This document shows positions 1-64,000 of a stretch of DNA of 64,000 nucleotides, one piece after another (the first letter of the stretch is position 1; every line of letters begins with the position of its first letter). The stretch covers positions 1-64,000 of the forward strand of contig JAKQFH010000003.1 of NCBI GenBank assembly GCA_029556265.1, read 5' to 3'. The notes beneath the pieces are model-generated. The model searched no databases. It was given only the letters and a program-made list of their open reading frames with translations, and was not told where the DNA came from. This stretch comes from Chloroflexota bacterium (GTDB lineage: Bacteria; Chloroflexota; Anaerolineae; Anaerolineales; Anaerolineaceae). A program made the position numbers and the translations under genes.

Positions 1-276
1 CATCAGCTGAAACAACCCGCGGACGATCTGGGTATAGGTGATAATCAAAGCGGCGCGTAAAAAAACCGCTTTATCCGGAGCGCCGCTGGTCAGATTGGTG
101 AACACAATTCCGAACTGCACGGCGGGTATGGCGGCAAAAGCTGCGTTGCCAATAGCGCCGATGAGCGCGGCCAAAAATACCGCCCAATGATGTAGCGTGT
201 GCGAAAGCAGCCAGGTAAACGGGCTGGACCTGCTTGTCTTATATCGAAAAGGGATTGAAAATTCGCTGATTCCCAT
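1..276 (-). CDS. ABC exporter permease/ATPase, N-terminal fragment
   Basis: This is the first 92 codons of a protein that runs off the left edge of the window. After about 20 polar residues come hydrophobic segments (LLSHTLHHWAVFLAALIGAI and onward) with the arrangement seen at the start of the transmembrane domain of half-size ABC exporters of the MsbA/multidrug type, including the short IVRGLFQ stretch that in this family precedes the second helix pair. The ATPase domain is not visible. The ATG at 276 has only a weak ribosome-binding site. The gene is divergent from the GntR regulator at 524. Family assignment rests on the N-terminus alone; the substrate cannot be told. Confidence 0.7.
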   Translation of the reverse strand, partial: MGISEFSIPFRYKTSRSSPFTWLLSHTLHHWAVFLAALIGAIGNAAFAAIPAVQFGIVFTNLTSGAPDKAVFLRAALIITYTQIVRGLFQLM

Positions 277-451
277 AAATAATTAACCTGAGTTAAATTC
301 CGCAAGTATTGTAACCCAGGATTATCAATAACCCGGCAGATTGCCTGAAAGTGGACGATAAATTCATTATGGGATGTGCTCGAACTGGCCGATGCTCTCA
401 GGCTAATTCTGTAACTACTGCTCAATAATCAGATTAATCATAGGAATTATC

Positions 452-480
452 TTGACTTGGCGCTTTGAGCCGGTTATAAT
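452..480 (+). promoter_or_regulatory. Sigma-70-type promoter of the GntR-korAB operon
   Basis: TTGACT at 452-457 and a perfect TATAAT at 475-480 are separated by 17 bases, a near-consensus vegetative promoter. The predicted start is about 487, leaving a 5' leader of roughly 37 bases before the regulator gene. Confidence 0.8.
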
Positions 481-496
481 GAAATAAATCAGAGGT

Positions 497-511
497 ATTA
501 ATAAGATTAAT
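497..511. promoter_or_regulatory. Possible operator, repeated ATTAAT
   Basis: ATTAAT occurs twice with a 3-base gap (497-502 and 506-511). Each copy is its own reverse complement, so the pair is symmetric. It lies just downstream of the predicted transcription start of a GntR-family gene, where autoregulatory operators are common. It is AT-rich and short, so chance is a real alternative. Confidence 0.3.
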
Positions 512-523
512 ATCAGGACCTGA

Positions 524-1201
524 ATGAATACCAAGAGCGATTTGCTTGATTATTTAGCTGAAGCGCAGCGCGCGAAATCTCCCATCCCCAGCATTGCTGA
601 ACTCAGCAAGGTTCTGGGGATTAGCGTTGCGAGTGTGCGCGAGCAGCTTGAGGTGGCGCGCACGCTTGGATTTGTGGACGTGAAGCCCAAAGTTGGGATC
701 CAAAGCCGGGTGTTTTCCATGAACCAGCTCCTGGAACTGGGGGTCACGTTTGGAGCAAAGGTGCAGCCGGATCTGCCCGAAGCTTTGCGGGATTTGCGGA
801 AGCACCTGGAAATCAGCTATTGGTACGAAGCAGCTCCGCTCCTCACCTCACAGGACGTCCAATCGCTGCGGGATATCGTTGCCGGGGCTTTCAACCTGAT
901 TTCCGGGGAGCCAATGCGGATTCCGGAGCAAGAACACCGGGATTTTCATCTGACGATTTTTTCCCATATGGACAACCCCATTGTAAAAAGCATCATGGAA
1001 ACCTTTTGGAAGTCGAACGAAGAAATGGAACGCGCTCAGCTCCCGGAACAAGCCTATCTGGAACAGGTGTGGAGCTATCACCAGCAAATTACCGAAGCCT
1101 TGGAAGCGCGGGATTTTGAACGCGGGTTCCAATGGTTGGTTGAACATATGGATCTGGTGAAGCAGCGGAAAAAAACAGAGCGATCCCAACGCTTTGAATG
1201 A
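524..1201 (+). CDS. GntR-family transcriptional regulator, FCD domain
   Basis: This is a 225-residue regulator with a winged helix-turn-helix at about residues 15-60 (IPSIAELSKVLGISVASVRE is the recognition unit) and an all-helical FCD ligand-binding domain from about 75 to 210. Histidines 142, 186 and 208 fall where FCD proteins place metal/carboxylate ligands, so an organic acid effector is likely. It sits 23 bases upstream of korA behind a strong promoter and is probably cotranscribed with korAB, which suggests that it senses a 2-oxoacid or a related acid and controls the oxidoreductase. The effector is inferred, not seen. Confidence 0.9.
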   Translation: MNTKSDLLDYLAEAQRAKSPIPSIAELSKVLGISVASVREQLEVARTLGFVDVKPKVGIQSRVFSMNQLLELGVTFGAKVQPDLPEALRDLRKHLEISYWYEAAPLLTSQDVQSLRDIVAGAFNLISGEPMRIPEQEHRDFHLTIFSHMDNPIVKSIMETFWKSNEEMERAQLPEQAYLEQVWSYHQQITEALEARDFERGFQWLVEHMDLVKQRKKTERSQRFE

Positions 1202-1224
1202 AGTTTACAGGAGAGCATTAAGAA

Positions 1225-3057
1225 ATGGATCATCCAATCGGGAACGCACAAAACGGAAAGAAATCAAAGGTCAATGATTTCTGCATGACCATTTGCACAG
1301 TAAACGGGTCTGGCAGTGCCACGGCGAACACAATTCTGTATCAAGCGCTGTTCAATATGGGCTTGCCCAGCTCCGGCAAAAACATATTTCCATCCAACAT
1401 CAAAGGGCTGCCCACCTGGTTTGTAATCCGGGTATCGGAGCGCGGTTATCTTGGTCGGGTCCCATACGATGACATTATCGTGGCGATGAACGCGGATACT
1501 TTCCAGAAGGATTTGTCTTATCTGTCGGAAGGCGGCGTGGTGTTTTATGCTGACCATATCCAGCTGCCTGCCGAAACCCGATCGGATTTGGTCTTTTACC
1601 CGATGCCAATCAGGCAGCTTGTTCGTCAGGCTGAAGTGCCGCGGAATATGCGCGAATATATGGAGAATATGGCGTATGTGGGGATTGTCGGGCAGATGTT
1701 GGGTATTCCTATGCAGAATGTCGAACACGCCCTGAACAGGCAATTTGGAGGAAAACAAAGCGCGCTGGATTCAAACCGGAATATGATAATTTCCGGATAC
1801 CAGTGGGCGGCTGAAAATCTGACGAAGCAGGACGCTTACCTGGTGAAGAGCCTTCCGCCGCTTTCCGATTACATCCTGACCGATGGGAATAACGCGGGTG
1901 GTCTGGGCGCTCTGTTTGGCGGCGCGCAATTTTGTTCCTGGTACCCGATTACTCCCGCCTCCAGCATGGTAGAGGCGATGATCGCGCAAAACCCAAGCCT
2001 TCGAAAGGACCCGCAAACCGGCAAAAACACCTGCGTCATCCTGCAGGTGGAGGACGAACTGGCTGCCGCGGGCTGCGCCATTGGAGCCGGTTGGGCGGGG
2101 CTGCGCGCGATGACCGCCACTTCCGGACCCGGCCTGAGCTTGATGACAGAGAATATCGGGCTGGCTTACTTTACTGAAACGCCGGTGGTAATCTGGGATG
2201 TCCAGCGGGTGGGTCCCAGCACCGGGCTGCCGACGCGCACTGCCCAGAATGATTTGGCGATGGTTTACAAACTCGGGCACGGCGATGTGAACCACATTAT
2301 GCTTATCCCGGGCAGTGTAAACGAGTGCTTTGAATTTGGCTGGAAAGCTTTTGACATCGCGGAACATTACCAGACTCCGGTCTTTGTTATGAGCGATTTG
2401 GACCTGGGGATGAATCAGTGGATTACCCGCAAATTTGAATACCCGGCGGACAAAATGGACCGCGGCAGGGTCTTGTGGGAAGCTGACCTGGACGCGTATC
2501 AGGGCGCCTGGGGCAGGTATAAAGACCTGGAAGGTGATGGTATCCCCTGGCGCACGGTTATGGGGAATCAGAACCCGAGCGCTCCATATTTTACCCGGGG
2601 AACTGGTCATGACGAATATGGAAACTACAGTGAGGATCCTGGCAACTGGGCGGCGATGATACGAAGGATTAAACGAAAGCTGGATAATTCCTGCGAATAC
2701 TTGCCGGAGCCGATTATCCGCGGGAAACCCAACGCGCGGATTGGCATCATCGCAATGGGGTCGACAGATCCGGCGCTGATTGAGGCGCAAGACCAGCTGG
2801 AGGAAGCTGGGATCCCGGCAGACTATCTGCGCGTGCGGGCTCTGCCTTCCTGTTCGCAAGTCCGCGAGTTCCTGGAAGCGCACGAAAGGGTCTATGTGGT
2901 GGAACTTAATCGGGACGGGCAGCTGTTTGGCATCTTACAGCAGGAACAACACGAACTTTCTCCCAAGCTGATCTCATTGGCGGAAGTTGATGGACTGCCA
3001 ATGACAGCCATCTGGGTCAGGGAACAAATTCTGGCGAAGGAGCAGCAACATGGATAA
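1225..3057 (+). CDS. korA: 2-oxoacid:ferredoxin oxidoreductase, fused gamma-alpha subunit
   Basis: This 610-residue protein joins the gamma domain (about residues 20-200, starting with the GSGSATANTIL stretch) to the pyrimidine-binding alpha domain (about 220-600). The alpha domain carries the family hallmark YPITPASS. With the beta subunit it oxidatively decarboxylates a 2-oxoacid to the acyl-CoA while reducing ferredoxin. The gamma-alpha fusion matches 2-oxoglutarate/generic 2-oxoacid enzymes (Kor type) better than four-subunit pyruvate enzymes, but substrate is not certain. A good ribosome-binding site (AGGAGA) precedes the ATG at 1225. It overlaps korB by 8 bases, implying translational coupling. 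No separate ferredoxin-like delta subunit is present. Confidence 0.93.
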   Translation: MDHPIGNAQNGKKSKVNDFCMTICTVNGSGSATANTILYQALFNMGLPSSGKNIFPSNIKGLPTWFVIRVSERGYLGRVPYDDIIVAMNADTFQKDLSYLSEGGVVFYADHIQLPAETRSDLVFYPMPIRQLVRQAEVPRNMREYMENMAYVGIVGQMLGIPMQNVEHALNRQFGGKQSALDSNRNMIISGYQWAAENLTKQDAYLVKSLPPLSDYILTDGNNAGGLGALFGGAQFCSWYPITPASSMVEAMIAQNPSLRKDPQTGKNTCVILQVEDELAAAGCAIGAGWAGLRAMTATSGPGLSLMTENIGLAYFTETPVVIWDVQRVGPSTGLPTRTAQNDLAMVYKLGHGDVNHIMLIPGSVNECFEFGWKAFDIAEHYQTPVFVMSDLDLGMNQWITRKFEYPADKMDRGRVLWEADLDAYQGAWGRYKDLEGDGIPWRTVMGNQNPSAPYFTRGTGHDEYGNYSEDPGNWAAMIRRIKRKLDNSCEYLPEPIIRGKPNARIGIIAMGSTDPALIEAQDQLEEAGIPADYLRVRALPSCSQVREFLEAHERVYVVELNRDGQLFGILQQEQHELSPKLISLAEVDGLPMTAIWVREQILAKEQQHG

Positions 3058-4093
3058 CCCGCAAACAACCAAGGTGGAACGCAACAGCATTGGTCTTGCC
3101 TTGAGCGATTATCGCGGCAAGGCTTCAACACTCTGTCCGGGCTGCGGGCATAACACGGTTTCGAATCAAATTCAGCAGAGCATTTTCGAGTTGGGACTCC
3201 CGCCCGAAATGGTCGCGAAATTCAGCGGAATTGGTTGTTCCAGCAAAGGAATCAACTACTTTTTGCAGCGCTCGTTCGGGTTTAATGGTTTGCATGGACG
3301 CATGCCCGCCCTGGTAAGCGGCGCGTGCTTCGCAGACCGGCGCATCAAATTATTGGGAATTTCGGGCGATGGAGACACCGCGAGCATCGGTCTGGGACAT
3401 TTTAAGCATGTCATCCGCCGCAACGTCCCAATGGTTTACATTATTGAGAATAACGGAGTCTATGGACTGACCAAAGGGCAGTTTTCCGCGACATCCGATT
3501 TGGGATTGGAGCTAAAGCGACAAGGGAAAAACTTCCTGCCGCCGCTGGATTTGTGTCTGGAGGCACTCATCAGCGGAGCAAAATTTGTCGCGCGGTCCTT
3601 CGCGGGCGATATCAAACAGATGAAAGAGCTGTTGAAAGCGGCGGTCATGCAAAATGGCATCGCGGTGCTGGATATCATCAGCCCTTGTGTAACCTTTAAC
3701 AACCGGGACGATGCGCTGCAATCTTATACCTGGGGGCGTGAAAATGAATGCCCCATTCAGGAACTGACCTATGTTCCCCGCGCCCGGGCAATCCAGGTTA
3801 AGGATTTCCAGGAAGGCGAAACGCGCGAAGTACAACTCCACGATGGGTCCAGTATTATCTTGAAAAAAATAAACCGGGAATATGACCCCACCGATAAGCA
3901 TGCCGCGCTTGAATTGTTGATTGAGGCTCAGGAAAAGCGGATTTTTACGACCGGTCTGATATATATTGAAAACTCCCCCACGAATATTTTGGATGAGTTT
4001 GACCTGGTGGATGAACCGCTGAACCGTCTGAGCCCAGACAGGCTCAGACCAGACCGGGCGGCCCTGGAACGGTTGAATTTATCTTATCAATAG
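3050..4093 (+). CDS. korB: 2-oxoacid:ferredoxin oxidoreductase, beta subunit
   Basis: This 347-residue subunit binds thiamine diphosphate and a [4Fe-4S] cluster. Cys29 and Cys32 (CPGCGHN) and Cys63 (GIGCSSKG) are in place for the cluster, with a fourth cysteine near residue 208. The ThDP/Mg motif is GDGDTASIG followed by NNGVYGLTKGQ. The C-terminal region is longer than in PorB, as in KorB proteins. It completes the complex encoded by the overlapping upstream gene. A bidirectional terminator follows about 80 bases downstream, which ends the regulator-korAB operon. Confidence 0.93.
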   Translation: MDNPQTTKVERNSIGLALSDYRGKASTLCPGCGHNTVSNQIQQSIFELGLPPEMVAKFSGIGCSSKGINYFLQRSFGFNGLHGRMPALVSGACFADRRIKLLGISGDGDTASIGLGHFKHVIRRNVPMVYIIENNGVYGLTKGQFSATSDLGLELKRQGKNFLPPLDLCLEALISGAKFVARSFAGDIKQMKELLKAAVMQNGIAVLDIISPCVTFNNRDDALQSYTWGRENECPIQELTYVPRARAIQVKDFQEGETREVQLHDGSSIILKKINREYDPTDKHAALELLIEAQEKRIFTTGLIYIENSPTNILDEFDLVDEPLNRLSPDRLRPDRAALERLNLSYQ

Positions 4094-4175
4094 GCAGCCG
4101 CGCTTAAGCCGCCGAGGGGAAGAATCAGCAAACAGCCGCGGTTGAGGTAAATAGGCCTGGTGTATGAACAAAAAC

Positions 4176-4217
4176 AGAGCGCGGGGTCGGTGAAGAACCA
4201 CCTCGCGCTCTATTTAT
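4176..4217. terminator. Bidirectional intrinsic terminator between korB and the SIS gene
   Basis: AGAGCGCG plus GGG (4176-4186) pairs with the complementary arm at 4201-4211 to form an 11-base stem with one G-U pair and a 14-base loop. AT-rich sequence lies on both sides (ATTTAT downstream on plus, TTTTTG on minus), so it can serve both convergent genes. Confidence 0.7.
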
Positions 4218-4257
4218 GGTCCCTTGGGCGGCTAACTGCCGGCGCCCGAGGGGGAGA

Positions 4258-5253
4258 TTAATAATCCAGTCGGCGATAGTATCTGCGGATATCCATCGGA
4301 TGGCAGTTCAGCTTTTCGATGTGCGCGTCAATCCGTTCGGTCACTGCGTGGCAGACAAGGTATGAAATTAAGCCGCGGAACTCGGGGCTGATACCTTTCA
4401 GAGGGTAATCCTTGGTATCGATGATGGTGTAGCGAGCGCAAACCCGGGGAAGGAAGCGCGCGACCCGTTCCGCCAGCGGGCGTTCTTCATCTTCGCCCAC
4501 AAACACGGTGACGTTCGTGTCGCGGTCGATGACTTCCAGAGTGCCGTGGAAGAACTCGGAGGCATGGATGGATTTGGAGCGAATCCAGTGCTGCTCTTCC
4601 ACGTAGCACATGGCGTAAGAGTAGTTAGCGCCAAAGTGGTTGCCGGCCGAGACGTAATAGTGCAGGGAGTCATCCTTATGTTTTTCAGCAAAAGCCAAGG
4701 CGAAAGCGTCGGCGCGCTTGGAAGTGTCCACAAAAGCATCCGCAAGATGCGCGTCGAGCTCTTTGTAGAAACGTTCGTAATCTTTAAACTCGCCATTTCT
4801 GTACATCAAGCGATGCGCGAACATGAACAATTTCAGCTGTTCGTTGTGGGGGTAGGAGATGAGGCGGTCGCTGAGTTTGGCAAGCGGAGAATCCACAAAC
4901 TCCACAAAACCAACAATCAAAGCGCCGGCTTTTTTTGCCTTTTCCACGGCCTCAATCATCTCAGCGGTGGTGCCGCTGTCGGAGGCGATCACGACTACGG
5001 ATTTATCCGTAACATGCGCGTTTCCGTGGGCAATGTAACGCGCGGCTTGCATCACGTAAATCGGTAGCTTGCTTTTTCCTTCGACGGAGTCCACAACCAT
5101 GATACCCGAGGCATACGTGCCGCCGATGCCCATGTAGAAAATCGCGTCAAAACCTCGGTCATACAATTCGTCAGCGACAGCTTCGATTTTTGGGCGCATT
5201 GCGAGCGCGCCATTGATACTCTTTAAGATTTTTTCTTCATCAAATTTTAACAT
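4258..5253 (-). CDS. SIS-domain phosphosugar protein, fructosamine-6-phosphate deglycase-like
   Basis: This 331-residue protein has two SIS (sugar isomerase) domains, roughly residues 30-160 and 190-320. It resembles the isomerase half of glucosamine-6-phosphate synthase and the FrlB/deglycase group, which split amino acid-glucose 6-phosphate adducts. Visible features are GIGGTYASG at the start of the first sugar-binding loop, SDSGTTAEMIE as the phosphate-binding SGxT segment, and SIHASEFFHGTLE, typical of FrlB-like proteins. I chose the ATG at 5253 because GGAG precedes it; a TTG ten codons upstream would place the ribosome-binding site inside the gene. It is monocistronic. The exact substrate is unknown. 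Confidence 0.85.
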   Translation of the reverse strand: MLKFDEEKILKSINGALAMRPKIEAVADELYDRGFDAIFYMGIGGTYASGIMVVDSVEGKSKLPIYVMQAARYIAHGNAHVTDKSVVVIASDSGTTAEMIEAVEKAKKAGALIVGFVEFVDSPLAKLSDRLISYPHNEQLKLFMFAHRLMYRNGEFKDYERFYKELDAHLADAFVDTSKRADAFALAFAEKHKDDSLHYYVSAGNHFGANYSYAMCYVEEQHWIRSKSIHASEFFHGTLEVIDRDTNVTVFVGEDEERPLAERVARFLPRVCARYTIIDTKDYPLKGISPEFRGLISYLVCHAVTERIDAHIEKLNCHPMDIRRYYRRLDY

Positions 5254-5534
5254 TACCGGTCTCCTGATTTCTCCTTTTTGCAATCACCACGTTGGTTTGC
5301 GGGTGACATTACTGACTGTGTTTCTGGCGCGAAATCCTTGAGCTGCCAGGTTTTGGTGTGTTATACGCGCCTGCCTATATAGATAAGTAAGCACCTATTA
5401 TATACCAATATGCTATCATAGGAAATTGAAGTTGGCAATACCTTTTTCCATTGTTCTGCGTAAAAAGGATGGCTAGTTTGGTCTGGGTACGTCAGCCGGG
5501 ATTCATCCGGGCCTAAGCGATAGGGGGGATGGGT
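5254..5534. promoter_or_regulatory. Intergenic leader and candidate promoter of the SIS gene
   Basis: No gene is visible here. On the minus strand TATAAT (5402-5397) is preceded at 17 bases by TTTCCT, a weak -35. That would give the SIS-domain gene a leader of about 140 bases. I could not recognise a riboswitch in it. Confidence 0.35.
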
Positions 5535-5568
5535 AAATAAAAATGCCCAGCGTGGTTGCGTTGGGCTA
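5535..5568 (-). terminator. Intrinsic terminator after pyk
   Basis: On the minus strand an 8-base stem (arms 5559-5566 and 5545-5552, one G-U pair) is followed by ATTTTTATTT. It lies about 50 bases after the pyk stop codon and closes the argF-rocD-pyk operon. Confidence 0.7.
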
Positions 5569-5614
5569 AATTTGGTGTTGGGAATCCGGGCACGCGCCGG
5601 CGTGAAAACGCGGT

Positions 5615-7057
5615 TTATCCTCGTAATGTGTACAGCAAGGTCAGGTTGGGTTTGCCAAAGTCCCCGACCGGGAAACCGCTGATGACGACGACCTGGTCTC
5701 CCGCGCAAAGCGGCGTTGAGGATGTGATGGCGGTTTCGACATGGCGGATCATCGTCTCGAGGGTATCCGCGTGAGGAACCAGAAGGGGGGTGACGCCCCA
5801 TGAGATGCCCAACCATTGATAAGTGCGCATTTCGGGAGTAAACGCGAAAATCGGGACAGACGGTTTGGTCTTTGAAATCCACATAGCGCTGGCGCCGGAT
5901 ATAGTGAAAACCACGATCGCCGCCACTTTTGCGTTCATGGTTAAATCTTTGGCAGCCCGGGCAATGGAAATGACCGCGTCGAGCCGGTCTGAGCTTACCA
6001 GGCTGTCGAGGTGCCCCCATTCATTCAGGTGCTTTTCGGATTCCCGGATAATGGATTCCATCATGCGCACGCTTTGCACCGGGTATTTACCAGCCGCGGA
6101 TTCGGCCGAGAGCATCACCGCGTCGGTTCCGTCAAAAATTGCGTTGGCAACGTCGGCTGCTTCGGCGCGGGTCGGGCGGGGGTTGTTAATCATCGATTCA
6201 AGCATCTGGGTCGCGGTGATGACAAACTTCCCCTTATGATTGGCTGCCCGAATAATTGCTTTTTGGGCTGAGGGCACCACCGCGGGGGGCATTTCCACGC
6301 CCAGGTCTCCGCGTGCCACCATGACGCCGTCAGTCGCGTCCATGATGGACTCAAGGTTCTCAATGGCTTCCGGGCGCTCCAGCTTGGCGACAATCGGCGG
6401 AAGCCGGAGCAATTTTGTCATCTTGCGCATCGTATCCCGAACGGTCAGGATGTCTGAGGCTTGCTTGACAAAGGATATGGCAATGAGATCGACCCCTATA
6501 TCCAGACCGAACTGCAAATCTTCCAGGTCTTTGGGCGTCAGGCAGGGAATGTCCAATTTGGAGCCCGGAAGATTGACACCCTTATGCGACTTGAGGTCGC
6601 CGCCCAGGATAACTTTGGCGTAAATGTTTTCGCCATCCAGTTCAAGAACCTCAAATTCCAGCTGACCATCATCCAAGAGGATGTGATTTCCGGGAACCAG
6701 CGCTTCGTGCAGTTTGGGGACGTCGAAGGGAATGAAAATGGTGCCTTCGCGTACACCGGAGGGATTCTCGGAAGAGCTCAGCGCCACAATCTGGTTTGAT
6801 TTCAGTGTGAGTGGCTCATTCTCCAGTTTTCCGATGCGCAGCTTTGGACCCTGCAGGTCCATCAGAATCGCGATAGGTTTGCCAAGTTCGTCAGAAAGCT
6901 TACGCAGAAGCCTGACCTTTTCTGCATGGTCTTCGTGCGTCCCGTGAGAAAAATTCAGACGGGCGACGTCCATGCCGGCAGTGATTAACTCCCGCAGCGT
7001 AGTTTCATCCGAACTGCTCGGGCCTAAGGTGGCAACGATCTTGGCAAACCTGTTCAT
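5615..7057 (-). CDS. pyk: Pyruvate kinase
   Basis: This 480-residue enzyme catalyses the last step of glycolysis, phosphoenolpyruvate plus ADP to pyruvate plus ATP. The N-terminus ATLGPSS and the MDVARLNFSHG stretch form the catalytic barrel, the active-site signature is AKLERPEAIENLE (Lys being the catalytic base region) and MVARGDLGVE is the metal-binding loop. The C-terminal allosteric domain ends normally, with no extra PEP-utiliser domain. It is the last gene of a tight minus-strand run with rocD (13-base gap), so a glycolytic enzyme is cotranscribed with ornithine metabolism. Confidence 0.96.
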   Translation of the reverse strand: MNRFAKIVATLGPSSSDETTLRELITAGMDVARLNFSHGTHEDHAEKVRLLRKLSDELGKPIAILMDLQGPKLRIGKLENEPLTLKSNQIVALSSSENPSGVREGTIFIPFDVPKLHEALVPGNHILLDDGQLEFEVLELDGENIYAKVILGGDLKSHKGVNLPGSKLDIPCLTPKDLEDLQFGLDIGVDLIAISFVKQASDILTVRDTMRKMTKLLRLPPIVAKLERPEAIENLESIMDATDGVMVARGDLGVEMPPAVVPSAQKAIIRAANHKGKFVITATQMLESMINNPRPTRAEAADVANAIFDGTDAVMLSAESAAGKYPVQSVRMMESIIRESEKHLNEWGHLDSLVSSDRLDAVISIARAAKDLTMNAKVAAIVVFTISGASAMWISKTKPSVPIFAFTPEMRTYQWLGISWGVTPLLVPHADTLETMIRHVETAITSSTPLCAGDQVVVISGFPVGDFGKPNLTLLYTLRG

Positions 7058-7070
7058 TTCGCAACGCTTT

Positions 7071-8273
7071 CTACGCTTGTCTCAGCACGCCGGCAATTTT
7101 TGGCAGCGCCCAATCCAGGGTTTCCTGATCGATAATCAGGGGAGGCGCGAACCGAATGACATGCGTGTGCGTTTCTTTCGCTAGGATACCTTCATCCTGA
7201 AGGGACTCGCAGAAGCGCCGGGCACCGCCAGCTTCGGGTTTCAATTCCACGCCAATCAACAGACCTTTGCCGCGGATTTCTTTGATATGCGGCGAGTTGA
7301 TTTCGCTCAGGTGGTCCATGAAGTATTTGCCGAGTTTAAACGATCTTTCGGGCAATTTTTCTTCCTCAATCACTTCCAGGGCGGCGGTACCCACGACAGC
7401 GGCCAACGGGCTGCCGCCAAAGGTGGAGCCGTGTTCGGAGGGGACAATGAGCCCTAGCACTGGTTTATCAGCAAGCACGGCAGAAACCGGATACAAGCCG
7501 CCCGAAAGCGCTTTTCCGATAATCGTTATATCCGGGCGGACGCCTTCGTATTCGGACGCGAAAAGTTTGCCCGTCCGACCAAGGCCGGTCTGAATTTCAT
7601 CAGCGATAAACAGCACGTTATTTTGTTTACATAGGTCCGCCGCGCCGCGCAAATAACCCTCAGGAGGGATGATGACGCCGTTTTCGCCTTGAATGGGCTC
7701 CAACATCACCGCGGCGGTGTTGGGTCCGATGGCGGCTTTTAAGGCTTCCAAATCTCCGAAAGGAATCACTTTGAAACCGGGCGTAAAAGGACCAAAGGCT
7801 TCTTTATAGAGAGGCTCGGTGGAAAACGATATGATGGTTACAGTGCGCCCGTGGAAATTTCCGGCTGCCACAATGATTTCAGCCTCGTATTTGGGAATAC
7901 CTTTGACGGCATAGCCCCATTTGCGGGCAACCTTGATGGCGGTTTCAACGGCTTCCGCGCCGCTGTTCATGGGCAGGCTCATTTCATAACCGGTCATATC
8001 CGAGAGTTTTTTGTAAAAAATGCCCAGTTTGTCATTGCGGAAAGCGCGCGAGGTCAGGCTGAGGTTCTGCAGTTGTTCTGTCATTGCCTGAACAATTTTG
8101 GGATGGCAGTGCCCTTGATTCAGGGCTGAATACGCGCTCAGGCAATCCAGATAGCGCTTGCCTTCAACGTCCTCAACCCACACGCCTTTGCCTTTGCTCA
8201 GGACGACGTCCAATGGTTTGTAGTTATGCGCGCCGTATTGTTCTTCGAGATTAATATAATCCTGGGTGTTCAA
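7071..8273 (-). CDS. rocD: Ornithine aminotransferase
   Basis: This is a 400-residue class III PLP-dependent aminotransferase. Asp225 (FIADEIQTGLGRTG) and Lys254 (IIGKALSGGLYP) are the pyridine-nitrogen and Schiff-base residues. The whole-length pattern, including the MNSGAEAVETAIKVARKWG segment, is that of ornithine-oxoacid aminotransferase, which converts L-ornithine and 2-oxoglutarate to glutamate 5-semialdehyde and glutamate. It lies one base from argF, which uses the same substrate, so the pair can route ornithine either to citrulline or to proline/glutamate. Confidence 0.93.
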   Translation of the reverse strand: MNTQDYINLEEQYGAHNYKPLDVVLSKGKGVWVEDVEGKRYLDCLSAYSALNQGHCHPKIVQAMTEQLQNLSLTSRAFRNDKLGIFYKKLSDMTGYEMSLPMNSGAEAVETAIKVARKWGYAVKGIPKYEAEIIVAAGNFHGRTVTIISFSTEPLYKEAFGPFTPGFKVIPFGDLEALKAAIGPNTAAVMLEPIQGENGVIIPPEGYLRGAADLCKQNNVLFIADEIQTGLGRTGKLFASEYEGVRPDITIIGKALSGGLYPVSAVLADKPVLGLIVPSEHGSTFGGSPLAAVVGTAALEVIEEEKLPERSFKLGKYFMDHLSEINSPHIKEIRGKGLLIGVELKPEAGGARRFCESLQDEGILAKETHTHVIRFAPPLIIDQETLDWALPKIAGVLRQA

Positions 8274-8274
8274 T

Positions 8275-9201
8275 TTATGCTCCTTTCAAGAGGGTGTACA
8301 CAATAGCTTTTTGGGCGTGCAGGCGGTTGTGAGCCTGCGGAAAAATCCTTGAATGCGAGCCGTCCGCAACGCTGTCGGTGAGTTCCTGGTTGCGGTGCGC
8401 GGGCAGGCAGTGCATGACGATATCGTCCGGGTTGCCTTCGGACACCAACTGGTCGTTTACCCGGTAAGGTGGGAAGACGCGTTCGCGTTCGGCGGCTTCG
8501 TCCTCCTGTCCCATGCTCGTCCAGGTGTCGGTATAGATGACATCCGCGTGTTTGACAGCTTCGTGAGGGTCCCTGAAGAAGCTCAGGCGGGAACCGCTGC
8601 CGCGGGCGATTTCCTTGGCGACTTCGACGGCGGCGGCGGGCATATCGTAATGCTCCGGGTTTGCGATAGAGAAGTTCGCGCCCATTTTCGCGCTGATTTC
8701 CATCAGGGAAACCGCCACGTTATTACCGTCCCCGACATAGGTAATGTTAATCCCTTTTAGTCTGCCGTAATTTTCGTAAATGGTCAGGGCATCCGCCAAG
8801 GCCTGGCAAGGGTGGCTGGCGTCGCTAAGCCCGTTGATTACAGGGATTTTGGCCCAGTGAGCGAGCTCGAGCACATGCTGATGCGCGAAAACCCGTGCCA
8901 TAATTCCCTGAACATAGCCTTCCAGGACGCGCGCCACGTCGGCAACAGATTCACGCGTGCCCAGGCCAATCTCGGCGGGAGAAAGATACAGCGCGTCCCC
9001 TCCCAGATGGCGCATTGCCATATCAAAGCTTACTCTGGTTCGCAAGGAAGGCTTCTGAAAAATCATCGCCAGCACTTTCCCCTTGAGAACGGGTTCGTTA
9101 CCGCCTTCCTGGTACTCCCGTTTGAGCTTCACGGCAAGATCCAACAGCTCTTGCAGCTCATCCTGACTGTAGTCGACGATGTCTAAAAAATCTTTATGCA
9201 T
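8275..9201 (-). CDS. argF: Ornithine carbamoyltransferase
   Basis: This 308-residue enzyme makes citrulline from ornithine and carbamoyl phosphate. The carbamoyl-phosphate loop reads SLRTR (residues 52-56) where most orthologues have STRTR; HPCQ is at 130-133, the ornithine SMG loop at 229-231 and the HCLP motif at 264-267. A clear AAGGAGA ribosome-binding site precedes the ATG. It is the first gene of argF-rocD-pyk. Anabolic (arginine synthesis) or catabolic (arginine deiminase-type) direction cannot be decided, because no other arg or arc gene is in the window. Confidence 0.95.
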   Translation of the reverse strand: MHKDFLDIVDYSQDELQELLDLAVKLKREYQEGGNEPVLKGKVLAMIFQKPSLRTRVSFDMAMRHLGGDALYLSPAEIGLGTRESVADVARVLEGYVQGIMARVFAHQHVLELAHWAKIPVINGLSDASHPCQALADALTIYENYGRLKGINITYVGDGNNVAVSLMEISAKMGANFSIANPEHYDMPAAAVEVAKEIARGSGSRLSFFRDPHEAVKHADVIYTDTWTSMGQEDEAAERERVFPPYRVNDQLVSEGNPDDIVMHCLPAHRNQELTDSVADGSHSRIFPQAHNRLHAQKAIVYTLLKGA

Positions 9202-9263
9202 AGGCTCTCCTTGTTTTGTTTGTTTACCCTGAAGGCCAAAAAGGCAATAGGATATCCCGATAT

Positions 9264-10085
9264 TTATCGGATTTTACCAGAGTTAATCGCATTCAAGCCT
9301 TCCAGCAAGCGTACCAGTTGGTTTAGAAATGCCCATAGCGCGAAAAAAACCAGCGCGGCGGCGGCGAGGTTCGCGTATCCCGGCAGCCTGCTAAAAAAAC
9401 TGTCAGTATCCGTTTGGACCTGGGTGAGCAAGGTCTGGTATTTTTCCAGAATTGGACCGGCTTCTGAAAGGCTGGTCTTAATCCCCTCAGTTTGGGCTGT
9501 GAGCGCGCCGATATCTTTTCCAAGCTGCTCAATATTGCCGGCAGATTGCTCCAAATCGGTGGTGATATCCTCCAGAACCGCCGGCAGGGCGCCCACATCG
9601 GTGGAAAGCTGGGCAAGGGTTGTGTGCAGCGGAACTTCCGGGACGTAATTCAGCCGCAGAAATGGGATTTTTGCCAGCAGCTGCAGGGTTGAGTCGATTA
9701 GTTTTGAGCTCTCCGCGGCGGATTTCAGGGTAATTTCTCCTTCCGCGGCAATCCCAGCCATGTCTGTGCCTACCAAACGGCTGAGATCAGTAAATAATGG
9801 CGATAACCCTGCTACGGAAGCTTCAAGCGTTTCCAGGGAAATTTGCAGTTCGTCCAGGCTGGTTTCAACCTGATCCAGGGACCGCGCGATGAGCGTGAGG
9901 CTGCTGTTTGTCGCGGTGAGCGTGTCCTGAAAAGAGACGCCGAAAGTTTCTGAAAAGCGTACAAGCCTGGCGCGGGCTGCAAAAGCGGCGCCGGCAAGGG
10001 AGGCCGACATGAGCATGCCAATAATGCTCAGGATTATGAGCAAAACCTGTCGGGGGTTTCGCGGTTTTTGGTCGGTCTCATTCAC
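9264..10085 (-). CDS. Membrane protein with central coiled-coil region, unknown function
   Basis: I do not recognise this protein of about 273 residues. It has a transmembrane helix near the N-terminus (LLIILSIIGMLMSASLAGAA), a long heptad-rich region of LDQVETSLDELQISLETLEA type that should be coiled coil, and a second transmembrane helix close to the C-terminus (AAAALVFFALWAFL). That gives a membrane-tethered rod with both ends anchored. I place the start at the GTG at 10085, which overlaps the ybeY stop and has GGGGAG eight bases upstream; an upstream start inside ybeY is possible. It is the last gene of the yqeY-pgpH-ybeY run. Confidence 0.7.
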   Translation of the reverse strand: MNETDQKPRNPRQVLLIILSIIGMLMSASLAGAAFAARARLVRFSETFGVSFQDTLTATNSSLTLIARSLDQVETSLDELQISLETLEASVAGLSPLFTDLSRLVGTDMAGIAAEGEITLKSAAESSKLIDSTLQLLAKIPFLRLNYVPEVPLHTTLAQLSTDVGALPAVLEDITTDLEQSAGNIEQLGKDIGALTAQTEGIKTSLSEAGPILEKYQTLLTQVQTDTDSFFSRLPGYANLAAAALVFFALWAFLNQLVRLLEGLNAINSGKIR

Positions 10086-10539
10086 GGCTGATGCTCCCCA
10101 GGACAGGGTTGGCAATTGCAATCAGAATTTCATCCTGCAGGCTGCCCATCTCTTCCAGGTCAGCTTCTTCCATGTGATCGTAACCGTTCAAGTGGAGAAC
10201 GGCATGCACCAGAAGCATTTCCAATTCCTCCTGGAGGGAAAATCCTCTTTCCGCAGCCTGAGCCTGCGCCTTTTCGATGGAGATGACAATGTCCCCGATG
10301 AAACGCGCTCCCGTTTCCAGGTCGATAAAATCGTTTTCGAAAGAGAGCACATCGGTGGCTTCGTCCAGACCGCGGTAAGCTTTATTCAGTTTCCGGATGG
10401 AAGCATCATCTGAGATTTTCAACGCGGCAGAGGTCTGCGGGCTGAGACCCAGCATTTCGACTGACTTCTGAAACGCGAAAGTGAGGCGGTCGGCGTCAAT
10501 CAGGGCGCGATATTTACGGGGAATTGAGAAATCAAGCAT
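10078..10539 (-). CDS. ybeY: Endoribonuclease YbeY, rRNA maturation factor
   Basis: This is a 153-residue UPF0054 metalloprotein. The zinc site H-x3-H-x5-H is His112, His116 and His122 (VHAVLHLNGYDH). It is a single-strand endoribonuclease needed for 16S rRNA 3'-end maturation and late 30S quality control. It directly follows the HD-domain phosphodiesterase gene, an order common in Firmicutes and Chloroflexota, and its end overlaps the start of the downstream membrane-protein gene. Confidence 0.95.
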   Translation of the reverse strand: MLDFSIPRKYRALIDADRLTFAFQKSVEMLGLSPQTSAALKISDDASIRKLNKAYRGLDEATDVLSFENDFIDLETGARFIGDIVISIEKAQAQAAERGFSLQEELEMLLVHAVLHLNGYDHMEEADLEEMGSLQDEILIAIANPVLGSISRE

Positions 10540-10562
10540 GAGAGTTTCCTTTCGCGCGGCGC

Positions 10563-12683
10563 TTACCCGGCGGAGTTGCCGCCTTCCGGGGGGTTGTTCA
10601 GCCTGGTTCTGAGGTTCGGATATTGGATGCGGGGATGATAAGACCGCTGCAGCGTCTTGAAGAAGGAATCTTCAATCGTATGGAGGTCTTTTAAGGTCAG
10701 GTCGGTATCGTCAAGCTGACCTTCATCTTTGTACATTGCAATAGTTTTTCGTATCAGCGCGCGGATTTCCTCGTCATTGCGCGGAGTTTCGGCGCGGGAA
10801 CGGGCTTCGGTTCCATCCGAAAGCATCAGAATCGCAGTTTCTTTGGATTGGGGTTTGGGGCCGGGATAAGTAAAGAGGTCTTTATTGATGCTGGCGGGGT
10901 CGTCTGCCGCGGCAACAGCCTGGGAGTATTGGTAGAGTGTAAGCATCGTCCCGTGATGTTCGCGAATGAAATCAATCACGCGCGAAGGCAAGCGGTATTT
11001 TTTCGCCAGCGTGACCCCGTCGTGCACGTGTTGGATTATCGTGGCAGAGGCTACGACCGGGTCCAACTCGTCGTGGGAATCCAACTTTTCCTTTATCTGG
11101 TTTTCGATAAAAAACTGAGGATTGCTCGCTTTGCCGGCGTCATGGAACAGCGCCCCGACGCGCACCAGCATACGGTCGGCGCCGATGGCTTCGGCGGCTT
11201 GTTCCGCCAGATTGGATACGAGCAGGCTGTGCTGATAGGAGCCTGGCGCGTTGCGAAGGATGTATTGCAGCAAAGGATGGTCCGGACGGGAGATATCCAG
11301 GAGTTCCAAGGCAGTAGGCATGTCCAGAATTTGGGAAATCAGATACTGGAGCAGAAGCGCCAGGCTGCCCGAGGTCAAGCCGTTGATGAGCGCGGACGCG
11401 GTCAGGGAGGCGAGCCCGACCAGGTCGGTCGCGCTGTCACCCAGGCGGAATGCCACCACCACCAGCATGGAAGCAAGCCCGGTGAGCAGCCCTGCCCCAA
11501 GAAAAGCGCTGATTCGCCGCGCGCGTCCAATCACAAGCATCCCCACGATGGCAGGCAGAACATAAAACACGCCTAATTCCGCTTCACGCGGGTTGTCAAA
11601 GACCATTAAAACCGCGAGGAAAACACCCATCACAATCCCGATTTCAAGGTCATACAGGATGGCGAGGGTTATCGCGAACGCCGCCACAGGATAGATGTAG
11701 GGGAGGATTGTCCGGTTCATAACCAGGAATCGCCCCAATACAAGGAAAATGATAAAGGTTGCGGCGATGACCAGAAGTGCTTTTGTGGAGAAGAAGGGTC
11801 GGTCTTGCCTGCGAACAAAATAAAGCGCGGCCAAGACAGCAATGATACCGGTTAACACGCCGCTGGTAATGAAACGATTGGTTTGATTGACGGGCTTTAC
11901 CAGCCCAAATATCGTGAGCGTTTCGTAATCCTCATCACGGATGATTTGACCGCGGCGGACGATGACTTCTCCGGCAATTATTTGGCGGGAAATGGGCTCA
12001 ATCCCTGCCCTGGCTTGTTCCCGCATCTGGTTGGTTTCTTCCTCGCTGAACAGGCTGGTCGGTGTAATCAGGGGCGAAACCAACGCAATGACCATCTGGC
12101 TTTCTTCCTGGCGCAGGGTAAAGTCCAACACAGCTGGAAGATTGCTGCGAATTTGCGTAAGATTGTCACTTCGGATTGTATCCCGCATCACCTGCTCAAG
12201 CACCCGCCGCGCTTCGGTTTCCACTTCCTGCCAGGTTTGGTCATCAATCTCAAGCAGCTGCGTGGAGACGGTACTGCTAAGTTGAATGGCTGAAATTGCC
12301 GCGAGGTCAGCTAATTTTTGTTCCTGGTCAGAGTAGCTGTCTTTGCGTATCGCGGTGATGTAGTACAAAATATTGTTGAGTGTTTCGTATTGACGGCGCG
12401 AGATACTTGGGTCGGCAGGCAGAAAAACCGCGGGCACGGCTGCCGCGGCTTGCGTGCGAGCGCGTTCGGTCAGCACCTTGCTTTCGTATGTGATGGAATA
12501 TGGCGCGAGAATCTCTTGCGAGGCGACTTCGCCAACGCCGGCCGGGATATTGGACCGGTTGATGAGCTCGGGCAGCACCAGGGCGCCAAAAATGAGCAGG
12601 CTGCTGGCCAGCAGAATAAGCACGCCCAGCACGCCTTGGGTTAATCCTGATTTTTCGGGTTTGCTTTGGTGCGTTTCTGTCAT
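10563..12683 (-). CDS. 7TM receptor with intracellular HD domain, PgpH-like c-di-AMP phosphodiesterase
   Basis: This 706-residue protein has an N-terminal membrane anchor, an extracellular region of the 7TMR-HDED type (about residues 50-260), seven hydrophobic helices (about 270-470) and a cytoplasmic HD domain. The HD metal ligands are visible in YQHSLLVSNLAEQA and ALFHDAGKASNP. Characterised members of this architecture (PgpH) hydrolyse the second messenger c-di-AMP. The function here is inferred from architecture and from the neighbouring ybeY, which is the usual partner gene. It begins 3 bases after yqeY. Confidence 0.88.
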   Translation of the reverse strand: MTETHQSKPEKSGLTQGVLGVLILLASSLLIFGALVLPELINRSNIPAGVGEVASQEILAPYSITYESKVLTERARTQAAAAVPAVFLPADPSISRRQYETLNNILYYITAIRKDSYSDQEQKLADLAAISAIQLSSTVSTQLLEIDDQTWQEVETEARRVLEQVMRDTIRSDNLTQIRSNLPAVLDFTLRQEESQMVIALVSPLITPTSLFSEEETNQMREQARAGIEPISRQIIAGEVIVRRGQIIRDEDYETLTIFGLVKPVNQTNRFITSGVLTGIIAVLAALYFVRRQDRPFFSTKALLVIAATFIIFLVLGRFLVMNRTILPYIYPVAAFAITLAILYDLEIGIVMGVFLAVLMVFDNPREAELGVFYVLPAIVGMLVIGRARRISAFLGAGLLTGLASMLVVVAFRLGDSATDLVGLASLTASALINGLTSGSLALLLQYLISQILDMPTALELLDISRPDHPLLQYILRNAPGSYQHSLLVSNLAEQAAEAIGADRMLVRVGALFHDAGKASNPQFFIENQIKEKLDSHDELDPVVASATIIQHVHDGVTLAKKYRLPSRVIDFIREHHGTMLTLYQYSQAVAAADDPASINKDLFTYPGPKPQSKETAILMLSDGTEARSRAETPRNDEEIRALIRKTIAMYKDEGQLDDTDLTLKDLHTIEDSFFKTLQRSYHPRIQYPNLRTRLNNPPEGGNSAG

Positions 12684-12685
12684 GG

Positions 12686-13138
12686 TTAAGCGAGCTTGCT
12701 GAGGCAGTCCTTAACTACCCGGCTCGCATCCTGATTACTGGCGCGTCCTGCCAGCCTGGGAATTAAGATTTTCAACACCATCCCCATATCTTTTGGAGAG
12801 GCGGCGCCGGTCTCACGGATAATATCTTCTGCGAGGGCGGCCAGTTCGGACTCGGTCAGTTGTTGAGGGAGATAGGCTTCCAACTCTTTGATTTCCTGGC
12901 GCGATTCAGCAGCCATCTCCGCGCGCCCGGCTTTTTCCGCGTCCGCAATGGTATCCAGCTTTGTTTTAATTTCTTTCTGAACGACCGCGATGAATTCTGA
13001 ATCGTTAAGTTGCGAGCCTTTGGCAATTTCCGCCAGTTGGATGCTGGAAATTAACAGCCGTAGTACGCGCTTACGCAGCGTGTTCTGGTCTTTAATCGCT
13101 TGTTGCAAGTCTTGTTTAAGTTTTAGGTTGTTATCCAT
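12686..13138 (-). CDS. yqeY: GatB/YqeY domain protein
   Basis: This 150-residue protein is a YqeY homologue: an N-terminal helical part (KQDLQQAIKDQNTLRKRVLR) and a C-terminal tail domain like the one that contacts tRNA in the GatB subunit of Asp/Glu-tRNA amidotransferase (PKDMGMVLKILIPRLAGRAS). Free-standing YqeY has no settled enzymatic role; an association with tRNA amidation is inferred from homology. It heads the yqeY-pgpH-ybeY cluster. Confidence 0.9.
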   Translation of the reverse strand: MDNNLKLKQDLQQAIKDQNTLRKRVLRLLISSIQLAEIAKGSQLNDSEFIAVVQKEIKTKLDTIADAEKAGRAEMAAESRQEIKELEAYLPQQLTESELAALAEDIIRETGAASPKDMGMVLKILIPRLAGRASNQDASRVVKDCLSKLA

Positions 13139-13202
13139 GCAGGATATTATACCCGCCTTATCCGCAGGGTTAGCCTGTTTTGCCCGCGCGGTTTGCTGGC
13201 GT

Positions 13203-13793
13203 TTAAGGGCCGAGGGTAATCAGGGAACGGATATCGTCCAGGATAACCTGCCCAATACCGGGAACGTTCAGGAGTTCATCCAGACTTGTGAAGGGGCCGT
13301 GCAGGCTGCGGTAGCTGAGGATTGCCGCGGCTTTTGTCTCGCCAATCCCCGGCAAGGTCATCAGGGTTTGCGCATCGGCGCTGTTGATGTTGACCATGAG
13401 TGAGCTCGCGTCCGGGCTGCCTGACAAGCGGGAAGTATCTTCCGGCGGCACCAGCTCGCCCACACGCGGAAGGTAAAGCCGCTGACCATCCGCCAGGAAG
13501 GCGGAGAGATTCACCCGCTCCAGGTCGGCATCCGCAGCTGCCCCGCCCGCGGAAGTGACGGCTTCGTGCACGCGCGAACCGGCAGACAGCACATAAACGC
13601 CTGGGTTGGCTACCGCGCCAATCACATAGACTTCAATCGTGTCCGGTGTCGGAGTGTTTTGGGCGCGCGCGTCTGGCGTGGATGTGGCAAGCTGAATCGG
13701 TTCTCCGCGCTGAGGGAGGACCAGCAGGAGGATGAGCCCCGAGAGCAGCAAGCCGACAATTACGCCAAGTGATACAGCCTGCCAGGTTTTCAT
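13203..13793 (-). CDS. comEA: ComEA-type DNA-binding competence protein
   Basis: This 196-residue protein has an N-terminal transmembrane helix (about residues 6-28), a Thr/Pro linker, an SLBB domain (VYVIGAVANPGVYVL onward) and a C-terminal helix-hairpin-helix pair (VNINSADAQTLMTLPGIGET and LLNVPGIGQVILDDI). This is the architecture of the Gram-positive-type ComEA that binds incoming double-stranded DNA outside the membrane. comEC is not next to it. It is cotranscribed with the DUF1385 and M20 peptidase genes. Confidence 0.92.
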   Translation of the reverse strand: MKTWQAVSLGVIVGLLLSGLILLLVLPQRGEPIQLATSTPDARAQNTPTPDTIEVYVIGAVANPGVYVLSAGSRVHEAVTSAGGAAADADLERVNLSAFLADGQRLYLPRVGELVPPEDTSRLSGSPDASSLMVNINSADAQTLMTLPGIGETKAAAILSYRSLHGPFTSLDELLNVPGIGQVILDDIRSLITLGP

Positions 13794-13796
13794 GCG

Positions 13797-14708
13797 CTAA
13801 GGCTGCGCTCCTTCTGTTTCCTGTTCCAGCGCGTACATACGATTGAAGGCCGCGATGGCAACCTCCAGCATTTCTTTGGTCGGCTCTTTGGTGGTCAGTT
13901 TCTGCATCCAGAGGTTGGGCGTGATAATCAGCCGCACAAACGCGCTTTTATCCATCACCCGGGCAGTCCAGCGGATGAATTCATAAGCAATACCTGCCAA
14001 AAGCGGCAGCATGAGCACACGCGTGATAAATCTCCAATAAAGCGGCAGAGGTCCCAGCAGCGCGAATATCAGCACAGAGAGAATTACCAGGGTGACGATG
14101 AAGGATGTACCGCAGCGGGGATGGACTTTTGTTTGCAGTGCCACACCTTCAGGCGTCAATGGAACCCCGGCTTCGAAGGCATTGATGGTCTTATGTTCCG
14201 CGCCGTGATACATGAAGGTGCGTTTAATATCCGGTATTCTGCCCACAATCATAAGGTAAGCAATCAAAATCAGAAGGCGCAGGAATCCTTCAAAAAGGTT
14301 ACCCCACCAAGGGCCGAGGTTAAGCCCTTTATCCACCCAGCCGGCAACCAAAGCGGGCAGCAAGAAAAACAAGCCCACGCCAAACAGGACACCCACCAGG
14401 ACGGTCAGAAAAAGCGTTTTGCCTTCCATCTTTTCGTCCTCACCGGTCTGCACATTCGCGGCTTTGGTCAGGTAGCGCATACCCAATTCCAGGGAATCCC
14501 ACAGGCTCAGGACGCCGCGGATGAACGGTGTTTTGAACCAAACCGACTGATAAACCGCGGGAAGCTGCTCTTCAAAGAGCACAATCTCGCCTTGTGGAGA
14601 GCGGACTGCCATGGCAACGGCTTTTTTGCCGCGCATCATGACGCCTTCGATGACCGCCTGCCCCCCGTACGCGGGCATTTTGAGTTCGGGCGCGCGCTCA
14701 GTGGACAT
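13797..14708 (-). CDS. DUF1385 (YqhQ-like) membrane protein
   Basis: This 303-residue protein carries the DUF1385 signature near the N-terminus (YGGQAVIEGVMMRGKK), several hydrophobic helices and the conserved MYHGAEHKTINAFE and HPRCGTSFI segments. The histidine and cysteine pattern suggests a metal-dependent membrane enzyme, but the family has no established function. I prefer the ATG at 14708, which overlaps the end of the M20 peptidase gene, to a TTG two codons earlier. Confidence 0.88.
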   Translation of the reverse strand: MSTERAPELKMPAYGGQAVIEGVMMRGKKAVAMAVRSPQGEIVLFEEQLPAVYQSVWFKTPFIRGVLSLWDSLELGMRYLTKAANVQTGEDEKMEGKTLFLTVLVGVLFGVGLFFLLPALVAGWVDKGLNLGPWWGNLFEGFLRLLILIAYLMIVGRIPDIKRTFMYHGAEHKTINAFEAGVPLTPEGVALQTKVHPRCGTSFIVTLVILSVLIFALLGPLPLYWRFITRVLMLPLLAGIAYEFIRWTARVMDKSAFVRLIITPNLWMQKLTTKEPTKEMLEVAIAAFNRMYALEQETEGAQP

Positions 14709-16074
14709 TGTCAAAGTTCAGCAGGAAGCGAATTAAGGCCTGAACGCCCAGCTTCCAGGTGGGGAGGTGTTGGTGTTCGTTTGGCGAATGGATACGGTCA
14801 TCCGGAAGGCCAAAACCAGTCAGGAGCGACTTGACGCCCAGATGTTTCAACATGGTGGCGGTCACAGGCACGCTGCCGCCTTCGCGTTTGTAGCTGAGAG
14901 GTTTATTCCAGGTGTCGCCAAGGGCTTTTGCCAGCTGTTCAATGCCTGGCGCGTCGTCGGCGAGATAAGCCGAACCGCCGGAATGTTTGAAGATTGTCAG
15001 TCGGACTGCGGAGGGAGTCAGGCTGGTGATGTACGCCTGGATGAGTTCAAAGAGCTCGTCCGGGTTTTGTTCAGGGACGAGGCGGCAGGATATTTTAGCT
15101 TTCGCGTAAGCGGGGATGATTGTTTTGCTGCCTTCGCCGATAAAACCGGAATAAAGCCCGTTCACATCCAGCGTTGGTCGCGCGCCGGTGCGTTCCAGCG
15201 GGGTGTATCCGGCTTCGCCATAAAGCTCGGGGGAACCGGTTAATTTCAGAAGAGTCTCGGGTTCAACCTGAACCGAAGCGATGCGCTGTTTTTCCGCGGG
15301 GGTGAGAGGCAGCACCCGGTCATAAAAGCCGGGTACCGCGACAGAGCCGTCCGGATTATGCAGCCTGGCAATAATGTCAGCAAGCACATTAGCCGGGTTC
15401 GCGACGACACCACCAAAAATCCCGGAATGTAAGTCTGCCTTGGGTCCATCCACGCGGATTTCAAAGTAGAGCAGTCCGCGTAATCCGTAAACGATGGTCG
15501 GCTGGTCCTTTGAAAGCATACCCGAATCCGGATTCAGGATAACATCGCAGGCGAGCAGCTCTTTGTGGGTGCTGATAAAGCTCTCCAAAGAGGGAGAACC
15601 GATTTCCTCCTCGCCTTCGTAAAGGAATTTCAGGTTCACAGGCAGCGGTCCTGCCGCGAGGACGCTTTCAACTGCCGCCAGCGAAGCCATCACCTGCCCC
15701 TTCATATCCGACGCGCCGCGGGCGGTCATATAGTCGCCATCGATTCGGGCCTCAAAAGGCGGCGTGTGCCATTCTTCGATGGGATTGACCGGCTGGACGT
15801 CGTAATGCCCGTAAATCAGAACGGTGGGCGCGCCTTCTTTTTCGGCATGGATTTCCGCGAAGAGAATAGGATGAATGTTGGTCGGGAAGATTTCTACATG
15901 CTGCGCGCCAAGACTGCGCAGTTTGGCCGCCAAAAATTCGCAGGCCGCGCGGATATCAGCTTTATGTTCCGGGTCGGTGGAGACCGATGGTATCCGGACC
16001 AATTCCTGATATTGCCGGAGAAAATCGTCTGTATGTTCAGAAAAATACTTAAGGGATTCATTTAACTGTGTCAT
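14698..16074 (-). CDS. M20-family dipeptidase / ArgE-DapE-like metallopeptidase
   Basis: This 458-residue enzyme has the M20 fold. The first metal/catalytic motif is IYGHYDVQP, the second metal ligand falls in TARGASDMKGQ, and EGEEEIGSPS supplies the catalytic glutamate pair. A dimerisation (lid) domain occupies about residues 190-320. Members hydrolyse dipeptides or acylated amino acids with two zinc ions; the substrate here is unknown. It starts the M20-DUF1385-comEA run, with a GAGGA ribosome-binding site and a TATAAT at 16109-16104 on the minus strand. Confidence 0.92.
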   Translation of the reverse strand: MTQLNESLKYFSEHTDDFLRQYQELVRIPSVSTDPEHKADIRAACEFLAAKLRSLGAQHVEIFPTNIHPILFAEIHAEKEGAPTVLIYGHYDVQPVNPIEEWHTPPFEARIDGDYMTARGASDMKGQVMASLAAVESVLAAGPLPVNLKFLYEGEEEIGSPSLESFISTHKELLACDVILNPDSGMLSKDQPTIVYGLRGLLYFEIRVDGPKADLHSGIFGGVVANPANVLADIIARLHNPDGSVAVPGFYDRVLPLTPAEKQRIASVQVEPETLLKLTGSPELYGEAGYTPLERTGARPTLDVNGLYSGFIGEGSKTIIPAYAKAKISCRLVPEQNPDELFELIQAYITSLTPSAVRLTIFKHSGGSAYLADDAPGIEQLAKALGDTWNKPLSYKREGGSVPVTATMLKHLGVKSLLTGFGLPDDRIHSPNEHQHLPTWKLGVQALIRFLLNFDNVH

Positions 16075-16103
16075 CGTGTGTCCTCTATTAAAAACTTCCG
16101 TTG

Positions 16104-16109
16104 ATTATA
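16104..16109 (-). promoter_or_regulatory. -10 element for the M20 peptidase operon
   Basis: A perfect TATAAT lies on the minus strand 29 bases before the M20 start codon, in the gap shared with the divergent aminotransferase gene. I see no good -35. Confidence 0.4.
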
Positions 16110-16172
16110 TGCGATTTGACGGTGATTTGTGTTAACATTGAAGAAAGCGTAGATTGTTCGGGAGAATTTGCC

Positions 16173-17528
16173 ATGACCAACAGCGATGATATCCTTTCAA
16201 AAGCAATCAAACACAACCTATGGACCTGGACCGCGCAGCGCAAAGCGGAGATTTTGCCGGTTGAAAGAGCGGAAGGCGTTTATTTTTGGGATACCAACGG
16301 CAAACGCTACCTGGATTTCAATTCCATGGTGATGTGCGTTAATATCGGGCATGGTAACTCGCACGTGCAAGAGGCAATGATCCAGCAGATCCGCGAACTG
16401 CCTTTCGCGGGGCCGCACATGGCCACCAAACCAAGGGCGCTTCTGGGCGAGAAATTGGCGTCCATCACGCCTCCCGGACTGACCCGCTTTCTCTACACCC
16501 TCGGCGGCTCGGATGCCAATGAAAACGCGGTGAAAGTAGCGCGGGATTACACCGGCAGGTTTAAGATTCTGACCCGCTATCGGTCATATCACGGGGCGAC
16601 CATGGGCGCGATGGCGCTGACCGGAGACTACCGCCGACTGCACTGGGAGCCGGAAACCATGCCCGGCGTCGTGCATTTCCTGGACCCGTATGCTTACCGT
16701 TCGCCTTTCTTTCCAGACGGCAGCGCTGTTGACCCGGCTGTCTTCAGCCAGGCTTATCTGGACCATCTGGAGGAAATTATCCATTTTGAGGGGCCGGATA
16801 CAATTGCCGCGGTGTTGATTGAAACCGTGACAGGCACCAACGGCATTCTCATCCCGCCTGCCGGTTACCTTAAAGGCGTGCGGGCGCTATGTGACAAGTA
16901 CAAGATTTTGCTGGTCACCGACGAAGTGATGTGCGGTTTCGGACGGACTGGCAAATGGTTTGCTTTTCAGCATTGGAACGTCGTTCCGGATATTATTACG
17001 ATGGCCAAAGGGCTGACCTCTGGTTACGCTCCGCTGGGCGTTGTGGCAATGAAGGAAGAAATTGCCGCGATTTACGACGACCGCCAATTCGTAGGCGGAA
17101 TGACCTATAACGGGCATCCGGTTTCGTTGGCGGCGGCGCTCGCCAATATTGAGGTGATTGAACAGGAAGGTTTGCTGGAAAATTCCACCCGCCGCGGAGA
17201 GACTTTAAGAACGCTTTTGGCGGAACTAAAAGCCAACCACCCCTGTGTGGGAGATGTGCGCTCCATCGGATTGTTTGGGGCTGCCGAATTGGTGCGCGAC
17301 CGCGCCACAAAAGAACCCCTCAGCCCCGGGGCTAAACCCCTCAGCCCGGTGATGAAACGCGTTAAGAGCTATATCCAGGAACACGGCGTGTTTATGTACA
17401 ACACTTTTCATACCCTCTTGTTTATCCCGCCCTTGATTATCAGCGACGCGCAGCTGCGGGAGGGTTTTGAGGTGATAGATGCCGCGCTTTGTATCGCGGA
17501 TCAGGAAATTCAGGCTGGATTGGAGTAA
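16173..17528 (+). CDS. Class III PLP-dependent aminotransferase, substrate unknown
   Basis: This 451-residue aminotransferase shows the class III signature: TDEVMCGFGRTG for the pyridine-nitrogen aspartate and ITMAKGLTSGYAPLG for the Schiff-base lysine. It opens with a region (HNLWTWTAQ, FWDTNGKRYLDFNS) typical of omega-amino acid:pyruvate or taurine/beta-alanine aminotransferases, so an omega-amino acid is the likeliest donor. The ATG at 16173 is chosen because GGGAG precedes it; an in-frame start 24 codons upstream lacks one. trxB follows after 11 bases. Confidence 0.9.
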   Translation: MTNSDDILSKAIKHNLWTWTAQRKAEILPVERAEGVYFWDTNGKRYLDFNSMVMCVNIGHGNSHVQEAMIQQIRELPFAGPHMATKPRALLGEKLASITPPGLTRFLYTLGGSDANENAVKVARDYTGRFKILTRYRSYHGATMGAMALTGDYRRLHWEPETMPGVVHFLDPYAYRSPFFPDGSAVDPAVFSQAYLDHLEEIIHFEGPDTIAAVLIETVTGTNGILIPPAGYLKGVRALCDKYKILLVTDEVMCGFGRTGKWFAFQHWNVVPDIITMAKGLTSGYAPLGVVAMKEEIAAIYDDRQFVGGMTYNGHPVSLAAALANIEVIEQEGLLENSTRRGETLRTLLAELKANHPCVGDVRSIGLFGAAELVRDRATKEPLSPGAKPLSPVMKRVKSYIQEHGVFMYNTFHTLLFIPPLIISDAQLREGFEVIDAALCIADQEIQAGLE

Positions 17529-17539
17529 GGCTGACAGAT

Positions 17540-18475
17540 ATGGAACCAAACAAACATCATCAACTCGTGATAATCGGCGGGGGACCGGCAGGGTTTGCCG
17601 CGGCTTTGTATGGAGCCCGCGCGGACCTCAAACCTGTGATTTTTTCCGGCATGCTGCTCTATGGGCAGGCTTCACAGACCGATTTGATTGAAAATTACCC
17701 CGGCTTTCCGGAAGGAATTCAGGGTGTGGAGTTGGGCAGGCTCTTTGAACAGCAAGCCTCACGCTTTGGCGCGCAGATTGAGTATGACCAGGTTCTTTCA
17801 CTCGATTTTCAGGACCGCCCTTTTACGATACAAACATACAGCGGCAACATCAGCGCGGATTCTGTGATCCTCGCGATGGGAGCGGACCCGAAAAAATTGC
17901 ATATCCCGGGGGAGGCAGAGTTCACTGGCAGGGGCGTTTCGTATTGCGGGACCTGCGACGGCTTCTTTACGCGCGACAAAGACATTCATATCATTGGCGG
18001 AGGCGACACAGCTCTGGAGGAAGCCCTTTTTCTGACGCGGTTTGCCCGCAGCGTGACCGTTATTCATCGCAGAGACGCGCTTCGAGCCGGAGCCATCCTG
18101 GAAAAGCGCGCCCGCTCGCATCCGAAAATTCATTTCCTGTGGAACACAATCGTCGATGAAATTCGAGGGGAGGAAAAGGTCAGCGCTTTGCAAATTCACG
18201 ACGTGAAAACCGGAGAAGCGCGCAAAATTCCCACCGGAGCGGTTTTTATTTTCATCGGACACAGCCCAAACGTCAGCTTACTCGGCGGGCAAATCACGTT
18301 GGACGATCTGGGGTATGTGAAAATTGATGCCAAAATGGAGACCAACATTCCTGGCGTTTTTGCCGCGGGGGAAATCGCGGATCCCCATTACCGGCAGGTC
18401 ATTACCTCTGCCGGCATGGGTGCCGCAGCCGCCATTTCGGCGACGCATTATCTGGAAAACCTGGAACGCCTGTAA
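17540..18475 (+). CDS. trxB: Thioredoxin reductase-like flavoprotein
   Basis: This 311-residue protein has an FAD-binding GGGPAGFAAALYGAR, the redox pair Cys136-Gly-Thr-Cys139 (most TrxB have CATC) and an NAD(P)-binding IIGGGDTALEEALF with the HRRD segment that marks NADPH use. The C-terminal FAD contact is VFAAGEIADP. It reduces thioredoxin or a related disulfide carrier. A start at 17540 fits the family N-terminus; the longer reading frame upstream lies inside the aminotransferase gene. Confidence 0.93.
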   Translation: MEPNKHHQLVIIGGGPAGFAAALYGARADLKPVIFSGMLLYGQASQTDLIENYPGFPEGIQGVELGRLFEQQASRFGAQIEYDQVLSLDFQDRPFTIQTYSGNISADSVILAMGADPKKLHIPGEAEFTGRGVSYCGTCDGFFTRDKDIHIIGGGDTALEEALFLTRFARSVTVIHRRDALRAGAILEKRARSHPKIHFLWNTIVDEIRGEEKVSALQIHDVKTGEARKIPTGAVFIFIGHSPNVSLLGGQITLDDLGYVKIDAKMETNIPGVFAAGEIADPHYRQVITSAGMGAAAAISATHYLENLERL

Positions 18476-18479
18476 GCCA

Positions 18480-19631
18480 TTATGGGTTGGGCGTAGCGCC
18501 TACCCCGGTGCCAATCCAGGAAAATACGCGCTTATCGCTTGCATAACCGGCTTCTTCGTAGATTGGATTGGTTGAGCCGGTATTAATCTGCCGGGCGACC
18601 GCGACAGACCACTGAATGATGTGGGGCGTCGCGTCCAACGGTCTGAAGCTGGTGGGTAGGATGAAGCGGGTGTCCCGAACATATTCAACAAGGATGCGTC
18701 CGTTGCCTGCAGTCAGGTCTTCCACCGTCACCCGATAGAGCTCATTCCCGCGCAGGTCAGCCACTGCCGCCCACTGCAGGGTAATGGCATCCTGAGAGGC
18801 GCTGAAAGCCGCGCCGGAGCTCGGAAGCAGCAGGTTTGGCGCTGGATAAGGCGGGGCGGGGGTTGCCGTGGGGGTTGGACCGGCGGTGGGTTTGCGTTCG
18901 CACAGCGGAATGATGAGGTTCAATCCTTCGTAAACAATATCGTTGGTCATCCGGTTGTACTCCCGGATGGAAGCCATCGTAACGTTGTAATTCAGGGCAA
19001 TGCTGCTTAATGTCCAGCCCGGTTCCACTTTAATCGTGATGGTCTGGCAGTCTGATTCGGTCGGTTCCAATCCGGAAGAGGTGGCGGTTGGCTGAGGAGA
19101 AGGGGTCAGCGTCGGCTGGGGAATCATGAGCACATCCCCTTCTTTGATGGTGCAATTCGCGTCCAGGTTATTCTGACGGATGATGCTTTGAATGGAGACG
19201 CCGAAAACAGCGGCGATGGAGGAGCAATAATCCGTGTTCTTAACGGTGTACGGAATCGGAGGCAGCGGCGTCCAGGTTGGTTCGGGCGTGGGGGTAAGCG
19301 TCGCGGTAGGGGTCAGCGTTTGGGTGGGTGTCTGTGTAGGGGTCGTTTCAACAACCTGACCTGGGGCAGCCGGCGCCGCAGGGCTGCCTTTCAGAATAAA
19401 GAATACCAGCAAACCTGCCAGCGCCAGAAAAACAAAACCGAGAGCAATCGCGACCGGCAGGTTGAGGCGAATTTCCGGAAGTTTATGGGAGGGTATACCG
19501 GAGCCTTTTTTAACAGCCGCGGTGGCGGAAAGTTGGGTTCCACAAACCAGACAGCGCGTAGCGGTTTCGCTCAGGCGGGTGCCGCATACAGGGCAGATTT
19601 TTGTGTTTTGGGTGTTTTTATCTTGACTCAT
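18480..19631 (-). CDS. Membrane-anchored protein with zinc ribbon and two LysM domains
   Basis: This protein of about 383 residues begins with a double-CxxC zinc ribbon (CPVCGTRL and CLVCGTQL), then one transmembrane helix, a Thr/Pro-rich linker (repeated TPTQT/TPTPE units), two LysM peptidoglycan-binding domains (YTVKNTDYCSSIAAVFGVS and IKVEPGWTLSSIALNYNVT) and a C-terminal beta-rich region. The topology is a cytoplasmic zinc ribbon with an external wall-binding part. Combinations like this are typical of Anaerolineae surface proteins; the function is unknown. The ATG at 19631 is preferred because the -10 element at 19656-19651 excludes the more upstream starts. It converges with trxB. Confidence 0.85.
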   Translation of the reverse strand: MSQDKNTQNTKICPVCGTRLSETATRCLVCGTQLSATAAVKKGSGIPSHKLPEIRLNLPVAIALGFVFLALAGLLVFFILKGSPAAPAAPGQVVETTPTQTPTQTLTPTATLTPTPEPTWTPLPPIPYTVKNTDYCSSIAAVFGVSIQSIIRQNNLDANCTIKEGDVLMIPQPTLTPSPQPTATSSGLEPTESDCQTITIKVEPGWTLSSIALNYNVTMASIREYNRMTNDIVYEGLNLIIPLCERKPTAGPTPTATPAPPYPAPNLLLPSSGAAFSASQDAITLQWAAVADLRGNELYRVTVEDLTAGNGRILVEYVRDTRFILPTSFRPLDATPHIIQWSVAVARQINTGSTNPIYEEAGYASDKRVFSWIGTGVGATPNP

Positions 19632-19650
19632 ATTCGTATCCAGGATGATT

Positions 19651-19656
19651 AGTATA
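19651..19656 (-). promoter_or_regulatory. -10 element of the LysM gene
   Basis: TATACT on the minus strand lies 19 bases before the ATG at 19631, predicting a leader of only about 12 bases. No strong -35 is visible. Confidence 0.4.
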
Positions 19657-19939
19657 CTCATCCCCCGAAAAACCCGCAAGTCAAACCGGGGGGACGTCCT
19701 GGAAGGCTCTCGAAGGATTGAGGATGGCTTGCAGGCGGTTCGAGTGGGCTGTACTGTTTCCTCGGGACGCTGAAAACCGGATTAATACAAATTGAATGAC
19801 CTGGCAGCCCGGGTTTTATGCGCTGAGGCGTGTTTCGCGTTTTTGGTTTGAACGCGAAGATTCTTTCCCTTACCACGACGCGCCGTTGCCGAGGGGCGGC
19901 TGGCGCTCAGCACCGGGAAACTCGCGCGGGCGGAACTGA
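19657..19939. other. Intergenic region between LysM gene and hemW
   Basis: I find no gene, RNA or repeat in this divergent spacer. The short reading frames here lack ribosome-binding sites and similarity to anything I know. Confidence 0.5.
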
Positions 19940-19945
19940 TAAAAT
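19940..19945 (+). promoter_or_regulatory. -10 element immediately upstream of hemW
   Basis: TAAAAT (extended by TGA in front) ends only 6 bases before the ATG at 19952, so the transcript would start at or beside the start codon (leaderless). No recognisable -35 and no ribosome-binding site. Confidence 0.4.
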
Positions 19946-19951
19946 CAGGGT

Positions 19952-21127
19952 ATGTTCAGCGTCTATATCCACGTGCCGTTTTGCGCGCGCCGATGCCAGT
20001 ACTGTGACTTCATCACGTACGCCGGCATGTTGGACCTTTTACCGGCTTATGTTAATGCCGCCGCGGGAGAGCTTTCGCGGCTTGGTATCGCCGCGGGTAA
20101 GGGTGCCGCCCCGGCAGATACGGTTTATTTTGGCGGTGGTACGCCTTCCCTGATGAATGCCCGGCAGGTGGGTTTTTTGCTGGACGCAACTTCACGGACG
20201 TTTGGAATTGAGCCAGGAGCAGAAATCAGCCTGGAAGCCAACCCGGGAACCCTGAACCTGGAAAAGCTGGAGGGTTTTCGCGCCGGGGGCGTAAACCGCC
20301 TGAGCCTTGGAATCCAGTCGTTTTCGGAGGCTGAGCTGGCGCTGCTGGGTAGGAGCCACTCGCGGCTTGAGGCGGAAGAAAGCATCCGCTGGGCGCGCCA
20401 GGCGGGTTTTGAACAAATCAGCCTTGACCTTATCTTCGGGCTCCCTGGTCAGAGCCTGGATGCCTGGCGGAAAACGCTTTTGGAGGCGCTGCAATACTAC
20501 CCGCAGCATCTGTCAGTTTACAGCCTGATTGTTGAGGAGGGCACGCCTTTGGAGAAGCAAATCGCCAACGGCAGGCTGCCCAAACCGGACGATGACCAAG
20601 CCGCGGATATGTATGAACTCACGCAGCAATTATTGGCTGAGGCGGGCTATACCCAGTATGAGATTTCGAACTGGGCGCTGAACGAAGGGTGTGAATCCCG
20701 GCATAACAAAGCCTATTGGAAAACCACGCCTTACCTTGGAATCGGAGCGGGCGCTCACAGCTTCGCGCGCGCCTGGCGGACTGAAAACGTGCCTGGCATT
20801 GCGGAGTATTGCGCCCGGATTGCGAATTGGAGCGAAGACCTGGCCTTCCCTTTGTCTGCTGCCAACTCACAGCGGACGGAATTGGACCTCCGTACGCAGA
20901 TGCAGGAATGCATGCTCCTGGGGCTGCGGCTGACGCGTGAAGGGGTGTCTCTGGCTGAATTTTCCCGCAGATTTGGGCTGGACGCGCGCGAGGTCTTTGC
21001 CGTGGAAATCCGACGGCTGCAGCAAAGACAACTCATCGAATTTGCGCAATTCCCGGATGGACCTCACATTCGCCTGACGCGCAAGGGGATTATTGTCGGA
21101 AATCAAGCGTTTATGGAATTTGTCTGA
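19952..21127 (+). CDS. hemW: Radical SAM heme chaperone HemW
   Basis: This 391-residue radical SAM protein has the cluster motif Cys11, Cys15, Cys18 (CARRCQYCDF) preceded by YIHVPF, the HemW/HemN hallmark, and the segments FGGGTPSLM and LDLIFGLPGQ. HemW was long misannotated as oxygen-independent coproporphyrinogen III oxidase, but the shorter N-terminus and the HemW C-terminal domain (RLTRKGIIVGNQAF) fit the heme chaperone. Its stop codon abuts the stop of the convergent L,D-transpeptidase gene. Confidence 0.92.
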   Translation: MFSVYIHVPFCARRCQYCDFITYAGMLDLLPAYVNAAAGELSRLGIAAGKGAAPADTVYFGGGTPSLMNARQVGFLLDATSRTFGIEPGAEISLEANPGTLNLEKLEGFRAGGVNRLSLGIQSFSEAELALLGRSHSRLEAEESIRWARQAGFEQISLDLIFGLPGQSLDAWRKTLLEALQYYPQHLSVYSLIVEEGTPLEKQIANGRLPKPDDDQAADMYELTQQLLAEAGYTQYEISNWALNEGCESRHNKAYWKTTPYLGIGAGAHSFARAWRTENVPGIAEYCARIANWSEDLAFPLSAANSQRTELDLRTQMQECMLLGLRLTREGVSLAEFSRRFGLDAREVFAVEIRRLQQRQLIEFAQFPDGPHIRLTRKGIIVGNQAFMEFV

Positions 21128-22141
21128 TTAATCTTTAGTAAGTGTGATGGGCGTGCCGAAACCGTGTTTTTGCCAATCTTCCGGGGCAGCGACCGGCGTA
21201 GTCCACCGGTAAACCCACTTCGCGTCCGCCATGGTCATATTGATACAGCCTGCGCTCATTGGTGTACCAAAGTTGGTATGCCAATAGGTGCCGTGCGTGG
21301 CAATACCTTTCTCCATCTCAAAGAAGCAATTCCAGGGCACACCGACCAACTCATAGGCGTGGATATCGCTGGTGACATAACCATTGCCCATGTGTTTGGA
21401 TGGCATTTTCGTCTGGATGTGATAGGTGCCAATCGGGGTTAATCCACCGGAAGAGATTTTCGTCTCAAAAACCAGGTTGTCATATTCATATGCCCGCAAC
21501 CGTTGGAACATGATGGAAATTTCAATCCGTTTTTTCCCGAGCGGGACGTCCGGCGAAAGCGGCTGCAACTCCTCATCGGTCACAAAGCGCAGATGCTCGG
21601 AGGGCACTGCCAGCATGACGCTGTTTATTTCGTCTTTAATTTTATACCAGGGTTTTTCATCCGGACCGGTGACCACATCCATCACCCAGTGCGTGGTGCC
21701 GTAGTACAACCGGTATTCGGGGATCCAACCTTTATGTGGGCTGTAGAACATGGCGCGGGTGTAGGGCACAGTGATTTCAGCCAACTGACCGGTCGGGCGG
21801 ATATCTGTGTTCAGGCGGTTCAGCTTATAGTGGACCTCGTATACATCACCGCTGAATATGTAACCGCCCCAAACCCGATACCAGATCGGGTTCCAGAACG
21901 GACCAGCCGGGCTTTCGACCTCATCGTAGACATTCACAATCTCGTTGTAGCCAATCTGATAGATAATCAGGCTTTTTTCGTCCGGAAGCTTGTGCACGCT
22001 CACGCCGTTTTGATTCCCGACCAGGACCAGACGCGGGGCTTTTTCTGCCGCGAATACCTTACGGGCAGGTAATGCAGCCGCCGCGCCAAGCCCTACCAGG
22101 CCAAGCTTCAGGAATTGTCTGCGGGTAAGCTTGGTATCCAT
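21128..22141 (-). CDS. Exported L,D-transpeptidase (YkuD)
   Basis: This 337-residue protein starts with a twin-arginine-like signal (TRRQFLKLG followed by a hydrophobic stretch and cleavage near residue 31). The catalytic YkuD domain is C-terminal: His283 (HGTYWH) and Cys299 (SAGCINM) form the nucleophile site. Such enzymes make 3-3 crosslinks in peptidoglycan or attach proteins to it. That is notable because the wall status of Anaerolineae is debated; together with murJ and LysM genes in the window it argues for some peptidoglycan metabolism. Confidence 0.9.
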   Translation of the reverse strand: MDTKLTRRQFLKLGLVGLGAAAALPARKVFAAEKAPRLVLVGNQNGVSVHKLPDEKSLIIYQIGYNEIVNVYDEVESPAGPFWNPIWYRVWGGYIFSGDVYEVHYKLNRLNTDIRPTGQLAEITVPYTRAMFYSPHKGWIPEYRLYYGTTHWVMDVVTGPDEKPWYKIKDEINSVMLAVPSEHLRFVTDEELQPLSPDVPLGKKRIEISIMFQRLRAYEYDNLVFETKISSGGLTPIGTYHIQTKMPSKHMGNGYVTSDIHAYELVGVPWNCFFEMEKGIATHGTYWHTNFGTPMSAGCINMTMADAKWVYRWTTPVAAPEDWQKHGFGTPITLTKD

Positions 22142-22156
22142 AGCGAGATTTCCGTC

Positions 22157-22936
22157 TCAGTCCAGTTCCTTTGGGATTATATCCGCAACCGAATCAAACA
22201 CCCATTTGGGTCGGTATGAAAACTTATCCATGCCGGCGCGGTCCGTGGTGCCGCTAAGCACTAGAACGGTATCCATACCGCTGGAGATGCCGCTCAAGAC
22301 ATCCGTATCCATCCGATCGCCAATCATGATTGAATCTTCGGAGTGCACATCCAGATAATTGAGCGCAGAGCGCATCATCAAAGGGTTGGGTTTGCCGACG
22401 TAGAAGGGAGCCACCCCTGTGGCGCGCTCAATCAGCGCAGCCATAGCGCCGCAGGCAGGTACGAGACCCTGCTCGGAGTTGCCAATCGGGTCGGGGTTGG
22501 TGGCAATGAAACGCGCTCCGGCGGTAATCAGGCGCACCGCGATGGTGATTTGTTCAATGCTGTAGGCGAATGTTTCGCCTAAAACGACGTAATCCGGGTT
22601 GGACGTGGTTTGTGTGTAGCCAACCGAATGGATGGCTTCGCTCAGCCCAAGTTCACCGATCACGTACGCGGTGCCGTTTGGGCGCTGATTGTTCAGAAAA
22701 GAGGCAGTGGCAATCGCGGAAGTAAACAATCGGTCTTCCGGGATATTTAACCCGGTCACCTGCAGCCTGTGCGCCAGATCCCGGGTTGTGTAAAGCGGAT
22801 TATTCGTCAGGATGAGGAATTTGCGCTTTTCTTCAATCAGTCGGTTAATAAAGTCGTCCGCGCCAGGAATCATGTTGGTTCCATGGACCAGGACGCCGTC
22901 CATGTCTATTAGATAATTCTTTTTTACTTTAGCCAT
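22157..22936 (-). CDS. HAD-superfamily IIA phosphatase (NagD-like)
   Basis: This 259-residue protein has the nucleophile motif [11 protein letters not shown], the second motif ILTNNP, and the C-terminal motifs GKPNPLMM and [10 protein letters not shown]. The large C2-type cap between about residues 80 and 180 is that of the NagD/p-nitrophenylphosphatase group, which removes phosphate from nucleotides or sugar phosphates. The ATG at 22936 has GAGGTG upstream, unlike the earlier in-frame codon. The neighbouring L,D-transpeptidase gene follows in the same direction after 15 bases. Confidence 0.9.
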
Positions 22937-23028
22937 AAAACACCTCAAACAGTTTAAGGCTTGAAACAATCAAGCCGCTGTGGAGTTTATCAGCAGCGGC
23001 TTGAATGTGCAATAGCTGTAGAATGTGA

Positions 23029-25149
23029 TTATTTGCCGGTCAGAATGATGCGCGCATCCACAACCTTGACGCCCTGCCCGTTTTCGTACACGATGACCGG
23101 GTTGGCATCCGATTCTTTAATTTCATCTTTCAGGTCGTAAACCATATAAGCGTATGCCGCGAGCACCTTCGCCAGGGCGGCTTTGTCGCGCGGGCTTTCG
23201 CCGCGGGTGCCGTCCAGGATCGCGGCGCTGCGGATTTCATCTTCCATCCCAAGGGCTTCTTCTTCGGAAATCGGCGCGACGCGGAAGGTAACGTCTTTGA
23301 GGACTTCTACGAAAATGCCGCCCAGACCAAACATCACCGTGGGACCAAAAGTATTGTCGTTGACCGAACCAATAATGACCTCGGTCGCCCAGGGAGCCAT
23401 TTCTTGCACGGCGATACCGTCGATATGCGCGTCTGCTTTGTAGTTGCGAGCGTTCTCGAGGATGGTTCGATAGGCTTCGGTAACCTGTTCCGTGTTTTTG
23501 ATGTTGACCTTGACGCCGCCGGCATCCGATTTATGCAGAATGTCCGGCGAAACGATTTTCATTACCACCGGGAAACCAATTTTCTCCGCGAGCTTAACGG
23601 CTTCTTCTTCGGAGGTTGCCAGTTCGGTGGCTGTGATAGGCAAACCGTAAAGGCGGAAAACCTGTTTGGCTTCCACCTCGGTCAGCGCGTCGCGGCCTTT
23701 GGCGCGGGCGCCGGCGATGATTTCACGGGCGGCAGCCGGGTTGATATTCCCGGGTGTGTAGCTATCGTTATGGTTCAGCTCCTGCATGCGCTGATCATCG
23801 CGCAGGGTGGCGATCGCTTTTACGGCAATATCCGGGGCGTTATACGCGGGAATTCCGTGCTCTACCAACCAAGCCATCGCTTTATCGCTGCGCTCACCAC
23901 CGACAAAAGACACCGTCACCGGTTTATCCGTTATGCCCGAGTCTTTGACGCCGCGGTAAATTGCATCCGCGATTTCGTCGGGGACGGTGATTGCGGTCTC
24001 GCAATACAACACGACCAGGCCGTCTACCCACGGGTGGGAATACGCGCTGAGGGTTGTTTCGTAAAACCAATCATTGCCTGCCATGCCAGTCATATCCACG
24101 GGGTTCTTGGCGGAACCAAATTCGGGCATATGCTTCTTCATCTCTTCCTGGACATCCGCGGGCGCGAAGTGCAGCGGGAGGCCGTACTTTTCTGCCGAGT
24201 CCGTCGCGAGGACGCCCACACCACCGCCGTTGGTAAGGATTAATAAGTTTTCACCCTTCATAGGGGGCTGTAATGAGAGCGCCAGGGTGCGGTCGAACAA
24301 GTCGTTCAGGTCTGTCGCCTGGGTCACGCCGGCTTGTCTGAAAGCGGTGGTGTAAATCTTGGCGGCACCGGCCAGCGAGCCGGTGTGTGAAGCCGCAGCA
24401 GCCGCGCCGTGCGCGGAAACGCCGGACTTCAGCGCGACGATGGGTTTTTTGCAATTGCGGGCAGCTTTAATGAAATCCGGTCCGTCGCGCAGCCCTTCAA
24501 CGTAAAGCGCGATGCAGGAAGTGTCTGGGTCTTCACTGAGGTAACTGATTAACTCAGAGAAATTCACATCGGACATATTGCCAATAGACACCATCTTGTC
24601 GAAACCGACGCGGCGGGTATAGGTGGCCGCGTCCATCGCGATAAGCAAGGCACCGCTTTGGGAGACGAGGGACGCTTTCCCTGCCAGAGGGAGAAACGGA
24701 GCGAAAGAGGCATTCATTTTATCGCTGTTTGAAAGCGTGCCCACAATGTTCGGACCAAGGATGCGCATGCCGTAGGATTTTGCCACGCGGACAATTTCAT
24801 GTTCGAGCTCAATCTCACCGACCTCAGCAAAACCGGAAGTGATAATGATTAATCCTTTAACGCCTTTCTCGCCGCACTGTTTGGTAGCGTCCAGCACGTA
24901 TTTTGCCGGCACGGTGATGACCGCCGCGTCGACGACGTAGGGGATATCCGTGACGGCAGGATAGCATTTGAAACCAAGGATTTCAACCGCGCTTGGGTTC
25001 ACGGGGTATATCCCGCCCTTGTATTCGCTTTCAATCAGGTTGCGGATGACAGTGTTGCCGATTTTGCCTGGAGTGGCTGAGGCTCCGATGATGGCGATGC
25101 TTCTGGGTTTGAGTAATCCGTTTAGGATGGGGTCCACATTTTCCTCCAA
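23029..25149 (-). CDS. acdA: ADP-forming acetyl/acyl-CoA synthetase, fused alpha-beta
   Basis: This 706-residue protein joins a CoA-binding domain (about residues 10-140, beginning IAIIGASATPGKIGN), two succinyl-CoA-ligase-like domains (about 150-460) and a C-terminal ATP-grasp domain (about 490-700, with FPVVMKIVSPDILHKSDAGG). Such enzymes make ATP from acetyl- or acyl-CoA plus ADP and phosphate, giving acetate or the matching acid, and are the usual acetate-forming step of fermenting archaea and several anaerobic bacteria. With korAB it can form a 2-oxoacid to acid plus ATP route. Which acyl group is used is unknown. Confidence 0.92.
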   Translation of the reverse strand: MEENVDPILNGLLKPRSIAIIGASATPGKIGNTVIRNLIESEYKGGIYPVNPSAVEILGFKCYPAVTDIPYVVDAAVITVPAKYVLDATKQCGEKGVKGLIIITSGFAEVGEIELEHEIVRVAKSYGMRILGPNIVGTLSNSDKMNASFAPFLPLAGKASLVSQSGALLIAMDAATYTRRVGFDKMVSIGNMSDVNFSELISYLSEDPDTSCIALYVEGLRDGPDFIKAARNCKKPIVALKSGVSAHGAAAAASHTGSLAGAAKIYTTAFRQAGVTQATDLNDLFDRTLALSLQPPMKGENLLILTNGGGVGVLATDSAEKYGLPLHFAPADVQEEMKKHMPEFGSAKNPVDMTGMAGNDWFYETTLSAYSHPWVDGLVVLYCETAITVPDEIADAIYRGVKDSGITDKPVTVSFVGGERSDKAMAWLVEHGIPAYNAPDIAVKAIATLRDDQRMQELNHNDSYTPGNINPAAAREIIAGARAKGRDALTEVEAKQVFRLYGLPITATELATSEEEAVKLAEKIGFPVVMKIVSPDILHKSDAGGVKVNIKNTEQVTEAYRTILENARNYKADAHIDGIAVQEMAPWATEVIIGSVNDNTFGPTVMFGLGGIFVEVLKDVTFRVAPISEEEALGMEDEIRSAAILDGTRGESPRDKAALAKVLAAYAYMVYDLKDEIKESDANPVIVYENGQGVKVVDARIILTGK

Positions 25150-25453
25150 AGAATATTATTTATCAAGCGGAAAGTATACCTTAATTCGCATAAAAACAGA
25201 GCAAGTCCTTTTTGGGCAGCCCGGGGATAGGCGGCGAAAAACCAAAGCCCTGTGTATAGGTTAACGATTTTTCAGATTAATGCCAGTTATTGCTGCGTTT
25301 TCAATTTTCTGATGCCCGCGGATGCGGCAGTGCCTGTAATCGTGGAGAAAAAACTGCTGTCCGAAGGCGTGGGATGGGAGTTAACCCTCAAAAACATGCC
25401 AGAATTGCGCATAGAAAAAACATCACAATCGCGCTTCCCACGGGTTGGCGGGG
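25150..25453. other. Intergenic region, divergent genes
   Basis: It holds a TATACT (minus strand, 25184-25179) that may be the -10 of the acyl-CoA synthetase gene, and lies upstream of TATAAT for the gene at 25481. A short GC-rich section near 25225-25260 can fold but matches no riboswitch I know. No gene is supported. Confidence 0.4.
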
Positions 25454-25459
25454 TATAAT
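25454..25459 (+). promoter_or_regulatory. -10 element of the beta-hydroxyacid dehydrogenase gene
   Basis: Perfect TATAAT, 21 bases before the ATG, followed by a strong GGAGG ribosome-binding site. The -35 is weak. Confidence 0.45.
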
Positions 25460-25480
25460 ATGTGCTTCGGAGGAAAACAA

Positions 25481-26380
25481 ATGAGCACATTAAAGCTGGG
25501 ATATATTGGATTGGGGCTGATGGGCAAGCCGATGGCGCAGAATTTGCTGAAGGCAGGCTTTCCGGTGGTTGTGCACAACCGCTCGCGCCAAAAGGTAGAG
25601 AAGCTTGTGCGCTTGGGCGCGACTGCGGCGGATAACCCGGCGCAAGTTGCAGAACGCGCGGATATTGTCTTCACCAATCTGCCGGATACTCCCGATGTGC
25701 TTGGCGTGGTGCTGGGAGAGAACGGAGTGCTGGCGGGCGCCCATCCAGGGATGATTTTTGTGGATAACTCCACGATTAAACCTGCCGCGAGCCGGCAGAT
25801 TTATCAGCGCCTGGCAGAAATTGGCGTCAGCAGTTTGGACGCGCCTGTCAGCGGCGGGGATATTGGCGCGCAGCAGGGCACGCTTTCTATCATGGTAGGC
25901 GGTGACGCTGACGCGCTGGAAAAAGTGATGCCGGCGTTCATGGCAATCGGAAAGACCGTGACACACATCGGCGGCCCAGGTACGGGTCAGGTTGCCAAGG
26001 CTTGCAACCAGATTATGGTGGCGGCGCAGATGCTGGCGATGAGCGAGCTGCTCATTTTCGCGCAGAAAGCCGGCGCGGACCCGGAAAAGGTGGTTGGCGC
26101 TGTGCGAGGCGGCGCGGCGCAATGTTGGACATTGGATGTTAAACCGCAGCGCTTGTTGGCAGGCAACCGCGCTCCCGGTTTTCGTGCCAGCCTGCAAAGT
26201 AAGGACCTGAATATCGTGATGGAAACCGCCCGGGAATATGGTATGTCACTGCCCGGCGCGGGGCTCTTAGCTCAGCTTTACGCGGCTTTGTGCGCCAATG
26301 GCGGCGGCGGCCTGGACAATTCCGGTATTATTGCCGTGATTGAAGCGCTGAACAATACTGAGCTTAAGCACAGCGGATAA
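25481..26380 (+). CDS. NAD(P)-dependent beta-hydroxyacid dehydrogenase
   Basis: This 299-residue enzyme has the Rossmann start GYIGLGLMGKPMAQNLLKAG, the substrate-binding LDAPVSGGDIGAQ and the catalytic lysine in KACNQIMV. It belongs with 3-hydroxyisobutyrate dehydrogenase and tartronate semialdehyde reductase. The DAPVSGG loop is common to both, so the substrate stays open. It is monocistronic with its own promoter and a GGAGG ribosome-binding site before the ATG at 25481. Confidence 0.9.
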   Translation: MSTLKLGYIGLGLMGKPMAQNLLKAGFPVVVHNRSRQKVEKLVRLGATAADNPAQVAERADIVFTNLPDTPDVLGVVLGENGVLAGAHPGMIFVDNSTIKPAASRQIYQRLAEIGVSSLDAPVSGGDIGAQQGTLSIMVGGDADALEKVMPAFMAIGKTVTHIGGPGTGQVAKACNQIMVAAQMLAMSELLIFAQKAGADPEKVVGAVRGGAAQCWTLDVKPQRLLAGNRAPGFRASLQSKDLNIVMETAREYGMSLPGAGLLAQLYAALCANGGGGLDNSGIIAVIEALNNTELKHSG

Positions 26381-26533
26381 CACCAGGGCGCCGGCACAAT
26401 ATAAGAAAGGACGCGCTCAGGCGTTTTCGGATATGAGCGGGTCGCCTTTGGGCAGGCGTTATGGTGGAATTCCCGATGCTCCTGATTGCTTCCCGGGTTT
26501 GGCGCGGGGAAGGCTTGATATTTCCAGAAAGGT

Positions 26534-26562
26534 TTGTTATGGGCGATGAATGCGCCTATAAT
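26534..26562 (+). promoter_or_regulatory. Sigma-70-type promoter of apgM
   Basis: TTGTTA (26534-26539) and TATAAT (26557-26562) are 17 bases apart. The leader is about 30 bases and carries an AAGGAG ribosome-binding site. Confidence 0.75.
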
Positions 26563-26598
26563 TAGAGCTCAGTCACCAATTAATTAAGGAGAATTACG

Positions 26599-27810
26599 AT
26601 GGACTTCGATGTCATCAAACCACTGCTGAAAGAAGATCAGAAATCCAAGATTGTTTTGCTGGTTATGGACGGCCTTGGCGGGCTCCCAATGACCGAGGGC
26701 GGCAAAACTGAACTGGAGAGCGCCGTAAAACCTAACATGGACGCGCTGGCTGCCCGGTCAATATTGGGCGCGCACCACCCGCTGCCATTTGGACTGACCC
26801 CCGGGAGTGGAGCGGCGCACCTCGGTTTGTTCGGTTTTGACCCTATTAAGTACGAAATCGGGCGCGGCGTGCTTTCAGCGCTGGGCGTTGACTTCGACTT
26901 GCAAAAAGGCGATGTGGCTGCCCGCGGCAACTTCTGCACCGTTGATTCCGAAGGCGTGATAACTGACCGCCGCGCGGGGCGCATTCCGACCGAGGTGGGC
27001 GAGAAACTCTGCCAAAAACTGATGGAAAAAATCAACATTCCCGGCGTGGAAGTAATCCTGCAGGTTGAGAAAGAATACCGCTTCGTATTTATCTTGCGCG
27101 GGGAAGGCCTGAGCGGCGAAGTCAGCGACACTGACCCCCAGGCAGTCGGGAAGAAAGCCCACATCGCGCACGCTTCCGTCCCACAAGCAGAGAAAACCGC
27201 GGAATTCATCCGCGAGTTTGTCCGTCAGGGGAATGAGATTCTGGCAGCCGAACACCCCGCCAACAGTTTTGTTTTACGCGGCTTCGCCCAGCTGCCCAAA
27301 TGGCCAACCTTCGGCGAAATCTGGGGCGTGAACGCGGTCGCCATCGCGATGTATCCGATGTACCGCGGCGTCGCCAAAGTGGTCGGGATGACCGTGCTTG
27401 AACCGGCAGCTTCGATGGATGAAGAAATCACCATGCTCGAACAGAACTGGGACAAATATGATTTCTTCTTTGTGCATATCAAGAAAACCGACAGCTACGG
27501 CGAAGACGGCAACTTTGACGGCAAAGTCCACATTATCGAAGAAGTGGACGCCCTGCTGCCGCGTATCCTCGCGCTGGACCCGGATGTGCTGATTATCACT
27601 GGCGACCATTCCACGCCCGCCAAACTCAAATCGCACTCCTGGCACCCCGTCCCGACGCTGATTTACAGCAAGACCTGTCTGCCGGACGGGATTGCGACCT
27701 ACGGCGAGCGGGCTTGCGCCAAGGGAAGCCTGGGTTCGCGCTTTGAAGCGACTGATTTGATGCCGTACGCCCTGGCGCACGCGCTGAGGCTGGAGAAGTT
27801 TGGCGCCTAA
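26599..27810 (+). CDS. apgM: Cofactor-independent phosphoglycerate mutase, archaeal type
   Basis: This 403-residue alkaline-phosphatase-superfamily enzyme interconverts 3- and 2-phosphoglycerate. The metal ligand Asp is in LVMDGLGG, the phosphorylated serine lies in LTPGSGAAHLGLFGFDP, and the second metal site is TGDHSTPAKLKSHSWHPVP. Length and motifs match the archaeal ApgM type and not the roughly 510-residue bacterial GpmI. It is a single-gene unit with a strong promoter and a strong terminator, and belongs to the same pathway as pyk and glpX in this window. Confidence 0.94.
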   Translation: MDFDVIKPLLKEDQKSKIVLLVMDGLGGLPMTEGGKTELESAVKPNMDALAARSILGAHHPLPFGLTPGSGAAHLGLFGFDPIKYEIGRGVLSALGVDFDLQKGDVAARGNFCTVDSEGVITDRRAGRIPTEVGEKLCQKLMEKINIPGVEVILQVEKEYRFVFILRGEGLSGEVSDTDPQAVGKKAHIAHASVPQAEKTAEFIREFVRQGNEILAAEHPANSFVLRGFAQLPKWPTFGEIWGVNAVAIAMYPMYRGVAKVVGMTVLEPAASMDEEITMLEQNWDKYDFFFVHIKKTDSYGEDGNFDGKVHIIEEVDALLPRILALDPDVLIITGDHSTPAKLKSHSWHPVPTLIYSKTCLPDGIATYGERACAKGSLGSRFEATDLMPYALAHALRLEKFGA

Positions 27811-27831
27811 ATACGTTGCGCTGATAATGAC

Positions 27832-27860
27832 AAGACTGCCCATTCGGGCAGTCTTTTTTT
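27832..27860 (+). terminator. Intrinsic terminator of apgM
   Basis: A perfect 10-base stem (AAGACTGCCC / GGGCAGTCTT) with an ATTC loop is followed by a run of T, ending at 27860. Confidence 0.92.
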
Positions 27861-27914
27861 GGCGATCAGGTCAGCACGCTTACCGCGCTGAAAAAACTGA
27901 AGAAGAAACCCAGG

Positions 27915-28700
27915 CTAATAGTGCTCCGGCCGCCGGTCTGCCCACAAATCATTCCCGGCGCCGAACCGCTTATCCAAGGCGAGCATCGGGTTTATATCCA
28001 CGATGCGCAGAGCTTGTTCGTTTACCCCGGCCTGTGCCAAGATATCGCCTTTAGGTGTAAGTATCTGAGACCTACCGGTGAAGACTAACGATTGCCCCTG
28101 ACCGGTTTCCTGACCAATGCGGTTGGCAGTGATGCTGAATACAGCGTTTTCCAGGCTGCGGGTGACCATGGCGGATTGGCACCAGGGCAGCACCAGATTG
28201 GCGGGGTGACAAAGGATTTGCGCGCCCTTAAGCGCCAGCGCGCGGGCAGCCTCCGGAAACACCCAATCAAAACAAATCAGCATACCCAGGCGAACCTGAC
28301 GGAAGGTGAAGACCGGAAAACCGCTGTTGCCTGGCAGAAAAAGCGCTTTCTCGGTGTTGAACAGGTGCGTCTTGCGGTAAACACACAGCACCCCACTCGA
28401 ATCCACTGCCGCGGCGGAGTTATACAACCCTTCGGGGGCGTGCTCGCAAAAACCGCTGATGAGACAAGCTTTATGCCGGGCGGCAAGCGTGATTAAGCCG
28501 CCGAGGAAGACTCCGCTTCCATCCGCGGGTTCACTCAGCGCCTGCAGCTCCATCGGGTCATCAAAGAGGTAACCCGTTGAGGCAAGCTCCGGCAGCACTA
28601 ACAGGTCGAATTGCGTTTGGTCCAGCGCCGCGCTGATAAGCTTGAGGTTTTCAAGTGCGTTCCCGTGGCAGGGACTGAATTGGAAAAATCCGATTTTCAC
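27915..28700 (-). CDS. Carbon-nitrogen hydrolase (nitrilase superfamily)
   Basis: This protein of about 261 residues has the nitrilase triad: Glu in VLPELASTGY (residue 38), Lys in YRKTHLF (110) and Cys in LICFDWVFPE (143), counted from the GTG at 28700. That GTG has GGAGG five bases upstream; a GTG two codons earlier is possible. Members hydrolyse amides or nitriles, for example omega-amidases and N-carbamoyl hydrolases. The substrate cannot be read from the sequence. It is divergent from amrS. Confidence 0.88.
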   Translation of the reverse strand: MKIGFFQFSPCHGNALENLKLISAALDQTQFDLLVLPELASTGYLFDDPMELQALSEPADGSGVFLGGLITLAARHKACLISGFCEHAPEGLYNSAAAVDSSGVLCVYRKTHLFNTEKALFLPGNSGFPVFTFRQVRLGMLICFDWVFPEAARALALKGAQILCHPANLVLPWCQSAMVTRSLENAVFSITANRIGQETGQGQSLVFTGRSQILTPKGDILAQAGVNEQALRIVDINPMLALDKRFGAGNDLWADRRPEHY

Positions 28701-28758
28701 GCTCACCTCCAGTGTACAATACAGATAACGCGTTAAGTTTACAGGTAAGGAGGCGGCT

Positions 28759-29799
28759 GTGTCAAAAGATTATGAAGCGCTGCTCTACGAGAAGTTGGCG
28801 GATAATAAAGTGCGCTGCCAGCTTTGCGCGCATCACTGTCTGATTGCTGACGGCAAGCGCGGTATTTGCCGGGTGCGGGAAAACAAGGCCGGGGTGCTGT
28901 ATTCCCTCACCTATGGGAAATTAATTGCCGCGCATGTGGACCCGATTGAAAAGAAACCCATGTTTCACTTCTACCCGGGCAGCCGCAGCTTTTCGATTGC
29001 TTCGCCCGGATGCAACTTTGATTGTCAATGGTGCCAGAACTGGGAGATTTCGCAGGGCGACAGCGCCGCGGCTGCCGCGCGCTGCCCGTACACGCCCCCT
29101 CAGGATGTTGTGTCTGCGGCAAAGCGCGAAGGCTGTCTGAGCATATCCTATACCTACACAGAGCCAACAGTTTTCTTTGAGTTCACCCAGGACGTTGGCA
29201 TCCTTGCCCGCGAGGCGGGTTTGAAGAACGTCTACGTCAGCAATGGATACATGAGCCCGCAAACGATTGCGCTGCTCGCGCGATGGTTGGACGCCGCGAA
29301 TGTGGATATCAAGGCATTCTCGGATGAGGTATACCGCAAACATATCTGCGCGCGCCTGCAGCCGGTTTTGGACGCCTGCTCGCTATTGAAACAAGCCGGG
29401 GTTTGGCTGGAAATTACCACGCTGCTGATCCCGGGCTTGAATGATGATGAAGCCCAAATCCGCGGTCTGACCCGGTATATCGTCCGGGAGTTGGGCGCGG
29501 AAACCCCATGGCACGTCAGCCGCTTCTTCCCGCAGTACAAGTATCAGAATGCTGACGCCACCTCGGTGGGGAGCATCGAAAAAGCGATGGAAATTGGCAA
29601 AGCTGAAGGGCTGCGGTACGTCTACGCCGGCAACATCGCGAGTTCGGCGGACACATATTGCCCACAGTGCGGCGCGGTGCTGATAAAACGCACGGGAATG
29701 AGCACGCTCAGCAGCCGGGTAAGCCACATGGGTGCCTGCCCGGTCTGCGGCGCCCGGATAGCCGGGGTAGGCTTGTCCGGTGAAGAGGGCTCAGCTTAA
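28759..29799 (+). CDS. amrS: AmmeMemoRadiSam-system radical SAM enzyme
   Basis: This 346-residue protein has the radical SAM motif Cys85, Cys89, Cys92 (SPGCNFDCQWCQNWEISQ), four more cysteines near the N-terminus (20, 23, 27, 37) and two CxxC pairs in the last 60 residues, as in AmrS. The family is named for co-occurrence with AMMECR1- and Memo-domain proteins; the biochemical product is not settled. Neither partner is next to it here. The start is the GTG at 28759 with a perfect AAGGAGG upstream. Its end overlaps convergent hutH by 9 bases. Confidence 0.9.
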   Translation: MSKDYEALLYEKLADNKVRCQLCAHHCLIADGKRGICRVRENKAGVLYSLTYGKLIAAHVDPIEKKPMFHFYPGSRSFSIASPGCNFDCQWCQNWEISQGDSAAAAARCPYTPPQDVVSAAKREGCLSISYTYTEPTVFFEFTQDVGILAREAGLKNVYVSNGYMSPQTIALLARWLDAANVDIKAFSDEVYRKHICARLQPVLDACSLLKQAGVWLEITTLLIPGLNDDEAQIRGLTRYIVRELGAETPWHVSRFFPQYKYQNADATSVGSIEKAMEIGKAEGLRYVYAGNIASSADTYCPQCGAVLIKRTGMSTLSSRVSHMGACPVCGARIAGVGLSGEEGSA

Positions 29800-31335
29800 C
29801 CCGGGGGTCAGCGCGGCAAATTCACCCGCCCGTACGCGCGCGAGCAGCTTCTCCAGATGCGGGTGCAGCAAAGTATCCTGCCGGATGAAGGGAACTTCCT
29901 GGCGGATGAGCGCGTAAGCCTGCCGCGTGAATTCGCCTAAGCGTCCTTCCGGTTGTTTTTGCAGGCGGAAATCCAACGCCTGGGCAGCGCAAAACAGCTC
30001 AATGGCGACAATCGTGCTAAGGTTGCTCAAAATCTCCCGGCAGTGCAGGGCCGCGTTCGGACCCATAGAGACGTGATCTTCCACATTCCCGGAGGATGGG
30101 ATGCTGTCTGTGCTGGCGGGGTGCGAAAAGGTCTTATTCTCCGAAGCGAGCGCCGCGGCAGTGTATTGCAGCAGCATAAAACCAGAATTGACCCCGCCGT
30201 GTTCGGTCAGGAAGGGGGGATAGGTGAGTTCTTCGCAGCGATTGTCCACCAATTTTGCTATCCGCCGCTCGGACATGTTCCCCAGGTCTGTCAGGGCGAT
30301 ACCCAGGAAGTCCAGGTAAAAAGCGAGCGGTTCGCCGTGGAAGTTGCCGCCTGAAATAACCAGGGGGCTGCCATCCTCAGACAGAAAAACCAGAGGGTTG
30401 TCCGTCACCGAGTTCAACTCGATGCTGAATGTTTCGCGCGCCTGACTCAGGACGTGCCGGACCGCGCCGTGGACCTGCGGGATGCAGCGCAGGGTATACG
30501 CATCCTGGATGTTTTTCGGGTCGTGAGGGCGGGTAAATTGGCTGCCTTTCAGGAGCGCGCGGAAGTACGCGGCGGTTTCTGGCTGCCCGGGCTGAGGCCG
30601 TAAGCGGTGAACATCCTCATGAAACGCCCACAGCGTGCCGTTCTGAGCTTCGAGCGAAAGGGCGGCAGCCAGGTTGGCTGTGCGCAGGAGCGCGTCTGCT
30701 TCTGCGCAAAGGAGCGCGCCAACGGCTGTCATCAGGGTGGTCCCGTTGGTGAGGGCCAAGCCTTCTTTGGCAGCCAGGCGCACCGGATGAAGCCCGGCAG
30801 CGGCCAACGCTTCGGACGCGGGCATTACCTGACCCTGCCAGCGCACCGCGCCTTTGCCAATCAGGGGCAGTGCCATATGCGCGAGCGGTGCCAGGTCTCC
30901 GCTGGCGCCCAAAGAGCCTTTCTCCGGGACGAGCGGGATGATGTTCGCGTTCAGCAGCGCCAGAAGCAGCTGCAGGGTTTCCAGGCGGATGCCAGAATAG
31001 CCGCGCGCGAGGGTGTTTGCGCGGATGAGCATCATCGCGCGCACCGTTTCGTCCCCCAGGTGGTCCCCGACGCCGACGGCGTGGCTTAGAAGGATATTCT
31101 CTTGCAATCTTTCCACCTGGTCGGGCGGAATGACGCGGTCTTTGAAAGCGCCAAAACCGGTGGTGATACCGTAGGCGACTTCTCCCCTGGCGACCAGCTG
31201 TGCCACCGCGTCGGCTGATTTTTGGATGCCAGGGAGGCAGGTTTCCGAGAGCCGCACCTGCACTTCGGGATGATGCGCGACAAGGTGAACCTGCTCAATT
31301 GTCAGCGATTGACCGTCAAGGAAAACATGCGTCAT
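29791..31335 (-). CDS. hutH: Histidine ammonia-lyase
   Basis: This 514-residue enzyme deaminates histidine to urocanate. The MIO prosthetic group forms from Ala144-Ser145-Gly146 in GSLGASGDLAP, and the tyrosine of the YGITTGFGAF segment is in place. Length is typical. The ATG at 31335 is supported by GGAG ten bases upstream. No hutU, hutI or ftcD gene is nearby, so the rest of the histidine pathway must lie elsewhere or the enzyme acts on another aromatic amino acid; I favour histidine. The cyclophilin gene lies just upstream. Confidence 0.93.
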   Translation of the reverse strand: MTHVFLDGQSLTIEQVHLVAHHPEVQVRLSETCLPGIQKSADAVAQLVARGEVAYGITTGFGAFKDRVIPPDQVERLQENILLSHAVGVGDHLGDETVRAMMLIRANTLARGYSGIRLETLQLLLALLNANIIPLVPEKGSLGASGDLAPLAHMALPLIGKGAVRWQGQVMPASEALAAAGLHPVRLAAKEGLALTNGTTLMTAVGALLCAEADALLRTANLAAALSLEAQNGTLWAFHEDVHRLRPQPGQPETAAYFRALLKGSQFTRPHDPKNIQDAYTLRCIPQVHGAVRHVLSQARETFSIELNSVTDNPLVFLSEDGSPLVISGGNFHGEPLAFYLDFLGIALTDLGNMSERRIAKLVDNRCEELTYPPFLTEHGGVNSGFMLLQYTAAALASENKTFSHPASTDSIPSSGNVEDHVSMGPNAALHCREILSNLSTIVAIELFCAAQALDFRLQKQPEGRLGEFTRQAYALIRQEVPFIRQDTLLHPHLEKLLARVRAGEFAALTPGLS

Positions 31336-31360
31336 TGTGGCTTCTCCGCGCGAACTTAGT

Positions 31361-31873
31361 TTAAGATTCGGTGATATCAATTGAATTTATTGTGACAGCC
31401 GGCGCGTTAATCAGATTCGGGTCGCGCGGTGGAATCGCGAAGAGGACATCCAGCCCACCCACCACCTGCCCAAAAACGGCATGCTTGCCGTCGAGCCAGG
31501 GCGTGGGAACGTGCGTGATGAAAAACTGCGAGCCGTTAGTGTTTGGGCCGGCGTTCGCCATAGAAAGCACGCCGGGCATATTGTGGCGCAGTTTTGGGTC
31601 AAATTCATCCCGGAATTTGTAACCAGGACCGCCGCGGCCGGTGCCGGTCGGGTCGCCGCCCTGGGCCATAAAATCCGCGATAACGCGGTGGAAAATGGTA
31701 CCGTCGTAGAAGCCCTGGCGGGCGAGAAAGACAAAATTATTCACGGTGTGGGGAACGTTTTTGGCATACAGGTCGATGATGATGTCGCCTTTGCTGGTAT
31801 GCAGGGTTGCCTGATATTTCTTGGTGGGGTCTAATTGCATTTCTGGTTCTGACTGCCATTGTAAAGAACTCAT
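31361..31873 (-). CDS. Cyclophilin-type peptidyl-prolyl cis-trans isomerase
   Basis: This 170-residue cyclophilin contains [19 protein letters not shown] (catalytic Arg and the conserved Gln/Gly stretch), [20 protein letters not shown] and VFGQVV. No signal peptide is visible, so it should act in the cytoplasm on prolyl bonds. A GGAGG ribosome-binding site precedes the ATG. It is probably cotranscribed with hutH, which starts 25 bases after its stop. Confidence 0.95.
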
Positions 31874-32040
31874 GCTGCCTCCGGGTTGTTTTCGTCAATT
31901 GTAGCATCAAAATTTGCCGCTCATACACCCGATAGGCGGCGCGGCAGGGAGACCCGCTGGAGAGAATCTTAAGGGTCGGAATCTCGTTGATGTGAACCGC
32001 GGGAGAGTTTTAGGTTCGCGAAAGATCCGGGAAGGGTGGG

Positions 32041-32868
32041 TTATCCCTTAACCGCGCCGCCAAGCATGCCGCGGATGAAGAAGCGCTGGAAAAGCACATA
32101 CACAACAACGGTTGGCAAGGCGACAATCAACGCCCCGGCTGCCAGCAAGGGGATATTGGCAGTATATTTGCCCTGGAAGAACGCCAGCCCGACGGGCAGC
32201 GTGCGCAGGGTTTCATCCTGGATGAGCACGAGCGCCAGCAGGAATTCATTCCAGGTCCACATGAAAATTAACACGATCAGTGTGGTAATCGAAGGTTTGG
32301 CCAGCGGCCACAGCACCCGCCAGAGCGTTTGCCAGCGGTTGCAGCCGTCCATGGCGGCAGCGTCCACCAAATCACGCGGCGCGTTCTCGAAGAAAGAGGT
32401 CATCCAGAGCGTGCCAAACGAGACGCTCAAACCAATCTGCGGGAGTATCAGCGCCCAGTAGCTGTCGCGCAGACCCAGCAAATCCAAAAAATGATACAAG
32501 GGAATGATGACCGCCTCAAAGGGCACCATATAGCCCAGCAAGATCAGCGGGAAGAGCCACTTCTTCCCCGGCATGGGCAGCAGCCCAAAAGCGTAGCCCA
32601 TCAGCACTGAAAGAAAAACGCTGGCGATCACTACAGCGAGGGAGACGACAACGCTGTTTTTGAAAAAGATGTTGAAACGACCTGTGAACCAGGCCTGTCT
32701 GAAGTTTTCCAGATTCCAGGATTGCGGAAGGCTGAACGGACCCTGGATAATCTGCGTGTCGGTTTTGAACGCGCTCAGAAACAGCCCAAAGATGGGCAGC
32801 AGCACAAACAAAGAGAATGCAATCAGCAGCAGATATCGGGGAACCAGCTGATTAATCCGGCTGTTCAT
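32041..32868 (-). CDS. Sugar ABC transporter permease, MalG-like
   Basis: This 275-residue permease has six predicted transmembrane helices and the cytoplasmic EAA loop DAAAMDGCNRWQTLWRV that docks on the ATPase. It is of the CUT1 (carbohydrate uptake) type, the MalG/UgpE subfamily. Its ATG overlaps the stop of the MalF-like gene by 4 bases. It is the last gene of the importer operon; no ATPase gene follows. Confidence 0.93.
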   Translation of the reverse strand: MNSRINQLVPRYLLLIAFSLFVLLPIFGLFLSAFKTDTQIIQGPFSLPQSWNLENFRQAWFTGRFNIFFKNSVVVSLAVVIASVFLSVLMGYAFGLLPMPGKKWLFPLILLGYMVPFEAVIIPLYHFLDLLGLRDSYWALILPQIGLSVSFGTLWMTSFFENAPRDLVDAAAMDGCNRWQTLWRVLWPLAKPSITTLIVLIFMWTWNEFLLALVLIQDETLRTLPVGLAFFQGKYTANIPLLAAGALIVALPTVVVYVLFQRFFIRGMLGGAVKG

Positions 32869-33767
32869 GCGGTTTGCTCCGCGCTGCCGCTTTGCAGGCG
32901 GCGGATGAGCAGGGAAATCACCAGGATAATCACCATCAGGATGGTCGCAATAGCGGACGCATAACCAATCCGATTTTGTTGAAACGCGGAGCGGTAAATC
33001 AGAAAACCGACGACCAGCGTGGCATTTCCGGGGCCGCCGCGGGTGGTCACATAGACCAGATCGAACACGCGCAGGGCGGCAATGATGGTGGTGACCAGGG
33101 CGACGCCTATCTCCGCGCGCAAACCGGGGATGGTAATATGGGTGAATTGTTGGAACGCGTTCGCGCCGTCAAGGCTGGAAGCCTCATAATATTCTTCCGG
33201 GATATGCTGCATGCCTGCCAGAAACAGGATCATACAAAAACCATACTGCACCCAGGTACCGATGGAGCCCACCGCCGGCAAAGCCAGCGCGAAGTCCCCC
33301 AGCCAGGGACGCGTCAGGCTGCTAAGACCCACAGCGGTCAACAGGACATTAAGCGGCCCAAACTGCGGATTAAAAATCCAGCGCCAAATGACGCCAACCA
33401 CCACCATGCTGATGACCTGTGGCAGGAATAGCACAGTGCGGAAAAACGTCATTCCCGGCATTTTTTTCCGGCTGAGCAGAGAAGCCAGAAAAAGGCCGAT
33501 GAGCACGGGTAAAACGCAGAAAAACACAATGAAAACCAGGTTGTGGACAAACGCGCTGACGAACTGCCCGTCTGAGAAGACCACCCGGTAATTTTCCAGC
33601 CCAACCCAGACGCGACGCGCGCTGAAACCGTCCCATTGATAAAAGCTGGTTCGGATGGTTTCCAGGATGGGATAGAACGTGAAAACAAGGTAGATGAGCA
33701 GCCCGGGCAGCAGATACAGCCACCCTTTCCATTTGTTTTCACCTGGGTAAGCCTGATTGGATCGCAT
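32865..33767 (-). CDS. Sugar ABC transporter permease, MalF-like
   Basis: This 300-residue permease has about six transmembrane helices and an EAA loop (EASSLDGANAFQQFTHI). It pairs with the MalG-like protein to form the membrane channel. I take the ATG at 33767 as the start, because a longer reading from a TTG at 33809 would run through the very stable hairpin at 33778-33807. I see no clear ribosome-binding site for the ATG, so translation may depend on that structure or on re-initiation. Confidence 0.9.
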   Translation of the reverse strand: MRSNQAYPGENKWKGWLYLLPGLLIYLVFTFYPILETIRTSFYQWDGFSARRVWVGLENYRVVFSDGQFVSAFVHNLVFIVFFCVLPVLIGLFLASLLSRKKMPGMTFFRTVLFLPQVISMVVVGVIWRWIFNPQFGPLNVLLTAVGLSSLTRPWLGDFALALPAVGSIGTWVQYGFCMILFLAGMQHIPEEYYEASSLDGANAFQQFTHITIPGLRAEIGVALVTTIIAALRVFDLVYVTTRGGPGNATLVVGFLIYRSAFQQNRIGYASAIATILMVIILVISLLIRRLQSGSAEQTA

Positions 33768-33777
33768 GGGAATAAAG

Positions 33778-33807
33778 GCAGCCGGCGCCGCATCAGGCGC
33801 CGGCTGC
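33778..33807 (-). promoter_or_regulatory. Intercistronic hairpin between binding-protein and permease genes
   Basis: A perfect 12-base GC-rich stem (arms 33778-33789 and 33796-33807) with a 6-base loop lies 12 bases after the binding-protein stop codon and is followed on the minus strand by CTTTATT. This position is classic for attenuators or mRNA 3'-end stabilisers that let the binding protein be made in excess over the permeases. Confidence 0.75.
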
Positions 33808-33818
33808 AAATCGCCGGA

Positions 33819-35141
33819 TTATTTGTTTAAGTAAGCCGCGTAATCCTTTTGAACCGCGGCGACAAAATCCGCTGGGGTGCTGATGCTGCCAAGCAGCTTT
33901 TGAAGTTCAGCCACTAGCGTGTCGTAGAATGTGGGCGTAGCCCAGTCTATGTAATGACCGACTGCGTTGCCTTTATTTATTGTGTCCCAGGCTTTGAGCG
34001 TGTCGCCAAAAAGGTTGTTGGTATCGACATCCGCGCCTTCGGGCAGCGCAATGGCAGGGAGCATGCCGGCTTTCGCCCAAAGTTCCGCGGCGCGCGGGCT
34101 GATCATCCAGTTCAGGTATTCAGCCGCCAGGTCAGCTTTGGTGGTGGTGTTCCGGATGGCAAAGGGGATGCCGACGCCGCCGATTGCCAGGGCGGTTTTC
34201 CCTTCGAAAGGCGGCAATAGGAAGAAGCCAAACTGCTGGTCAGTATCATTCACCAGCTCGCCAGCCAACCAGGAACCCGTGATGGTCATGGCGCCGCTGC
34301 CGGCTTTAAAGAGGGCGTTGCTGTCATCGTAGCCGATGCCGGCGTAGCCTTCGGAGAAGTAGCCGGCTTTCGCCCAATTCTGCAAAATCTGCGCGGCTTG
34401 AAGGTTTTCTTCTGTGTTGAAGCTGACGTTATTCACGCCGTAGGTCAGGTTGTTGATGTAATCCAAGCTGACCAGGAGGTGTTGGATGGCGCTGAATTCA
34501 TGAATCGCGTTCCAGCCGTCCAGACTGCCGAAGGAAATCGGAGTTTCACCGCTTTCCTTAATTTTTGCCAGCAAGGCTTCAAATTCCTCAAAGGTCTTTG
34601 GGACGTCCCAGCCGTGTTTTTTGAACATGGTCTTGTTGTAATACACCCCGACCACTTCAGCTGTCGGGCTGACGCCATAAAGGTTGCCCTGACCAAAGGT
34701 CTTCCCGTCGGCGGTGAAGCTGTTGCGGCTGGCGACCGAGGTGGAAAACGCCGAGCTCCAATTGTATTTGGCAAGGTAAGAATCCAGCGGCAGAAGCAGC
34801 CCGGCTTCCACCATCGCGCCCATATCGCTGCGCCCCTGGTTAACCTGCGCGACGTCCGGGCCGTTCGCCTCCGTCAGGGCGAGCTTGAGGGTGACTTTGA
34901 GGTCGTCCAGGGTTTTTACTACGCGTTCAATTTTCACACCGGGGTGGGCGGCTTCAAATTCCTTGTTCAACGTGTCCATCACCTGGCTTTCAACATCCCG
35001 GTAGAACTGATCCCACACGACCAGCGTGGTTTCTTCCGGGGCAGGCGCCTGTGTTTCGGCGGGTTTAATCGCGCCCTGGCAAGCGCCCAGGATAAGGGCA
35101 GATACCAACAGGACTACGAGGTGTAAACGTAACCTTTTCAT
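33819..35141 (-). CDS. Sugar ABC transporter substrate-binding lipoprotein
   Basis: This 440-residue protein has a lipoprotein signal (hydrophobic stretch ending in lipobox LGAC, Cys21) and then a two-lobed family 1 extracellular solute-binding fold (VVWDQFYRDVESQV, SWLAGELVND). It is the MalE/UgpB-type component that captures a sugar outside the cell. It is the first gene of the operon and has a GGAGC-type ribosome-binding site. The sugar is unknown. Confidence 0.93.
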   Translation of the reverse strand: MKRLRLHLVVLLVSALILGACQGAIKPAETQAPAPEETTLVVWDQFYRDVESQVMDTLNKEFEAAHPGVKIERVVKTLDDLKVTLKLALTEANGPDVAQVNQGRSDMGAMVEAGLLLPLDSYLAKYNWSSAFSTSVASRNSFTADGKTFGQGNLYGVSPTAEVVGVYYNKTMFKKHGWDVPKTFEEFEALLAKIKESGETPISFGSLDGWNAIHEFSAIQHLLVSLDYINNLTYGVNNVSFNTEENLQAAQILQNWAKAGYFSEGYAGIGYDDSNALFKAGSGAMTITGSWLAGELVNDTDQQFGFFLLPPFEGKTALAIGGVGIPFAIRNTTTKADLAAEYLNWMISPRAAELWAKAGMLPAIALPEGADVDTNNLFGDTLKAWDTINKGNAVGHYIDWATPTFYDTLVAELQKLLGSISTPADFVAAVQKDYAAYLNK

Positions 35142-35513
35142 TTTGCTCCTTCTTCAATGAACGATAAGTTTCGGAAATTATACCTTACATAGGTTGCTGG
35201 GAATGCGTTGTGAAGGAGGTTGTGATGGGAGACGCAGCCACGATTTAGCCAGTAAATCACGCATTCTTTCCAAGAGACGCCCGTTTTCAGCGTCCATTGT
35301 TATAATGGCAATTGGAATGATTAAATCAATCCGCAGACTTCGGAGGTATGGATTGGAGCAATCTGCGTATGGAGTTGAAAAACACCGGCAGACCACATTA
35401 CAGGAGGAGGGATGCGCATAGAACGTGACGGAGCTCGTGGAGGGGACGGAACGGGCAGGAGTTAGCACCAGCGGTCATATACCTGTTGAATAAATCAGAA
35501 AAGGAGAGTAAAG
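35142..35513. promoter_or_regulatory. Divergent regulatory region between sugar importer and glpX
   Basis: On the minus strand TATAAT (35182-35177) lies 35 bases before the binding-protein start. On the plus strand TATAAT (35301-35306) would give glpX a leader of about 200 bases. The leader contains complementary pieces (CAATCC at 35329-35334 with GGATTG at 35348-35353; CGCAGA with TCTGCG) but fits no riboswitch class I can recognise. No gene is supported here. Confidence 0.4.
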
Positions 35514-36539
35514 GTGGAAAACAAAAAAGTTGGCTCATTAAAGGATGCCTTCGCGCATCTCTCATGGCAATTGTTGATGGTCACAGAAAACGCTGCCATC
35601 GCTGCCGCGCGCTCATCGGGGAAAGGTGACAAACATCTTTCTGATAAAGCAGCGGTGGACGCGATGCGGAGCACCCTGGACCAGATGAGCGGGTTTTCGA
35701 CAAATATTAAGATTGGCGAAGGCGAACGCGATGACGCCCCCATGTTGTTTATTGGGGAGAGGCTGGGAAAAGGAGATATCTGCATTGATATCGCTGTCGA
35801 TCCGTTGGAAAACACCAATGCCACGGCGGACCTGAAGCCTGGGGCGGTCTGCGTTCTGGCTGCATCCTCTTCTGGTGGGTTAATCCAAGCTTCGGATACC
35901 TACATAGACAAACTGTGCGTCGGGCGGGAAGCCGCGCCCGTGGTGGATATCCGTCAGACGCCTGAAGAGAATATCCGCCGGATTGCCGGAGCTTTGCGCC
36001 GCAATGACATGGCGGAAATCACTGTAACCATATTGGACCGACCCCGCAATGAAGAACTCATCCGGCGGGTGCGCTCCACAGGCGCGCGGGTCAACCTTAT
36101 CGCCGACGGAGACCTGATGCCCAGTATTTTCACATGTTTTAAGGGCGCTGGTGTCCACGCCGTGATGGGTATTGGGGCGGCGCCGGAAGGCGTGATTTCC
36201 GCGGCGGCAATTCGATTGCTGGGCGGCGGTATGCAAGCGGTTTTTAAACCAAAAGACGCGGCGGACCGTGAGAGATTGAACCGTATGGGCATCAATCTGG
36301 AGCAGGTGTACACTGCCGAGATGCTTGCTCCGGGCGAAAACCTCATCTTCTGCGCGACCGCCGTGACGCCGATTCTGACCACGACCAAGGCAGTGTTGGA
36401 AGGGGTAAGCTTCTTCCCGGGCGGCGCAAAAACCCACAGCCTGGTGGTCTCGAATACCTTCATGAACTTTGTTCCCACCACGCACGTGCTGGACTGTGAA
36501 CGCTTTACGAAAGAAAAAAGCGAATTCCGACTCTGGTAA
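35514..36539 (+). CDS. glpX: Fructose-1,6-bisphosphatase class II (GlpX)
   Basis: This 341-residue enzyme removes the 1-phosphate of fructose 1,6-bisphosphate, the committed gluconeogenic step. Metal-binding motifs are [18 protein letters not shown] and [11 protein letters not shown]. The second is unusual: the family normally has DP-x-(D/E)-G-T and here the glycine is asparagine. The start is the GTG at 35514 with AAGGAGA upstream. It is transcribed alone, toward gmd. Confidence 0.93.
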
Positions 36540-36572
36540 GGGCTTGGAAGCAGGCACCGCGAGCGCGCCTGG

Positions 36573-36600
36573 TTGACAGGCTTTTTCTGGATGGTAAAAT
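36573..36600 (+). promoter_or_regulatory. Sigma-70-type promoter of gmd
   Basis: A consensus TTGACA (36573-36578) and TAAAAT (36595-36600) are 16 bases apart; the ATG of gmd lies 28 bases after the -10. Confidence 0.75.
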
Positions 36601-36628
36601 TGCCCTCTATTAACTAAATGAGGTTTTA

Positions 36629-37699
36629 ATGAAAACAGCACTGATTACTGGCATCACCGGGCAGGACGGATCGTACCTGGCTGAATTGTTATTGAGCGAG
36701 GGTTACGAAGTGCACGGTGTCATTCGCCGTTCCAGCACCTTTAACACACGTCGGATTGACCATCTCTATCGGGACCCGCATGGGAACGGCGGAAAACCGC
36801 GCTTGTTCCTGCACTACGGCGACATGGGAGCCACCGACACGCTTTTGGACGTGATCTACACCACCAAGCCGGATGAGATCTATCACCTGGCAGCACAAAG
36901 CCACGTGCGGGTCAGCTTTGATATGCCGGAATATACCGGCGACATTACCGGATTGGGCACTACGCGCATCCTGGAAGCCATTCGTAAAAGCAAAATCGAC
37001 AGCCGATTTTATCAGGCTTCGTCCAGCGAGTTGTTTGGCAGCGCCAAACCTCCGCAGAACGAAAACACGCCCTTCCAGCCGCGCAGCCCGTATGCCGCTG
37101 CCAAGTTGTATGCCTACTGGATGACGGTTAACTATCGCGAAGGCTACGGCATGTACTCCGTCAACGGCATCCTCTTTAACCACGAATCCCCACGGCGCGG
37201 TGAGACTTTTGTAACGCGCAAGATAACCCGCGCGGTCGCATCCATTAAGGCAGGTTTGCAGGAGAAACTCTTTTTGGGCAATCTGGAGGCGAAACGCGAC
37301 TGGGGATACGCCCCGGAATACCTGGAAATGATGCACATGCTCTTGCAGCAGGATTCGCCGGACGATTACGTGATTGGCACCGGTGAGGCGCATTCTGTAC
37401 GCGACTTTTTGGATGAGGCTTTTGGGTACGCGGACATGGACTGGCACAAGTATGTGGAAATTGACCCGCGATATTTCCGCCCGACCGAGGTGGATTATCT
37501 GCTGTGCGACCCGACCAAAGCTAAAACCAAATTGGGCTGGGAACCTAAAATCAAGTTCCATGAATTGGTTCGCATTATGGTGGACGCGGACCTTGAACTG
37601 CTTAACCTCCCCAAACCCGGTGAGGGCAAGCGGATTATCGATGAGAAATTTAATGGCTGGCACCGCTGGGAACACCAGGTCGTCAGCATGGATAAATAG
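36629..37699 (+). CDS. gmd: GDP-mannose 4,6-dehydratase
   Basis: This 356-residue short-chain dehydrogenase-fold enzyme turns GDP-mannose into GDP-4-keto-6-deoxymannose, the precursor of GDP-fucose, GDP-rhamnose and GDP-perosamine in surface polysaccharides. It has the NADP-binding [15 protein letters not shown], the [15 protein letters not shown] segment specific to Gmd, and the catalytic Tyr-x3-Lys in [12 protein letters not shown]. Full length. No fcl or rmd partner is adjacent. Confidence 0.96.
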
Positions 37700-37719
37700 C
37701 GGTTTATACAAAACCGCGC

Positions 37720-37725
37720 TATAAT
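37720..37725 (+). promoter_or_regulatory. -10 element of the valS T-box transcript
   Basis: TATAAT lies directly after a short hairpin (GCGGTTT at 37699-37705 with AAACCGC at 37711-37717) that begins right at the gmd stop. The -35 is poor. Confidence 0.5.
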
Positions 37726-37740
37726 AAAAACACCGGAGTA

Positions 37741-37960
37741 GTAATCCGCTGCCGCTGACAGAGAAGGGTTGGCAAGGCTGAAACAACCCGCAGCCCAGGC
37801 ATAGGATGAAGTCGCCGGAGTGATGACCGAAGAAATCCGTTGAGGAGATTAGACCGGTCCGGGTAAGCCCGTTAGCGCGATTAAGTGCATTGACACTTGT
37901 CAATGAATTGAGGTGGTACCACGGAAACTTTCGCCCTCAAGTGCGAAAGTTTTTTATTTA
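37741..37960 (+). promoter_or_regulatory. T-box riboswitch controlling valS
   Basis: This leader has the T-box order: Stem I with specifier-loop context GATGAAGTC, giving GUC (valine) as the specifier codon at 37811-37813; a stem III hairpin (CATTGA/TCAATG around 37888-37906); the T-box consensus AGGTGGTACCACGG at 37911-37924, which pairs with the uncharged tRNA acceptor end; and an intrinsic terminator. Uncharged tRNA-Val should stabilise the antiterminator and permit valS transcription. The codon choice agrees with the downstream gene. Confidence 0.92.
37925..37958 (+). terminator. Regulated terminator of the valS T-box
   Basis: AAACTTTCG (37925-37933) pairs with CGAAAGTTT (37944-37952), followed by T-rich sequence. 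It overlaps the end of the T-box sequence, so it competes with the antiterminator. Confidence 0.88.
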
Positions 37961-37979
37961 TCTGATGAGGAAAACAAAG

Positions 37980-40670
37980 ATGACCGAACTGCCGAAGACC
38001 TACGACTTCAAGGAATACGAAGAAAAAATATACGCTGATTGGGAAGGTAAGGGCTACTTTCGCCCGACGAATGACCCGAACAAACCCGGGCACGACCCAT
38101 CCATCAAGCCTTTTGTTATCGTAATTCCACCGCCGAACGTTACAGGCGGGCTGCACCTGGGGCATCCGCTCTTTGTAGCCACCGAAGACCTGATGATTCG
38201 CTATCACCGCATGAAAGGCGAGCCGACCTTATGGGTGCCTGGAACTGACCATGCCGGCATTGCCACGCAGTTGCAGGTCGAAAAGCAGCTCGCCAAAGAA
38301 GGGCTAACCCGAAGCCAACTGGGACGGGAAGCCTTTGAGAAGCGCATGTGGCAGTGGAAGGAGCAGTACGGCGGGCAAATCACGCATCAAATCCGCCGGC
38401 TTGGCGCCAGCTGCGACTGGGACCGGGAACGCTTTACGCTGGACGAGGGCTTATCGAGGGCTGTGCGCGAGGCTTTCGTGCGTTTATACGAAAAGGGACT
38501 GATTTACCGCGGTCCGCGCATGATTAACTGGTCGCCCGGCCTCAAGACGGCTGTTTCCGACCTTGAAGTGGAATATTCCGAGGAAATGGGAACCCTGTTT
38601 TACTTCCGGTACCTGTTGGCAGACGGTTCCGGTGATTTCATCCCGGTGGCGACTACCCGCCCGGAAACTATTCTGGGGGATACCGCCGTGGCAGTGCACC
38701 CGGATGATTCGCGTTATCAGCGCTTCATCGGCAGGACGGTGCGGGTGCCCGTGATTGGCCGGGAAATTCCAGTGGTAGCGGACGAATATGTGGAACGCGA
38801 ATTTGGCACGGGCGCATTAAAAATTACCCCGGGGCACGACCCGCATGACTATGAAATCGGCGAGCGGCACCATCTCGCGCTCATCAACATCATGAATCCC
38901 GACGCGACGCTGAATGAAAACACAGGGCCCTACCAGGGAATGGAGCGCTACGCTGCCCGTAAGGCGCTGTGGGAAGAAATGCGCGCGCAAGGGTTGGTTA
39001 TCAAGGAAGAGCCGTATATGATGAGCGTGCCCCGTTCCCAACGCGGGGGCGAAATTGTGGAACCGCTGGTCTCAACCCAATGGTTTGTGCGCATGGATAC
39101 CCTGGCGCGGAACGCGAAGGCGGCAGTGGAAGCTGGCGATGTCGCTTTCGTGCCCGAACGCTTCACCAAAGTATTCCATAACTGGATGGACAACATCCAG
39201 GACTGGTGCATCAGCCGGCAGCTTTGGTGGGGGCACCGTATTCCGGTGTGGTACTGTCAGGATTGCGGAGAAGTTATCGTGGCGCGGGAAACGCCCGCCC
39301 TCTGCCCGAAATGCGGCAGCGCGCGCCTGGAACAAGATCCGGACGTGCTGGATACCTGGTTTTCCTCCGGTTTGTGGCCCTTCTCAACGCTTGGCTGGCC
39401 GGATGAAACCCCGGATTATGCCTACTTTTATCCCACTTCCGTGCTTGAGACAGGATATGACATTCTTTTCTTCTGGGTGGCGCGCATGATTATGGACGGG
39501 GTTGAATTTACCGGGAAGGCGCCTTTCCACACCGTCTACCTGCACGGCATCATCCGCGACGAAAAAGGTCAGAAGATGAGCAAGACCAAGAACAACGCGA
39601 TTGACCCCTTGGAGGTTATGGACGCGATGGGAACGGATGCCCTGCGCTTCACCCTCCTGGTGGGCAGCACGCCTGGTAACGACATGAACATATCCGTGAA
39701 AAAGGTGGAAGCCAACCGCAACTTTGCGAATAAGGTCTGGAATATTGGCCGGTTTGTCATATCCGCGGTAGACCGCGCCGGGCAAAAACCCACGGAGGAA
39801 CCGGTTTGGACACTGCCCGACCAATGGATTTGGGCGCGTCTAAAACAGGTGGTAAATTCGGTCAATACGCTGTTTGAAAACTACCAGTTTGGTGAAGCTG
39901 GCAAACAGATTTATGAATTCTTTTGGAGCGAATTCGCGGATTGGTATCTGGAAGCCTCCAAAAGACAACTTGCCGAGGGCGGCAGCCGGGCGTATTTCAC
40001 CGCTTTCGGGCTGGCGCGCGTGTTGGATGTGATGCTGCGCCTGCTGCATCCGTTCACACCTTTCGTAACCGAAGCGCTGTGGGGGTACCTAAAACAGGCT
40101 TGTTTAGACGCTGGCCTGCCGGTGAACAGCCGGCAGGGTTGGGAAGAGGCGCTCATCCTGGCACGCTGGCCGGAGCGCATGGAAATGGAAGGCTGGGAAG
40201 AAGAGATTATCTCCGATTTCAAGACTATCCAGGACCTGATCAGGGCTATTCGGAATTTGCGCTCCGAATACAAGCTTGAACCGGCGCGAAAACTGCACGC
40301 GGTGTTTGTCTCGGTGGAGCGGCAAATTCTGCTCGAGTCCCAGATGCTGGTTTTGTGCGACCTGGCTGGGCTGGACCCGGAAGTAACGGAAATTCGCGCG
40401 GAAAAGCCGGCGGACCAAACCGGTATGGCAGGGCTGGTGGTGGATGAGGTTGAGGTGTTCGTGCAATTGGCAGACGCCAAGGATGACGCGGCAGAAAACG
40501 AACGCCTGCGTAAAGAGTTGGCTGAACTCGAAAGCCAGATTACGCGCCTGGAAAACTTGCTGACAAGTCCGTTTGCCCAGAAGGCGCCTGAGAAGGTTGT
40601 GCAGGCGGAGCGCGAAAAGCTGGAGACGTATAAGGTCAGCGCGGAGAAGCTGCGCGCGCGGCTAAATTAG
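37980..40670 (+). CDS. valS: Valyl-tRNA synthetase
   Basis: This 896-residue class Ia enzyme has the HIGH-type motif His59-Leu-Gly-His62 in PPNVTGGLHLGHPL, the editing domain (about 200-330, WVPGTDHAGIATQ before it), a zinc-type CxxC pair region (WYCQDCG, LCPKCG), the KMSKT signature near residue 532 and a C-terminal coiled-coil arm (ELAELESQITRLENLL). It charges tRNA-Val. The ATG at 37980 is chosen over an in-frame codon inside the T-box; AGGAAA precedes it. Confidence 0.97.
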   Translation: MTELPKTYDFKEYEEKIYADWEGKGYFRPTNDPNKPGHDPSIKPFVIVIPPPNVTGGLHLGHPLFVATEDLMIRYHRMKGEPTLWVPGTDHAGIATQLQVEKQLAKEGLTRSQLGREAFEKRMWQWKEQYGGQITHQIRRLGASCDWDRERFTLDEGLSRAVREAFVRLYEKGLIYRGPRMINWSPGLKTAVSDLEVEYSEEMGTLFYFRYLLADGSGDFIPVATTRPETILGDTAVAVHPDDSRYQRFIGRTVRVPVIGREIPVVADEYVEREFGTGALKITPGHDPHDYEIGERHHLALINIMNPDATLNENTGPYQGMERYAARKALWEEMRAQGLVIKEEPYMMSVPRSQRGGEIVEPLVSTQWFVRMDTLARNAKAAVEAGDVAFVPERFTKVFHNWMDNIQDWCISRQLWWGHRIPVWYCQDCGEVIVARETPALCPKCGSARLEQDPDVLDTWFSSGLWPFSTLGWPDETPDYAYFYPTSVLETGYDILFFWVARMIMDGVEFTGKAPFHTVYLHGIIRDEKGQKMSKTKNNAIDPLEVMDAMGTDALRFTLLVGSTPGNDMNISVKKVEANRNFANKVWNIGRFVISAVDRAGQKPTEEPVWTLPDQWIWARLKQVVNSVNTLFENYQFGEAGKQIYEFFWSEFADWYLEASKRQLAEGGSRAYFTAFGLARVLDVMLRLLHPFTPFVTEALWGYLKQACLDAGLPVNSRQGWEEALILARWPERMEMEGWEEEIISDFKTIQDLIRAIRNLRSEYKLEPARKLHAVFVSVERQILLESQMLVLCDLAGLDPEVTEIRAEKPADQTGMAGLVVDEVEVFVQLADAKDDAAENERLRKELAELESQITRLENLLTSPFAQKAPEKVVQAEREKLETYKVSAEKLRARLN

Positions 40671-40678
40671 ATTTGACC

Positions 40679-40707
40679 AAGGGATGCCTTCAGGGGCATC
40701 CCTTTTT
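40679..40707 (+). terminator. Intrinsic terminator of valS
   Basis: A perfect 10-base stem (AAGGGATGCC / GGCATCCCTT) with a 6-base loop and a T tail starts 9 bases after the stop codon. Confidence 0.9.
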
Positions 40708-40991
40708 GCCTCGGGGTGCATGTGATGAGATGAAGACGCATGCCCGCTTCAGCGCTTGCCTGGCACGGCCAAACAAACCTCCCGGAGGCTGCCGCGCCCT
40801 GGATTTCAAGGTGGATTATGCCAGGGCAGCGGTTTATGTGCGCTTGCTTACATATTGCCTGTTTCGCTAAAGAGACCAATTGATACGGACACAGCGGCAG
40901 ATTGCCGAGCCTCTTGTTTGCGGCTCCACCTTCTACCAAACCCCAACAGCGGGGCTGACGAAGACCGCTTTCTGTTTTTGCTTGTGACGGC
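40708..40991. other. Intergenic region between convergent valS and the 575-residue gene
   Basis: No gene is supported. An imperfect inverted repeat (CCCTGG near 40797 with CCAGGG near 40820) can form a hairpin. I see no convincing minus-strand terminator for the gene that ends at 40992. Confidence 0.4.
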
Positions 40992-42719
40992 TTATAGCGC
41001 GGACACGCGCTCAGACTCGCGCTGCATAATCCGGCGCAGGATGGCAAGCGAGCACGCGTAGGTCGAGTCCATGCCCATGTACGAAAGGGCGCCCGCGCCA
41101 AGGTTCTGGCCTTTGGTCAGCGGTGTGTCTGAGACGTAATGCAGGATGCCAAGGTCAAAAGGCAGCTTATGCAGATTGACAATTTCGTTTACTGGATGCC
41201 GTTGGGGGCGGAAAAGCTCATAGATGGCCGAAAGATACGGCCCGGCTTCCATCTCAATATCCGTGTAGCCTTCGCGATAAATCACGTCCATGACCGTGGC
41301 GTTCTGCAGGAAGGTGCCCCACACGGAGACTGCTTTCTGATTATCCAGCACGGTGCCGTAGACCAGATAGGAGGAGAGGTCTGAAGCCTGGAAGTTGTTT
41401 TCGAAGAGGTAGGTATTCTTGGAATGTTCGTCGTAAACCACATTGGGGAGCACGACGTCACCGCGCACACCGTTCAGGCTGGCAGCTTTGCCCATGACAT
41501 AGATACCCAGAATTTGGGAGGCGTTTTCGGCGATTTTGGTCAGCAGGTGATAAGCGGCAAAACCGAGCGGATAGTCGATGTTCACAATCAGCGCGTCAGA
41601 ATCCTTTAGAAATCCCCACTCCGCGCAGCCGGGGCGCGCGCAGGGTTTTATGCGCGCGTCAATATTGTCTGGATTCAAACTGGAGAGTTCGATTACCTGG
41701 GCTTCAGTATCAAAGGCGTGCATGCTTGGGAAGCGGTGAATCCCGCGTTCCTTTTCAAAGCTGAGCTGTTGCTGCCAGGCTCCTTGACCCTCGGCGGAAG
41801 ACTGGTATTTTTTCATCACATAGTAGAAAAAGTTTTCCCTGCTGGCGAGGACAGATTTATTTTGGATATCCTGCCATTCGGCGAGCAATGCAGCCTGGTC
41901 TGAACTGTTGATATAACTTATCAGCTCGCTTTCTTTGCTGAGAGCGAAACCTGAAAGCAGATTTACCAGACTGTGGGTATTAGAGGAGACGAAATACAGC
42001 GGACGCTGGTTTACCTGCGGGTATTGCTTTTCTATCTTCTGCCACCAGGTTTCGGTTGCTTTGCGGTAATCGTTAAGCGAACCGCTGAGCAGTTGAATCC
42101 TGAAGTTGCATTTCGCGTTCGCGAAGGTTTCCATCGCCTCACCAAAACGGTCGCCTAGGACGGTGTAAAGGCGGCCAAACTCGTCGGCATTAATTTTCAG
42201 GTGCTGGGCAAGCTGCAGAAAGCGTTCTGGCTGCGCGGGGGTGACCTCCCGATATGAATCCCTGGGGATGCTGCTGAGCAGCCTGTTCAGTTTGTTCCAT
42301 TCAATCTGGAGGGCGGTCAAAGTCGGAACCACATCGTCAATATCCGAACGGGAGGCGATATAACATGCCATTTGCTCACCGCCGTCGTAGAAGCAGCGCC
42401 GCCGGCGCGCGCGGGCAGCCACTTCCGTCCAACTTTCCACGCTGCCATAGCCGTGCTGCGAAAAGTTGCTTTCCGTCTGCCCCAGGATAATCGTCCGGAC
42501 GTTAAAAATACATTCCGGCAGGCGCTGCAGGCTGTAAATCAGCGCGGATGTATCCGGAAAGGGATCGCGTGCGTGCGGGTGGAGAGAGGAGTTTATCCCG
42601 GAATGCACTTCTTCCAACGAGCGGATTTGAACCAGGTTGGTGGAGCGCAGCAGCGAATATATTGTGCGGAGGTAGAGATCAATTTCTTCTGAGGAGCGAA
42701 TCGGAACCAGTCTTTCCAT
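40992..42719 (-). CDS. Unrecognised 575-residue protein with nucleoside-phosphorylase-like C-terminal motifs
   Basis: I do not recognise this as a named family. It lacks a signal peptide and membrane helices. The N-terminal 240 residues look helical; residues about 355-370 hold two cysteines (CARPGC). The last third shows, in order, GKAASLNGVRGDVVLP (410-425), IEMEAGPY (488-495) and YVSDTPLTKGQ (528-538). In the purine nucleoside phosphorylase/MTA nucleosidase superfamily the same order occurs: a GxAGG...GD-V-V loop, the ribose-binding M-E pair and an I-S-D motif. I infer a divergent nucleoside-handling fold fused to a novel N-terminal domain. It is monocistronic. Confidence 0.75.
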   Translation of the reverse strand: MERLVPIRSSEEIDLYLRTIYSLLRSTNLVQIRSLEEVHSGINSSLHPHARDPFPDTSALIYSLQRLPECIFNVRTIILGQTESNFSQHGYGSVESWTEVAARARRRRCFYDGGEQMACYIASRSDIDDVVPTLTALQIEWNKLNRLLSSIPRDSYREVTPAQPERFLQLAQHLKINADEFGRLYTVLGDRFGEAMETFANAKCNFRIQLLSGSLNDYRKATETWWQKIEKQYPQVNQRPLYFVSSNTHSLVNLLSGFALSKESELISYINSSDQAALLAEWQDIQNKSVLASRENFFYYVMKKYQSSAEGQGAWQQQLSFEKERGIHRFPSMHAFDTEAQVIELSSLNPDNIDARIKPCARPGCAEWGFLKDSDALIVNIDYPLGFAAYHLLTKIAENASQILGIYVMGKAASLNGVRGDVVLPNVVYDEHSKNTYLFENNFQASDLSSYLVYGTVLDNQKAVSVWGTFLQNATVMDVIYREGYTDIEMEAGPYLSAIYELFRPQRHPVNEIVNLHKLPFDLGILHYVSDTPLTKGQNLGAGALSYMGMDSTYACSLAILRRIMQRESERVSAL

Positions 42720-42793
42720 AGGTGAACATCCTGTTTTTGGTAGTGAGCCTGGAAGGATTTTATCATGTTGAGGTTTGACCCGGCAGCATACCT

Positions 42794-42799
42794 TATAAT
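42794..42799 (+). promoter_or_regulatory. -10 element of the HAD-rsmI operon
   Basis: TATAAT lies 24 bases before the ATG at 42824, followed by an AAGGAGA ribosome-binding site. The -35 is not clear. Confidence 0.5.
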
Positions 42800-42823
42800 A
42801 GGCGTAAGAGGAAGGAGAAGCGC

Positions 42824-43432
42824 ATGCCGATAGACACCGTGATTTTTGATTTTGGGGGCGTAATTTTGCCTTACCTGGACCCTGCCTGGTTGAGCGCTAA
42901 CATGCCGTATGGCGCGCAAATCCAGGAAGCAATCTATGAATACCTGAACTCCGAGATAATCTGGGAGGTAATGCGCGGAAAGTTGAAAGAAATGGATTTC
43001 TGGACCAATAAGGCGCGCGAAAAGGGCATTCCCGCGGAAGCCATCGCGCGTTATCTGCAAGTTCAGACTGCCCGGGAGCAATTGGACGAAAAGGTTCTGG
43101 CGCATATGCGGCGCCTGAAAGAGGGCTATAAAGTTGGCATTCTCAGCAACGCGGGCGACACAACCCGCGAACTATTCGAACAGGAATATCGTTTCCACGA
43201 GTTGGTTGATGATATCGTGATTTCTGCTGAGGAAGGGCTGGTGAAACCCGAGCCTGAAATTTACATTCTGGCAGCCCAGCGGCTGGCGACGCGCCCGGAA
43301 CGCTGCGTTTTTGTGGATGACATCCCTGAGAACATCCAGGCCGCCGAAGGCCTCGGAATGCGGGGAGTACTTTTCACGGAAACTGAAAGTTCGCTCGCGC
43401 GCTTGGACGCGCTGCTTTCGCAAGGCGGCTGA
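42824..43432 (+). CDS. HAD-family hydrolase (YihX-like subgroup)
   Basis: This 202-residue protein has the nucleophile motif [11 protein letters not shown], where the second Asp of the usual DxD is Gly, as in the YihX/epoxide-hydrolase N-domain group. Motif II is ILSNAGDT and the metal acids are in [12 protein letters not shown] small helical cap lies between. It is probably a sugar- or nucleotide-phosphate phosphatase. It is cotranscribed with rsmI, whose ATG follows after 2 bases. Confidence 0.9.
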
Positions 43433-43434
43433 GA

Positions 43435-44127
43435 ATGCTGTATCTTGTCGCGACCCCAATCGGAAACCTCGGGGATATGAGCTACCGCGCGGTGGAAACG
43501 CTGCGAATGGTGGATTTAATTGCCAGCGAGGACACACGCAAAACCAGCATCCTGTTGAAGCATTATGGAATATCCAAACCGCAGATCGCGTTCCATACCA
43601 TGAACGAAGCGAAAATGACTCCTAAATTGGTGGAGCGGCTGTTGGCTGGTGAGAACATCGCGCTGGTGACCAACGCGGGCACTCCCGGGATTTCTGATCC
43701 GGGCTATTCCCTCACGCATGCCGCGGTTCAGGCGGATATAGCGGTCACATCCATCCCTGGGGCTTCCGCGGTTATTACGGCGCTTACCCTTGCCGACTTG
43801 CCCTTGCACAGTTTTACTTTTAAGGGCTTCCCCCCGCATAAAGAAGGTCCGCGCAAGCGCTTTTTGGAGCAGGAAAAGCATTCCGCCCACACCCTGGTGT
43901 TTTATGAGAGCCCGTACCGCCTGATCGCATTCCTGAAAAATGCGCTGGAAATCTACGGCGACCGACGCGCGGTGCTTGCAAACGACCTGACCAAGAAGTT
44001 TGAGACGATCTGGCGCGGAAGTTTGAGCGAAATCCTGAGTGGCGTAGAAGCAAGCCCGATTAAGGGTGAATTCTGCATCTGCATTGAGGGCTGCGGGGAA
44101 GAAAAACCTAAAACGAAAGAGGGCTGA
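43435..44127 (+). CDS. rsmI: 16S rRNA (cytidine1402-2'-O)-methyltransferase
   Basis: This 230-residue tetrapyrrole-methylase-fold enzyme has the RsmI signatures [40 protein letters not shown] and YESPYRL. In E. coli it methylates the ribose of C1402 in the decoding centre of 16S rRNA. Residues are fully canonical, in contrast to the second RsmI-like gene at 49815. Its end overlaps the convergent yhhQ gene by 20 bases. Confidence 0.95.
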
Positions 44128-44842
44128 GATCCGAGAGGTCTGAATAAGTGTCCAGGTTTTCCGCTTTTTTCAGGCGGTTGGTCACCCAATACGTCGCGGG
44201 GGTCATGATAACTTCAATAGCAACCTTAAAGAGGTAATTGGTGAGGGTGAGCGTCAGGAACAGTTCCCAGGGGAAAACCCGGGTAAGCGCGCCCACCGCG
44301 ATGAAAACCGCCGTATCAACAAGTTCGCCCACCAGAGTGGAGCCAATCGTGCGCACCCACAGCCATTTGCCCTGGGTGGCATGTTTGAGCAGCGCCATAA
44401 TGACCGCGTTGGAAAAACTACCGCCCAGGTAGCCCAGGAAGCTTGCCAGAACAATTCCACCGGTGCTTATTCCGCCCAGAATTTTGTCATAAGCCGATTG
44501 ACCGACAGAATCTAACCAGGTTGTCTCGCCCGGGAGCCTTTGAATGAGGAAAAACATCAGGGTGGTAAACGCCAGGCCCAGGAAGCCAATCCAGATAACC
44601 CGCCGGGAGATTTGGTACCCGTATACTTCCGTGAGGACGTCCCCAAAGATATAGGCGATGGGAAAGAAAAGCGTGCCGGCGTCGAACGCCAGCGGAACCC
44701 CACCCAGGGAGACGCCCCAACCGATGAGTTTTGCCGATGAGGCGATGTTGCTGAGCGCCAGAACCAACGTGAAAACCACCGTTACGATATCCAGGTACCG
44801 GAAAGGGCGCGGCGCGGGCTTGGAGTGCGCGTTGTGGTCCAT
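44108..44842 (-). CDS. yhhQ: Queuosine precursor transporter (YhhQ/VUT family)
   Basis: This 244-residue membrane protein has about six to seven helices and the family pattern of [17 protein letters not shown] followed by RRVIWIGF. YhhQ imports queuosine precursors (preQ0/preQ1 or queuine) for insertion at tRNA position 34. The start is taken as the ATG at 44842; a longer reading through a GTG at 44884 would cover the divergent promoter palindrome. A tRNA-guanine transglycosylase homologue lies 4 kb away at 48724, consistent with a salvage role. Confidence 0.92.
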
Positions 44843-44849
44843 CAACGCA

Positions 44850-44876
44850 AAGTATACCTGTAAAAAAGGTATACTT
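44850..44876. promoter_or_regulatory. Palindromic divergent promoter of yhhQ and rsmE
   Basis: AAGTATACC (44850-44858) and GGTATACTT (44868-44876) form a perfect 9-base inverted repeat with a 9-base A-rich spacer. Each arm contains TATACT pointing outward. The two -10 elements lie 8 and 10 bases before the start codons at 44842 and 44886, so both transcripts should be leaderless or nearly so, and the palindrome itself could bind a dimeric regulator. Confidence 0.6.
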
Positions 44877-44885
44877 GTCCGCACG

Positions 44886-45638
44886 ATGCAGCGCTTTTTT
44901 GTGAATCCAGAAGCAATTCAGGACGGGGTAGTCCATTTCCCGGAGGCGGCAGCCCGCCAGATAGAAAAAGTGCTGCGTATGGACCTCCAGCTTGATGAAG
45001 TTCTCGTGTTGGACAACAGCGGCAGAAGCTTTCAGGTGCGCCTGAGCGGCAGGCAGTCTGGAACGCTGCGCGGAGAAGTGCTGCGGGTGCTTGAAGCTGA
45101 CCCGCGGACAGAACCGCGCCTGGAATTGGGTTTCAGCCTGTCTAAACGCGAAAAAGTGGAGTGGATTCTGCAGAAAGGAACGGAACTGGGAGTCAGCGCG
45201 TTCAGACCCTTCGTTTCGGAACGCAGCCTGGACCGCGGGTTGAAGCTGGATGAAGCCAGGTGGGCACGGTGGACCGCGATTATCCGGGAAGCTGCCGAGC
45301 AATCCCGGCGAACGCGCCTGCCGGAATTGCGCGCGCCTTTGAATTACGCGGATGGGTTGGGGCGCTTCCCACAGCAAAGCACCCGCTTGATTGCCTGGGA
45401 AGGAGCAGCACCGGAGTTCAGGCTGAGCCAGGAATGGTTTGCTGCCCGTGGCGGTGAGGCAGCCCCGGGCGCCAGCGTGCTGATTGGCCCGGAGGGCGGC
45501 TTTAGCGCGGAAGAGGTGCGGTTGGCGGAAAAAGCGGGCTTCAGGCAGTTCTCGCTCGGGCGGAATGTGCTGCGCATGGAAACCGCCTGCCTGACAGCCT
45601 GCGCTTTATGCGCGCACTATCTCGGCATCTCTTGTTAG
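44886..45638 (+). CDS. rsmE: 16S rRNA (uracil1498-N3)-methyltransferase
   Basis: This 250-residue SPOUT-fold enzyme has an N-terminal PUA-like part (MQRFFVNPE, EKVLRMD) and the C-terminal knot with IGPEGGFSAEEV and SLGRNVLRMETA, both RsmE signatures. In E. coli it methylates N3 of U1498 in helix 44. The ATG at 44886 gives the family N-terminus exactly and lacks a ribosome-binding site, in line with a leaderless transcript. Its TAG overlaps the TAA of the convergent rsmF-like gene within four bases. Confidence 0.95.
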   Translation: MQRFFVNPEAIQDGVVHFPEAAARQIEKVLRMDLQLDEVLVLDNSGRSFQVRLSGRQSGTLRGEVLRVLEADPRTEPRLELGFSLSKREKVEWILQKGTELGVSAFRPFVSERSLDRGLKLDEARWARWTAIIREAAEQSRRTRLPELRAPLNYADGLGRFPQQSTRLIAWEGAAPEFRLSQEWFAARGGEAAPGASVLIGPEGGFSAEEVRLAEKAGFRQFSLGRNVLRMETACLTACALCAHYLGISC

Positions 45639-47107
45639 GGGTTCAGAATCGCGCGGGAGGGCAGCAGATTGCGCAGCCGTCCGGGGAGGTTTTTCCCCGC
45701 GCCAAGGTTCCTGCCCTCGGCGTCACGCAGGGCGATGATGCTGCTTTTTTGGCAGCCGCTCACCGCGACGCCGCGAATATCGTGGCCTTGCAGCCACTGA
45801 CGCACCCATTCCTCAGGAATTGTCCACACATTACTCCTGAACCGGTCTCCAAAACGGCTTACCATTTCGGGGGAGAGCTCAAAATTTGTTCCGCTCCATT
45901 TGCCAAAAGGGAAACCTAAAGCGTAATAAGGCAGTTCAGAAAAGCCGCGCAGGTATTGCTCTGGCAGAAGGAAAAGCTGCCGCTCCCGGCGGTAGGGCAG
46001 CAGCTTACGTTTTTCTGTTTCCGCGCGGAAATCGAAACTATACAGGTCTTGCAGCATGGTAAACAGCAAAACCTGGTCTTTGGTTTCCAGGCGTTCCAGT
46101 CCGGTTTTAATGAAAGGCCGGAAAGGCGGCATCTGCCGGGGAAGGTTAAGCGGGGTGAGTTTGATGAGCTTGACCGCGAAAAAGCCGTTGGTACCCGCCA
46201 GGTGCGGCCATAAGCGCAGGCTGTGCGCGGCTTGCGGGTCAAAGTCGCGCCCTGCAAAGTGGGTTAATCCAGGGGCGTTCAATTCCGCCACCGTCGCGCG
46301 CTCCACACGGACACTGCCAGGATGTTTCTCCAGGAAGTCGCTTAAGACTGCTTCGTTCTCTTCCGGTGCAAGCGTGCAAGTGGAGTAAACAATTTCCGCG
46401 CCGACGCGCGCCGTGCTGACCGCAGACTCAAGCAAAGCGAATTGGCGCGCGGAAAGGCGTTCCCGTTCCGCCGCGGTAATCGGACGGAACGGATGGCTGG
46501 CGGAAACGCGCAGACCCTCCATGCTGCAGGGGGCATCGAGCAGTACGCGGTCAAAACGCTCAGGGAACCACGCGCCTAATTTTTCTCCCGGGAAATTGAT
46601 GACGGCGGTGTTAGCCGCGCCCCAGTTGAGAAGCACCACCCGCAGCGCTTGCAGCCGGCTGGCGCTGGAGTCGTTGGCGAGCACCAGGTTGGCGTCGCCG
46701 CCGCTATCCACCAGCTGCGTGGTTTTCCCGCCGGGCGAGGCAGCCATATCCAGCATGAGCCCATCGGTTGGGAGCGGGGAGAAAAGAGAAACTGGCAGAA
46801 TGGAAGCGGCGTCCTGAATGTAGTAATAGCCGAAACGGTGTTCGATGGTCTGTCCGGGCGGCGTTTGCGCGGAAGAAATTTGCCAGGCGTTGGACGCGAA
46901 AGGAACGGGCCGAGCCTGCCAACCATACGGTTGGCTCCAGCGGGAAAACGCTTGCCGCGGGTCGGGGTTCTTGAGAAGGTTTACGCGTACGGCACTGTCG
47001 GCGGGTTGGCTCACAACGCTGAGGAGCCGCGCGTATTCTTCCGGCGGGAGGCAGCTTTGATAGCGTTGCACAGCGCTGAGGACTGGGTCGGCAGGCGTGT
47101 CTGTCAC
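45635..47107 (-). CDS. rsmF: RsmF-like rRNA (cytosine-C5)-methyltransferase
   Basis: This 490-residue NOL1/NOP2/Sun-family enzyme has the SAM loop DMAASPGGKTTQL and the two catalytic cysteines Cys194 (DAPCSMEG) and Cys244 (YSTCTLAPEENE). A C-terminal extension of about 180 residues ends in a PUA-like domain (GRNLGAGKNLPGRLRN), the RsmF arrangement. In E. coli RsmF makes m5C1407 of 16S rRNA; in Thermus it acts on several nearby cytosines. It is the last gene of a five-gene overlapping operon and overlaps the upstream Rmt-like gene by 4 bases. Confidence 0.9.
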   Translation of the reverse strand: MTDTPADPVLSAVQRYQSCLPPEEYARLLSVVSQPADSAVRVNLLKNPDPRQAFSRWSQPYGWQARPVPFASNAWQISSAQTPPGQTIEHRFGYYYIQDAASILPVSLFSPLPTDGLMLDMAASPGGKTTQLVDSGGDANLVLANDSSASRLQALRVVLLNWGAANTAVINFPGEKLGAWFPERFDRVLLDAPCSMEGLRVSASHPFRPITAAERERLSARQFALLESAVSTARVGAEIVYSTCTLAPEENEAVLSDFLEKHPGSVRVERATVAELNAPGLTHFAGRDFDPQAAHSLRLWPHLAGTNGFFAVKLIKLTPLNLPRQMPPFRPFIKTGLERLETKDQVLLFTMLQDLYSFDFRAETEKRKLLPYRRERQLFLLPEQYLRGFSELPYYALGFPFGKWSGTNFELSPEMVSRFGDRFRSNVWTIPEEWVRQWLQGHDIRGVAVSGCQKSSIIALRDAEGRNLGAGKNLPGRLRNLLPSRAILNP

Positions 47108-47934
47108 CGCGATGAGCCTTTCCGGATGATAAAAAGCAGTTCATTCCCCACCTGATCTTGTTCGATTCCCCAACCCCGACCAGCGCAAGCTTTATCTATA
47201 AGCTGCGTGTGGTAGTCTACGAGGCTGTGATGCCCGCTCAGGTCTGCCGCAGGCAGACTGACCAGCAGCAGCGGCGCGCGCACGGCAGAGAAAAACGCGT
47301 CGTTGCATCCGGATTGACGCTTTTCAAAGCGGTGGGCTTCCTTGAAGAAAAACGCGCAGTCCGCCTCAATTTCGGGCGGTTCGCCAAGGATGTCCTGATG
47401 AATGGCCCGCGCGGAGGGGTATTTCAAGGCAAAAAATTGGCTGAGGAACTCCAGCCGGGGTTTGTGGATGTCGTACGCAAAGAAATTTACCTCCGCGGGC
47501 AGGTCCAGCCATAAGAGCATCAGCGGGTCCAGCGCGCAGGCCAGGTCCAGCACGGTGCCGGGAGAGCCAATGATTTTGCGCAATTTCCCGCAAAATTCAT
47601 CCAGATGGGGAAGCCGTTCGCGGGTGGAGGCGTGTTTCGACATAACGCCGGCAGCCCAGGCTTTTTGCTCACTTATGGTCGGGTTGGTTTCAAAGAACGA
47701 ACGCATTGCCTCGGATTCGGTGGGGTAGTCAATATCCTCAAGATACGGCGCGACGATATTATGCAGTTTTCTGCGGAAAGCGGCCGTGATTTCGGCACTG
47801 CTGCCGCCTTTGGCAGTCTGTTCCGTGAGGATTTGGCGCAGCAAATTCCCGGGCAGGTCCAGCTCGCGGTATTTACGCGAAGCGCGGACTTCGGCAATGA
47901 TTTTCTCGACCAGGCTCTCATCCATCGCGTTCAC
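47104..47934 (-). CDS. Divergent Arm/Rmt-family 16S rRNA methyltransferase homologue
   Basis: This 276-residue protein keeps the Arm/Rmt-family N-terminal half: helical domain, HASTRERLP (101-109), SAM-binding DLACALDPL (130-138, where the family has ACGLNPL) and YDIH (154-157). Its C-terminal signature is changed: FFKEAHRFEKRQSG (196-209) replaces the LLKxLPxLExQ-type segment, and SLPAADLSGHHSLVDYH (226-242) replaces SFPT(R/K)SLGGRxxGM. GNELLFIIRK (263-272) is retained. It may have a different target or be a partner of the canonical copy just upstream. The GTG at 47934 overlaps that gene's stop; the ATG at 47925 is an alternative start. Confidence 0.8.
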   Translation of the reverse strand: MNAMDESLVEKIIAEVRASRKYRELDLPGNLLRQILTEQTAKGGSSAEITAAFRRKLHNIVAPYLEDIDYPTESEAMRSFFETNPTISEQKAWAAGVMSKHASTRERLPHLDEFCGKLRKIIGSPGTVLDLACALDPLMLLWLDLPAEVNFFAYDIHKPRLEFLSQFFALKYPSARAIHQDILGEPPEIEADCAFFFKEAHRFEKRQSGCNDAFFSAVRAPLLLVSLPAADLSGHHSLVDYHTQLIDKACAGRGWGIEQDQVGNELLFIIRKGSSR

Positions 47935-48743
47935 CGGGAGAGCAAAAAGACCATTTCGGTGGGGAAGTTAAATTCGCGCACATGAAAGCGCGCACCTTCC
48001 ATCAGACGGGCAAACTGCTGGGAATAGGTCTGGCGCATGCCTTTTTCCCGGCCCCCAAGGCTCTTAGAGGGGTAAGAGACCAGGATATGCTCGGCACGGA
48101 TTTGCGACAGCAGGCGGGCGCTCAGACTCTTATCCAATTGGTCCAGGCAGGGCAGCGTTTTGAGCAGGATGGCCAGCTGAACCTCCTGCCGCGGGATTTC
48201 AGAGCTAAGGTCGCAGGGGAAGGCTTCGCCCTGAGCCGAGGCCGCCCTGAAGAAATGGTTCAGGAAGCTCAGCATGGGCAGGATGACATCGCAGGCGAGG
48301 TAAGTGCAGCCCGGCGCGAGAGGCATCCAGGGCAGCGCCAGCGGGTTCAGCCCGCATGCCAGGTCCAGGATTGAATTTATCGGCGCGATATCCGCCAGGC
48401 AGGTCTGGAAAAAATGGTCAACATAGGGCAGACGTTCGGCTGTGGAGTTGTGCAGGCGCATCATCCTCCGGCAAAAAGCCTGCAGTTCTTCTGGGTTTTC
48501 TGGGGGTATGGATTTTAAAATATCCGACCACTTCGCGTAGTTAATTTCAGGGGCGAGAAACGCGCCGGTTACCTGATGCAGGCGGGTGCGGGCAGCTTTC
48601 AGCGCGGCTTTGTACTCCCCGCGTTTTTCCAACTCTTCAGCCGCAACGCGCGCCACCAGGCTGGGGGCGAGCTGGGAGTATTTCGCGCTCCCGCAAATTG
48701 CCTGGATCAGCTTATCGAGGGCATCAGGAGAGGATGGGTTCAT
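47931..48743 (-). CDS. Arm/Rmt/FmrO-family 16S rRNA (guanine1405-N7)-methyltransferase homologue
   Basis: This 270-residue protein carries the whole signature of the aminoglycoside-resistance 16S m7G1405 methyltransferases. After an N-terminal helical domain come HNSTAERLP (98-106), the SAM site DLACGLNPLALPW (127-139), ACD (150-152), LLKTLPCLDQ (193-202), SYPSKSLGGREKGM (223-236) and EMVFLL (263-268). Family members in antibiotic producers (FmrO, Sgm, KgmB) and acquired ones (ArmA, RmtA-H) methylate G1405 in the A site and block 4,6-disubstituted 2-deoxystreptamines. Here it is embedded in a housekeeping-style RNA-modification operon with unremarkable base composition, so it looks native. 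GGAG lies 10 bases before the ATG. Activity is inferred. Confidence 0.88.
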   Translation of the reverse strand: MNPSSPDALDKLIQAICGSAKYSQLAPSLVARVAAEELEKRGEYKAALKAARTRLHQVTGAFLAPEINYAKWSDILKSIPPENPEELQAFCRRMMRLHNSTAERLPYVDHFFQTCLADIAPINSILDLACGLNPLALPWMPLAPGCTYLACDVILPMLSFLNHFFRAASAQGEAFPCDLSSEIPRQEVQLAILLKTLPCLDQLDKSLSARLLSQIRAEHILVSYPSKSLGGREKGMRQTYSQQFARLMEGARFHVREFNFPTEMVFLLSR

Positions 48744-49818
48744 CGCTCAGATGCTCCATCAGGCGGGTCATAAAACGCAGATTGTGTTGGGTGGCAAGAC
48801 GGAAATAGGCGCTATCTTGCATGCGGTAAAGGTGGCTGAGGTAGCCCAGGCTGTAATGTTGGCAGGCCGGGCAGTCGCATCCCGGAGAAACTGGCTCTTT
48901 ACTGCGCATATACTTTTCATCGTTCACGTAACGGAAAGCGAACCAATCCTTGCCTGTGCCGGGCACAGCGCTCGCGGAAGATAGCGTATAGAGGCGCCCG
49001 TGGCGCGCGTCCCGGGTGGGCATGGCACAGTCGAACATCGCGTAGCCCATGCGGTAGCAAGCCGAGACGCTGACCGGATGTCCGATGCCGAGCGCGTGGA
49101 TGGGGAACTCGCGCGGCACCACAGAACGGGTGTATTCCAGAATATCTGTGAGCAGATTGGACTGTTCATCCAGGGGCCAGCCGCCAAAGCCAAACCCGTC
49201 AAAACCAATTTCAAGCAAGGCTTCGGCACAGGTTTTACGCAGCTGCGGATAGCCGCCGCCCTGAATGACGCCGAAGATGAGCGGTCTTTGGTCCGGGTTC
49301 GTTTTTCGGGAGGCAAGCTGGCTCTCGTAAGCGAATTTCGCGCGCTTTGCCCATTGAATGGTGCGGCTGACCGAAAGCTGCTGTTCTTCGAAAGGAGCGT
49401 CCACGTGTGTGCAGTCATCCAGGCAAATCAGGATGTCCGCGCCGTAGCTGAATTGGAGTTGGATGCTTTTCTCGGGCGTGAGAATCAGTTTGCGGCCGGA
49501 GGCTTCGGGCCGGAAAATGATGCCGTTTTCACCCAGGCTGCCAAATTTCGCGTTCTGACGAATGAGGGAATAGGCCTGAAAGCCGCCCGAGTCGGTCATG
49601 ATGACTGAGTCCCAGGCTGCCATTGTGTGCAAGCCTCCCAAAGATTGGATGACCGAGGAGCCGGGTTTTTGCATCAGATGAAACGCGTTCATCATAAGGG
49701 CTTTGACGCCGACTTCATGCAAGTCGGCGCTGGTGAGGCTGCGCACATAGCCGTAGGTCGCGTCTGGCAGGAAAGCAGGCAAAGCCAATTCCCGACCGCG
49801 AATGTTCAGCGTGTTCAT
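48724..49818 (-). CDS. tRNA-guanine transglycosylase-family protein with altered substrate loop
   Basis: This 364-residue TGT-fold protein has all catalytic residues: Asp76 (TDSGGFQ), Asp134 (LDDCTH), Gln186 (GVIQGG), nucleophile Asp263 (FDCAMPTRDARHG), and the zinc site Cys314, Cys316, Cys319, His345. The base-selecting loop after GFGFGG reads WPLDE (214-218), where bacterial enzymes have LAVGE (preQ1) and eukaryotic ones LSGGE (queuine). The incoming base may therefore differ. Its ATG overlaps the stop of the RsmI-like gene by 4 bases and its end overlaps the Rmt-like gene by 20. yhhQ nearby could supply the base. Confidence 0.88.
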   Translation of the reverse strand: MNTLNIRGRELALPAFLPDATYGYVRSLTSADLHEVGVKALMMNAFHLMQKPGSSVIQSLGGLHTMAAWDSVIMTDSGGFQAYSLIRQNAKFGSLGENGIIFRPEASGRKLILTPEKSIQLQFSYGADILICLDDCTHVDAPFEEQQLSVSRTIQWAKRAKFAYESQLASRKTNPDQRPLIFGVIQGGGYPQLRKTCAEALLEIGFDGFGFGGWPLDEQSNLLTDILEYTRSVVPREFPIHALGIGHPVSVSACYRMGYAMFDCAMPTRDARHGRLYTLSSASAVPGTGKDWFAFRYVNDEKYMRSKEPVSPGCDCPACQHYSLGYLSHLYRMQDSAYFRLATQHNLRFMTRLMEHLSDEPILS

Positions 49819-50522
49819 AATCTGCCGAACTGCTTTCTCCGCGGGCGGTCCAAAATGAGGATGAACTCGGCTTTACGGTTGTTGATCTGCCGGATTACTT
49901 CCTCGACTGACCCGAGGTAAATCTTCTCGCCGGGCAGGGTCAGGTCGCAAGCCAGGCAAACGCGCTGATTTTTACCAAAAGCCTGCTGTACTTCCAAAAG
50001 CAGCTTTCCCAGCCGATAGGGGGTGTCCATCAGAATGATGGGCTGGTCCGCGCGGCTCAGTCGGGAAAGAACGCTCTGGCGCTGCTCTGTTTTGGGCGGC
50101 AAAAAGCCCGCGAATTGAAACTGCCCCAGGTCGAAAGGGCAAACGGATATCGCCGCAATCAGAGAGGAGGCGCCAGGAACAGGAACAACCCGAATGTTCA
50201 TTTCGGCGAGCAAGACCAGCAGCTGACGCCCCGGGTCCGAAAAAACAGGCGTACCGCAGTCCGAAATTAACGCCAGCGACTGACCTTGCATGAGCAGAAC
50301 CAGAATATCCTGCGTCATACTGCTTTCGTTATGCTCGTTAAGTTCAATCAGCGGCTTCTCCAGCCCGAGCTCTTTTAGCAGGCGCGCGCCGTTCTTTCTT
50401 TCCTCGCAGACGACTGCATCCACGTTTGAGAGCACTTCCACGGCGCGGCGGGTAACATCCGCGGAGTTGCCAATCGGGGTGGCAACCACATAGAGTGCCC
50501 CAGCAGGGTTTTCAGCGTGCAT
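49815..50522 (-). CDS. RsmI-like SAM-dependent methyltransferase, divergent paralogue
   Basis: This 235-residue tetrapyrrole-methylase-fold protein resembles RsmI (VVATPIGNSADVTRRAVEVL, SDCGTPVFSDPG) but differs at characteristic positions: CEERKNGARLLKELG where RsmI has SEDTRKTxxLL, and MDTPYRLG in place of YESPYRL. A canonical RsmI is already encoded at 43435, so this copy probably modifies another site or substrate. It is the first gene of the operon with the TGT and Rmt homologues; AGAGG precedes the ATG. Confidence 0.85.
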   Translation of the reverse strand: MHAENPAGALYVVATPIGNSADVTRRAVEVLSNVDAVVCEERKNGARLLKELGLEKPLIELNEHNESSMTQDILVLLMQGQSLALISDCGTPVFSDPGRQLLVLLAEMNIRVVPVPGASSLIAAISVCPFDLGQFQFAGFLPPKTEQRQSVLSRLSRADQPIILMDTPYRLGKLLLEVQQAFGKNQRVCLACDLTLPGEKIYLGSVEEVIRQINNRKAEFILILDRPRRKQFGRL

Positions 50523-50549
50523 TGGTCAGAACCTCTTTCATCAGGGTTG

Positions 50550-50555
50550 ATTATA
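50550..50555 (-). promoter_or_regulatory. -10 element of the five-gene RNA-modification operon
   Basis: TATAAT on the minus strand lies 27 bases before the first ATG at 50522; there is no good -35. The spacer is shared with divergent murJ, for which CATAAT (50593-50598) is a candidate. Confidence 0.45.
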
Positions 50556-50642
50556 TAACAAGCCATCGGTAATCGCCGCGCCGCAAATATGGCATAATAC
50601 TTCCATTCGGCAGCGCAAAACCTGCCATGTTTACTGCGAGGA

Positions 50643-52187
50643 ATGATGAAAAAAATCAGTCGGCTGACTAAAGTATCTCTGCTTCTGGCGGTATTGTTTT
50701 CGTTGGATAAACTGCTCGGTGTGGCGCGCCAGATGCTGGTTTCCCGCCAGTTTGGACTTTCTGCTGAATTGGATGTGTTCAATGCCGCGAACAATCTGCC
50801 GGACATGCTTTTCATGCTTATTTCGGGCGGCGCGCTGGCGATTGCTTTTATTCCGGTGCTGACCGAAGTCCTGTCAAAAGACGGACGGGAGAAGGCATGG
50901 GCTCTGTTTTCGAATATTCTCAACATCTCGTTTCTGGTTACGGCGGCTCTGGCGCTGTTAATTGCCATATTTGCCAGACCGTTGGTGAGCGGAAATCTCG
51001 GTATCGCCCCGGGCTTCAGCAGCGCCCAAATGGAATTGACCATCAAACTCTTACGCCTCAACCTGATCTCGACCTTGATTTTCTCGTTAAGCGGGTTGGT
51101 CATGGCGGGTTTGCAGGCGAATCAGCATTTTTTCCTGCCGGCGCTTGCCCCGATTTTCTATGATTTTGGCCAGATTTTTGGCGTGCTCATCCTGGCGCCA
51201 GAGCGGCCCTACCAGTTTGGCCCGATTACGCTGCCGGCGCTGGGCCTGGGGATAGAAGGGATGGTCTACGGGGTAATCCTGGGCGCGCTGCTGCACTTGC
51301 TAATTCAGGTGCCCGGTTTGGTTAAATATCGTTTTCGCTGGCAGCCCCGTGCCAACCTGAAAGATCCGGAAACCATAAAAGTCCTGAGGCTGATGGGTCC
51401 GCGAGTGCTGAGCATGTTTTTTATCCAGCTGATTTTTCTGGCGCAGGACAATTTTGCCTCGCGTCTGGCGACAGGTTCGGTCACAGCCCTGACTTACGGC
51501 TGGTGGATTATGCAGGTGCCGGAAACCTTGATTGGCACGGCAATCGCGACCGCGGTGTTGCCGACTTTGGCAGAGTTATTCAGCCAACAGGCATTTGCGC
51601 AGCTGAAGGTGAAAATTGAACGCGCCGGACAGGTAATGCTGGCGCTGACCATTCCAATCGCAATTATTGGCGGGGTCGTTATCCAACCCCTCATTCAGGC
51701 GCTGCTGGGGCTCGAACCAGCCGACACAGTGCGGGTGGTGCTGGTTACCCGTATTTTTCTGCTGGGCATCAGCGGTCACTCCCTGGTAGAGTTGTTCGTC
51801 CGGTCTTTTTATGCCATGCAAAAGCCGAAATACCCACTTATCTTTTCTGCCAGCACGCTGTTGGTTTATCTTGGCGCGGGATGGCTGCTTTCTTCACGGT
51901 ATGACGCAGCAGGCATCGCTGCAGCGAACACGCTGGCGTATTCGCTGCAGGCTCTGGTCCTGTTCATTCTACTGAGCAAAGTTCTGGCGGAGAAACTTGA
52001 GCTGCTTCCCGCTTTCGTGAAGGCAATCCTGGCGGCTGCGCTTGGCGGAGCGGCTGCCTGGTTGGTGATGCGCTTCGCGCCTATCCCAGGCGGTCGGATT
52101 GTTAGCGCGCTTGCCGCCGCCCTGCTGGCGCTTTTGCCCGCGGGAGTGGTGCTGCGTAAGGAATTACGCGCCCTGACCAGCCTTTAA
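50643..52187 (+). CDS. murJ: Lipid II flippase MurJ (MviN family)
   Basis: This 514-residue polytopic protein of the MOP exporter superfamily has about 14 hydrophobic helices and the MurJ pattern near the N-terminus (DKLLGVARQMLVSRQFG, VFNAANNLPDMLF). It moves the peptidoglycan precursor lipid II across the membrane. Two adjacent ATGs (50643, 50646) follow GAGGA; the second has slightly better spacing. With the L,D-transpeptidase at 21128 it supports peptidoglycan metabolism in this organism. Confidence 0.93.
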   Translation: MMKKISRLTKVSLLLAVLFSLDKLLGVARQMLVSRQFGLSAELDVFNAANNLPDMLFMLISGGALAIAFIPVLTEVLSKDGREKAWALFSNILNISFLVTAALALLIAIFARPLVSGNLGIAPGFSSAQMELTIKLLRLNLISTLIFSLSGLVMAGLQANQHFFLPALAPIFYDFGQIFGVLILAPERPYQFGPITLPALGLGIEGMVYGVILGALLHLLIQVPGLVKYRFRWQPRANLKDPETIKVLRLMGPRVLSMFFIQLIFLAQDNFASRLATGSVTALTYGWWIMQVPETLIGTAIATAVLPTLAELFSQQAFAQLKVKIERAGQVMLALTIPIAIIGGVVIQPLIQALLGLEPADTVRVVLVTRIFLLGISGHSLVELFVRSFYAMQKPKYPLIFSASTLLVYLGAGWLLSSRYDAAGIAAANTLAYSLQALVLFILLSKVLAEKLELLPAFVKAILAAALGGAAAWLVMRFAPIPGGRIVSALAAALLALLPAGVVLRKELRALTSL

Positions 52188-52195
52188 GCCTGGAG

Positions 52196-52201
52196 TATAA
52201 T
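52196..52201 (+). promoter_or_regulatory. -10 element just upstream of the TPR-like gene
   Basis: TATAAT ends 9 bases before the ATG at 52211, and CTGACC (52173-52178) lies 17 bases further upstream as -35. The predicted transcript starts at or a few bases before the start codon, and no ribosome-binding site is visible. Confidence 0.55.
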
Positions 52202-52210
52202 TGCCATACT

Positions 52211-53338
52211 ATGGACGATAACAACGAAAACAAAACACACGAAATTTCACCAGACCCGGAACGGGAAGCTCCGGTCAGCGAATTTGAACCGATATCGCCC
52301 GCTGGCGCGCCTGCGGACAACCCTTCAGCTCGCAAACGCCGCTTTCCCTGGATTTGGTTGGGAGTACTTTTTTTTATCCTCATGCTCGCTATCGGGGTGT
52401 TTTGGGGCTACCGCCGGGGGATAGCCCGACGGCTTTCCCGGGAACAAACCACCGCGGTGGAAGTCGCCTCTGAGCAGTATTTGCTTGCTTACCAGGACAT
52501 CTCAGCCGGGAATTATCAGAACGCGAAAGCGCGTATTGAGTATGTCATCAAGATTTACCCGCAGTTTCCGGGCGCCCCCGAACTGCTGCGCAGTATTCTG
52601 ATGAATATTGAACAACCGACACCTACCGCTACATTGGCAATCATCGCGTCCCTGACGCCAGCCCCCAGCGGAACACCCGACACACGCAGTGCGGAGGAAG
52701 CTTTCAAGTCGATTGCCGCGGCTGCCGCAGCCAAACAATGGCAGGCAGTTCTCGACGATGTGATTGCTATCCAGCAGATTAATTATGCTTATCGGACTGT
52801 GGATGTGAGCGGCTACTATTACCTCGCGCTGCGCAACCTGGGTATCCAGAAGATACAGGCAGGCGAGCTGGAGCAGGGGTTATTTGACCTCTCTTCTGCG
52901 GAGCAAATCGGCCCTCTGGATGGGGAAGCTGATGGCGTCCGTTCGTGGGCAACGCTTTACCTGAGCGGCGCCAGCTTTTGGGATGTTAACTGGCAGCGTG
53001 CTATTGAGATTTTCCAACAACTTAAAGAAGCCTACCCCTATATGATGGACGCTTCGGGGATGACTGCTCTCGAACGTTATCGCGTCGCGCTGTATAAATA
53101 TGGCGACCAGATAGCAAACGCAGGGGATTACTGCACCGCTTACCAATACTACTTGAAGTCGCTGGCTGTGGGGCCGGATGCCAACGTCCAGGCCACCGCG
53201 GAAATTTACAAGCAGAATTGCGAATCATCGCGGCCAACGCAAGTGACGCCGACGCAGCCGACCCCTCCGGATGGTACGCTCACCCCGCCGACGGAAGTGA
53301 CGCCCGCGCCGCCGACTCCGGAAATCCCGACGCCCTGA
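52211..53338 (+). CDS. Membrane-anchored TPR-like protein, unknown function
   Basis: This 375-residue protein has a charged, disordered N-terminal 40 residues, one transmembrane helix (about 47-68) and an external helical region with TPR-like pairs (AGNYQNAKARIEYVIKIYPQ, AGELEQGLFDLSSAEQIG, CTAYQYYLKSLAVGPDANVQ). The tail is a Thr/Pro-rich repeat (TPTQPTPP, TPPTEVTPAPP). The layout is typical of Anaerolineae surface or scaffold proteins. No enzymatic motif is seen. A strong terminator follows. Confidence 0.8.
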   Translation: MDDNNENKTHEISPDPEREAPVSEFEPISPAGAPADNPSARKRRFPWIWLGVLFFILMLAIGVFWGYRRGIARRLSREQTTAVEVASEQYLLAYQDISAGNYQNAKARIEYVIKIYPQFPGAPELLRSILMNIEQPTPTATLAIIASLTPAPSGTPDTRSAEEAFKSIAAAAAAKQWQAVLDDVIAIQQINYAYRTVDVSGYYYLALRNLGIQKIQAGELEQGLFDLSSAEQIGPLDGEADGVRSWATLYLSGASFWDVNWQRAIEIFQQLKEAYPYMMDASGMTALERYRVALYKYGDQIANAGDYCTAYQYYLKSLAVGPDANVQATAEIYKQNCESSRPTQVTPTQPTPPDGTLTPPTEVTPAPPTPEIPTP

Positions 53339-53356
53339 AGTCTGCAAACACACAAA

Positions 53357-53389
53357 AGCCCGACCTGTCAACAGGGTCGGACTTTTTTT
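53357..53389. terminator. Bidirectional terminator between TPR-like gene and rimO
   Basis: A stem built on CCGACC/GGTCGG with the loop closed by TGT-CA-ACA (one bulged G) is followed on plus by CTTTTTTT and on minus by CTTTTG. It serves both convergent genes. Confidence 0.85.
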
Positions 53390-53410
53390 GGATGTGAAAA
53401 CAGGCGGCAA

Positions 53411-54763
53411 TCAGCGGGCGGCAGGGGGGAGCACTTCACCAAAAAGGTCGTGCTGCAGCGCCGTCTTGATGCGTACCGGCAGCATTTCGCCAGGTTCGGC
53501 TTTCCCTTCCGCGATAACTAAACCGTCCACTTCGGGGGCGTCGCGATAGCTTCTTCCAACCAGGATATTGTGTTCCATGTCAGTGCCTTCAACCAGCATA
53601 TTGAGGACTTTATCCTTGAAAATCTGGTTCTTTCGCAAAGAAATACCCGCCTGGAGCGTCATCAGTTCTTCACGGCGGGCTTCTTTGACAGATTGCGTGA
53701 TTGGGTCACCCAGCGCTTCCGCAGGCGTACCGGCTTCGGGAGAATATGTGAACACGCCGACGTGGTCAAACTGCATCTCCCGCACGAAATCCAGCAGCGT
53801 GTTGAAACGTTCCTGAGTCTCATTTGGGAAGCCAACGATAAAGGTAGTGCGGATGACGAGCTCTGGTATCCTGATGCGCATATCGGCGATGGTTTTTCGT
53901 ACCCAGTCAACGTCCGTGGGGCGGCGCATCGCACGCAGCACTTCCGGGTCCGCGTGCTGCAAGGGGATATCGAGATAAGGCAGCAGCTGCTCTGAGCTCG
54001 CCATCAGGTCAATCAGGCGCTCTGAGACATAGCCAGGGAAAGTATAGAGCAGCCGCACCCAAGGGACGTCCGGAATGCTGGGAAGCAGCTCCTCCAGTAA
54101 ATCTGACAAGCCGTCCTGAATGCCGAGGTCCTGACCGTAGTCGGTTACATCCTGGGCGATAAGGTTGATTTCCCTGACCCCCATCGCCTGCAAAGCCAGC
54201 GCGTCGGCAAGGACGTCTTCTTTAGGCCGGCTGACCAAGGCGCCTTTTATGCCGGGAATCGCGCAAAACGCGCAGGACCGCCGGCAGCCGTCGGCGATTT
54301 TCAGGTAGCTGCTGGGCCCTTGGACCGCGTATCCCGGCAGACCAGAGAGGAACCGGATGCGCGCATGGTCCGGAATTGCCGGCAGCGCGGTTTGGTCAGG
54401 CGCCTGGCGCAGATGGGTAAGCAAGGGCAGGATATCGCTCAGGTCCCGTGTGCCAATCATGCCGTCAATCCCGGGCACCTGTGTCAACAGAGCCTCCTGA
54501 TAGCGTTGGGAGAGACAGCCCGCGGCGATCAATTTTTGTCCGCGTTTTTTTTGTCGGGCAAGTTTCCGAAGCACATGGATGGATTCTGTCCGGGCGTCGT
54601 GAATAAAACCGCAGGTGTTGACAATGATATATTCTGCTGAGGAGGCGGTGTTCACCGGGATGGAGCCCTGCCTGGTGAGCAGGCTTTCAATGCTGCTGGA
54701 GTCCACCTGATTCTTCGCGCAGCCAAGGGTCGTAATAAAGAAAGTACCGGGCGCGATTTTCAT
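53411..54763 (-). CDS. rimO: Ribosomal protein S12 methylthiotransferase RimO
   Basis: This 450-residue enzyme has the N-terminal UPF0004 cluster cysteines 15 (TTLGCAKNQVDS), 51 and 83, the radical SAM cysteines 160, 164, 167 (CRRSCAFCAIPGIKG) and a C-terminal TRAM domain. RimO adds a methylthio group to the conserved aspartate of ribosomal protein S12 near the decoding centre. The TTLGCAKN start separates it from MiaB. It overlaps the RodZ-like gene by 4 bases. Confidence 0.95.
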   Translation of the reverse strand: MKIAPGTFFITTLGCAKNQVDSSSIESLLTRQGSIPVNTASSAEYIIVNTCGFIHDARTESIHVLRKLARQKKRGQKLIAAGCLSQRYQEALLTQVPGIDGMIGTRDLSDILPLLTHLRQAPDQTALPAIPDHARIRFLSGLPGYAVQGPSSYLKIADGCRRSCAFCAIPGIKGALVSRPKEDVLADALALQAMGVREINLIAQDVTDYGQDLGIQDGLSDLLEELLPSIPDVPWVRLLYTFPGYVSERLIDLMASSEQLLPYLDIPLQHADPEVLRAMRRPTDVDWVRKTIADMRIRIPELVIRTTFIVGFPNETQERFNTLLDFVREMQFDHVGVFTYSPEAGTPAEALGDPITQSVKEARREELMTLQAGISLRKNQIFKDKVLNMLVEGTDMEHNILVGRSYRDAPEVDGLVIAEGKAEPGEMLPVRIKTALQHDLFGEVLPPAAR

Positions 54764-56061
54764 GGTTTGGCTGTTGGCGAGGGGGTTAATAAATAAGAAG
54801 GCATGGAAGAAAGGTCCGTCATACCCGTTGGGTCAAAGCGGAGGCGCCCCACAGCTCCAACCCGATTAATCGGCTCGAGAGAGGCGCTGTTGAACACAAA
54901 AGAAAGCGCCGCGACATTCCCGGTTTCCACCTCAATATACGCGTTGGCGCTGTAAGCGCTGGCGCTTCCGGAGCTCATCCTGCCCTGGTAAAGCACTTTA
55001 CCATCCGCGCTGACGCGCACCCAAACGGTCTGCCGGGCTTGAATGACCAACTGCACCGAGGCGTTCGTATCTGTCGGCAGAATTAAGGGAGTTGGGGAGG
55101 GAAGAATGACGGCTTGTTCAGTCAGGGCTGGCGTCAAGGTTGGCATCCACGATATCGGCGTCTTTGAGCCGATGAGAACGTCAGCCATCTCCGGGAGCTG
55201 GGTTGATTCGGCGTTTAGGTCTGGTTTGCTCAACAGGTCGGCGGCGCCCCAGATTAAGAAAATGAGAATGCCGCCCACCAAAAGGGTCCCAAAAAAGAGA
55301 TCCAATGTGAAAAACCGCCGCAAAGCCAGCAAAAAGGGAGGCAGGACGCGGGCTTCGCCCTTTCCTTTCAAGGCGCCTTCGGCTTTTTCCAATCTGCGCT
55401 CCTGCAGCGCGTCCGCGAAACGGATTAGCAGCAAATCGGTATCCAGGTTTAGAAAGCGGGCGTAGGTTTGCAGCAGCCCTTTGGCTTCGGACGGGCTGGC
55501 AAAGGTATCCAGCATCCCTTGTTCGAGCGCCACCAGCTGCTTTTTGGGAATGCGGGTCTGCTCGCTGAGCAAATCCCAGGGGATATCCAGGTATTTTCGG
55601 CGGTTTTGGAGTTCCCTGCCGATTTCATCCAGGATTTGTTGGGATGGTGAGCTGGGAGAGAGCGTCGGGGCGGGTTTTTCTTTGCTTTTTTTTGACTGCT
55701 TACCGGGCTGTGGAGAGTGAAGGGTTAGTTTATTTGCTTTTTTATCGGGCTGTGGGGCCGCTTGTATGGTTGGCCGCGAAGCCGAAACGGAGCCCGCTTC
55801 CGGGCTCTTGGGCAAGTTGGCTGTGGTAACAGGCGCGCTTGCGGTAGTTTTTTGGGGCGCTTCGAACGGCACCCCCAGAAAATCCGCGTACAACTTGAGA
55901 AAGCCGCGAGCCTGGGTGCGCGAACCAAGCTCGGCGTATTCATCCATCTCGAGGGCTTGCAACAGGGAAAGACGGATGCGGGTAGCGCTGGCAACCTGCT
56001 CAAGCGGTATATGCTTTTCTTCCCGGATTGCTCTCAGCTGGGAACCGGATAATTCTGACAT
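54760..56061 (-). CDS. RodZ-like membrane protein with two helix-turn-helix domains
   Basis: This 433-residue protein starts with a RodZ-type HTH (about residues 5-65, IREEKHIPLEQVASATRIRL), followed by a Lys/Pro-rich linker, a second HTH of the same kind (about 140-225, RRKYLDIPWDLLSEQTRIPK), a transmembrane helix (about 252-275) and a C-terminal DUF4115 beta domain (about 335-425, TVWVRVSADGKVLYQG). RodZ links the MreB cytoskeleton to wall synthesis. The repeated HTH is unusual. Its promoter is embedded in the upstream terminator, and rimO follows with a 4-base overlap. Confidence 0.87.
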   Translation of the reverse strand: MSELSGSQLRAIREEKHIPLEQVASATRIRLSLLQALEMDEYAELGSRTQARGFLKLYADFLGVPFEAPQKTTASAPVTTANLPKSPEAGSVSASRPTIQAAPQPDKKANKLTLHSPQPGKQSKKSKEKPAPTLSPSSPSQQILDEIGRELQNRRKYLDIPWDLLSEQTRIPKKQLVALEQGMLDTFASPSEAKGLLQTYARFLNLDTDLLLIRFADALQERRLEKAEGALKGKGEARVLPPFLLALRRFFTLDLFFGTLLVGGILIFLIWGAADLLSKPDLNAESTQLPEMADVLIGSKTPISWMPTLTPALTEQAVILPSPTPLILPTDTNASVQLVIQARQTVWVRVSADGKVLYQGRMSSGSASAYSANAYIEVETGNVAALSFVFNSASLEPINRVGAVGRLRFDPTGMTDLSSMPSYLLTPSPTAKP

Positions 56062-56067
56062 AGGTTG

Positions 56068-56096
56068 ATTTTAACAAAACCAGCCTGTTCTGCCAA
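56068..56096 (-). promoter_or_regulatory. Promoter of the RodZ-like gene, overlapping the rplI terminator
   Basis: On the minus strand TTGGCA (56096-56091) and TAAAAT (56073-56068) are exactly 17 bases apart. The -35 lies in the loop of the rplI terminator hairpin and the spacer is its 3' arm. The -10 ends 6 bases before the ATG at 56061, predicting a leaderless mRNA. Confidence 0.6.
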
Positions 56097-56115
56097 ATCG
56101 GAAACAGGCTGGTTT
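56073..56115 (-). terminator. Intrinsic terminator of rplI
   Basis: A perfect 13-base stem (arms 56103-56115 and 56077-56089) with a 13-base loop is followed on the minus strand by TGTTAAAAT. It lies 22 bases after the rplI stop codon. Confidence 0.8.
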
Positions 56116-56137
56116 GAATATCGGGGTTCTGTGTTAA

Positions 56138-56680
56138 TTACGCGCCGGCGTTTTCTTCAGTCTCCACGGCAGGCGCTTCTTCCGAAACCTGCTCAGCTGC
56201 TTCGGCAGCCTTGGCGGGGCGGGCTTTGGATGCCTCGCCTTCACGGCGGACAATCACCTGAAGCATCGGCACGAGGTCCATGGTCAGGTGCACAGGCACT
56301 TCGTATTCGCCCAGGGCGCGGATGGGCTCCAGTTCGATTTGGCGGCGGTCAAGTTCGATGCCTTTCAGCTCTTTCACTTGCTCCGCGACCATCTGGCTGG
56401 TAACTGAACCATAAAGCTTACCGGTTTCGCTGGCTTTTACGGGGAATTCAAGCTGCAGGCTGCTGAGAATCTCAGCCAGGCCTTTGAGCTCAGTATTCAA
56501 CACCGCGCGTCTCTCGCTGGCTTTATGACCGATTGCTTCAGCCAGTTTTACCGAACTTTCCGTGGCTGGCAGTGCCAAACCTTGCGGGATCAGATAGTTT
56601 CTGCCGTATCCATCGGCCACTTTCTTGATTTCCCCCGCGCGTCCTAACTTATAAACGTCCTTAATTAACAACACTTTCAT
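56138..56680 (-). CDS. rplI: 50S ribosomal protein L9
   Basis: This 180-residue protein has the L9 start MKVLLIKDVYKLGRAGEI and the GYGRNYLIPQGLA stretch of the N-terminal RNA-binding domain, the long connecting helix and the C-terminal domain (about 75-145). Usual L9 is near 150 residues; here about 35 extra residues rich in Ala and Glu follow (SKARPAKAAEAAEQ). It stands apart from rpsF/ssb/rpsR, its common partners. Confidence 0.96.
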   Translation of the reverse strand: MKVLLIKDVYKLGRAGEIKKVADGYGRNYLIPQGLALPATESSVKLAEAIGHKASERRAVLNTELKGLAEILSSLQLEFPVKASETGKLYGSVTSQMVAEQVKELKGIELDRRQIELEPIRALGEYEVPVHLTMDLVPMLQVIVRREGEASKARPAKAAEAAEQVSEEAPAVETEENAGA

Positions 56681-57585
56681 TTCAAGCCCTTTCTAAAGCT
56701 GTGTGTGATATTTCCCGGAATGAAGGGTACAACATTCGGGTCGCACAATTCTATCACACTTCAGATTGTCAACCTGGTTTTGAATGGGTTCAATTTACGT
56801 AAGGCAATCGAGTCTCATCCGGGCGAGTGGGTTCAATATCCTTCCTGGGGGTCCGATCGCCTGGAGCGCGGAGGCGTCTGCAGTTGCCAGCCCTCCATCC
56901 TTGTTTTCGGGTGGTCTTGTTTGCGGCACCCAAAGACCTTAAGTTCAAACAATACCCTTAGCTTATTCAGACTCGTTTTGTGGTCAAGCAGCGGGCTGCG
57001 AACGGGTGTAACATAACAAACCAAGCCAGCCCGTTTCAGAAAAACCTGATGCTTTCCTTTTCCCCTCGGGCCGCCAAAGCGCAAGGCGTGAACGTTTCCC
57101 GACCGATCAGCGCTGCATTTTTCCCCGCGTGCTCTGACGAATGAAACAGGGTAGTCCTATAACCATGTTGATTTGCTTGCCAGGCGCAGAGAGTCTTTCT
57201 TTGTCAGCTGGTACATTGGTTCAGCAGGTTTTCCTGCCGCAAACGGGTTTCTCCATTTTTGGTTGGAATACCTTTTGAATAACCCTAATGTGTTTTTAGG
57301 TACGCGATGTCACCTCACACGGACCCGAGTGTGTTCACCAAATCTTAGAAATGCGAGAAAATGCCCGCATTGTGGTTTAGATAACACCATTTCTCCGTGC
57401 TGATACCTGAGCGTGCTTACCATATCTCCAAATCAGGGAGAATACGTGCGCGAAAAACAGCTTTTGCCCGTCTCATCAAATTCATGCCATTTCCATTGAG
57501 AAAAAAGGAAAAACATTGGCAGTAGATCTGACCTGGAATTGCCTCCCGCGGGACTCCCAAAAGAACAACCAAGCGTTCAATTTCC
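56681..57585. other. Gene-free stretch of about 900 bases
   Basis: This is the largest non-coding interval of the window. Reading frames on both strands are short, lack ribosome-binding sites and do not resemble known proteins, and I find no tRNA, tmRNA, RNase P, SRP or 6S RNA signature. One frame at 57173-57403 ends in a CPHCG motif but is otherwise unconvincing. It may hold decayed coding sequence or an unrecognised RNA. Confidence 0.4.
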
Positions 57586-57623
57586 TTTACAATTCGCGGG
57601 AAACATGTATAATAGCGCGAATT
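57586..57623 (+). promoter_or_regulatory. Promoter with flanking inverted repeat, Na+-dependent transporter gene
   Basis: TTTACA (57586-57591) and TATAAT (57608-57613) are 16 bases apart. An inverted repeat AATTCGCG (57591-57598) / CGCGAATT (57616-57623) straddles the -10, a layout suited to a repressor that blocks polymerase. The leader to the ATG at 57714 is about 95 bases and AT-rich, with GGAGAG before the start. Confidence 0.65.
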
Positions 57624-57713
57624 TCCAATATTTATCGGGTTGACTCACCCAACTCACTTCTTTATTTGATTAATGCTTAACGCATTTAAATATTTTTATT
57701 TGGAGAGTGAGAA

Positions 57714-59129
57714 ATGAGTATAATAACCAAAACCAAACCCCCAAGCAGTGAAACGAAAGACCCGGGCAAACCGCTCGTGCGGGATTCATTTACCAGCAAA
57801 TTGGGTGTCATTTTTGCCACCCTCGGTTCAGCGGTTGGATTAGGGAATATCTGGAAGTTTCCATCCATGACAGGAGCGAACGGCGGCGCCGCATTCATCA
57901 TTATTTATCTTTTGTGTACCTTGTTGGTTAGTGTTCCCGTTATGATCACCGAGCTGATGCTTGGCCGGACCGCCAGAGCGAACGCGATTACCACCTACCG
58001 CAATTTATCTCCAAAGAAATCGCAGCCGTGGTGGCTGGTCGGTGTTTCTGGTGTTGTGGCAGCCTTTCTGATTTTGGCATTTTATACCGTGGTTGCCGGC
58101 TGGGTTTTTGCGTACATAGGGAAAGCCATCACCGGAAACGTGCTTTCGACAAATCCGGAAGTGACCTCCCAGGTGTTTTCCAGGCTGGTCACCAGCCCCT
58201 GGGAGTCTTTAATCTGGCAGTGGATTGTATTGATTTGGATCAGCTTCGTGATCATTCTGGGTGTATCCAAGGGAATCGAGGGGCTTACCAAACGCCTGAT
58301 GCCCGCCTTGTTCGTCATCCTCCTGATTGTTTGTGTCCGCAGCCTGACCTTGCCCGGAGCGATGGAAGGCGTGCGTTTTCTCTTTAAACCCGATTTTTCG
58401 CGGATCACGCCCGGAGTTATTTTGATGGCGATGGGTCTGGCTTTCTTTAAGCTTTCGGTTGGCATGGGGACGATGACCGCTTACGGCTCCTACTATCGCG
58501 ACGATCAGGACATCCCCGGTTCCGCCCTCCGCGTAATGCTGGCGGATTTGAGCGTATCAATTCTTGCCGGATTGGCCATTTTCCCGGCGGTTTTCGCGTT
58601 TGGTTTTAAGCCAGATGCCGGACCTTCTTTGCTCTTCATCACCATCCCGGCAGTTTTCGCGTCCATGCCTTTTGGGCAATTCTTCCTGATTTTGTTCTGC
58701 ATTTTGGCTTCCATTGCCGCAACCGGCGCGATGCTGTCCTTGTTTGAAGTGCCGGTATCCTTCCTGGCTGAGCGGACTAAGCTCAACCGTACTGGCGCGA
58801 CGATTGTTACCTTTCTCGCGTTGGCCGCGGTAGGCGCGACCGCCGCGCTCTCGAACAGTATTCTGGCGGATGTCAAAGTTGCCGGAAAAACCTTTTTTGA
58901 CCTTTACGATTTCATTTCCTCCAACCTGCTGATGCCTATCGGCGGATTTTTCCTGGCAATTTTTGCGGGATGGGTTTGGAAATTTCCAAAAATTCAGGAG
59001 CAGCTCAGCAACCACGGCGTCCTGAAAAACCGCGGGATTATCCGCATTTACTATTTCATTGTGCGTTATGTTGCCCCGGCGCTGATTTTGCTTGTTATGC
59101 TGAACGGTCTGGGAATTGTGAACTGGTAG
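57714..59129 (+). CDS. Sodium-dependent transporter, NSS/SNF family
   Basis: This 471-residue membrane protein of the LeuT-fold neurotransmitter:sodium symporter family has the signature GSAVGLGNIWKFPSMTGANG in helix 1, then ITELMLGR, and ILGVSKGIEGLTKRLMP after helix 5. About 11 to 12 helices are predicted. Bacterial relatives import amino acids with Na+. The substrate is not identifiable. It is monocistronic between a regulated-looking promoter and a strong terminator. Confidence 0.93.
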   Translation: MSIITKTKPPSSETKDPGKPLVRDSFTSKLGVIFATLGSAVGLGNIWKFPSMTGANGGAAFIIIYLLCTLLVSVPVMITELMLGRTARANAITTYRNLSPKKSQPWWLVGVSGVVAAFLILAFYTVVAGWVFAYIGKAITGNVLSTNPEVTSQVFSRLVTSPWESLIWQWIVLIWISFVIILGVSKGIEGLTKRLMPALFVILLIVCVRSLTLPGAMEGVRFLFKPDFSRITPGVILMAMGLAFFKLSVGMGTMTAYGSYYRDDQDIPGSALRVMLADLSVSILAGLAIFPAVFAFGFKPDAGPSLLFITIPAVFASMPFGQFFLILFCILASIAATGAMLSLFEVPVSFLAERTKLNRTGATIVTFLALAAVGATAALSNSILADVKVAGKTFFDLYDFISSNLLMPIGGFFLAIFAGWVWKFPKIQEQLSNHGVLKNRGIIRIYYFIVRYVAPALILLVMLNGLGIVNW

Positions 59130-59143
59130 GTTGAGTAATTGAT

Positions 59144-59180
59144 GAGAGGCTGGCAAGCCCTGCCAGCCTCTCGGTTTTAA
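59144..59180 (+). terminator. Intrinsic terminator of the Na+-dependent transporter gene
   Basis: A perfect 12-base stem (GAGAGGCTGGCA at 59144-59155, complement at 59161-59172) with a 5-base loop is followed by GGTTTTAA. Confidence 0.85.
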
Positions 59181-59464
59181 TACCTCCGGTTGGGCTTTTT
59201 GCCTGGAGTGTGTGGCGCAGCGCACCAGCCGGGCAGGGAGCGGGGCAAAGGATGGGGGTCAGCTTGTTTTTATTCAAACCGGCGATTATTTCAAGCAGAC
59301 TTTCAGCGCGTCGCGTTTTTTTTTGACTTTAACCTTTGATATTTCAACATAAGCAGGGAATTGGGTCTCGCCTTGCGAGGCTAAGCTTCACGCAAATAAG
59401 TTGAAACGCTTTGAATAGATTATACTTGTTGCGGTTGAACGATATTCTTCTGTTGAGGGTTGAT
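59181..59464. other. Intergenic region upstream of methylmalonyl-CoA mutase
   Basis: No gene is visible. TATACT (59425-59430) may be the -10 of the mutase operon. I looked for a cobalamin riboswitch, since the mutase needs B12, and found no convincing B12 box. Confidence 0.4.
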
Positions 59465-61120
59465 ATGACTGATCAAGAGAGTTTTGAGAGTTGGCGGACT
59501 AACCTTTATGAGCGTTCAATAAGTAAATTTCCCGAGCGTAAGCCGCAATTTATTACCTCGTCCGGGATTCCACTGGACCCGATCACCCCTCCCGAAGGCA
59601 TTCATCCGGAACGTTTCGCCGAGCTGGGGTATCCCGGGCAGTACCCATTTGTGCGCGGCGTCCAGCCCAGCATGTACCGCGGACGGTTTTGGACTATGCG
59701 GCAGTATGCTGGCTATTCCAGCGCTGAAGAATCCAACCTGCGCTACCGGTTCTTATTGGAGCAGGGGCAGACCGGGCTTTCAGTCGCCTTTGACCTGCCG
59801 ACGCAAATCGGTTACGACGCGGATGACCCAATCGCCCTGGGAGAGGTAGGCAAAGTCGGGGTCTCAATTTCATCCATAGAAGACATGGAAACCCTTTTCC
59901 GGGAAATACCTCTGGATAAAGTTTCCACAAGCATGACGATTAACGCGCCGGCGGCCATTTTGCTGGCTGCTTACATCGCGGTGGCAAAAAAGCAGGGCGT
60001 GGAAGCCAGCAAGCTGCGTGGAACCATCCAGAACGATATTCTAAAAGAGTATATTGCCCGCGGAACGTATATCTATCCGCCTGCCTCTAGCATGCGCCTG
60101 ATTACAGACACCATGCGTTACTGCCAACAGGAAGTCCCGAACTGGAATACCATCAGCATCTCCGGCTATCACATCCGCGAAGCAGGTTCCACGGCTGCCC
60201 AGGAGGTGGGCTTCACGCTGGCAAACGCGATTGCGTATATTGAGGCTGCCAAAGAAGCCGGCATGGACGTGGATGAGTTCGCGCCGCAGCTGTCGTTCTT
60301 CTTTAACGCGCATAACAATTTTCTGGAAGAAATTGCCAAGTTCCGGGCAGCGCGGCGGCTTTACGCGCGTATTATGAAGGAGCGTTTCCATGCCCAAAAG
60401 GCGGAATCGCAGAAGCTGCGCTTCCACACCCAGACGGCAGGTTCCACGCTCACCGCGCAGCAGCCAGAAAATAACGTGGTGCGGGTTACACTCCAGGCGC
60501 TGGCGGCTGTTTTGGGCGGCACGCAATCGCTGCACACCAACAGCATGGATGAAGCTCTCTGGCTGCCCACCCAAAAATCCGTGCAGGTAGCCCTGCGCAC
60601 GCAGCAAATCATCGCATACGAGTCCGGCGTGGCAGATGCCGTGGACCCGCTGGCAGGGTCTTATCTGATTGAATACCTGACCGACCAGATTGAGGAAAAG
60701 GCAGATGCGTATATCCGCAAAATTGACGAACTTGGCGGCGCGTTAAAAGCGATCGCGTCGGGCTTTGTCTCGAACGAGATTCAAGATGCCGCCTTCGATG
60801 CTCAGCGCAGGCTGGAGACTGGTGAAGAGGTTGTGGTGGGCGTGAATAAGTTTCAGCAGAACGAAACCCTGGAACTGGAATCGCTGCGCATCAACCCAAC
60901 CATTGAACTCCAACAGCGCGAACGCCTGGCGATTTTGCGCCAGAGCCGCGACGCGCAGCGCGCTGCTGAACTGCTTGGCCAGCTGGAAACAGCCGCCCGG
61001 GGCTCCGACAACCTGATGCCGTTGTTTATCGAATGTATTGAGAACAAACTGACCCTGGGTGAAATCTGCAATCTGCTGCGCGGCGTCTGGGGCGAATACC
61101 GCGCTCCGAATTTTATCTAA
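59465..61120 (+). CDS. Acyl-CoA mutase large subunit, methylmalonyl-CoA mutase type
   Basis: This 551-residue protein is the substrate-binding TIM-barrel part of a B12-dependent acyl-CoA mutase ([86 protein letters not shown]). It has no cobalamin-binding domain, so a separate small subunit must exist elsewhere. The epimerase gene 9 bases downstream favours methylmalonyl-CoA over isobutyryl- or hydroxyisobutyryl-CoA. The ATG at 59465 follows GAGGG; the in-frame start 18 codons earlier does not. Confidence 0.92.
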
Positions 61121-61129
61121 AAGGAACAT

Positions 61130-61534
61130 ATGAAACCAATCAAAATCAATCATGTCGCAATTGTTGTCAGGGATATTGACGCGTCGCTCGATTTTTGGGT
61201 GAAGGCGTTTGGCTTGCGGTTGGATCACGTTGAGGATGTGCCTTCTCAGGCTTCCAAGGTGGCATTTTTGCCGCTCGGGGAGAGCGAAGTGGAATTGGTA
61301 CAGCCGACCAGTATGGACAGCGGCATGGCGGCGTACCTGGAAAAACGCGGGGAAGGCATGCACCATTTATGCATCGAGGTTGATGATATTGACGCCGCGC
61401 TTGCCCATCTTAAAGCGCTGGATGTGCGCCTGATTAATTCTGAACCCGAAGTGCTGCCAGGCAGAAAGATGGCTTTTATCCACCCCAAGGCTGCCAACGG
61501 CGTGTTAATAGAACTGTACCAGCTGACAGATTAA
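61130..61534 (+). CDS. mce: Methylmalonyl-CoA epimerase
   Basis: This 134-residue VOC/glyoxalase-fold protein has paired beta-alpha-beta-beta-beta modules with metal ligands in INHVAIVV, EVELVQP, MHHLCIEV and VLIELYQ. It interconverts (R)- and (S)-methylmalonyl-CoA so that the mutase next door can work on the propionate/succinate route. The spacing of 9 bases indicates cotranscription. Confidence 0.95.
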   Translation: MKPIKINHVAIVVRDIDASLDFWVKAFGLRLDHVEDVPSQASKVAFLPLGESEVELVQPTSMDSGMAAYLEKRGEGMHHLCIEVDDIDAALAHLKALDVRLINSEPEVLPGRKMAFIHPKAANGVLIELYQLTD

Positions 61535-61624
61535 TCCTTCGCGTTTGGCGGCTCACCAGCCAAACATAAGAAGGTGATTTTTAATCCAGGCGGAATGATT
61601 GCCCGCGGCAAAAAAGGAGACCAC

Positions 61625-62959
<1,335 letters not shown>

Positions 62960-62975
62960 AGTGAAAGAGAACACG

Positions 62976-63635
62976 ATGACATACACAATTGGTATTATTG
63001 GAGGCACCGGGAAAGAAGGAAAAGGCCTGGCCTATCGCTGGGCCAAAGCCGGGCACAGGGTTCTGATAGGCTCCCGTTCGGAAGAAAAAGCGCTGGCAGC
63101 CGCGGCTGACCTGGCGGCACTACTTCCAAGCGAAGCGCGCGTGCAGGGTTTGGGCAACCTCGCGGCGGTGCAGCAATGTGACATCGCGGTTCTCACGGTG
63201 CCTTTCGCTGCCCACGCTGAGACTTTGCTCGGACTGAAAGAAGCTCTTCAGGGTAAGCTATTAATTGATGTAGCCGTGCCGTTGAACCCGCCCAAGGTCA
63301 CCCGCGTTTCAATGCCGCCAGAGGGCTCTGCCGCGCAGCAAGCCCAGAGCATTCTCGGGGAAGGCGTGCAGGTAGTGGCTGCCTTCCAAAATATCTCGTA
63401 TGAACATCTGCTGAAGGATGAACAGGTTGCCTGTGATGTTCTGGTTTGCGGCACGGGCAAAGACGCCCGACAAACGGTCATTAACCTGGCGCGCGATGCA
63501 GGATTGACCGCCTGGGATGCCGGCGTGATTGAAAACGCTGTGGTGGTTGAGGGGCTGACCTCGGTGCTCATCGGTCTCAATATTCAGCATAAAGTCGGCT
63601 CGGCGGGCATAAAAATTACAGGGATTTCGGAGTAG
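62976..63635 (+). CDS. npdG: F420-dependent NADP reductase-like protein
   Basis: This 219-residue protein has the Rossmann start IGIIGGTGKEGKGLAYRWAK and the NADP-binding IGSRSEEKA of NADPH-dependent F420 reductase (NpdG/Fno). It moves hydride between NADPH and the deazaflavin F420. Its stop is one base from the ATG of cofE, which makes the F420 link firm. The start at 62976 is chosen because the longer frame lies inside the amidohydrolase gene. Confidence 0.9.
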   Translation: MTYTIGIIGGTGKEGKGLAYRWAKAGHRVLIGSRSEEKALAAAADLAALLPSEARVQGLGNLAAVQQCDIAVLTVPFAAHAETLLGLKEALQGKLLIDVAVPLNPPKVTRVSMPPEGSAAQQAQSILGEGVQVVAAFQNISYEHLLKDEQVACDVLVCGTGKDARQTVINLARDAGLTAWDAGVIENAVVVEGLTSVLIGLNIQHKVGSAGIKITGISE

Positions 63636-63636
63636 A

Positions 63637-64000
63637 ATGCCGCGGTCAAAAAGCCTGACCCTCAGTACTGTTCCGAATTTGCCCGAAATTCAACCCGGTG
63701 ACGACCTGCCGGCGTTGATTATGAACGCGCTTGCCCAGGATGAAATAAGCGTTGAGGACGGCGATATTTTTGTTATCGCCCAGAAAATTGTGTCCAAATC
63801 GGAAGGCAGATTGGTGAATCTGAGCACGGTAATCCCTAGCCCAAAGGCGTTGGAACTGGCTGAGCGAATAGAAAAACGCCCGGAACTGGTGGAATTGATC
63901 CTGCAAGAAAGTAACGAAGTATTACGCACGCGCCCGGGCACCATTATCGTGGAGCACAAAAGCGGGTTTGTATGCGCTAACGCGGGCATAGACCACTCCA
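63637..64000 (+). CDS. cofE: Coenzyme F420-0:L-glutamate ligase, N-terminal fragment
   Basis: The first 121 codons are present and the gene runs off the right edge. Visible CofE features are PEIQPGDDLPALI, VEDGDIFVIAQKIVSKSEG and PGTIIVEHKSGFVCANAGID. CofE adds glutamates to F420-0. Starting at 63637 with GGAG upstream, it is one base from npdG. Confidence 0.9.
   Translation, partial: MPRSKSLTLSTVPNLPEIQPGDDLPALIMNALAQDEISVEDGDIFVIAQKIVSKSEGRLVNLSTVIPSPKALELAERIEKRPELVELILQESNEVLRTRPGTIIVEHKSGFVCANAGIDHS

Follow-up and report, generated by a model that had tools for sequence, protein, structure and literature searches.

A guanine transglycosylase paralogue paired with an Arm/Rmt methyltransferase in a putative decoding-centre modification module of Chloroflexota

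Gene content and conserved neighbourhood

The window analysed here, a stretch of 64,000 nt of contig JAKQFH010000003.1 from a Chloroflexota bacterium of the family Anaerolineaceae, carries several genes of rRNA and tRNA modification families (Table 1). A preliminary description of this DNA had regarded all of them, from rsmI1 to rimO, as one decoding-centre island of about 11 kb, and each family name it gave was backed by Pfam and NCBIfam matches. The actual unit is a five-gene operon on the minus strand, beginning with rsmI2, continuing with tgt2, rmtA and rmtB, and ending with rsmF, in which neighbouring genes overlap by 4-20 bp. The gene rsmE is a convergent and often conserved neighbour of this operon, and murJ and a TPR-like gene lie on the opposite strand between rsmI2 and rimO.

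Table 1. Genes of the studied region; positions refer to the 64,000-nt window
Gene	Predicted product	Position	Strand	Basis
rsmI1	canonical RsmI	43435-44127	+	TIGR00096 221 bits
yhhQ (QPTR)	queuosine-precursor transporter	44108-44884	-	TIGR00697 105 bits
rsmE-like	16S U1498 N3-methyltransferase	44883-45638	+	PF04452; TIGR00046 139 bits
rsmF-like	putative 16S m5C1407 methyltransferase	45635-47107	-	PF01189 and PF17125; RsmF equivalog 225 bits
rmtB	diverged second Rmt-like methyltransferase	47104-47934	-	PF07091 131 bits; Sgm E=1e-25
rmtA	Arm/Rmt (FmrO) methyltransferase, predicted m7G1405	47931-48743	-	PF07091 169 bits; NF000466 218 bits; Sgm E=1e-43
tgt2	GGWP-type tRNA-guanine transglycosylase paralogue	48724-49818	-	TIGR00430 310 bits; PF01702; HMM A1
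rsmI2	second RsmI-like 16S C1402 2'-O-methyltransferase	49815-50522	-	TIGR00096 180 bits, cut-off 167.9
rimO	S12 methylthiotransferase	53411-54763	-	TIGR01125 450 bits
rodZ	partner of rimO	54760-56061		RodZ domains

The operon core consists of tgt2 and rmtA, often together with rsmI. It was found across the Chloroflexota, and two contigs with a Chthonomonas/Chthonomonadaceae label carry it as well. Conservation thus extends far beyond close relatives, and the restriction to such relatives that the preliminary description had named as refuting its view did not occur. The arrangement of tgt2-rmtA-rmtB-rsmF with rsmE, yhhQ and rsmI is repeated in dozens of Anaerolineaceae contigs. Next to the tgt2/rmt pair, an rsmI gene is present not only in this family but also elsewhere in the Chloroflexota and in the Chthonomonas-labelled contigs, and it lies upstream of tgt2 in many families; rsmF is kept downstream of rmtB in related loci. 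The RsmF proteins encoded next to tgt2 are of two subtypes, an E. coli-like one in Anaerolineaceae and a Thermus-like one in a second family (f36, 386-398 bits). Cultured carriers of the pair include Bellilinea, Levilinea, Ornatilinea, Thermosporothrix and Dictyobacter. Of the proposed island members, rsmI, rsmF and rsmE thus recur with Rmt genes, whereas yhhQ neighbours them only locally and rimO lies outside the unit. The latter pairs with rodZ in a rodZ-rimO-TPR-murJ order kept in the own family only, and RimO was rejected as a module member since it follows the cluster only within this block.

Pairing of tgt2 with Rmt genes

Among 400 genomes sampled from the phylum, tgt2 was present in 70 and an FmrO gene in 77. 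All 70 tgt2 genomes contained FmrO; seven genomes had FmrO alone and none had tgt2 alone (nominal Fisher p ~1e-70, uncorrected for shared ancestry). In 57 of the 70, tgt2 had an FmrO gene of the same strand within 300 bp. If genes were placed at random in genomes of ~4-5 Mb, well under one such case would be expected by a rough estimate, which excludes chance as the cause of the adjacency and bears out the non-random clustering claimed in the preliminary description. Gene order within the pair is not fixed, as rmt was located downstream of tgt2 in 47 cases and upstream in 10. Both genes were retained together even where unlinked (e.g. in genomes G067, G479, G570, G598 and G035).

An ordinary, loose grouping of housekeeping genes, in which tgt2 is co-inherited with rmt merely through a common operon, would agree with the long syntenic blocks retained by Anaerolineaceae loci and with the inflation of the co-occurrence statistic by shared ancestry. 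Such a grouping is very unlikely, however, given that the pair is kept when unlinked, in both orders and across many families, and that the gene beside rmt is not the canonical tgt. The strict one-way dependence, with Tgt2 never encountered without Rmt, suggests a pathway linking both enzymes rather than a loose co-tuning, and the constant pairing suggests that they act in succession on one RNA. No earlier description of the tgt2/rmt pair was found in the literature searched, which mostly did not cover subscription papers.

RmtA contains an FmrO domain scoring over the cut-off and retains the SAM and target motifs of the Arm/Rmt family (ERLP, DLACGLNPL, LLKTLP and SLGGRxKGM). Its score against NF000466 is below the cut-off of 250 bits, which the Thermosporothrix orthologue exceeds (255 bits). 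Compared with the Arm/Rmt enzymes Sgm, ArmA, RmtB and RmtC, it is of full length with conserved motif positions, and Sgm is its best PDB match; G1405 is its predicted target by Rmt-family identity. In contrast to those enzymes, it is encoded by a chromosomal, stably inherited gene in an operon with tgt2, rsmI and rsmF, and it is accompanied by a diverged partner whose target loop differs. This partner, the RmtB of the window, has kept the SAM site and the Lys and lost the SLGGRxKGM target loop; the KG of the (F/Y)P..SLG.R.KGM loop is absent from all aligned members of its subfamily (~60). The same ~60 sequences share an invariant KE-x-HR motif of their own, and a decayed duplicate was therefore rejected as an explanation of RmtB.

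Methyltransferases of the Rmt/Arm type are known to confer resistance (PMC12340973), and Ktedonobacteria have been described as a secondary-metabolite resource (PMC6497799). Both points would accord with an aminoglycoside-type resistance module, in which Rmt shields the A site and Tgt2 adds a second layer by removing another drug contact. The module is nevertheless surrounded by the housekeeping genes murJ, rodZ and rsmE, and entire families have inherited it stably, small-genome Anaerolineaceae included; a non-systematic inspection of the loci revealed no genes for biosynthesis or transfer. A resistance function therefore appears improbable.

Tgt2 and its base pocket

Tgt2 belongs to the TGT family by its match to PF01702 (305 bits, curated cut-off 26.3). 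Its TIGR00430 score, the only profile support for a preQ1/tRNA G34 function, is barely above the cut-off of 306.75 bits. The AF2 model (pLDDT 90.5) has the TIM-barrel TGT fold with a TM score of 0.88 to Z. mobilis TGT (4htb, 1q2r). Tgt2 shares with the bacterial Tgt of Z. mobilis and E. coli the fold, the catalytic Asp pair, the Zn site and the D156/Q203 base-edge contacts at ~30% identity. The models for archaeal TgtA (100 bits) and DpdA (23 bits) score far below that for bacterial Tgt. In the tree, Tgt2 forms a separate clade with a stem of 1.23 substitutions/site. The residues D102, D156, C158, Q203 and D280 and the Zn ligands (C318/C320/C323/H349) are kept in 96-100% of 144 Tgt2 sequences; a degenerate pseudo-enzyme was rejected on the basis of this intact active site. 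In-frame stops had been flagged in some tgt2 matches, and in the three checked the homologous stretches were clean.

The nucleobase loop has been rebuilt. The canonical GGL-A/S-VGE is replaced in Tgt2 by GG-W-P-x-x, with W-P-L-D in the copy of the window. Across the 144 sequences the changes comprise L231W, A/S232P (100%), V233L and a variable position 235 at which E235 is not kept; the canonical column of this comparison contains a 3% gap that corresponds to one empty row. A GGWP loop is also present in 20 further loci of the phylum, including the most distant ones. The 231/232 peptide NH of the Z. mobilis enzyme points toward guanine, with E235 holding the switch, and the Ala232 NH reaches guanine N7 via water (PMC3660597). 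This peptide switch with E235 and V233 is not preserved in Tgt2, and Pro232 eliminates the main-chain NH that canonical Tgt directs at guanine N7. Further differences from bacterial Tgt are V45D, Y258H and M260L; V45, K52 and D267, which lie outside the base pocket, are all altered. Arg286 and Arg289, which presumably help to read the U-G-U anticodon loop, are retained, so that a tRNA target is conceivable.

There are precedents for a shift of the TGT fold to new targets, such as archaeal TgtA with tRNA G15. The fold acts on DNA in DpdA (PMC6884629), and literature searches found no TGT acting on rRNA. By its sequence features, Tgt2 represents a new subfamily of putative guanine transglycosylases, of a kind previously undescribed.

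The preserved fold, Zn site and two arginines would also suit a second tRNA-G34 transglycosylase with another incoming base, for example in queuosine-precursor salvage. Tgt2 would then be kept with Rmt since both adjust decoding, their substrate never being common. Most Anaerolineaceae loci have a QPTR gene next to the cluster, and in two loci (L159 and L234) it is located upstream. Across the phylum, on the other hand, it is not enriched with tgt2 (30/70 tgt2 genomes versus 116/330 others, p=0.27), and YhhQ was rejected as an obligate base supplier for this reason. Class genomes carrying tgt2 already possess a canonical Tgt, which also led us to reject Tgt2 as a replacement for a lost one. 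The dependence on Rmt in 70/70 genomes is hard to reconcile with a loose co-tuning, and the changes at V45, K52 and D267 also count against a G34 transglycosylase, which we consider a rather doubtful explanation.

A proposed module acting on helix 44

The window RsmF possesses the RsmB/F domain and the RsmF N-terminal domain. It scored 225 bits against the RsmF equivalog and 124 and 115 bits against RsmB/tRNA models; as the equivalog cut-off of 588 is not reached, C1407 is a putative target. The sites of RsmF, RsmI/RsmH and RsmE surround G1405, and RsmF is blocked by Sgm and RmtC and RsmI by ArmA (PMC12406665). Of the coordinated tuning of decoding postulated in the preliminary description, the recurrence of RsmI, RsmF and RsmE with Rmt thus stands. 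The part concerning wobble queuosine fits poorly because a canonical Tgt is present, the Tgt2 pocket is rebuilt, YhhQ is unassociated and RimO lies outside the unit.

We infer, with a probability of about one half, that the cluster is a decoding-centre modification module for 16S helix 44 in which Tgt2 requires RmtA and most likely follows it. The obligate core would be RmtA, with predicted N7 methylation of G1405, and Tgt2, probably acting after RmtA on this guanine or on one next to it; the base exchanged would be one that is no longer held in the Tgt2 pocket by the N7 hydrogen bond. RsmI (C1402), RsmF (C1407) and RsmE (U1498) are grouped with this core because of the position of their sites, and may compete or cooperate with methylation at G1405.

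A more specific proposal, which we regard as unlikely, is that Tgt2 replaces the m7G1405 base made by RmtA. The charged N7-methyl would turn the base into a good leaving group and remove the N7 acceptor; Tgt2, with a Pro232 unable to donate to N7, would attack this nucleotide and insert a 7-deazaguanine or guanine. G1405 lies within a helix, unlike known TGT substrates, which counts against an rRNA target in either reading. No change of 16S helix 44 tracked tgt2: the contexts of C1402, G1405, C1407 and U1498 were ordinary in genomes with and without it, in a comparison that did not include the own genome, whose assembly lacks the 16S gene. Nothing in the rRNA thus hints at a swapped base. If the proposal is correct, base exchange would be described in rRNA for the first time, or else Tgt2 would be an m7G eraser.

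Profile-based annotation would label Tgt2 as a 'queuine tRNA-ribosyltransferase' and rmtA as a gene for aminoglycoside resistance, and given the strict pairing of tgt2 and rmt both labels probably miss the biology. Should Tgt2 act on rRNA, base exchange would no longer be confined to tRNA and DNA. Rmt/Arm enzymes would then also serve a housekeeping function, which would bear on the origin of the resistance methyltransferases.

Organization and conservation of the gene cluster

The source of the window is a Chloroflexota metagenome-assembled genome (G000, 85% complete; window contig C60), whose closest relatives with a name are Anaerolineaceae bacteria. Every gene family named in the preliminary description was recovered by profile matches. 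The genes rsmI2, tgt2, rmtA, rmtB and rsmF form a single tight series of overlapping genes, followed beyond rsmF by rsmE, yhhQ and rsmI1. A canonical tgt is located on a different contig of the same genome (519 bits vs 304 for tgt2).

Features of the cluster and its surroundings (window coordinates)
Feature	Position	Strand	Remark
DUF6909 protein	40992-42719		575 aa; Pfam DUF6909 (740 bits); flanked by valS and HAD hydrolase
rsmI1	43435-44127	+	close to rsmI2
yhhQ (QPTR)	44108-44884	-	
rsmE	44883-45638	+	
five-gene series	50522 to 45635	-	rsmI2 to rsmF
rsmF	45635-47107	-	
rmtB	47104-47934	-	
rmtA	47931-48743	-	
tgt2	48724-49818	-	
rsmI2	49815-50522	-	second rsmI gene
murJ, TPR-like gene		+	between series and rimO
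rimO	53411-54763	-	overlaps rodZ

The order tgt2-rmtA-rmtB-rsmF, together with rsmE, yhhQ and rsmI, is nearly constant in the organism's own family and in related Anaerolineaceae; locus L159 reads yhhQ-rsmI-tgt2-rmtA-rmtB-rsmF-rsmE on one strand throughout. In family f36, tgt2 is adjoined, in divergent orientation, by a Thermus-like RsmF (386-398 bits; L173, L174, L178, L161, L170), a different subtype from that of the Anaerolineaceae, and rmtB-rsmE-rsmI follow rmtA at L165, L168 and L172. RsmI, Rmt, RsmF and RsmE are the enzymes whose sites crowd around G1405, and interference of Rmt enzymes with RsmF and RsmI has been reported (PMC12406665). The inclusion of yhhQ and rimO in a decoding-centre island was not borne out: QPTR occurred in 30 of 70 phylum genomes with tgt2 and in 116 of 330 without it, hence no association, and rimO keeps with rodZ, a pairing confined to the own family.

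Of 71 class loci, 24 have a same-strand rsmI no more than 400 bp from tgt2, and this neighbourhood extends to contigs that carry the labels Chthonomonas and Chthonomonadaceae (L250, L253). In the organism's genus and its close relatives among the Anaerolineaceae, the copy upstream of tgt2 is rsmI2. Since other families carry one rsmI1-like copy at that place, the rsmI pair of the window looks like a local duplication.

Co-occurrence of tgt2 and rmt genes

Searches recovered FmrO genes from 30 of 150 class genomes, 77 of 400 phylum genomes and none of 14 control genomes. The Tgt2 profile A1, an HMM built from 17 Tgt2 proteins, matched 71 of 396 class and 70 of 400 phylum genomes. FmrO was present in all 70 of the latter. 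Seven phylum genomes possessed FmrO and had no tgt2; several of these seven are incomplete or have the match at a contig end. The Fisher value for the pairing (1e-70) is descriptive only because of shared ancestry. Both genes shared a strand and lay at most 300 bp apart in 57 of the 70 (rmt downstream in 47, upstream in 10), and the remaining genomes retained both, although on separate contigs or farther apart. No description of this pair was found in the literature searched. Near-complete genomes with an Rmt gene without tgt2 include G253 (FmrO at C1:447953-448714), G068 and that of locus L050 (rsmI-rmtA).

Tgt2 pocket, Rmt proteins and a proposed reaction order

In a tree restricted to bacterial Tgt, Tgt2 forms a clade separate from canonical Tgt (stem 1.23 substitutions per site; supports 1.0 on the canonical and 0.875 on the Tgt2 side), and its AF2 model (pLDDT 90.5) superimposes on Z. 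mobilis TGT with a TM of 0.88. At minimum, Tgt2 represents a new subfamily of TGT, and its association is also new. Across 144 sequences the catalytic residues are intact, with D102, D156, C158, Q203, G204, G230, D280, R286, R289 and the Zn ligands conserved. The base-recognition loop is altered (L231W, A/S232P in 100%, V233L, G234D, E235 variable), with further substitutions V45D, K52R, Y258H, L259A, M260L and D267N/S. The remotest members retain GG-W-P with D234 variable; in the distant L295-L303 (families f67, f70, f85, f106), D234 is mostly not kept and rmt lies upstream of tgt2. The 231/232 peptide of Z. mobilis Tgt, held by E235, presents NH to guanine (Ala232 NH to N7 via water) and C=O to preQ1, and the A232S substitution by itself lowers kcat about 100-fold (PMC3660597). 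Pro232 of Tgt2, in contrast, offers no NH, therefore this switch cannot operate as in Z. mobilis. This much follows from the sequence; the effect on the substrate is inferred.

RmtA retains the Sgm/ArmA motifs of a family that targets N7 of G1405 (PMC12340973). In RmtB the SAM-site residues and the conserved lysine are present, but the SLGGRxKGM loop is gone. The RmtB-like proteins form a subfamily in which K-E-x-H-R is invariant at the position of Sgm K-T-L-P-C; RmtB probably has a different role or target in the same place.

In the surveyed genomes tgt2 was never found without Rmt, and Rmt sometimes without tgt2, as expected if Tgt2 acts downstream of Rmt. This asymmetry, together with the pocket change, leads us to propose methylation followed by base exchange on 16S rRNA as the putative target. 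RmtA would methylate a guanine at N7, most likely G1405; Tgt2 would attack the same nucleotide, 7-methylguanine being an easy leaving base without N7 acceptor, and would insert a different base. The main rival explanation, that Tgt2 is a second tRNA G34 enzyme, is consistent with the persistence of R286 and R289, and helix 44 sequences do not discriminate between the two. G253, G068 and L050 represent natural controls for the action of Rmt by itself. If the target is rRNA, Tgt2 would catalyse a new kind of rRNA modification.

Follow-up and report, generated by a model that had tools for sequence, protein, structure and literature searches.

The closest described relative of the locus studied here is the plasmid-borne rmtG operon of Klebsiella, which has the order rsmH-tgt-rmtG-rsmI and includes tgt as part of the operon (PMC9311965, PMC3904158). 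The presence of a tgt gene beside rmtG is already known, and the sections of these reports that describe the operon treat tgt as the genetic environment of rmtG, give it no function and draw no tie to Chloroflexota, producers or preQ1 genes. In the literature we found no functional account of a TGT-FmrO link, the nearest being that remark on rmtG. The rmtG product belongs with the Sgm/FmrO/Arm/Rmt methyltransferases that form m7G1405. The bacterial queuosine Tgt is a transglycosylase of tRNA G34, while DpdA and archaeal TgtA perform 7-deazaguanine exchange outside G34, so the TGT family can shift its target. The housekeeping enzymes acting around G1405 are RsmF, RsmI/H and RsmE, some of which are blocked by Arm/Rmt enzymes (PMC12406665).

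The window analyzed was a 64,000-nucleotide stretch from a member of the Anaerolineaceae (Chloroflexota). A sequence-only reading had described a five-gene overlapping operon in it, and we confirmed five minus-strand ORFs at 45635-50522, with overlaps in transcription order of 4, 20, 4 and 4 bases. The first gene (49815..50522) encodes an RsmI-like methyltransferase, RsmI2, that passes the RsmI equivalog cut-off TIGR00096 (180 vs 168 bits; Pfam TP_methylase, 94 bits). It is followed by TGT2 (48724..49818), a divergent enzyme of the tRNA-guanine-transglycosylase family (Pfam TGT, 305 bits, cut-off 26), then by FmrO-A (47931..48743), FmrO-B (47104..47934) and an RsmF-like 16S rRNA m5C methyltransferase of the RsmB/F family (45635..47107). 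The last of these has RsmB/F catalytic and RsmF N-terminal domains that were both above Pfam cut-offs (RsmB-F 119 bits, RsmF_N 45 bits), while its PUA domain was below and the protein scored under the RsmF equivalog cut-offs. Like the Klebsiella rmtG operon, the window operon pairs TGT2 with an FmrO-family enzyme and has flanking C1402 methyltransferases, but it carries two FmrO genes and RsmF, and lacks RsmH.

The two middle proteins had been read as Arm/Rmt-type methyltransferases, and their family placement held: FmrO-A (169 bits) and FmrO-B (131 bits) were both well above the Pfam FmrO (PF07091) cut-off of 27 bits. Neither reached the 250-bit cut-off of the NCBIfam Rmt_gen equivalog (NF000466) for m7G1405 activity (218 and 146 bits, respectively), a cut-off strict enough that the Sgm-type enzyme of Microtetraspora also falls below it at 241 bits. 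FmrO-A is a putative FmrO/Rmt-family 16S rRNA m7G1405 methyltransferase of similar length to known members and with motifs resembling those of Sgm, its best PDB match (3lcu, E=1e-43), and by alignment has all the family-conserved residues (the Arg of ERLP, two Asp, Lys and the KGM loop). FmrO-B kept the Arg, both Asp and the Lys, but is missing the KGM loop and has a KEAHR motif of its own. It grouped with other second paralogues in a clade of their own (17 rows, SH-aLRT 99), as a diverged, ancient paralogue. The FmrO pair differs from described Sgm/FmrO/Arm/Rmt enzymes in its equivalog scores, in comprising two paralogues and in being embedded with TGT2.

The reading had also proposed that the operon was native rather than an acquired resistance cassette, and had suggested comparing gene order among relatives. 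The order TGT2-FmrO-A-FmrO-B-RsmF was kept on the same strand in 19/19 of the TGT2-bearing Anaerolineaceae neighbourhoods read, three of which had an insert between FmrO-A and FmrO-B; the RsmI-like first gene was more variable (6/19). Based on this conserved order, and on the correlation between TGT2 and FmrO distances (Mantel r 0.82), comparative evidence indicates that the operon is native and old, with no signs of recent insertion. At 44-52 kb the sequence showed no gene for a transposase or integrase and no direct repeats marking a boundary, no tRNA gene was found, and the GC content of the operon was 0.55-0.60 against ~0.55 for the window, bearing out the reported lack of a mobile element or base-composition break. 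We therefore rejected a recent insertion or mobile cassette in this genome, and the locus lacks these two marks of an acquired resistance cassette. What did not stand was the either/or, as genes of this kind are also found together in the cluster of an aminoglycoside producer and on clinical plasmids bearing rmtG, rmtD2, rmtB2 and rmtE2.

The reading's "TGT homologue" was correct as to family, but TGT2 is not the housekeeping Tgt, whose gene lies elsewhere in the genome. In our tree all FmrO-linked TGTs fell into a single clade that excluded the 15 canonical Tgt proteins (support 100/100), and by these sequence comparisons TGT2 is a separate subfamily, distinct from canonical Tgt. This FmrO-dependent subfamily is the most novel part of the operon. 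Its match to solved TGTs had an E below 1e-60, a homology by which its fold is already set. With queuosine Tgt it shares the catalytic Asp pair, the Zn site (CxCxxC...H) and Arg286/Arg289; in the window protein the catalytic Asp (D102 of Z. mobilis TGT) is codon 76 (49591..49593) and the nucleophile Asp (D280) is codon 263 (49030..49032). In contrast, the preQ1/ribose pocket residues V45, L231, A232 and V282 are replaced by D19, W214, P215 and A265, and pocket residues were altered in every TGT2 aligned. Asp19 (49762..49764), at the position of Val45, whose function in canonical TGT has been described (PMC5395182), was invariant wherever the N-terminus was present, whereas every aligned canonical TGT had Val. 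Codons 214-215 (49174..49179), which replace Leu231-Ala232 and alter the base and uracil-33 pocket, were W/Y/F-P in 32/32 TGT2 proteins, against Leu-Ser/Ala in 13/15 canonical TGTs, the other two being actinobacterial rows unaligned at this site. Across the subfamily the differences from queuosine Tgt comprise V45->D, G46->A, K52->R, L231->W/Y/F, A232->P and L259->A/G, as well as short insertions and a genetic dependence on FmrO. The window TGT2 was barely above the NCBIfam Tgt equivalog cut-off (TIGR00430, 310 vs 306.75 bits), while actinomycete and rmtG-plasmid members were below it (263-296 bits). TGT2 scored only 23 and 100 bits against DpdA and archaeal TgtA, far under their cut-offs, and those enzymes have other partners. 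A scan of viral contigs found no TGT2 relatives, and we rejected a viral origin.

Among 400 Chloroflexota genomes, TGT2 was present in 71 and FmrO in 77, and FmrO accompanied TGT2 in 71/71 cases (Fisher P 2.7e-72). The two genes were adjacent in 58 of these genomes, within 10 kb in 6 and apart in 7. Within the Anaerolineaceae, 46/48 FmrO genomes had TGT2, and no recognisable TGT2 occurred in genomes of this family without FmrO. A canonical Tgt (~520 bits) was encoded elsewhere in nearly all Anaerolineaceae genomes, and TGT2 was thereby rejected as their sole TGT. An altered 16S rRNA target site was likewise rejected, since helix 44 was standard, with XGU sites present, in 5/5 host genomes having a 16S gene.

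TGT2 also adjoins FmrO in Armatimonadota bins, and lies on a separate contig from FmrO in a cyanobacterial bin; these are all metagenome bins in which contamination is possible. In the Streptosporangiaceae, TGT2 was found in 4/251 genomes, where it is the only TGT, and its loci include genes of the preQ1 pathway (QueC/D/E/F), FmrO and RsmI, with RsmF too in two of them. The Microtetraspora locus lies beside genes for a DOI-synthase-type protein, inosamine-type aminotransferases and a keto-inosose-dehydrogenase-type protein, which by gene content places it within a 2-deoxystreptamine-type aminoglycoside cluster. Another Streptosporangiaceae TGT2 locus adjoins APH(3'). Carriers of TGT2 that are available in culture include Pelolinea submarina, Longilinea arvoryzae, Chloroflexus islandicus, Dictyobacter and Microtetraspora sp. 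NBRC 13810. On clinical plasmids TGT2 was next to rmtD2, rmtG, rmtB2 and rmtE2, in the orders cut RsmH-TGT2-RmtD2, RsmH-TGT2-RmtG-cut RsmI, TGT2-RmtB2 and cut TGT2-RmtE2, and the plasmid TGT2 and Rmt trees shared their branching. No TGT2 was found near rmtB1, rmtC, armA or rmtF on plasmids.

Together, these data support well a TGT2-FmrO module as such. TGT2 and FmrO travel with enzymes for the same patch of helix 44, namely RsmI/RsmH (C1402) and RsmF (C1407), in several phyla, the producer cluster and clinical plasmids. We give an even chance to the proposal that the operon is a small-subunit decoding-site module in which TGT2 would place a preQ1-type 7-deazaguanine into helix 44 of 16S rRNA beside the FmrO methylation, and the rRNA target taken by itself seems to us similarly balanced. 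In this proposal FmrO-A would methylate N7 of G1405 and TGT2 would exchange a helix 44 guanine for a preQ1-type base. G1405, G1494 and G1497 would be the candidate sites because each precedes a U, fitting the retained Arg pair, which we take to be the reader of U35. TGT2 might remove the FmrO-made m7G, a good leaving group, by exchange, or it might modify a second guanine such as G1494; both versions agree with TGT2 depending on FmrO but not the reverse, and in both the deep-groove N7 contacted by aminoglycosides would become blocked. The additional RsmI, RsmF and RsmH copies may restore or adapt nearby methylations that FmrO-type enzymes block. Against the proposal, we know of no report of a 7-deazaguanine in rRNA. 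In its fullest form the proposal is more tentative, at somewhat under an even chance: TGT2 would be the first known rRNA-directed transglycosylase, converting either FmrO-methylated G1405 or G1494 in helix 44 to preQ1 or a relative, and a 7-deazaguanine decoding site would protect producers, environmental bacteria and the hosts of hospital plasmids against aminoglycosides.

Several further observations run against the decoding-site proposal. Rmt enzymes confer resistance without TGT2, and the rmtE2-linked TGT2 copies are truncated. QueF was above cut-off in only 6/61 Anaerolineaceae, so de novo preQ1 was rejected as general support in this family, and the base there would need to come by salvage (YhhQ) or perhaps is not preQ1; the altered base pocket, too, could mean a different base. 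In addition, m7G and 7-deazaguanine cannot both occupy G1405, and the window TGT2 still scores as a Tgt equivalog.

The main rival, which we consider unlikely but of real weight, is that TGT2 is a specialised tRNA Tgt placing preQ1 or Q at position 34 of the anticodon, or elsewhere in tRNA, for good decoding on G1405-altered ribosomes, its tie to FmrO then being functional but through tRNA. Its sequence family and catalytic residues are of the tRNA Tgt type, and Q34 interacts with aminoglycoside action, loss of tgt in V. cholerae costing 10-1000x in fitness under tobramycin and gentamicin (PMC10117853). However, Chloroflexota hosts usually have a canonical Tgt already, the pocket is altered in every TGT2, and the partners of TGT2 all act on 16S rRNA helix 44. 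It is rather less probable that FmrO-A and FmrO-B have lost m7G1405 formation, and instead target different nucleotides of helix 44 or, for FmrO-B, serve as a non-catalytic partner, leaving the operon without an aminoglycoside link in Anaerolineaceae. Their equivalog scores and the lost loop and KEAHR motif of FmrO-B are consistent with this, but FmrO-A retains the family sequence along its whole length and among solved structures is closest to Sgm, and the residues that FmrO-B retains are (near-)invariant in the family alignment.

Guanine leaves more readily once its N7 is methylated, and TGT2 could on that basis be a base-exchange eraser or tuner that returns FmrO-made m7G1405 to guanine or preQ1. 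Such an enzyme would account for FmrO occurring without TGT2 but never the reverse, and would limit the fitness and fidelity costs of m7G1405 (PMC12406665). We think it improbable, as the dedicated preQ1 pathway in the Streptosporangiaceae cassettes favours insertion of a new base over plain removal. That the clustering is mere genomic convenience, with TGT2 functionally unlinked to FmrO in a general ribosome-modification locus, appears very improbable. The operon does adjoin housekeeping RsmE and RsmI genes and a transporter in the window, but co-occurrence was complete even where the genes lie apart, and the correlated distances and independent contexts (actinomycetes, plasmids) also argue against it.

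The pairing of TGT2 and FmrO in this module, a producer cluster and hospital plasmids suggests a mode of decoding-site alteration that has not been described before. If TGT2 edits 16S rRNA, 7-deazaguanine base exchange would extend from tRNA and DNA to rRNA. There would also be a reason for the tgt beside several clinical Rmt genes, a pointer to an ancestral operon as the source of mobilised Rmt genes, and a testable account of why m7G1405 genes accompany C1402 and C1407 methyltransferases. Should TGT2 target tRNA instead, a dedicated, FmrO-restricted Tgt would still connect tRNA modification with aminoglycoside resistance in a new way.

A scan for promoter and terminator motifs was uninformative, with promoter-like matches at chance level and 12 terminator-like matches vs 7.4 +/- 2.8 expected. 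The conserved neighbours are a plus-strand, canonical-type RsmI (43435..44127; TIGR00096, 221 bits), by which RsmI is duplicated in the window, a minus-strand YhhQ-type queuosine-precursor transporter (44108..44884; TIGR00697, 105 bits, cut-off 51) that adjoins the operon in many relatives, and RsmE of the U1498 methyltransferase family (44658..45638, plus strand, convergent with the operon; Pfam Methyltrans_RNA, 145 bits). The RsmE profile match starts only at residue 74, and the real start of this gene is probably ~44880. Databases label TGT2 as an ordinary Tgt.

The sequence-only reading had described five overlapping minus-strand genes and assigned each product to a family of RNA-modifying enzymes; the open reading frames and the Pfam and NCBIfam profiles bore out both. 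The genes encode an RsmI-like enzyme (RsmI2, 49815-50522), a divergent tRNA-guanine-transglycosylase (TGT) family enzyme (TGT2, 48724-49818), two FmrO (Arm/Rmt)-family paralogues (FmrO-A, 47931-48743; FmrO-B, 47104-47934) and an RsmF-like enzyme (45635-47107), with overlaps of 4, 20, 4 and 4 bases. As the ordinary Tgt of this genome is encoded on a separate contig (G000:C77, 519 bits), TGT2 is its second TGT. Databases label TGT2 an ordinary Tgt because its 310 bits exceed the NCBI equivalog cut-off of 307 for tRNA-G34 Tgt.

FmrO-A kept all the conserved motifs of its family in alignment, and its closest solved structure was Sgm (E=1e-43). FmrO-B was more diverged (Pfam 131 bits, a KEAHR motif and no KGM loop) and grouped in the tree with second paralogues, some of them from other Anaerolineae, in an old clade of 17 rows (SH-aLRT 99). 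Since both proteins scored below the NCBI equivalog cut-off for m7G1405, we only infer that activity for them.

The order TGT2, FmrO-A, FmrO-B, RsmF on one strand was found in all 19 TGT2-bearing Anaerolineaceae neighbourhoods, with RsmI2 ahead of TGT2 in 6 of them. Three of them have insertions of unrelated genes that separate FmrO-A from FmrO-B: a two-component system (L094, 8900-11460), a methyltransferase-like protein with other ORFs (L109, 8139-10883) and a chemoreceptor-like protein (L110, 7730-10108). Among 400 Chloroflexota genomes scanned, FmrO was present in 77 and TGT2, distinguished by score (355-638 bits vs at most 306 for other TGTs), in 71. All 71 were FmrO-positive and none FmrO-negative (Fisher P 2.7e-72, a statistic that ignores relatedness). 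The pair was adjacent in 58 of these genomes, within 10 kb in 6 and apart in 7, so the link is independent of adjacency. Six genomes had FmrO only; two of these (G176 and G382) are nearly complete, and FmrO can therefore exist without TGT2. The FmrO of G176, which lies directly upstream of RsmF (L096, 8945-9742), is single and very diverged (26% identity). Within the Anaerolineaceae, TGT2 occurred in 46 of 48 FmrO-bearing genomes; the sole TGT of one FmrO-negative genome (G428, 65% complete) was a fragment too short for assignment.

Neighbourhoods were also inspected after an FmrO profile scan of 84,980 species genomes. RsmI-TGT2-FmrO was found in two Armatimonadota bins, and FmrO and TGT2 on separate contigs in a cyanobacterial bin, all of which may be contaminated. 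In addition to TGT2 and RsmI, the actinomycete Microtetraspora sp. NBRC 13810 carried two FmrO genes, one of them of Sgm type. A TGT search gave no match in FmrO-bearing Saccharomonospora, Actinokineospora and two Patescibacteria (L145, L160). FmrO genes occur in Patescibacteria genomes of ~1 Mb (L145, L160, L211).

TGT2 was present in 4 of 251 Streptosporangiaceae genomes, adjoined by genes for QueC, QueD, QueE and QueF-II. All four Que proteins of Microtetraspora exceeded curated cut-offs, as did QueC and QueF of G565, whose QueE-like protein fell under its cut-off. With RsmI and an RsmF-like gene also present, G565 and G631 reproduce most of the window gene set plus the preQ1 pathway. Because TGT2 is the sole TGT of these four genomes, the base made by the Que proteins most plausibly feeds TGT2. 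The Microtetraspora cluster (L143, L233) also encodes DegT aminotransferases, a glycosyltransferase, a PIG-L deacetylase, a keto-inosose-dehydrogenase-type protein and a DHQ-synthase-family protein, which we read as 2-deoxy-scyllo-inosose synthase. Neighbours in G636 (L240) include APH(3') and a similar keto-inosose-dehydrogenase-type protein, and both loci are apparent 2-deoxystreptamine aminoglycoside clusters. In the Anaerolineaceae the deazaguanine source is probably salvage: QueF exceeded its cut-off in 6 of 61 genomes, and by profile match RsmE, a YhhQ-type queuosine-precursor transporter (44108-44884) and a canonical-type RsmI directly adjoin the window operon. The same transporter, with RsmE and RsmI, adjoins the operon in many Anaerolineaceae (L091-L110).

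TGT2 residues were mapped to Z. mobilis numbering via conserved motifs rather than structural superposition. Where the region was present, D102, D156, D280, C158, Q203, R286 and R289 were kept in every TGT2, plasmid and actinomycete members included, as were nearly all zinc ligands. Substitutions shared by every TGT2 aligned were V45D, G46A/S, K52R, L231W/Y/F, A232P and L259A/G. The kept arginine pair is known as the reader of U35, and its retention would fit a target G that precedes U with a different 5' neighbour. Helix 44 of all host 16S genes examined offers such candidate sites at C1404-G1405-U1406, A1493-G1494-U1495 and C1496-G1497-U1498.

We read the module as one that may remodel the decoding site, because the cassettes carry the same families as the housekeeping helix 44 modifiers. 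FmrO would methylate G1405, as its family suggests, and the RsmI, RsmF and RsmH copies would adapt or restore neighbouring marks; that TGT2 inserts 7-deazaguanine into helix 44 we consider an even bet. Because aminoglycoside contacts in the deep groove fall at G1405 and G1494, a loss of N7 there would hinder drug binding. TGT2 is strictly dependent on FmrO, whereas FmrO does not depend on TGT2; this asymmetry points to one of two arrangements, in which m7G would serve as the leaving group for TGT2 or the TGT2 mark would be useful only next to m7G1405. The module's components are known families; rRNA transglycosylation, if true, would be categorically new.

As the main rival explanation, TGT2 may act on tRNA, in a form adapted to ribosomes that have been altered; deletion of tgt in V. 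cholerae does cost 10-1000x in aminoglycosides (PMC10117853). The changed pocket residues of TGT2, its exclusively 16S-directed partners and the canonical Tgt that Chloroflexota hosts usually own already weigh against this rival, which keeps a lower but real probability. An eraser role, in which TGT2 swaps m7G1405 back out, overlaps in its steps with decoding-site remodelling, and the proposal that FmrO-A and FmrO-B no longer make m7G1405 concerns a different gene, so the likelihoods of these explanations overlap and need not add up to one.

Clinical plasmids carry the same pairing: RsmH-TGT2-RmtG-truncated RsmI with rmtG, the 3' part of RsmH (our own ORF reading) followed by TGT2-RmtD2 with rmtD2, TGT2-phosphoesterase-RmtB2 with rmtB2, and with rmtE2 a truncated TGT2 beside an IS91-type element. 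No TGT was found near rmtB1, rmtC, armA or rmtF in the examples examined. The plasmid TGT2 tree, (E2,(B2,(G,D2))), was compatible with the branching of the Rmt enzymes and TGT2 and FmrO/Rmt distances were correlated (22 pairs, Mantel r 0.82, permutation P 1e-4), so the pairing probably predates the divergence of these four types. The relevant text of a review (PMC9311965) names rsmH, tgt and 'rsmL' as operon partners of rmtG, and that of a genome paper (PMC3904158) notes that rmtG is preceded by a putative tRNA ribosyltransferase; neither passage states a function. The open-access literature searched held no account of the cross-phylum TGT2-FmrO module, its preQ1 pathway in producers or the module's identity with the clinical tgt-rmt pairs, which is no proof of absence. 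The Enterobacter hormaechei plasmid pEc09 (L245) carries two tandem copies of the TGT2-rmtG unit.
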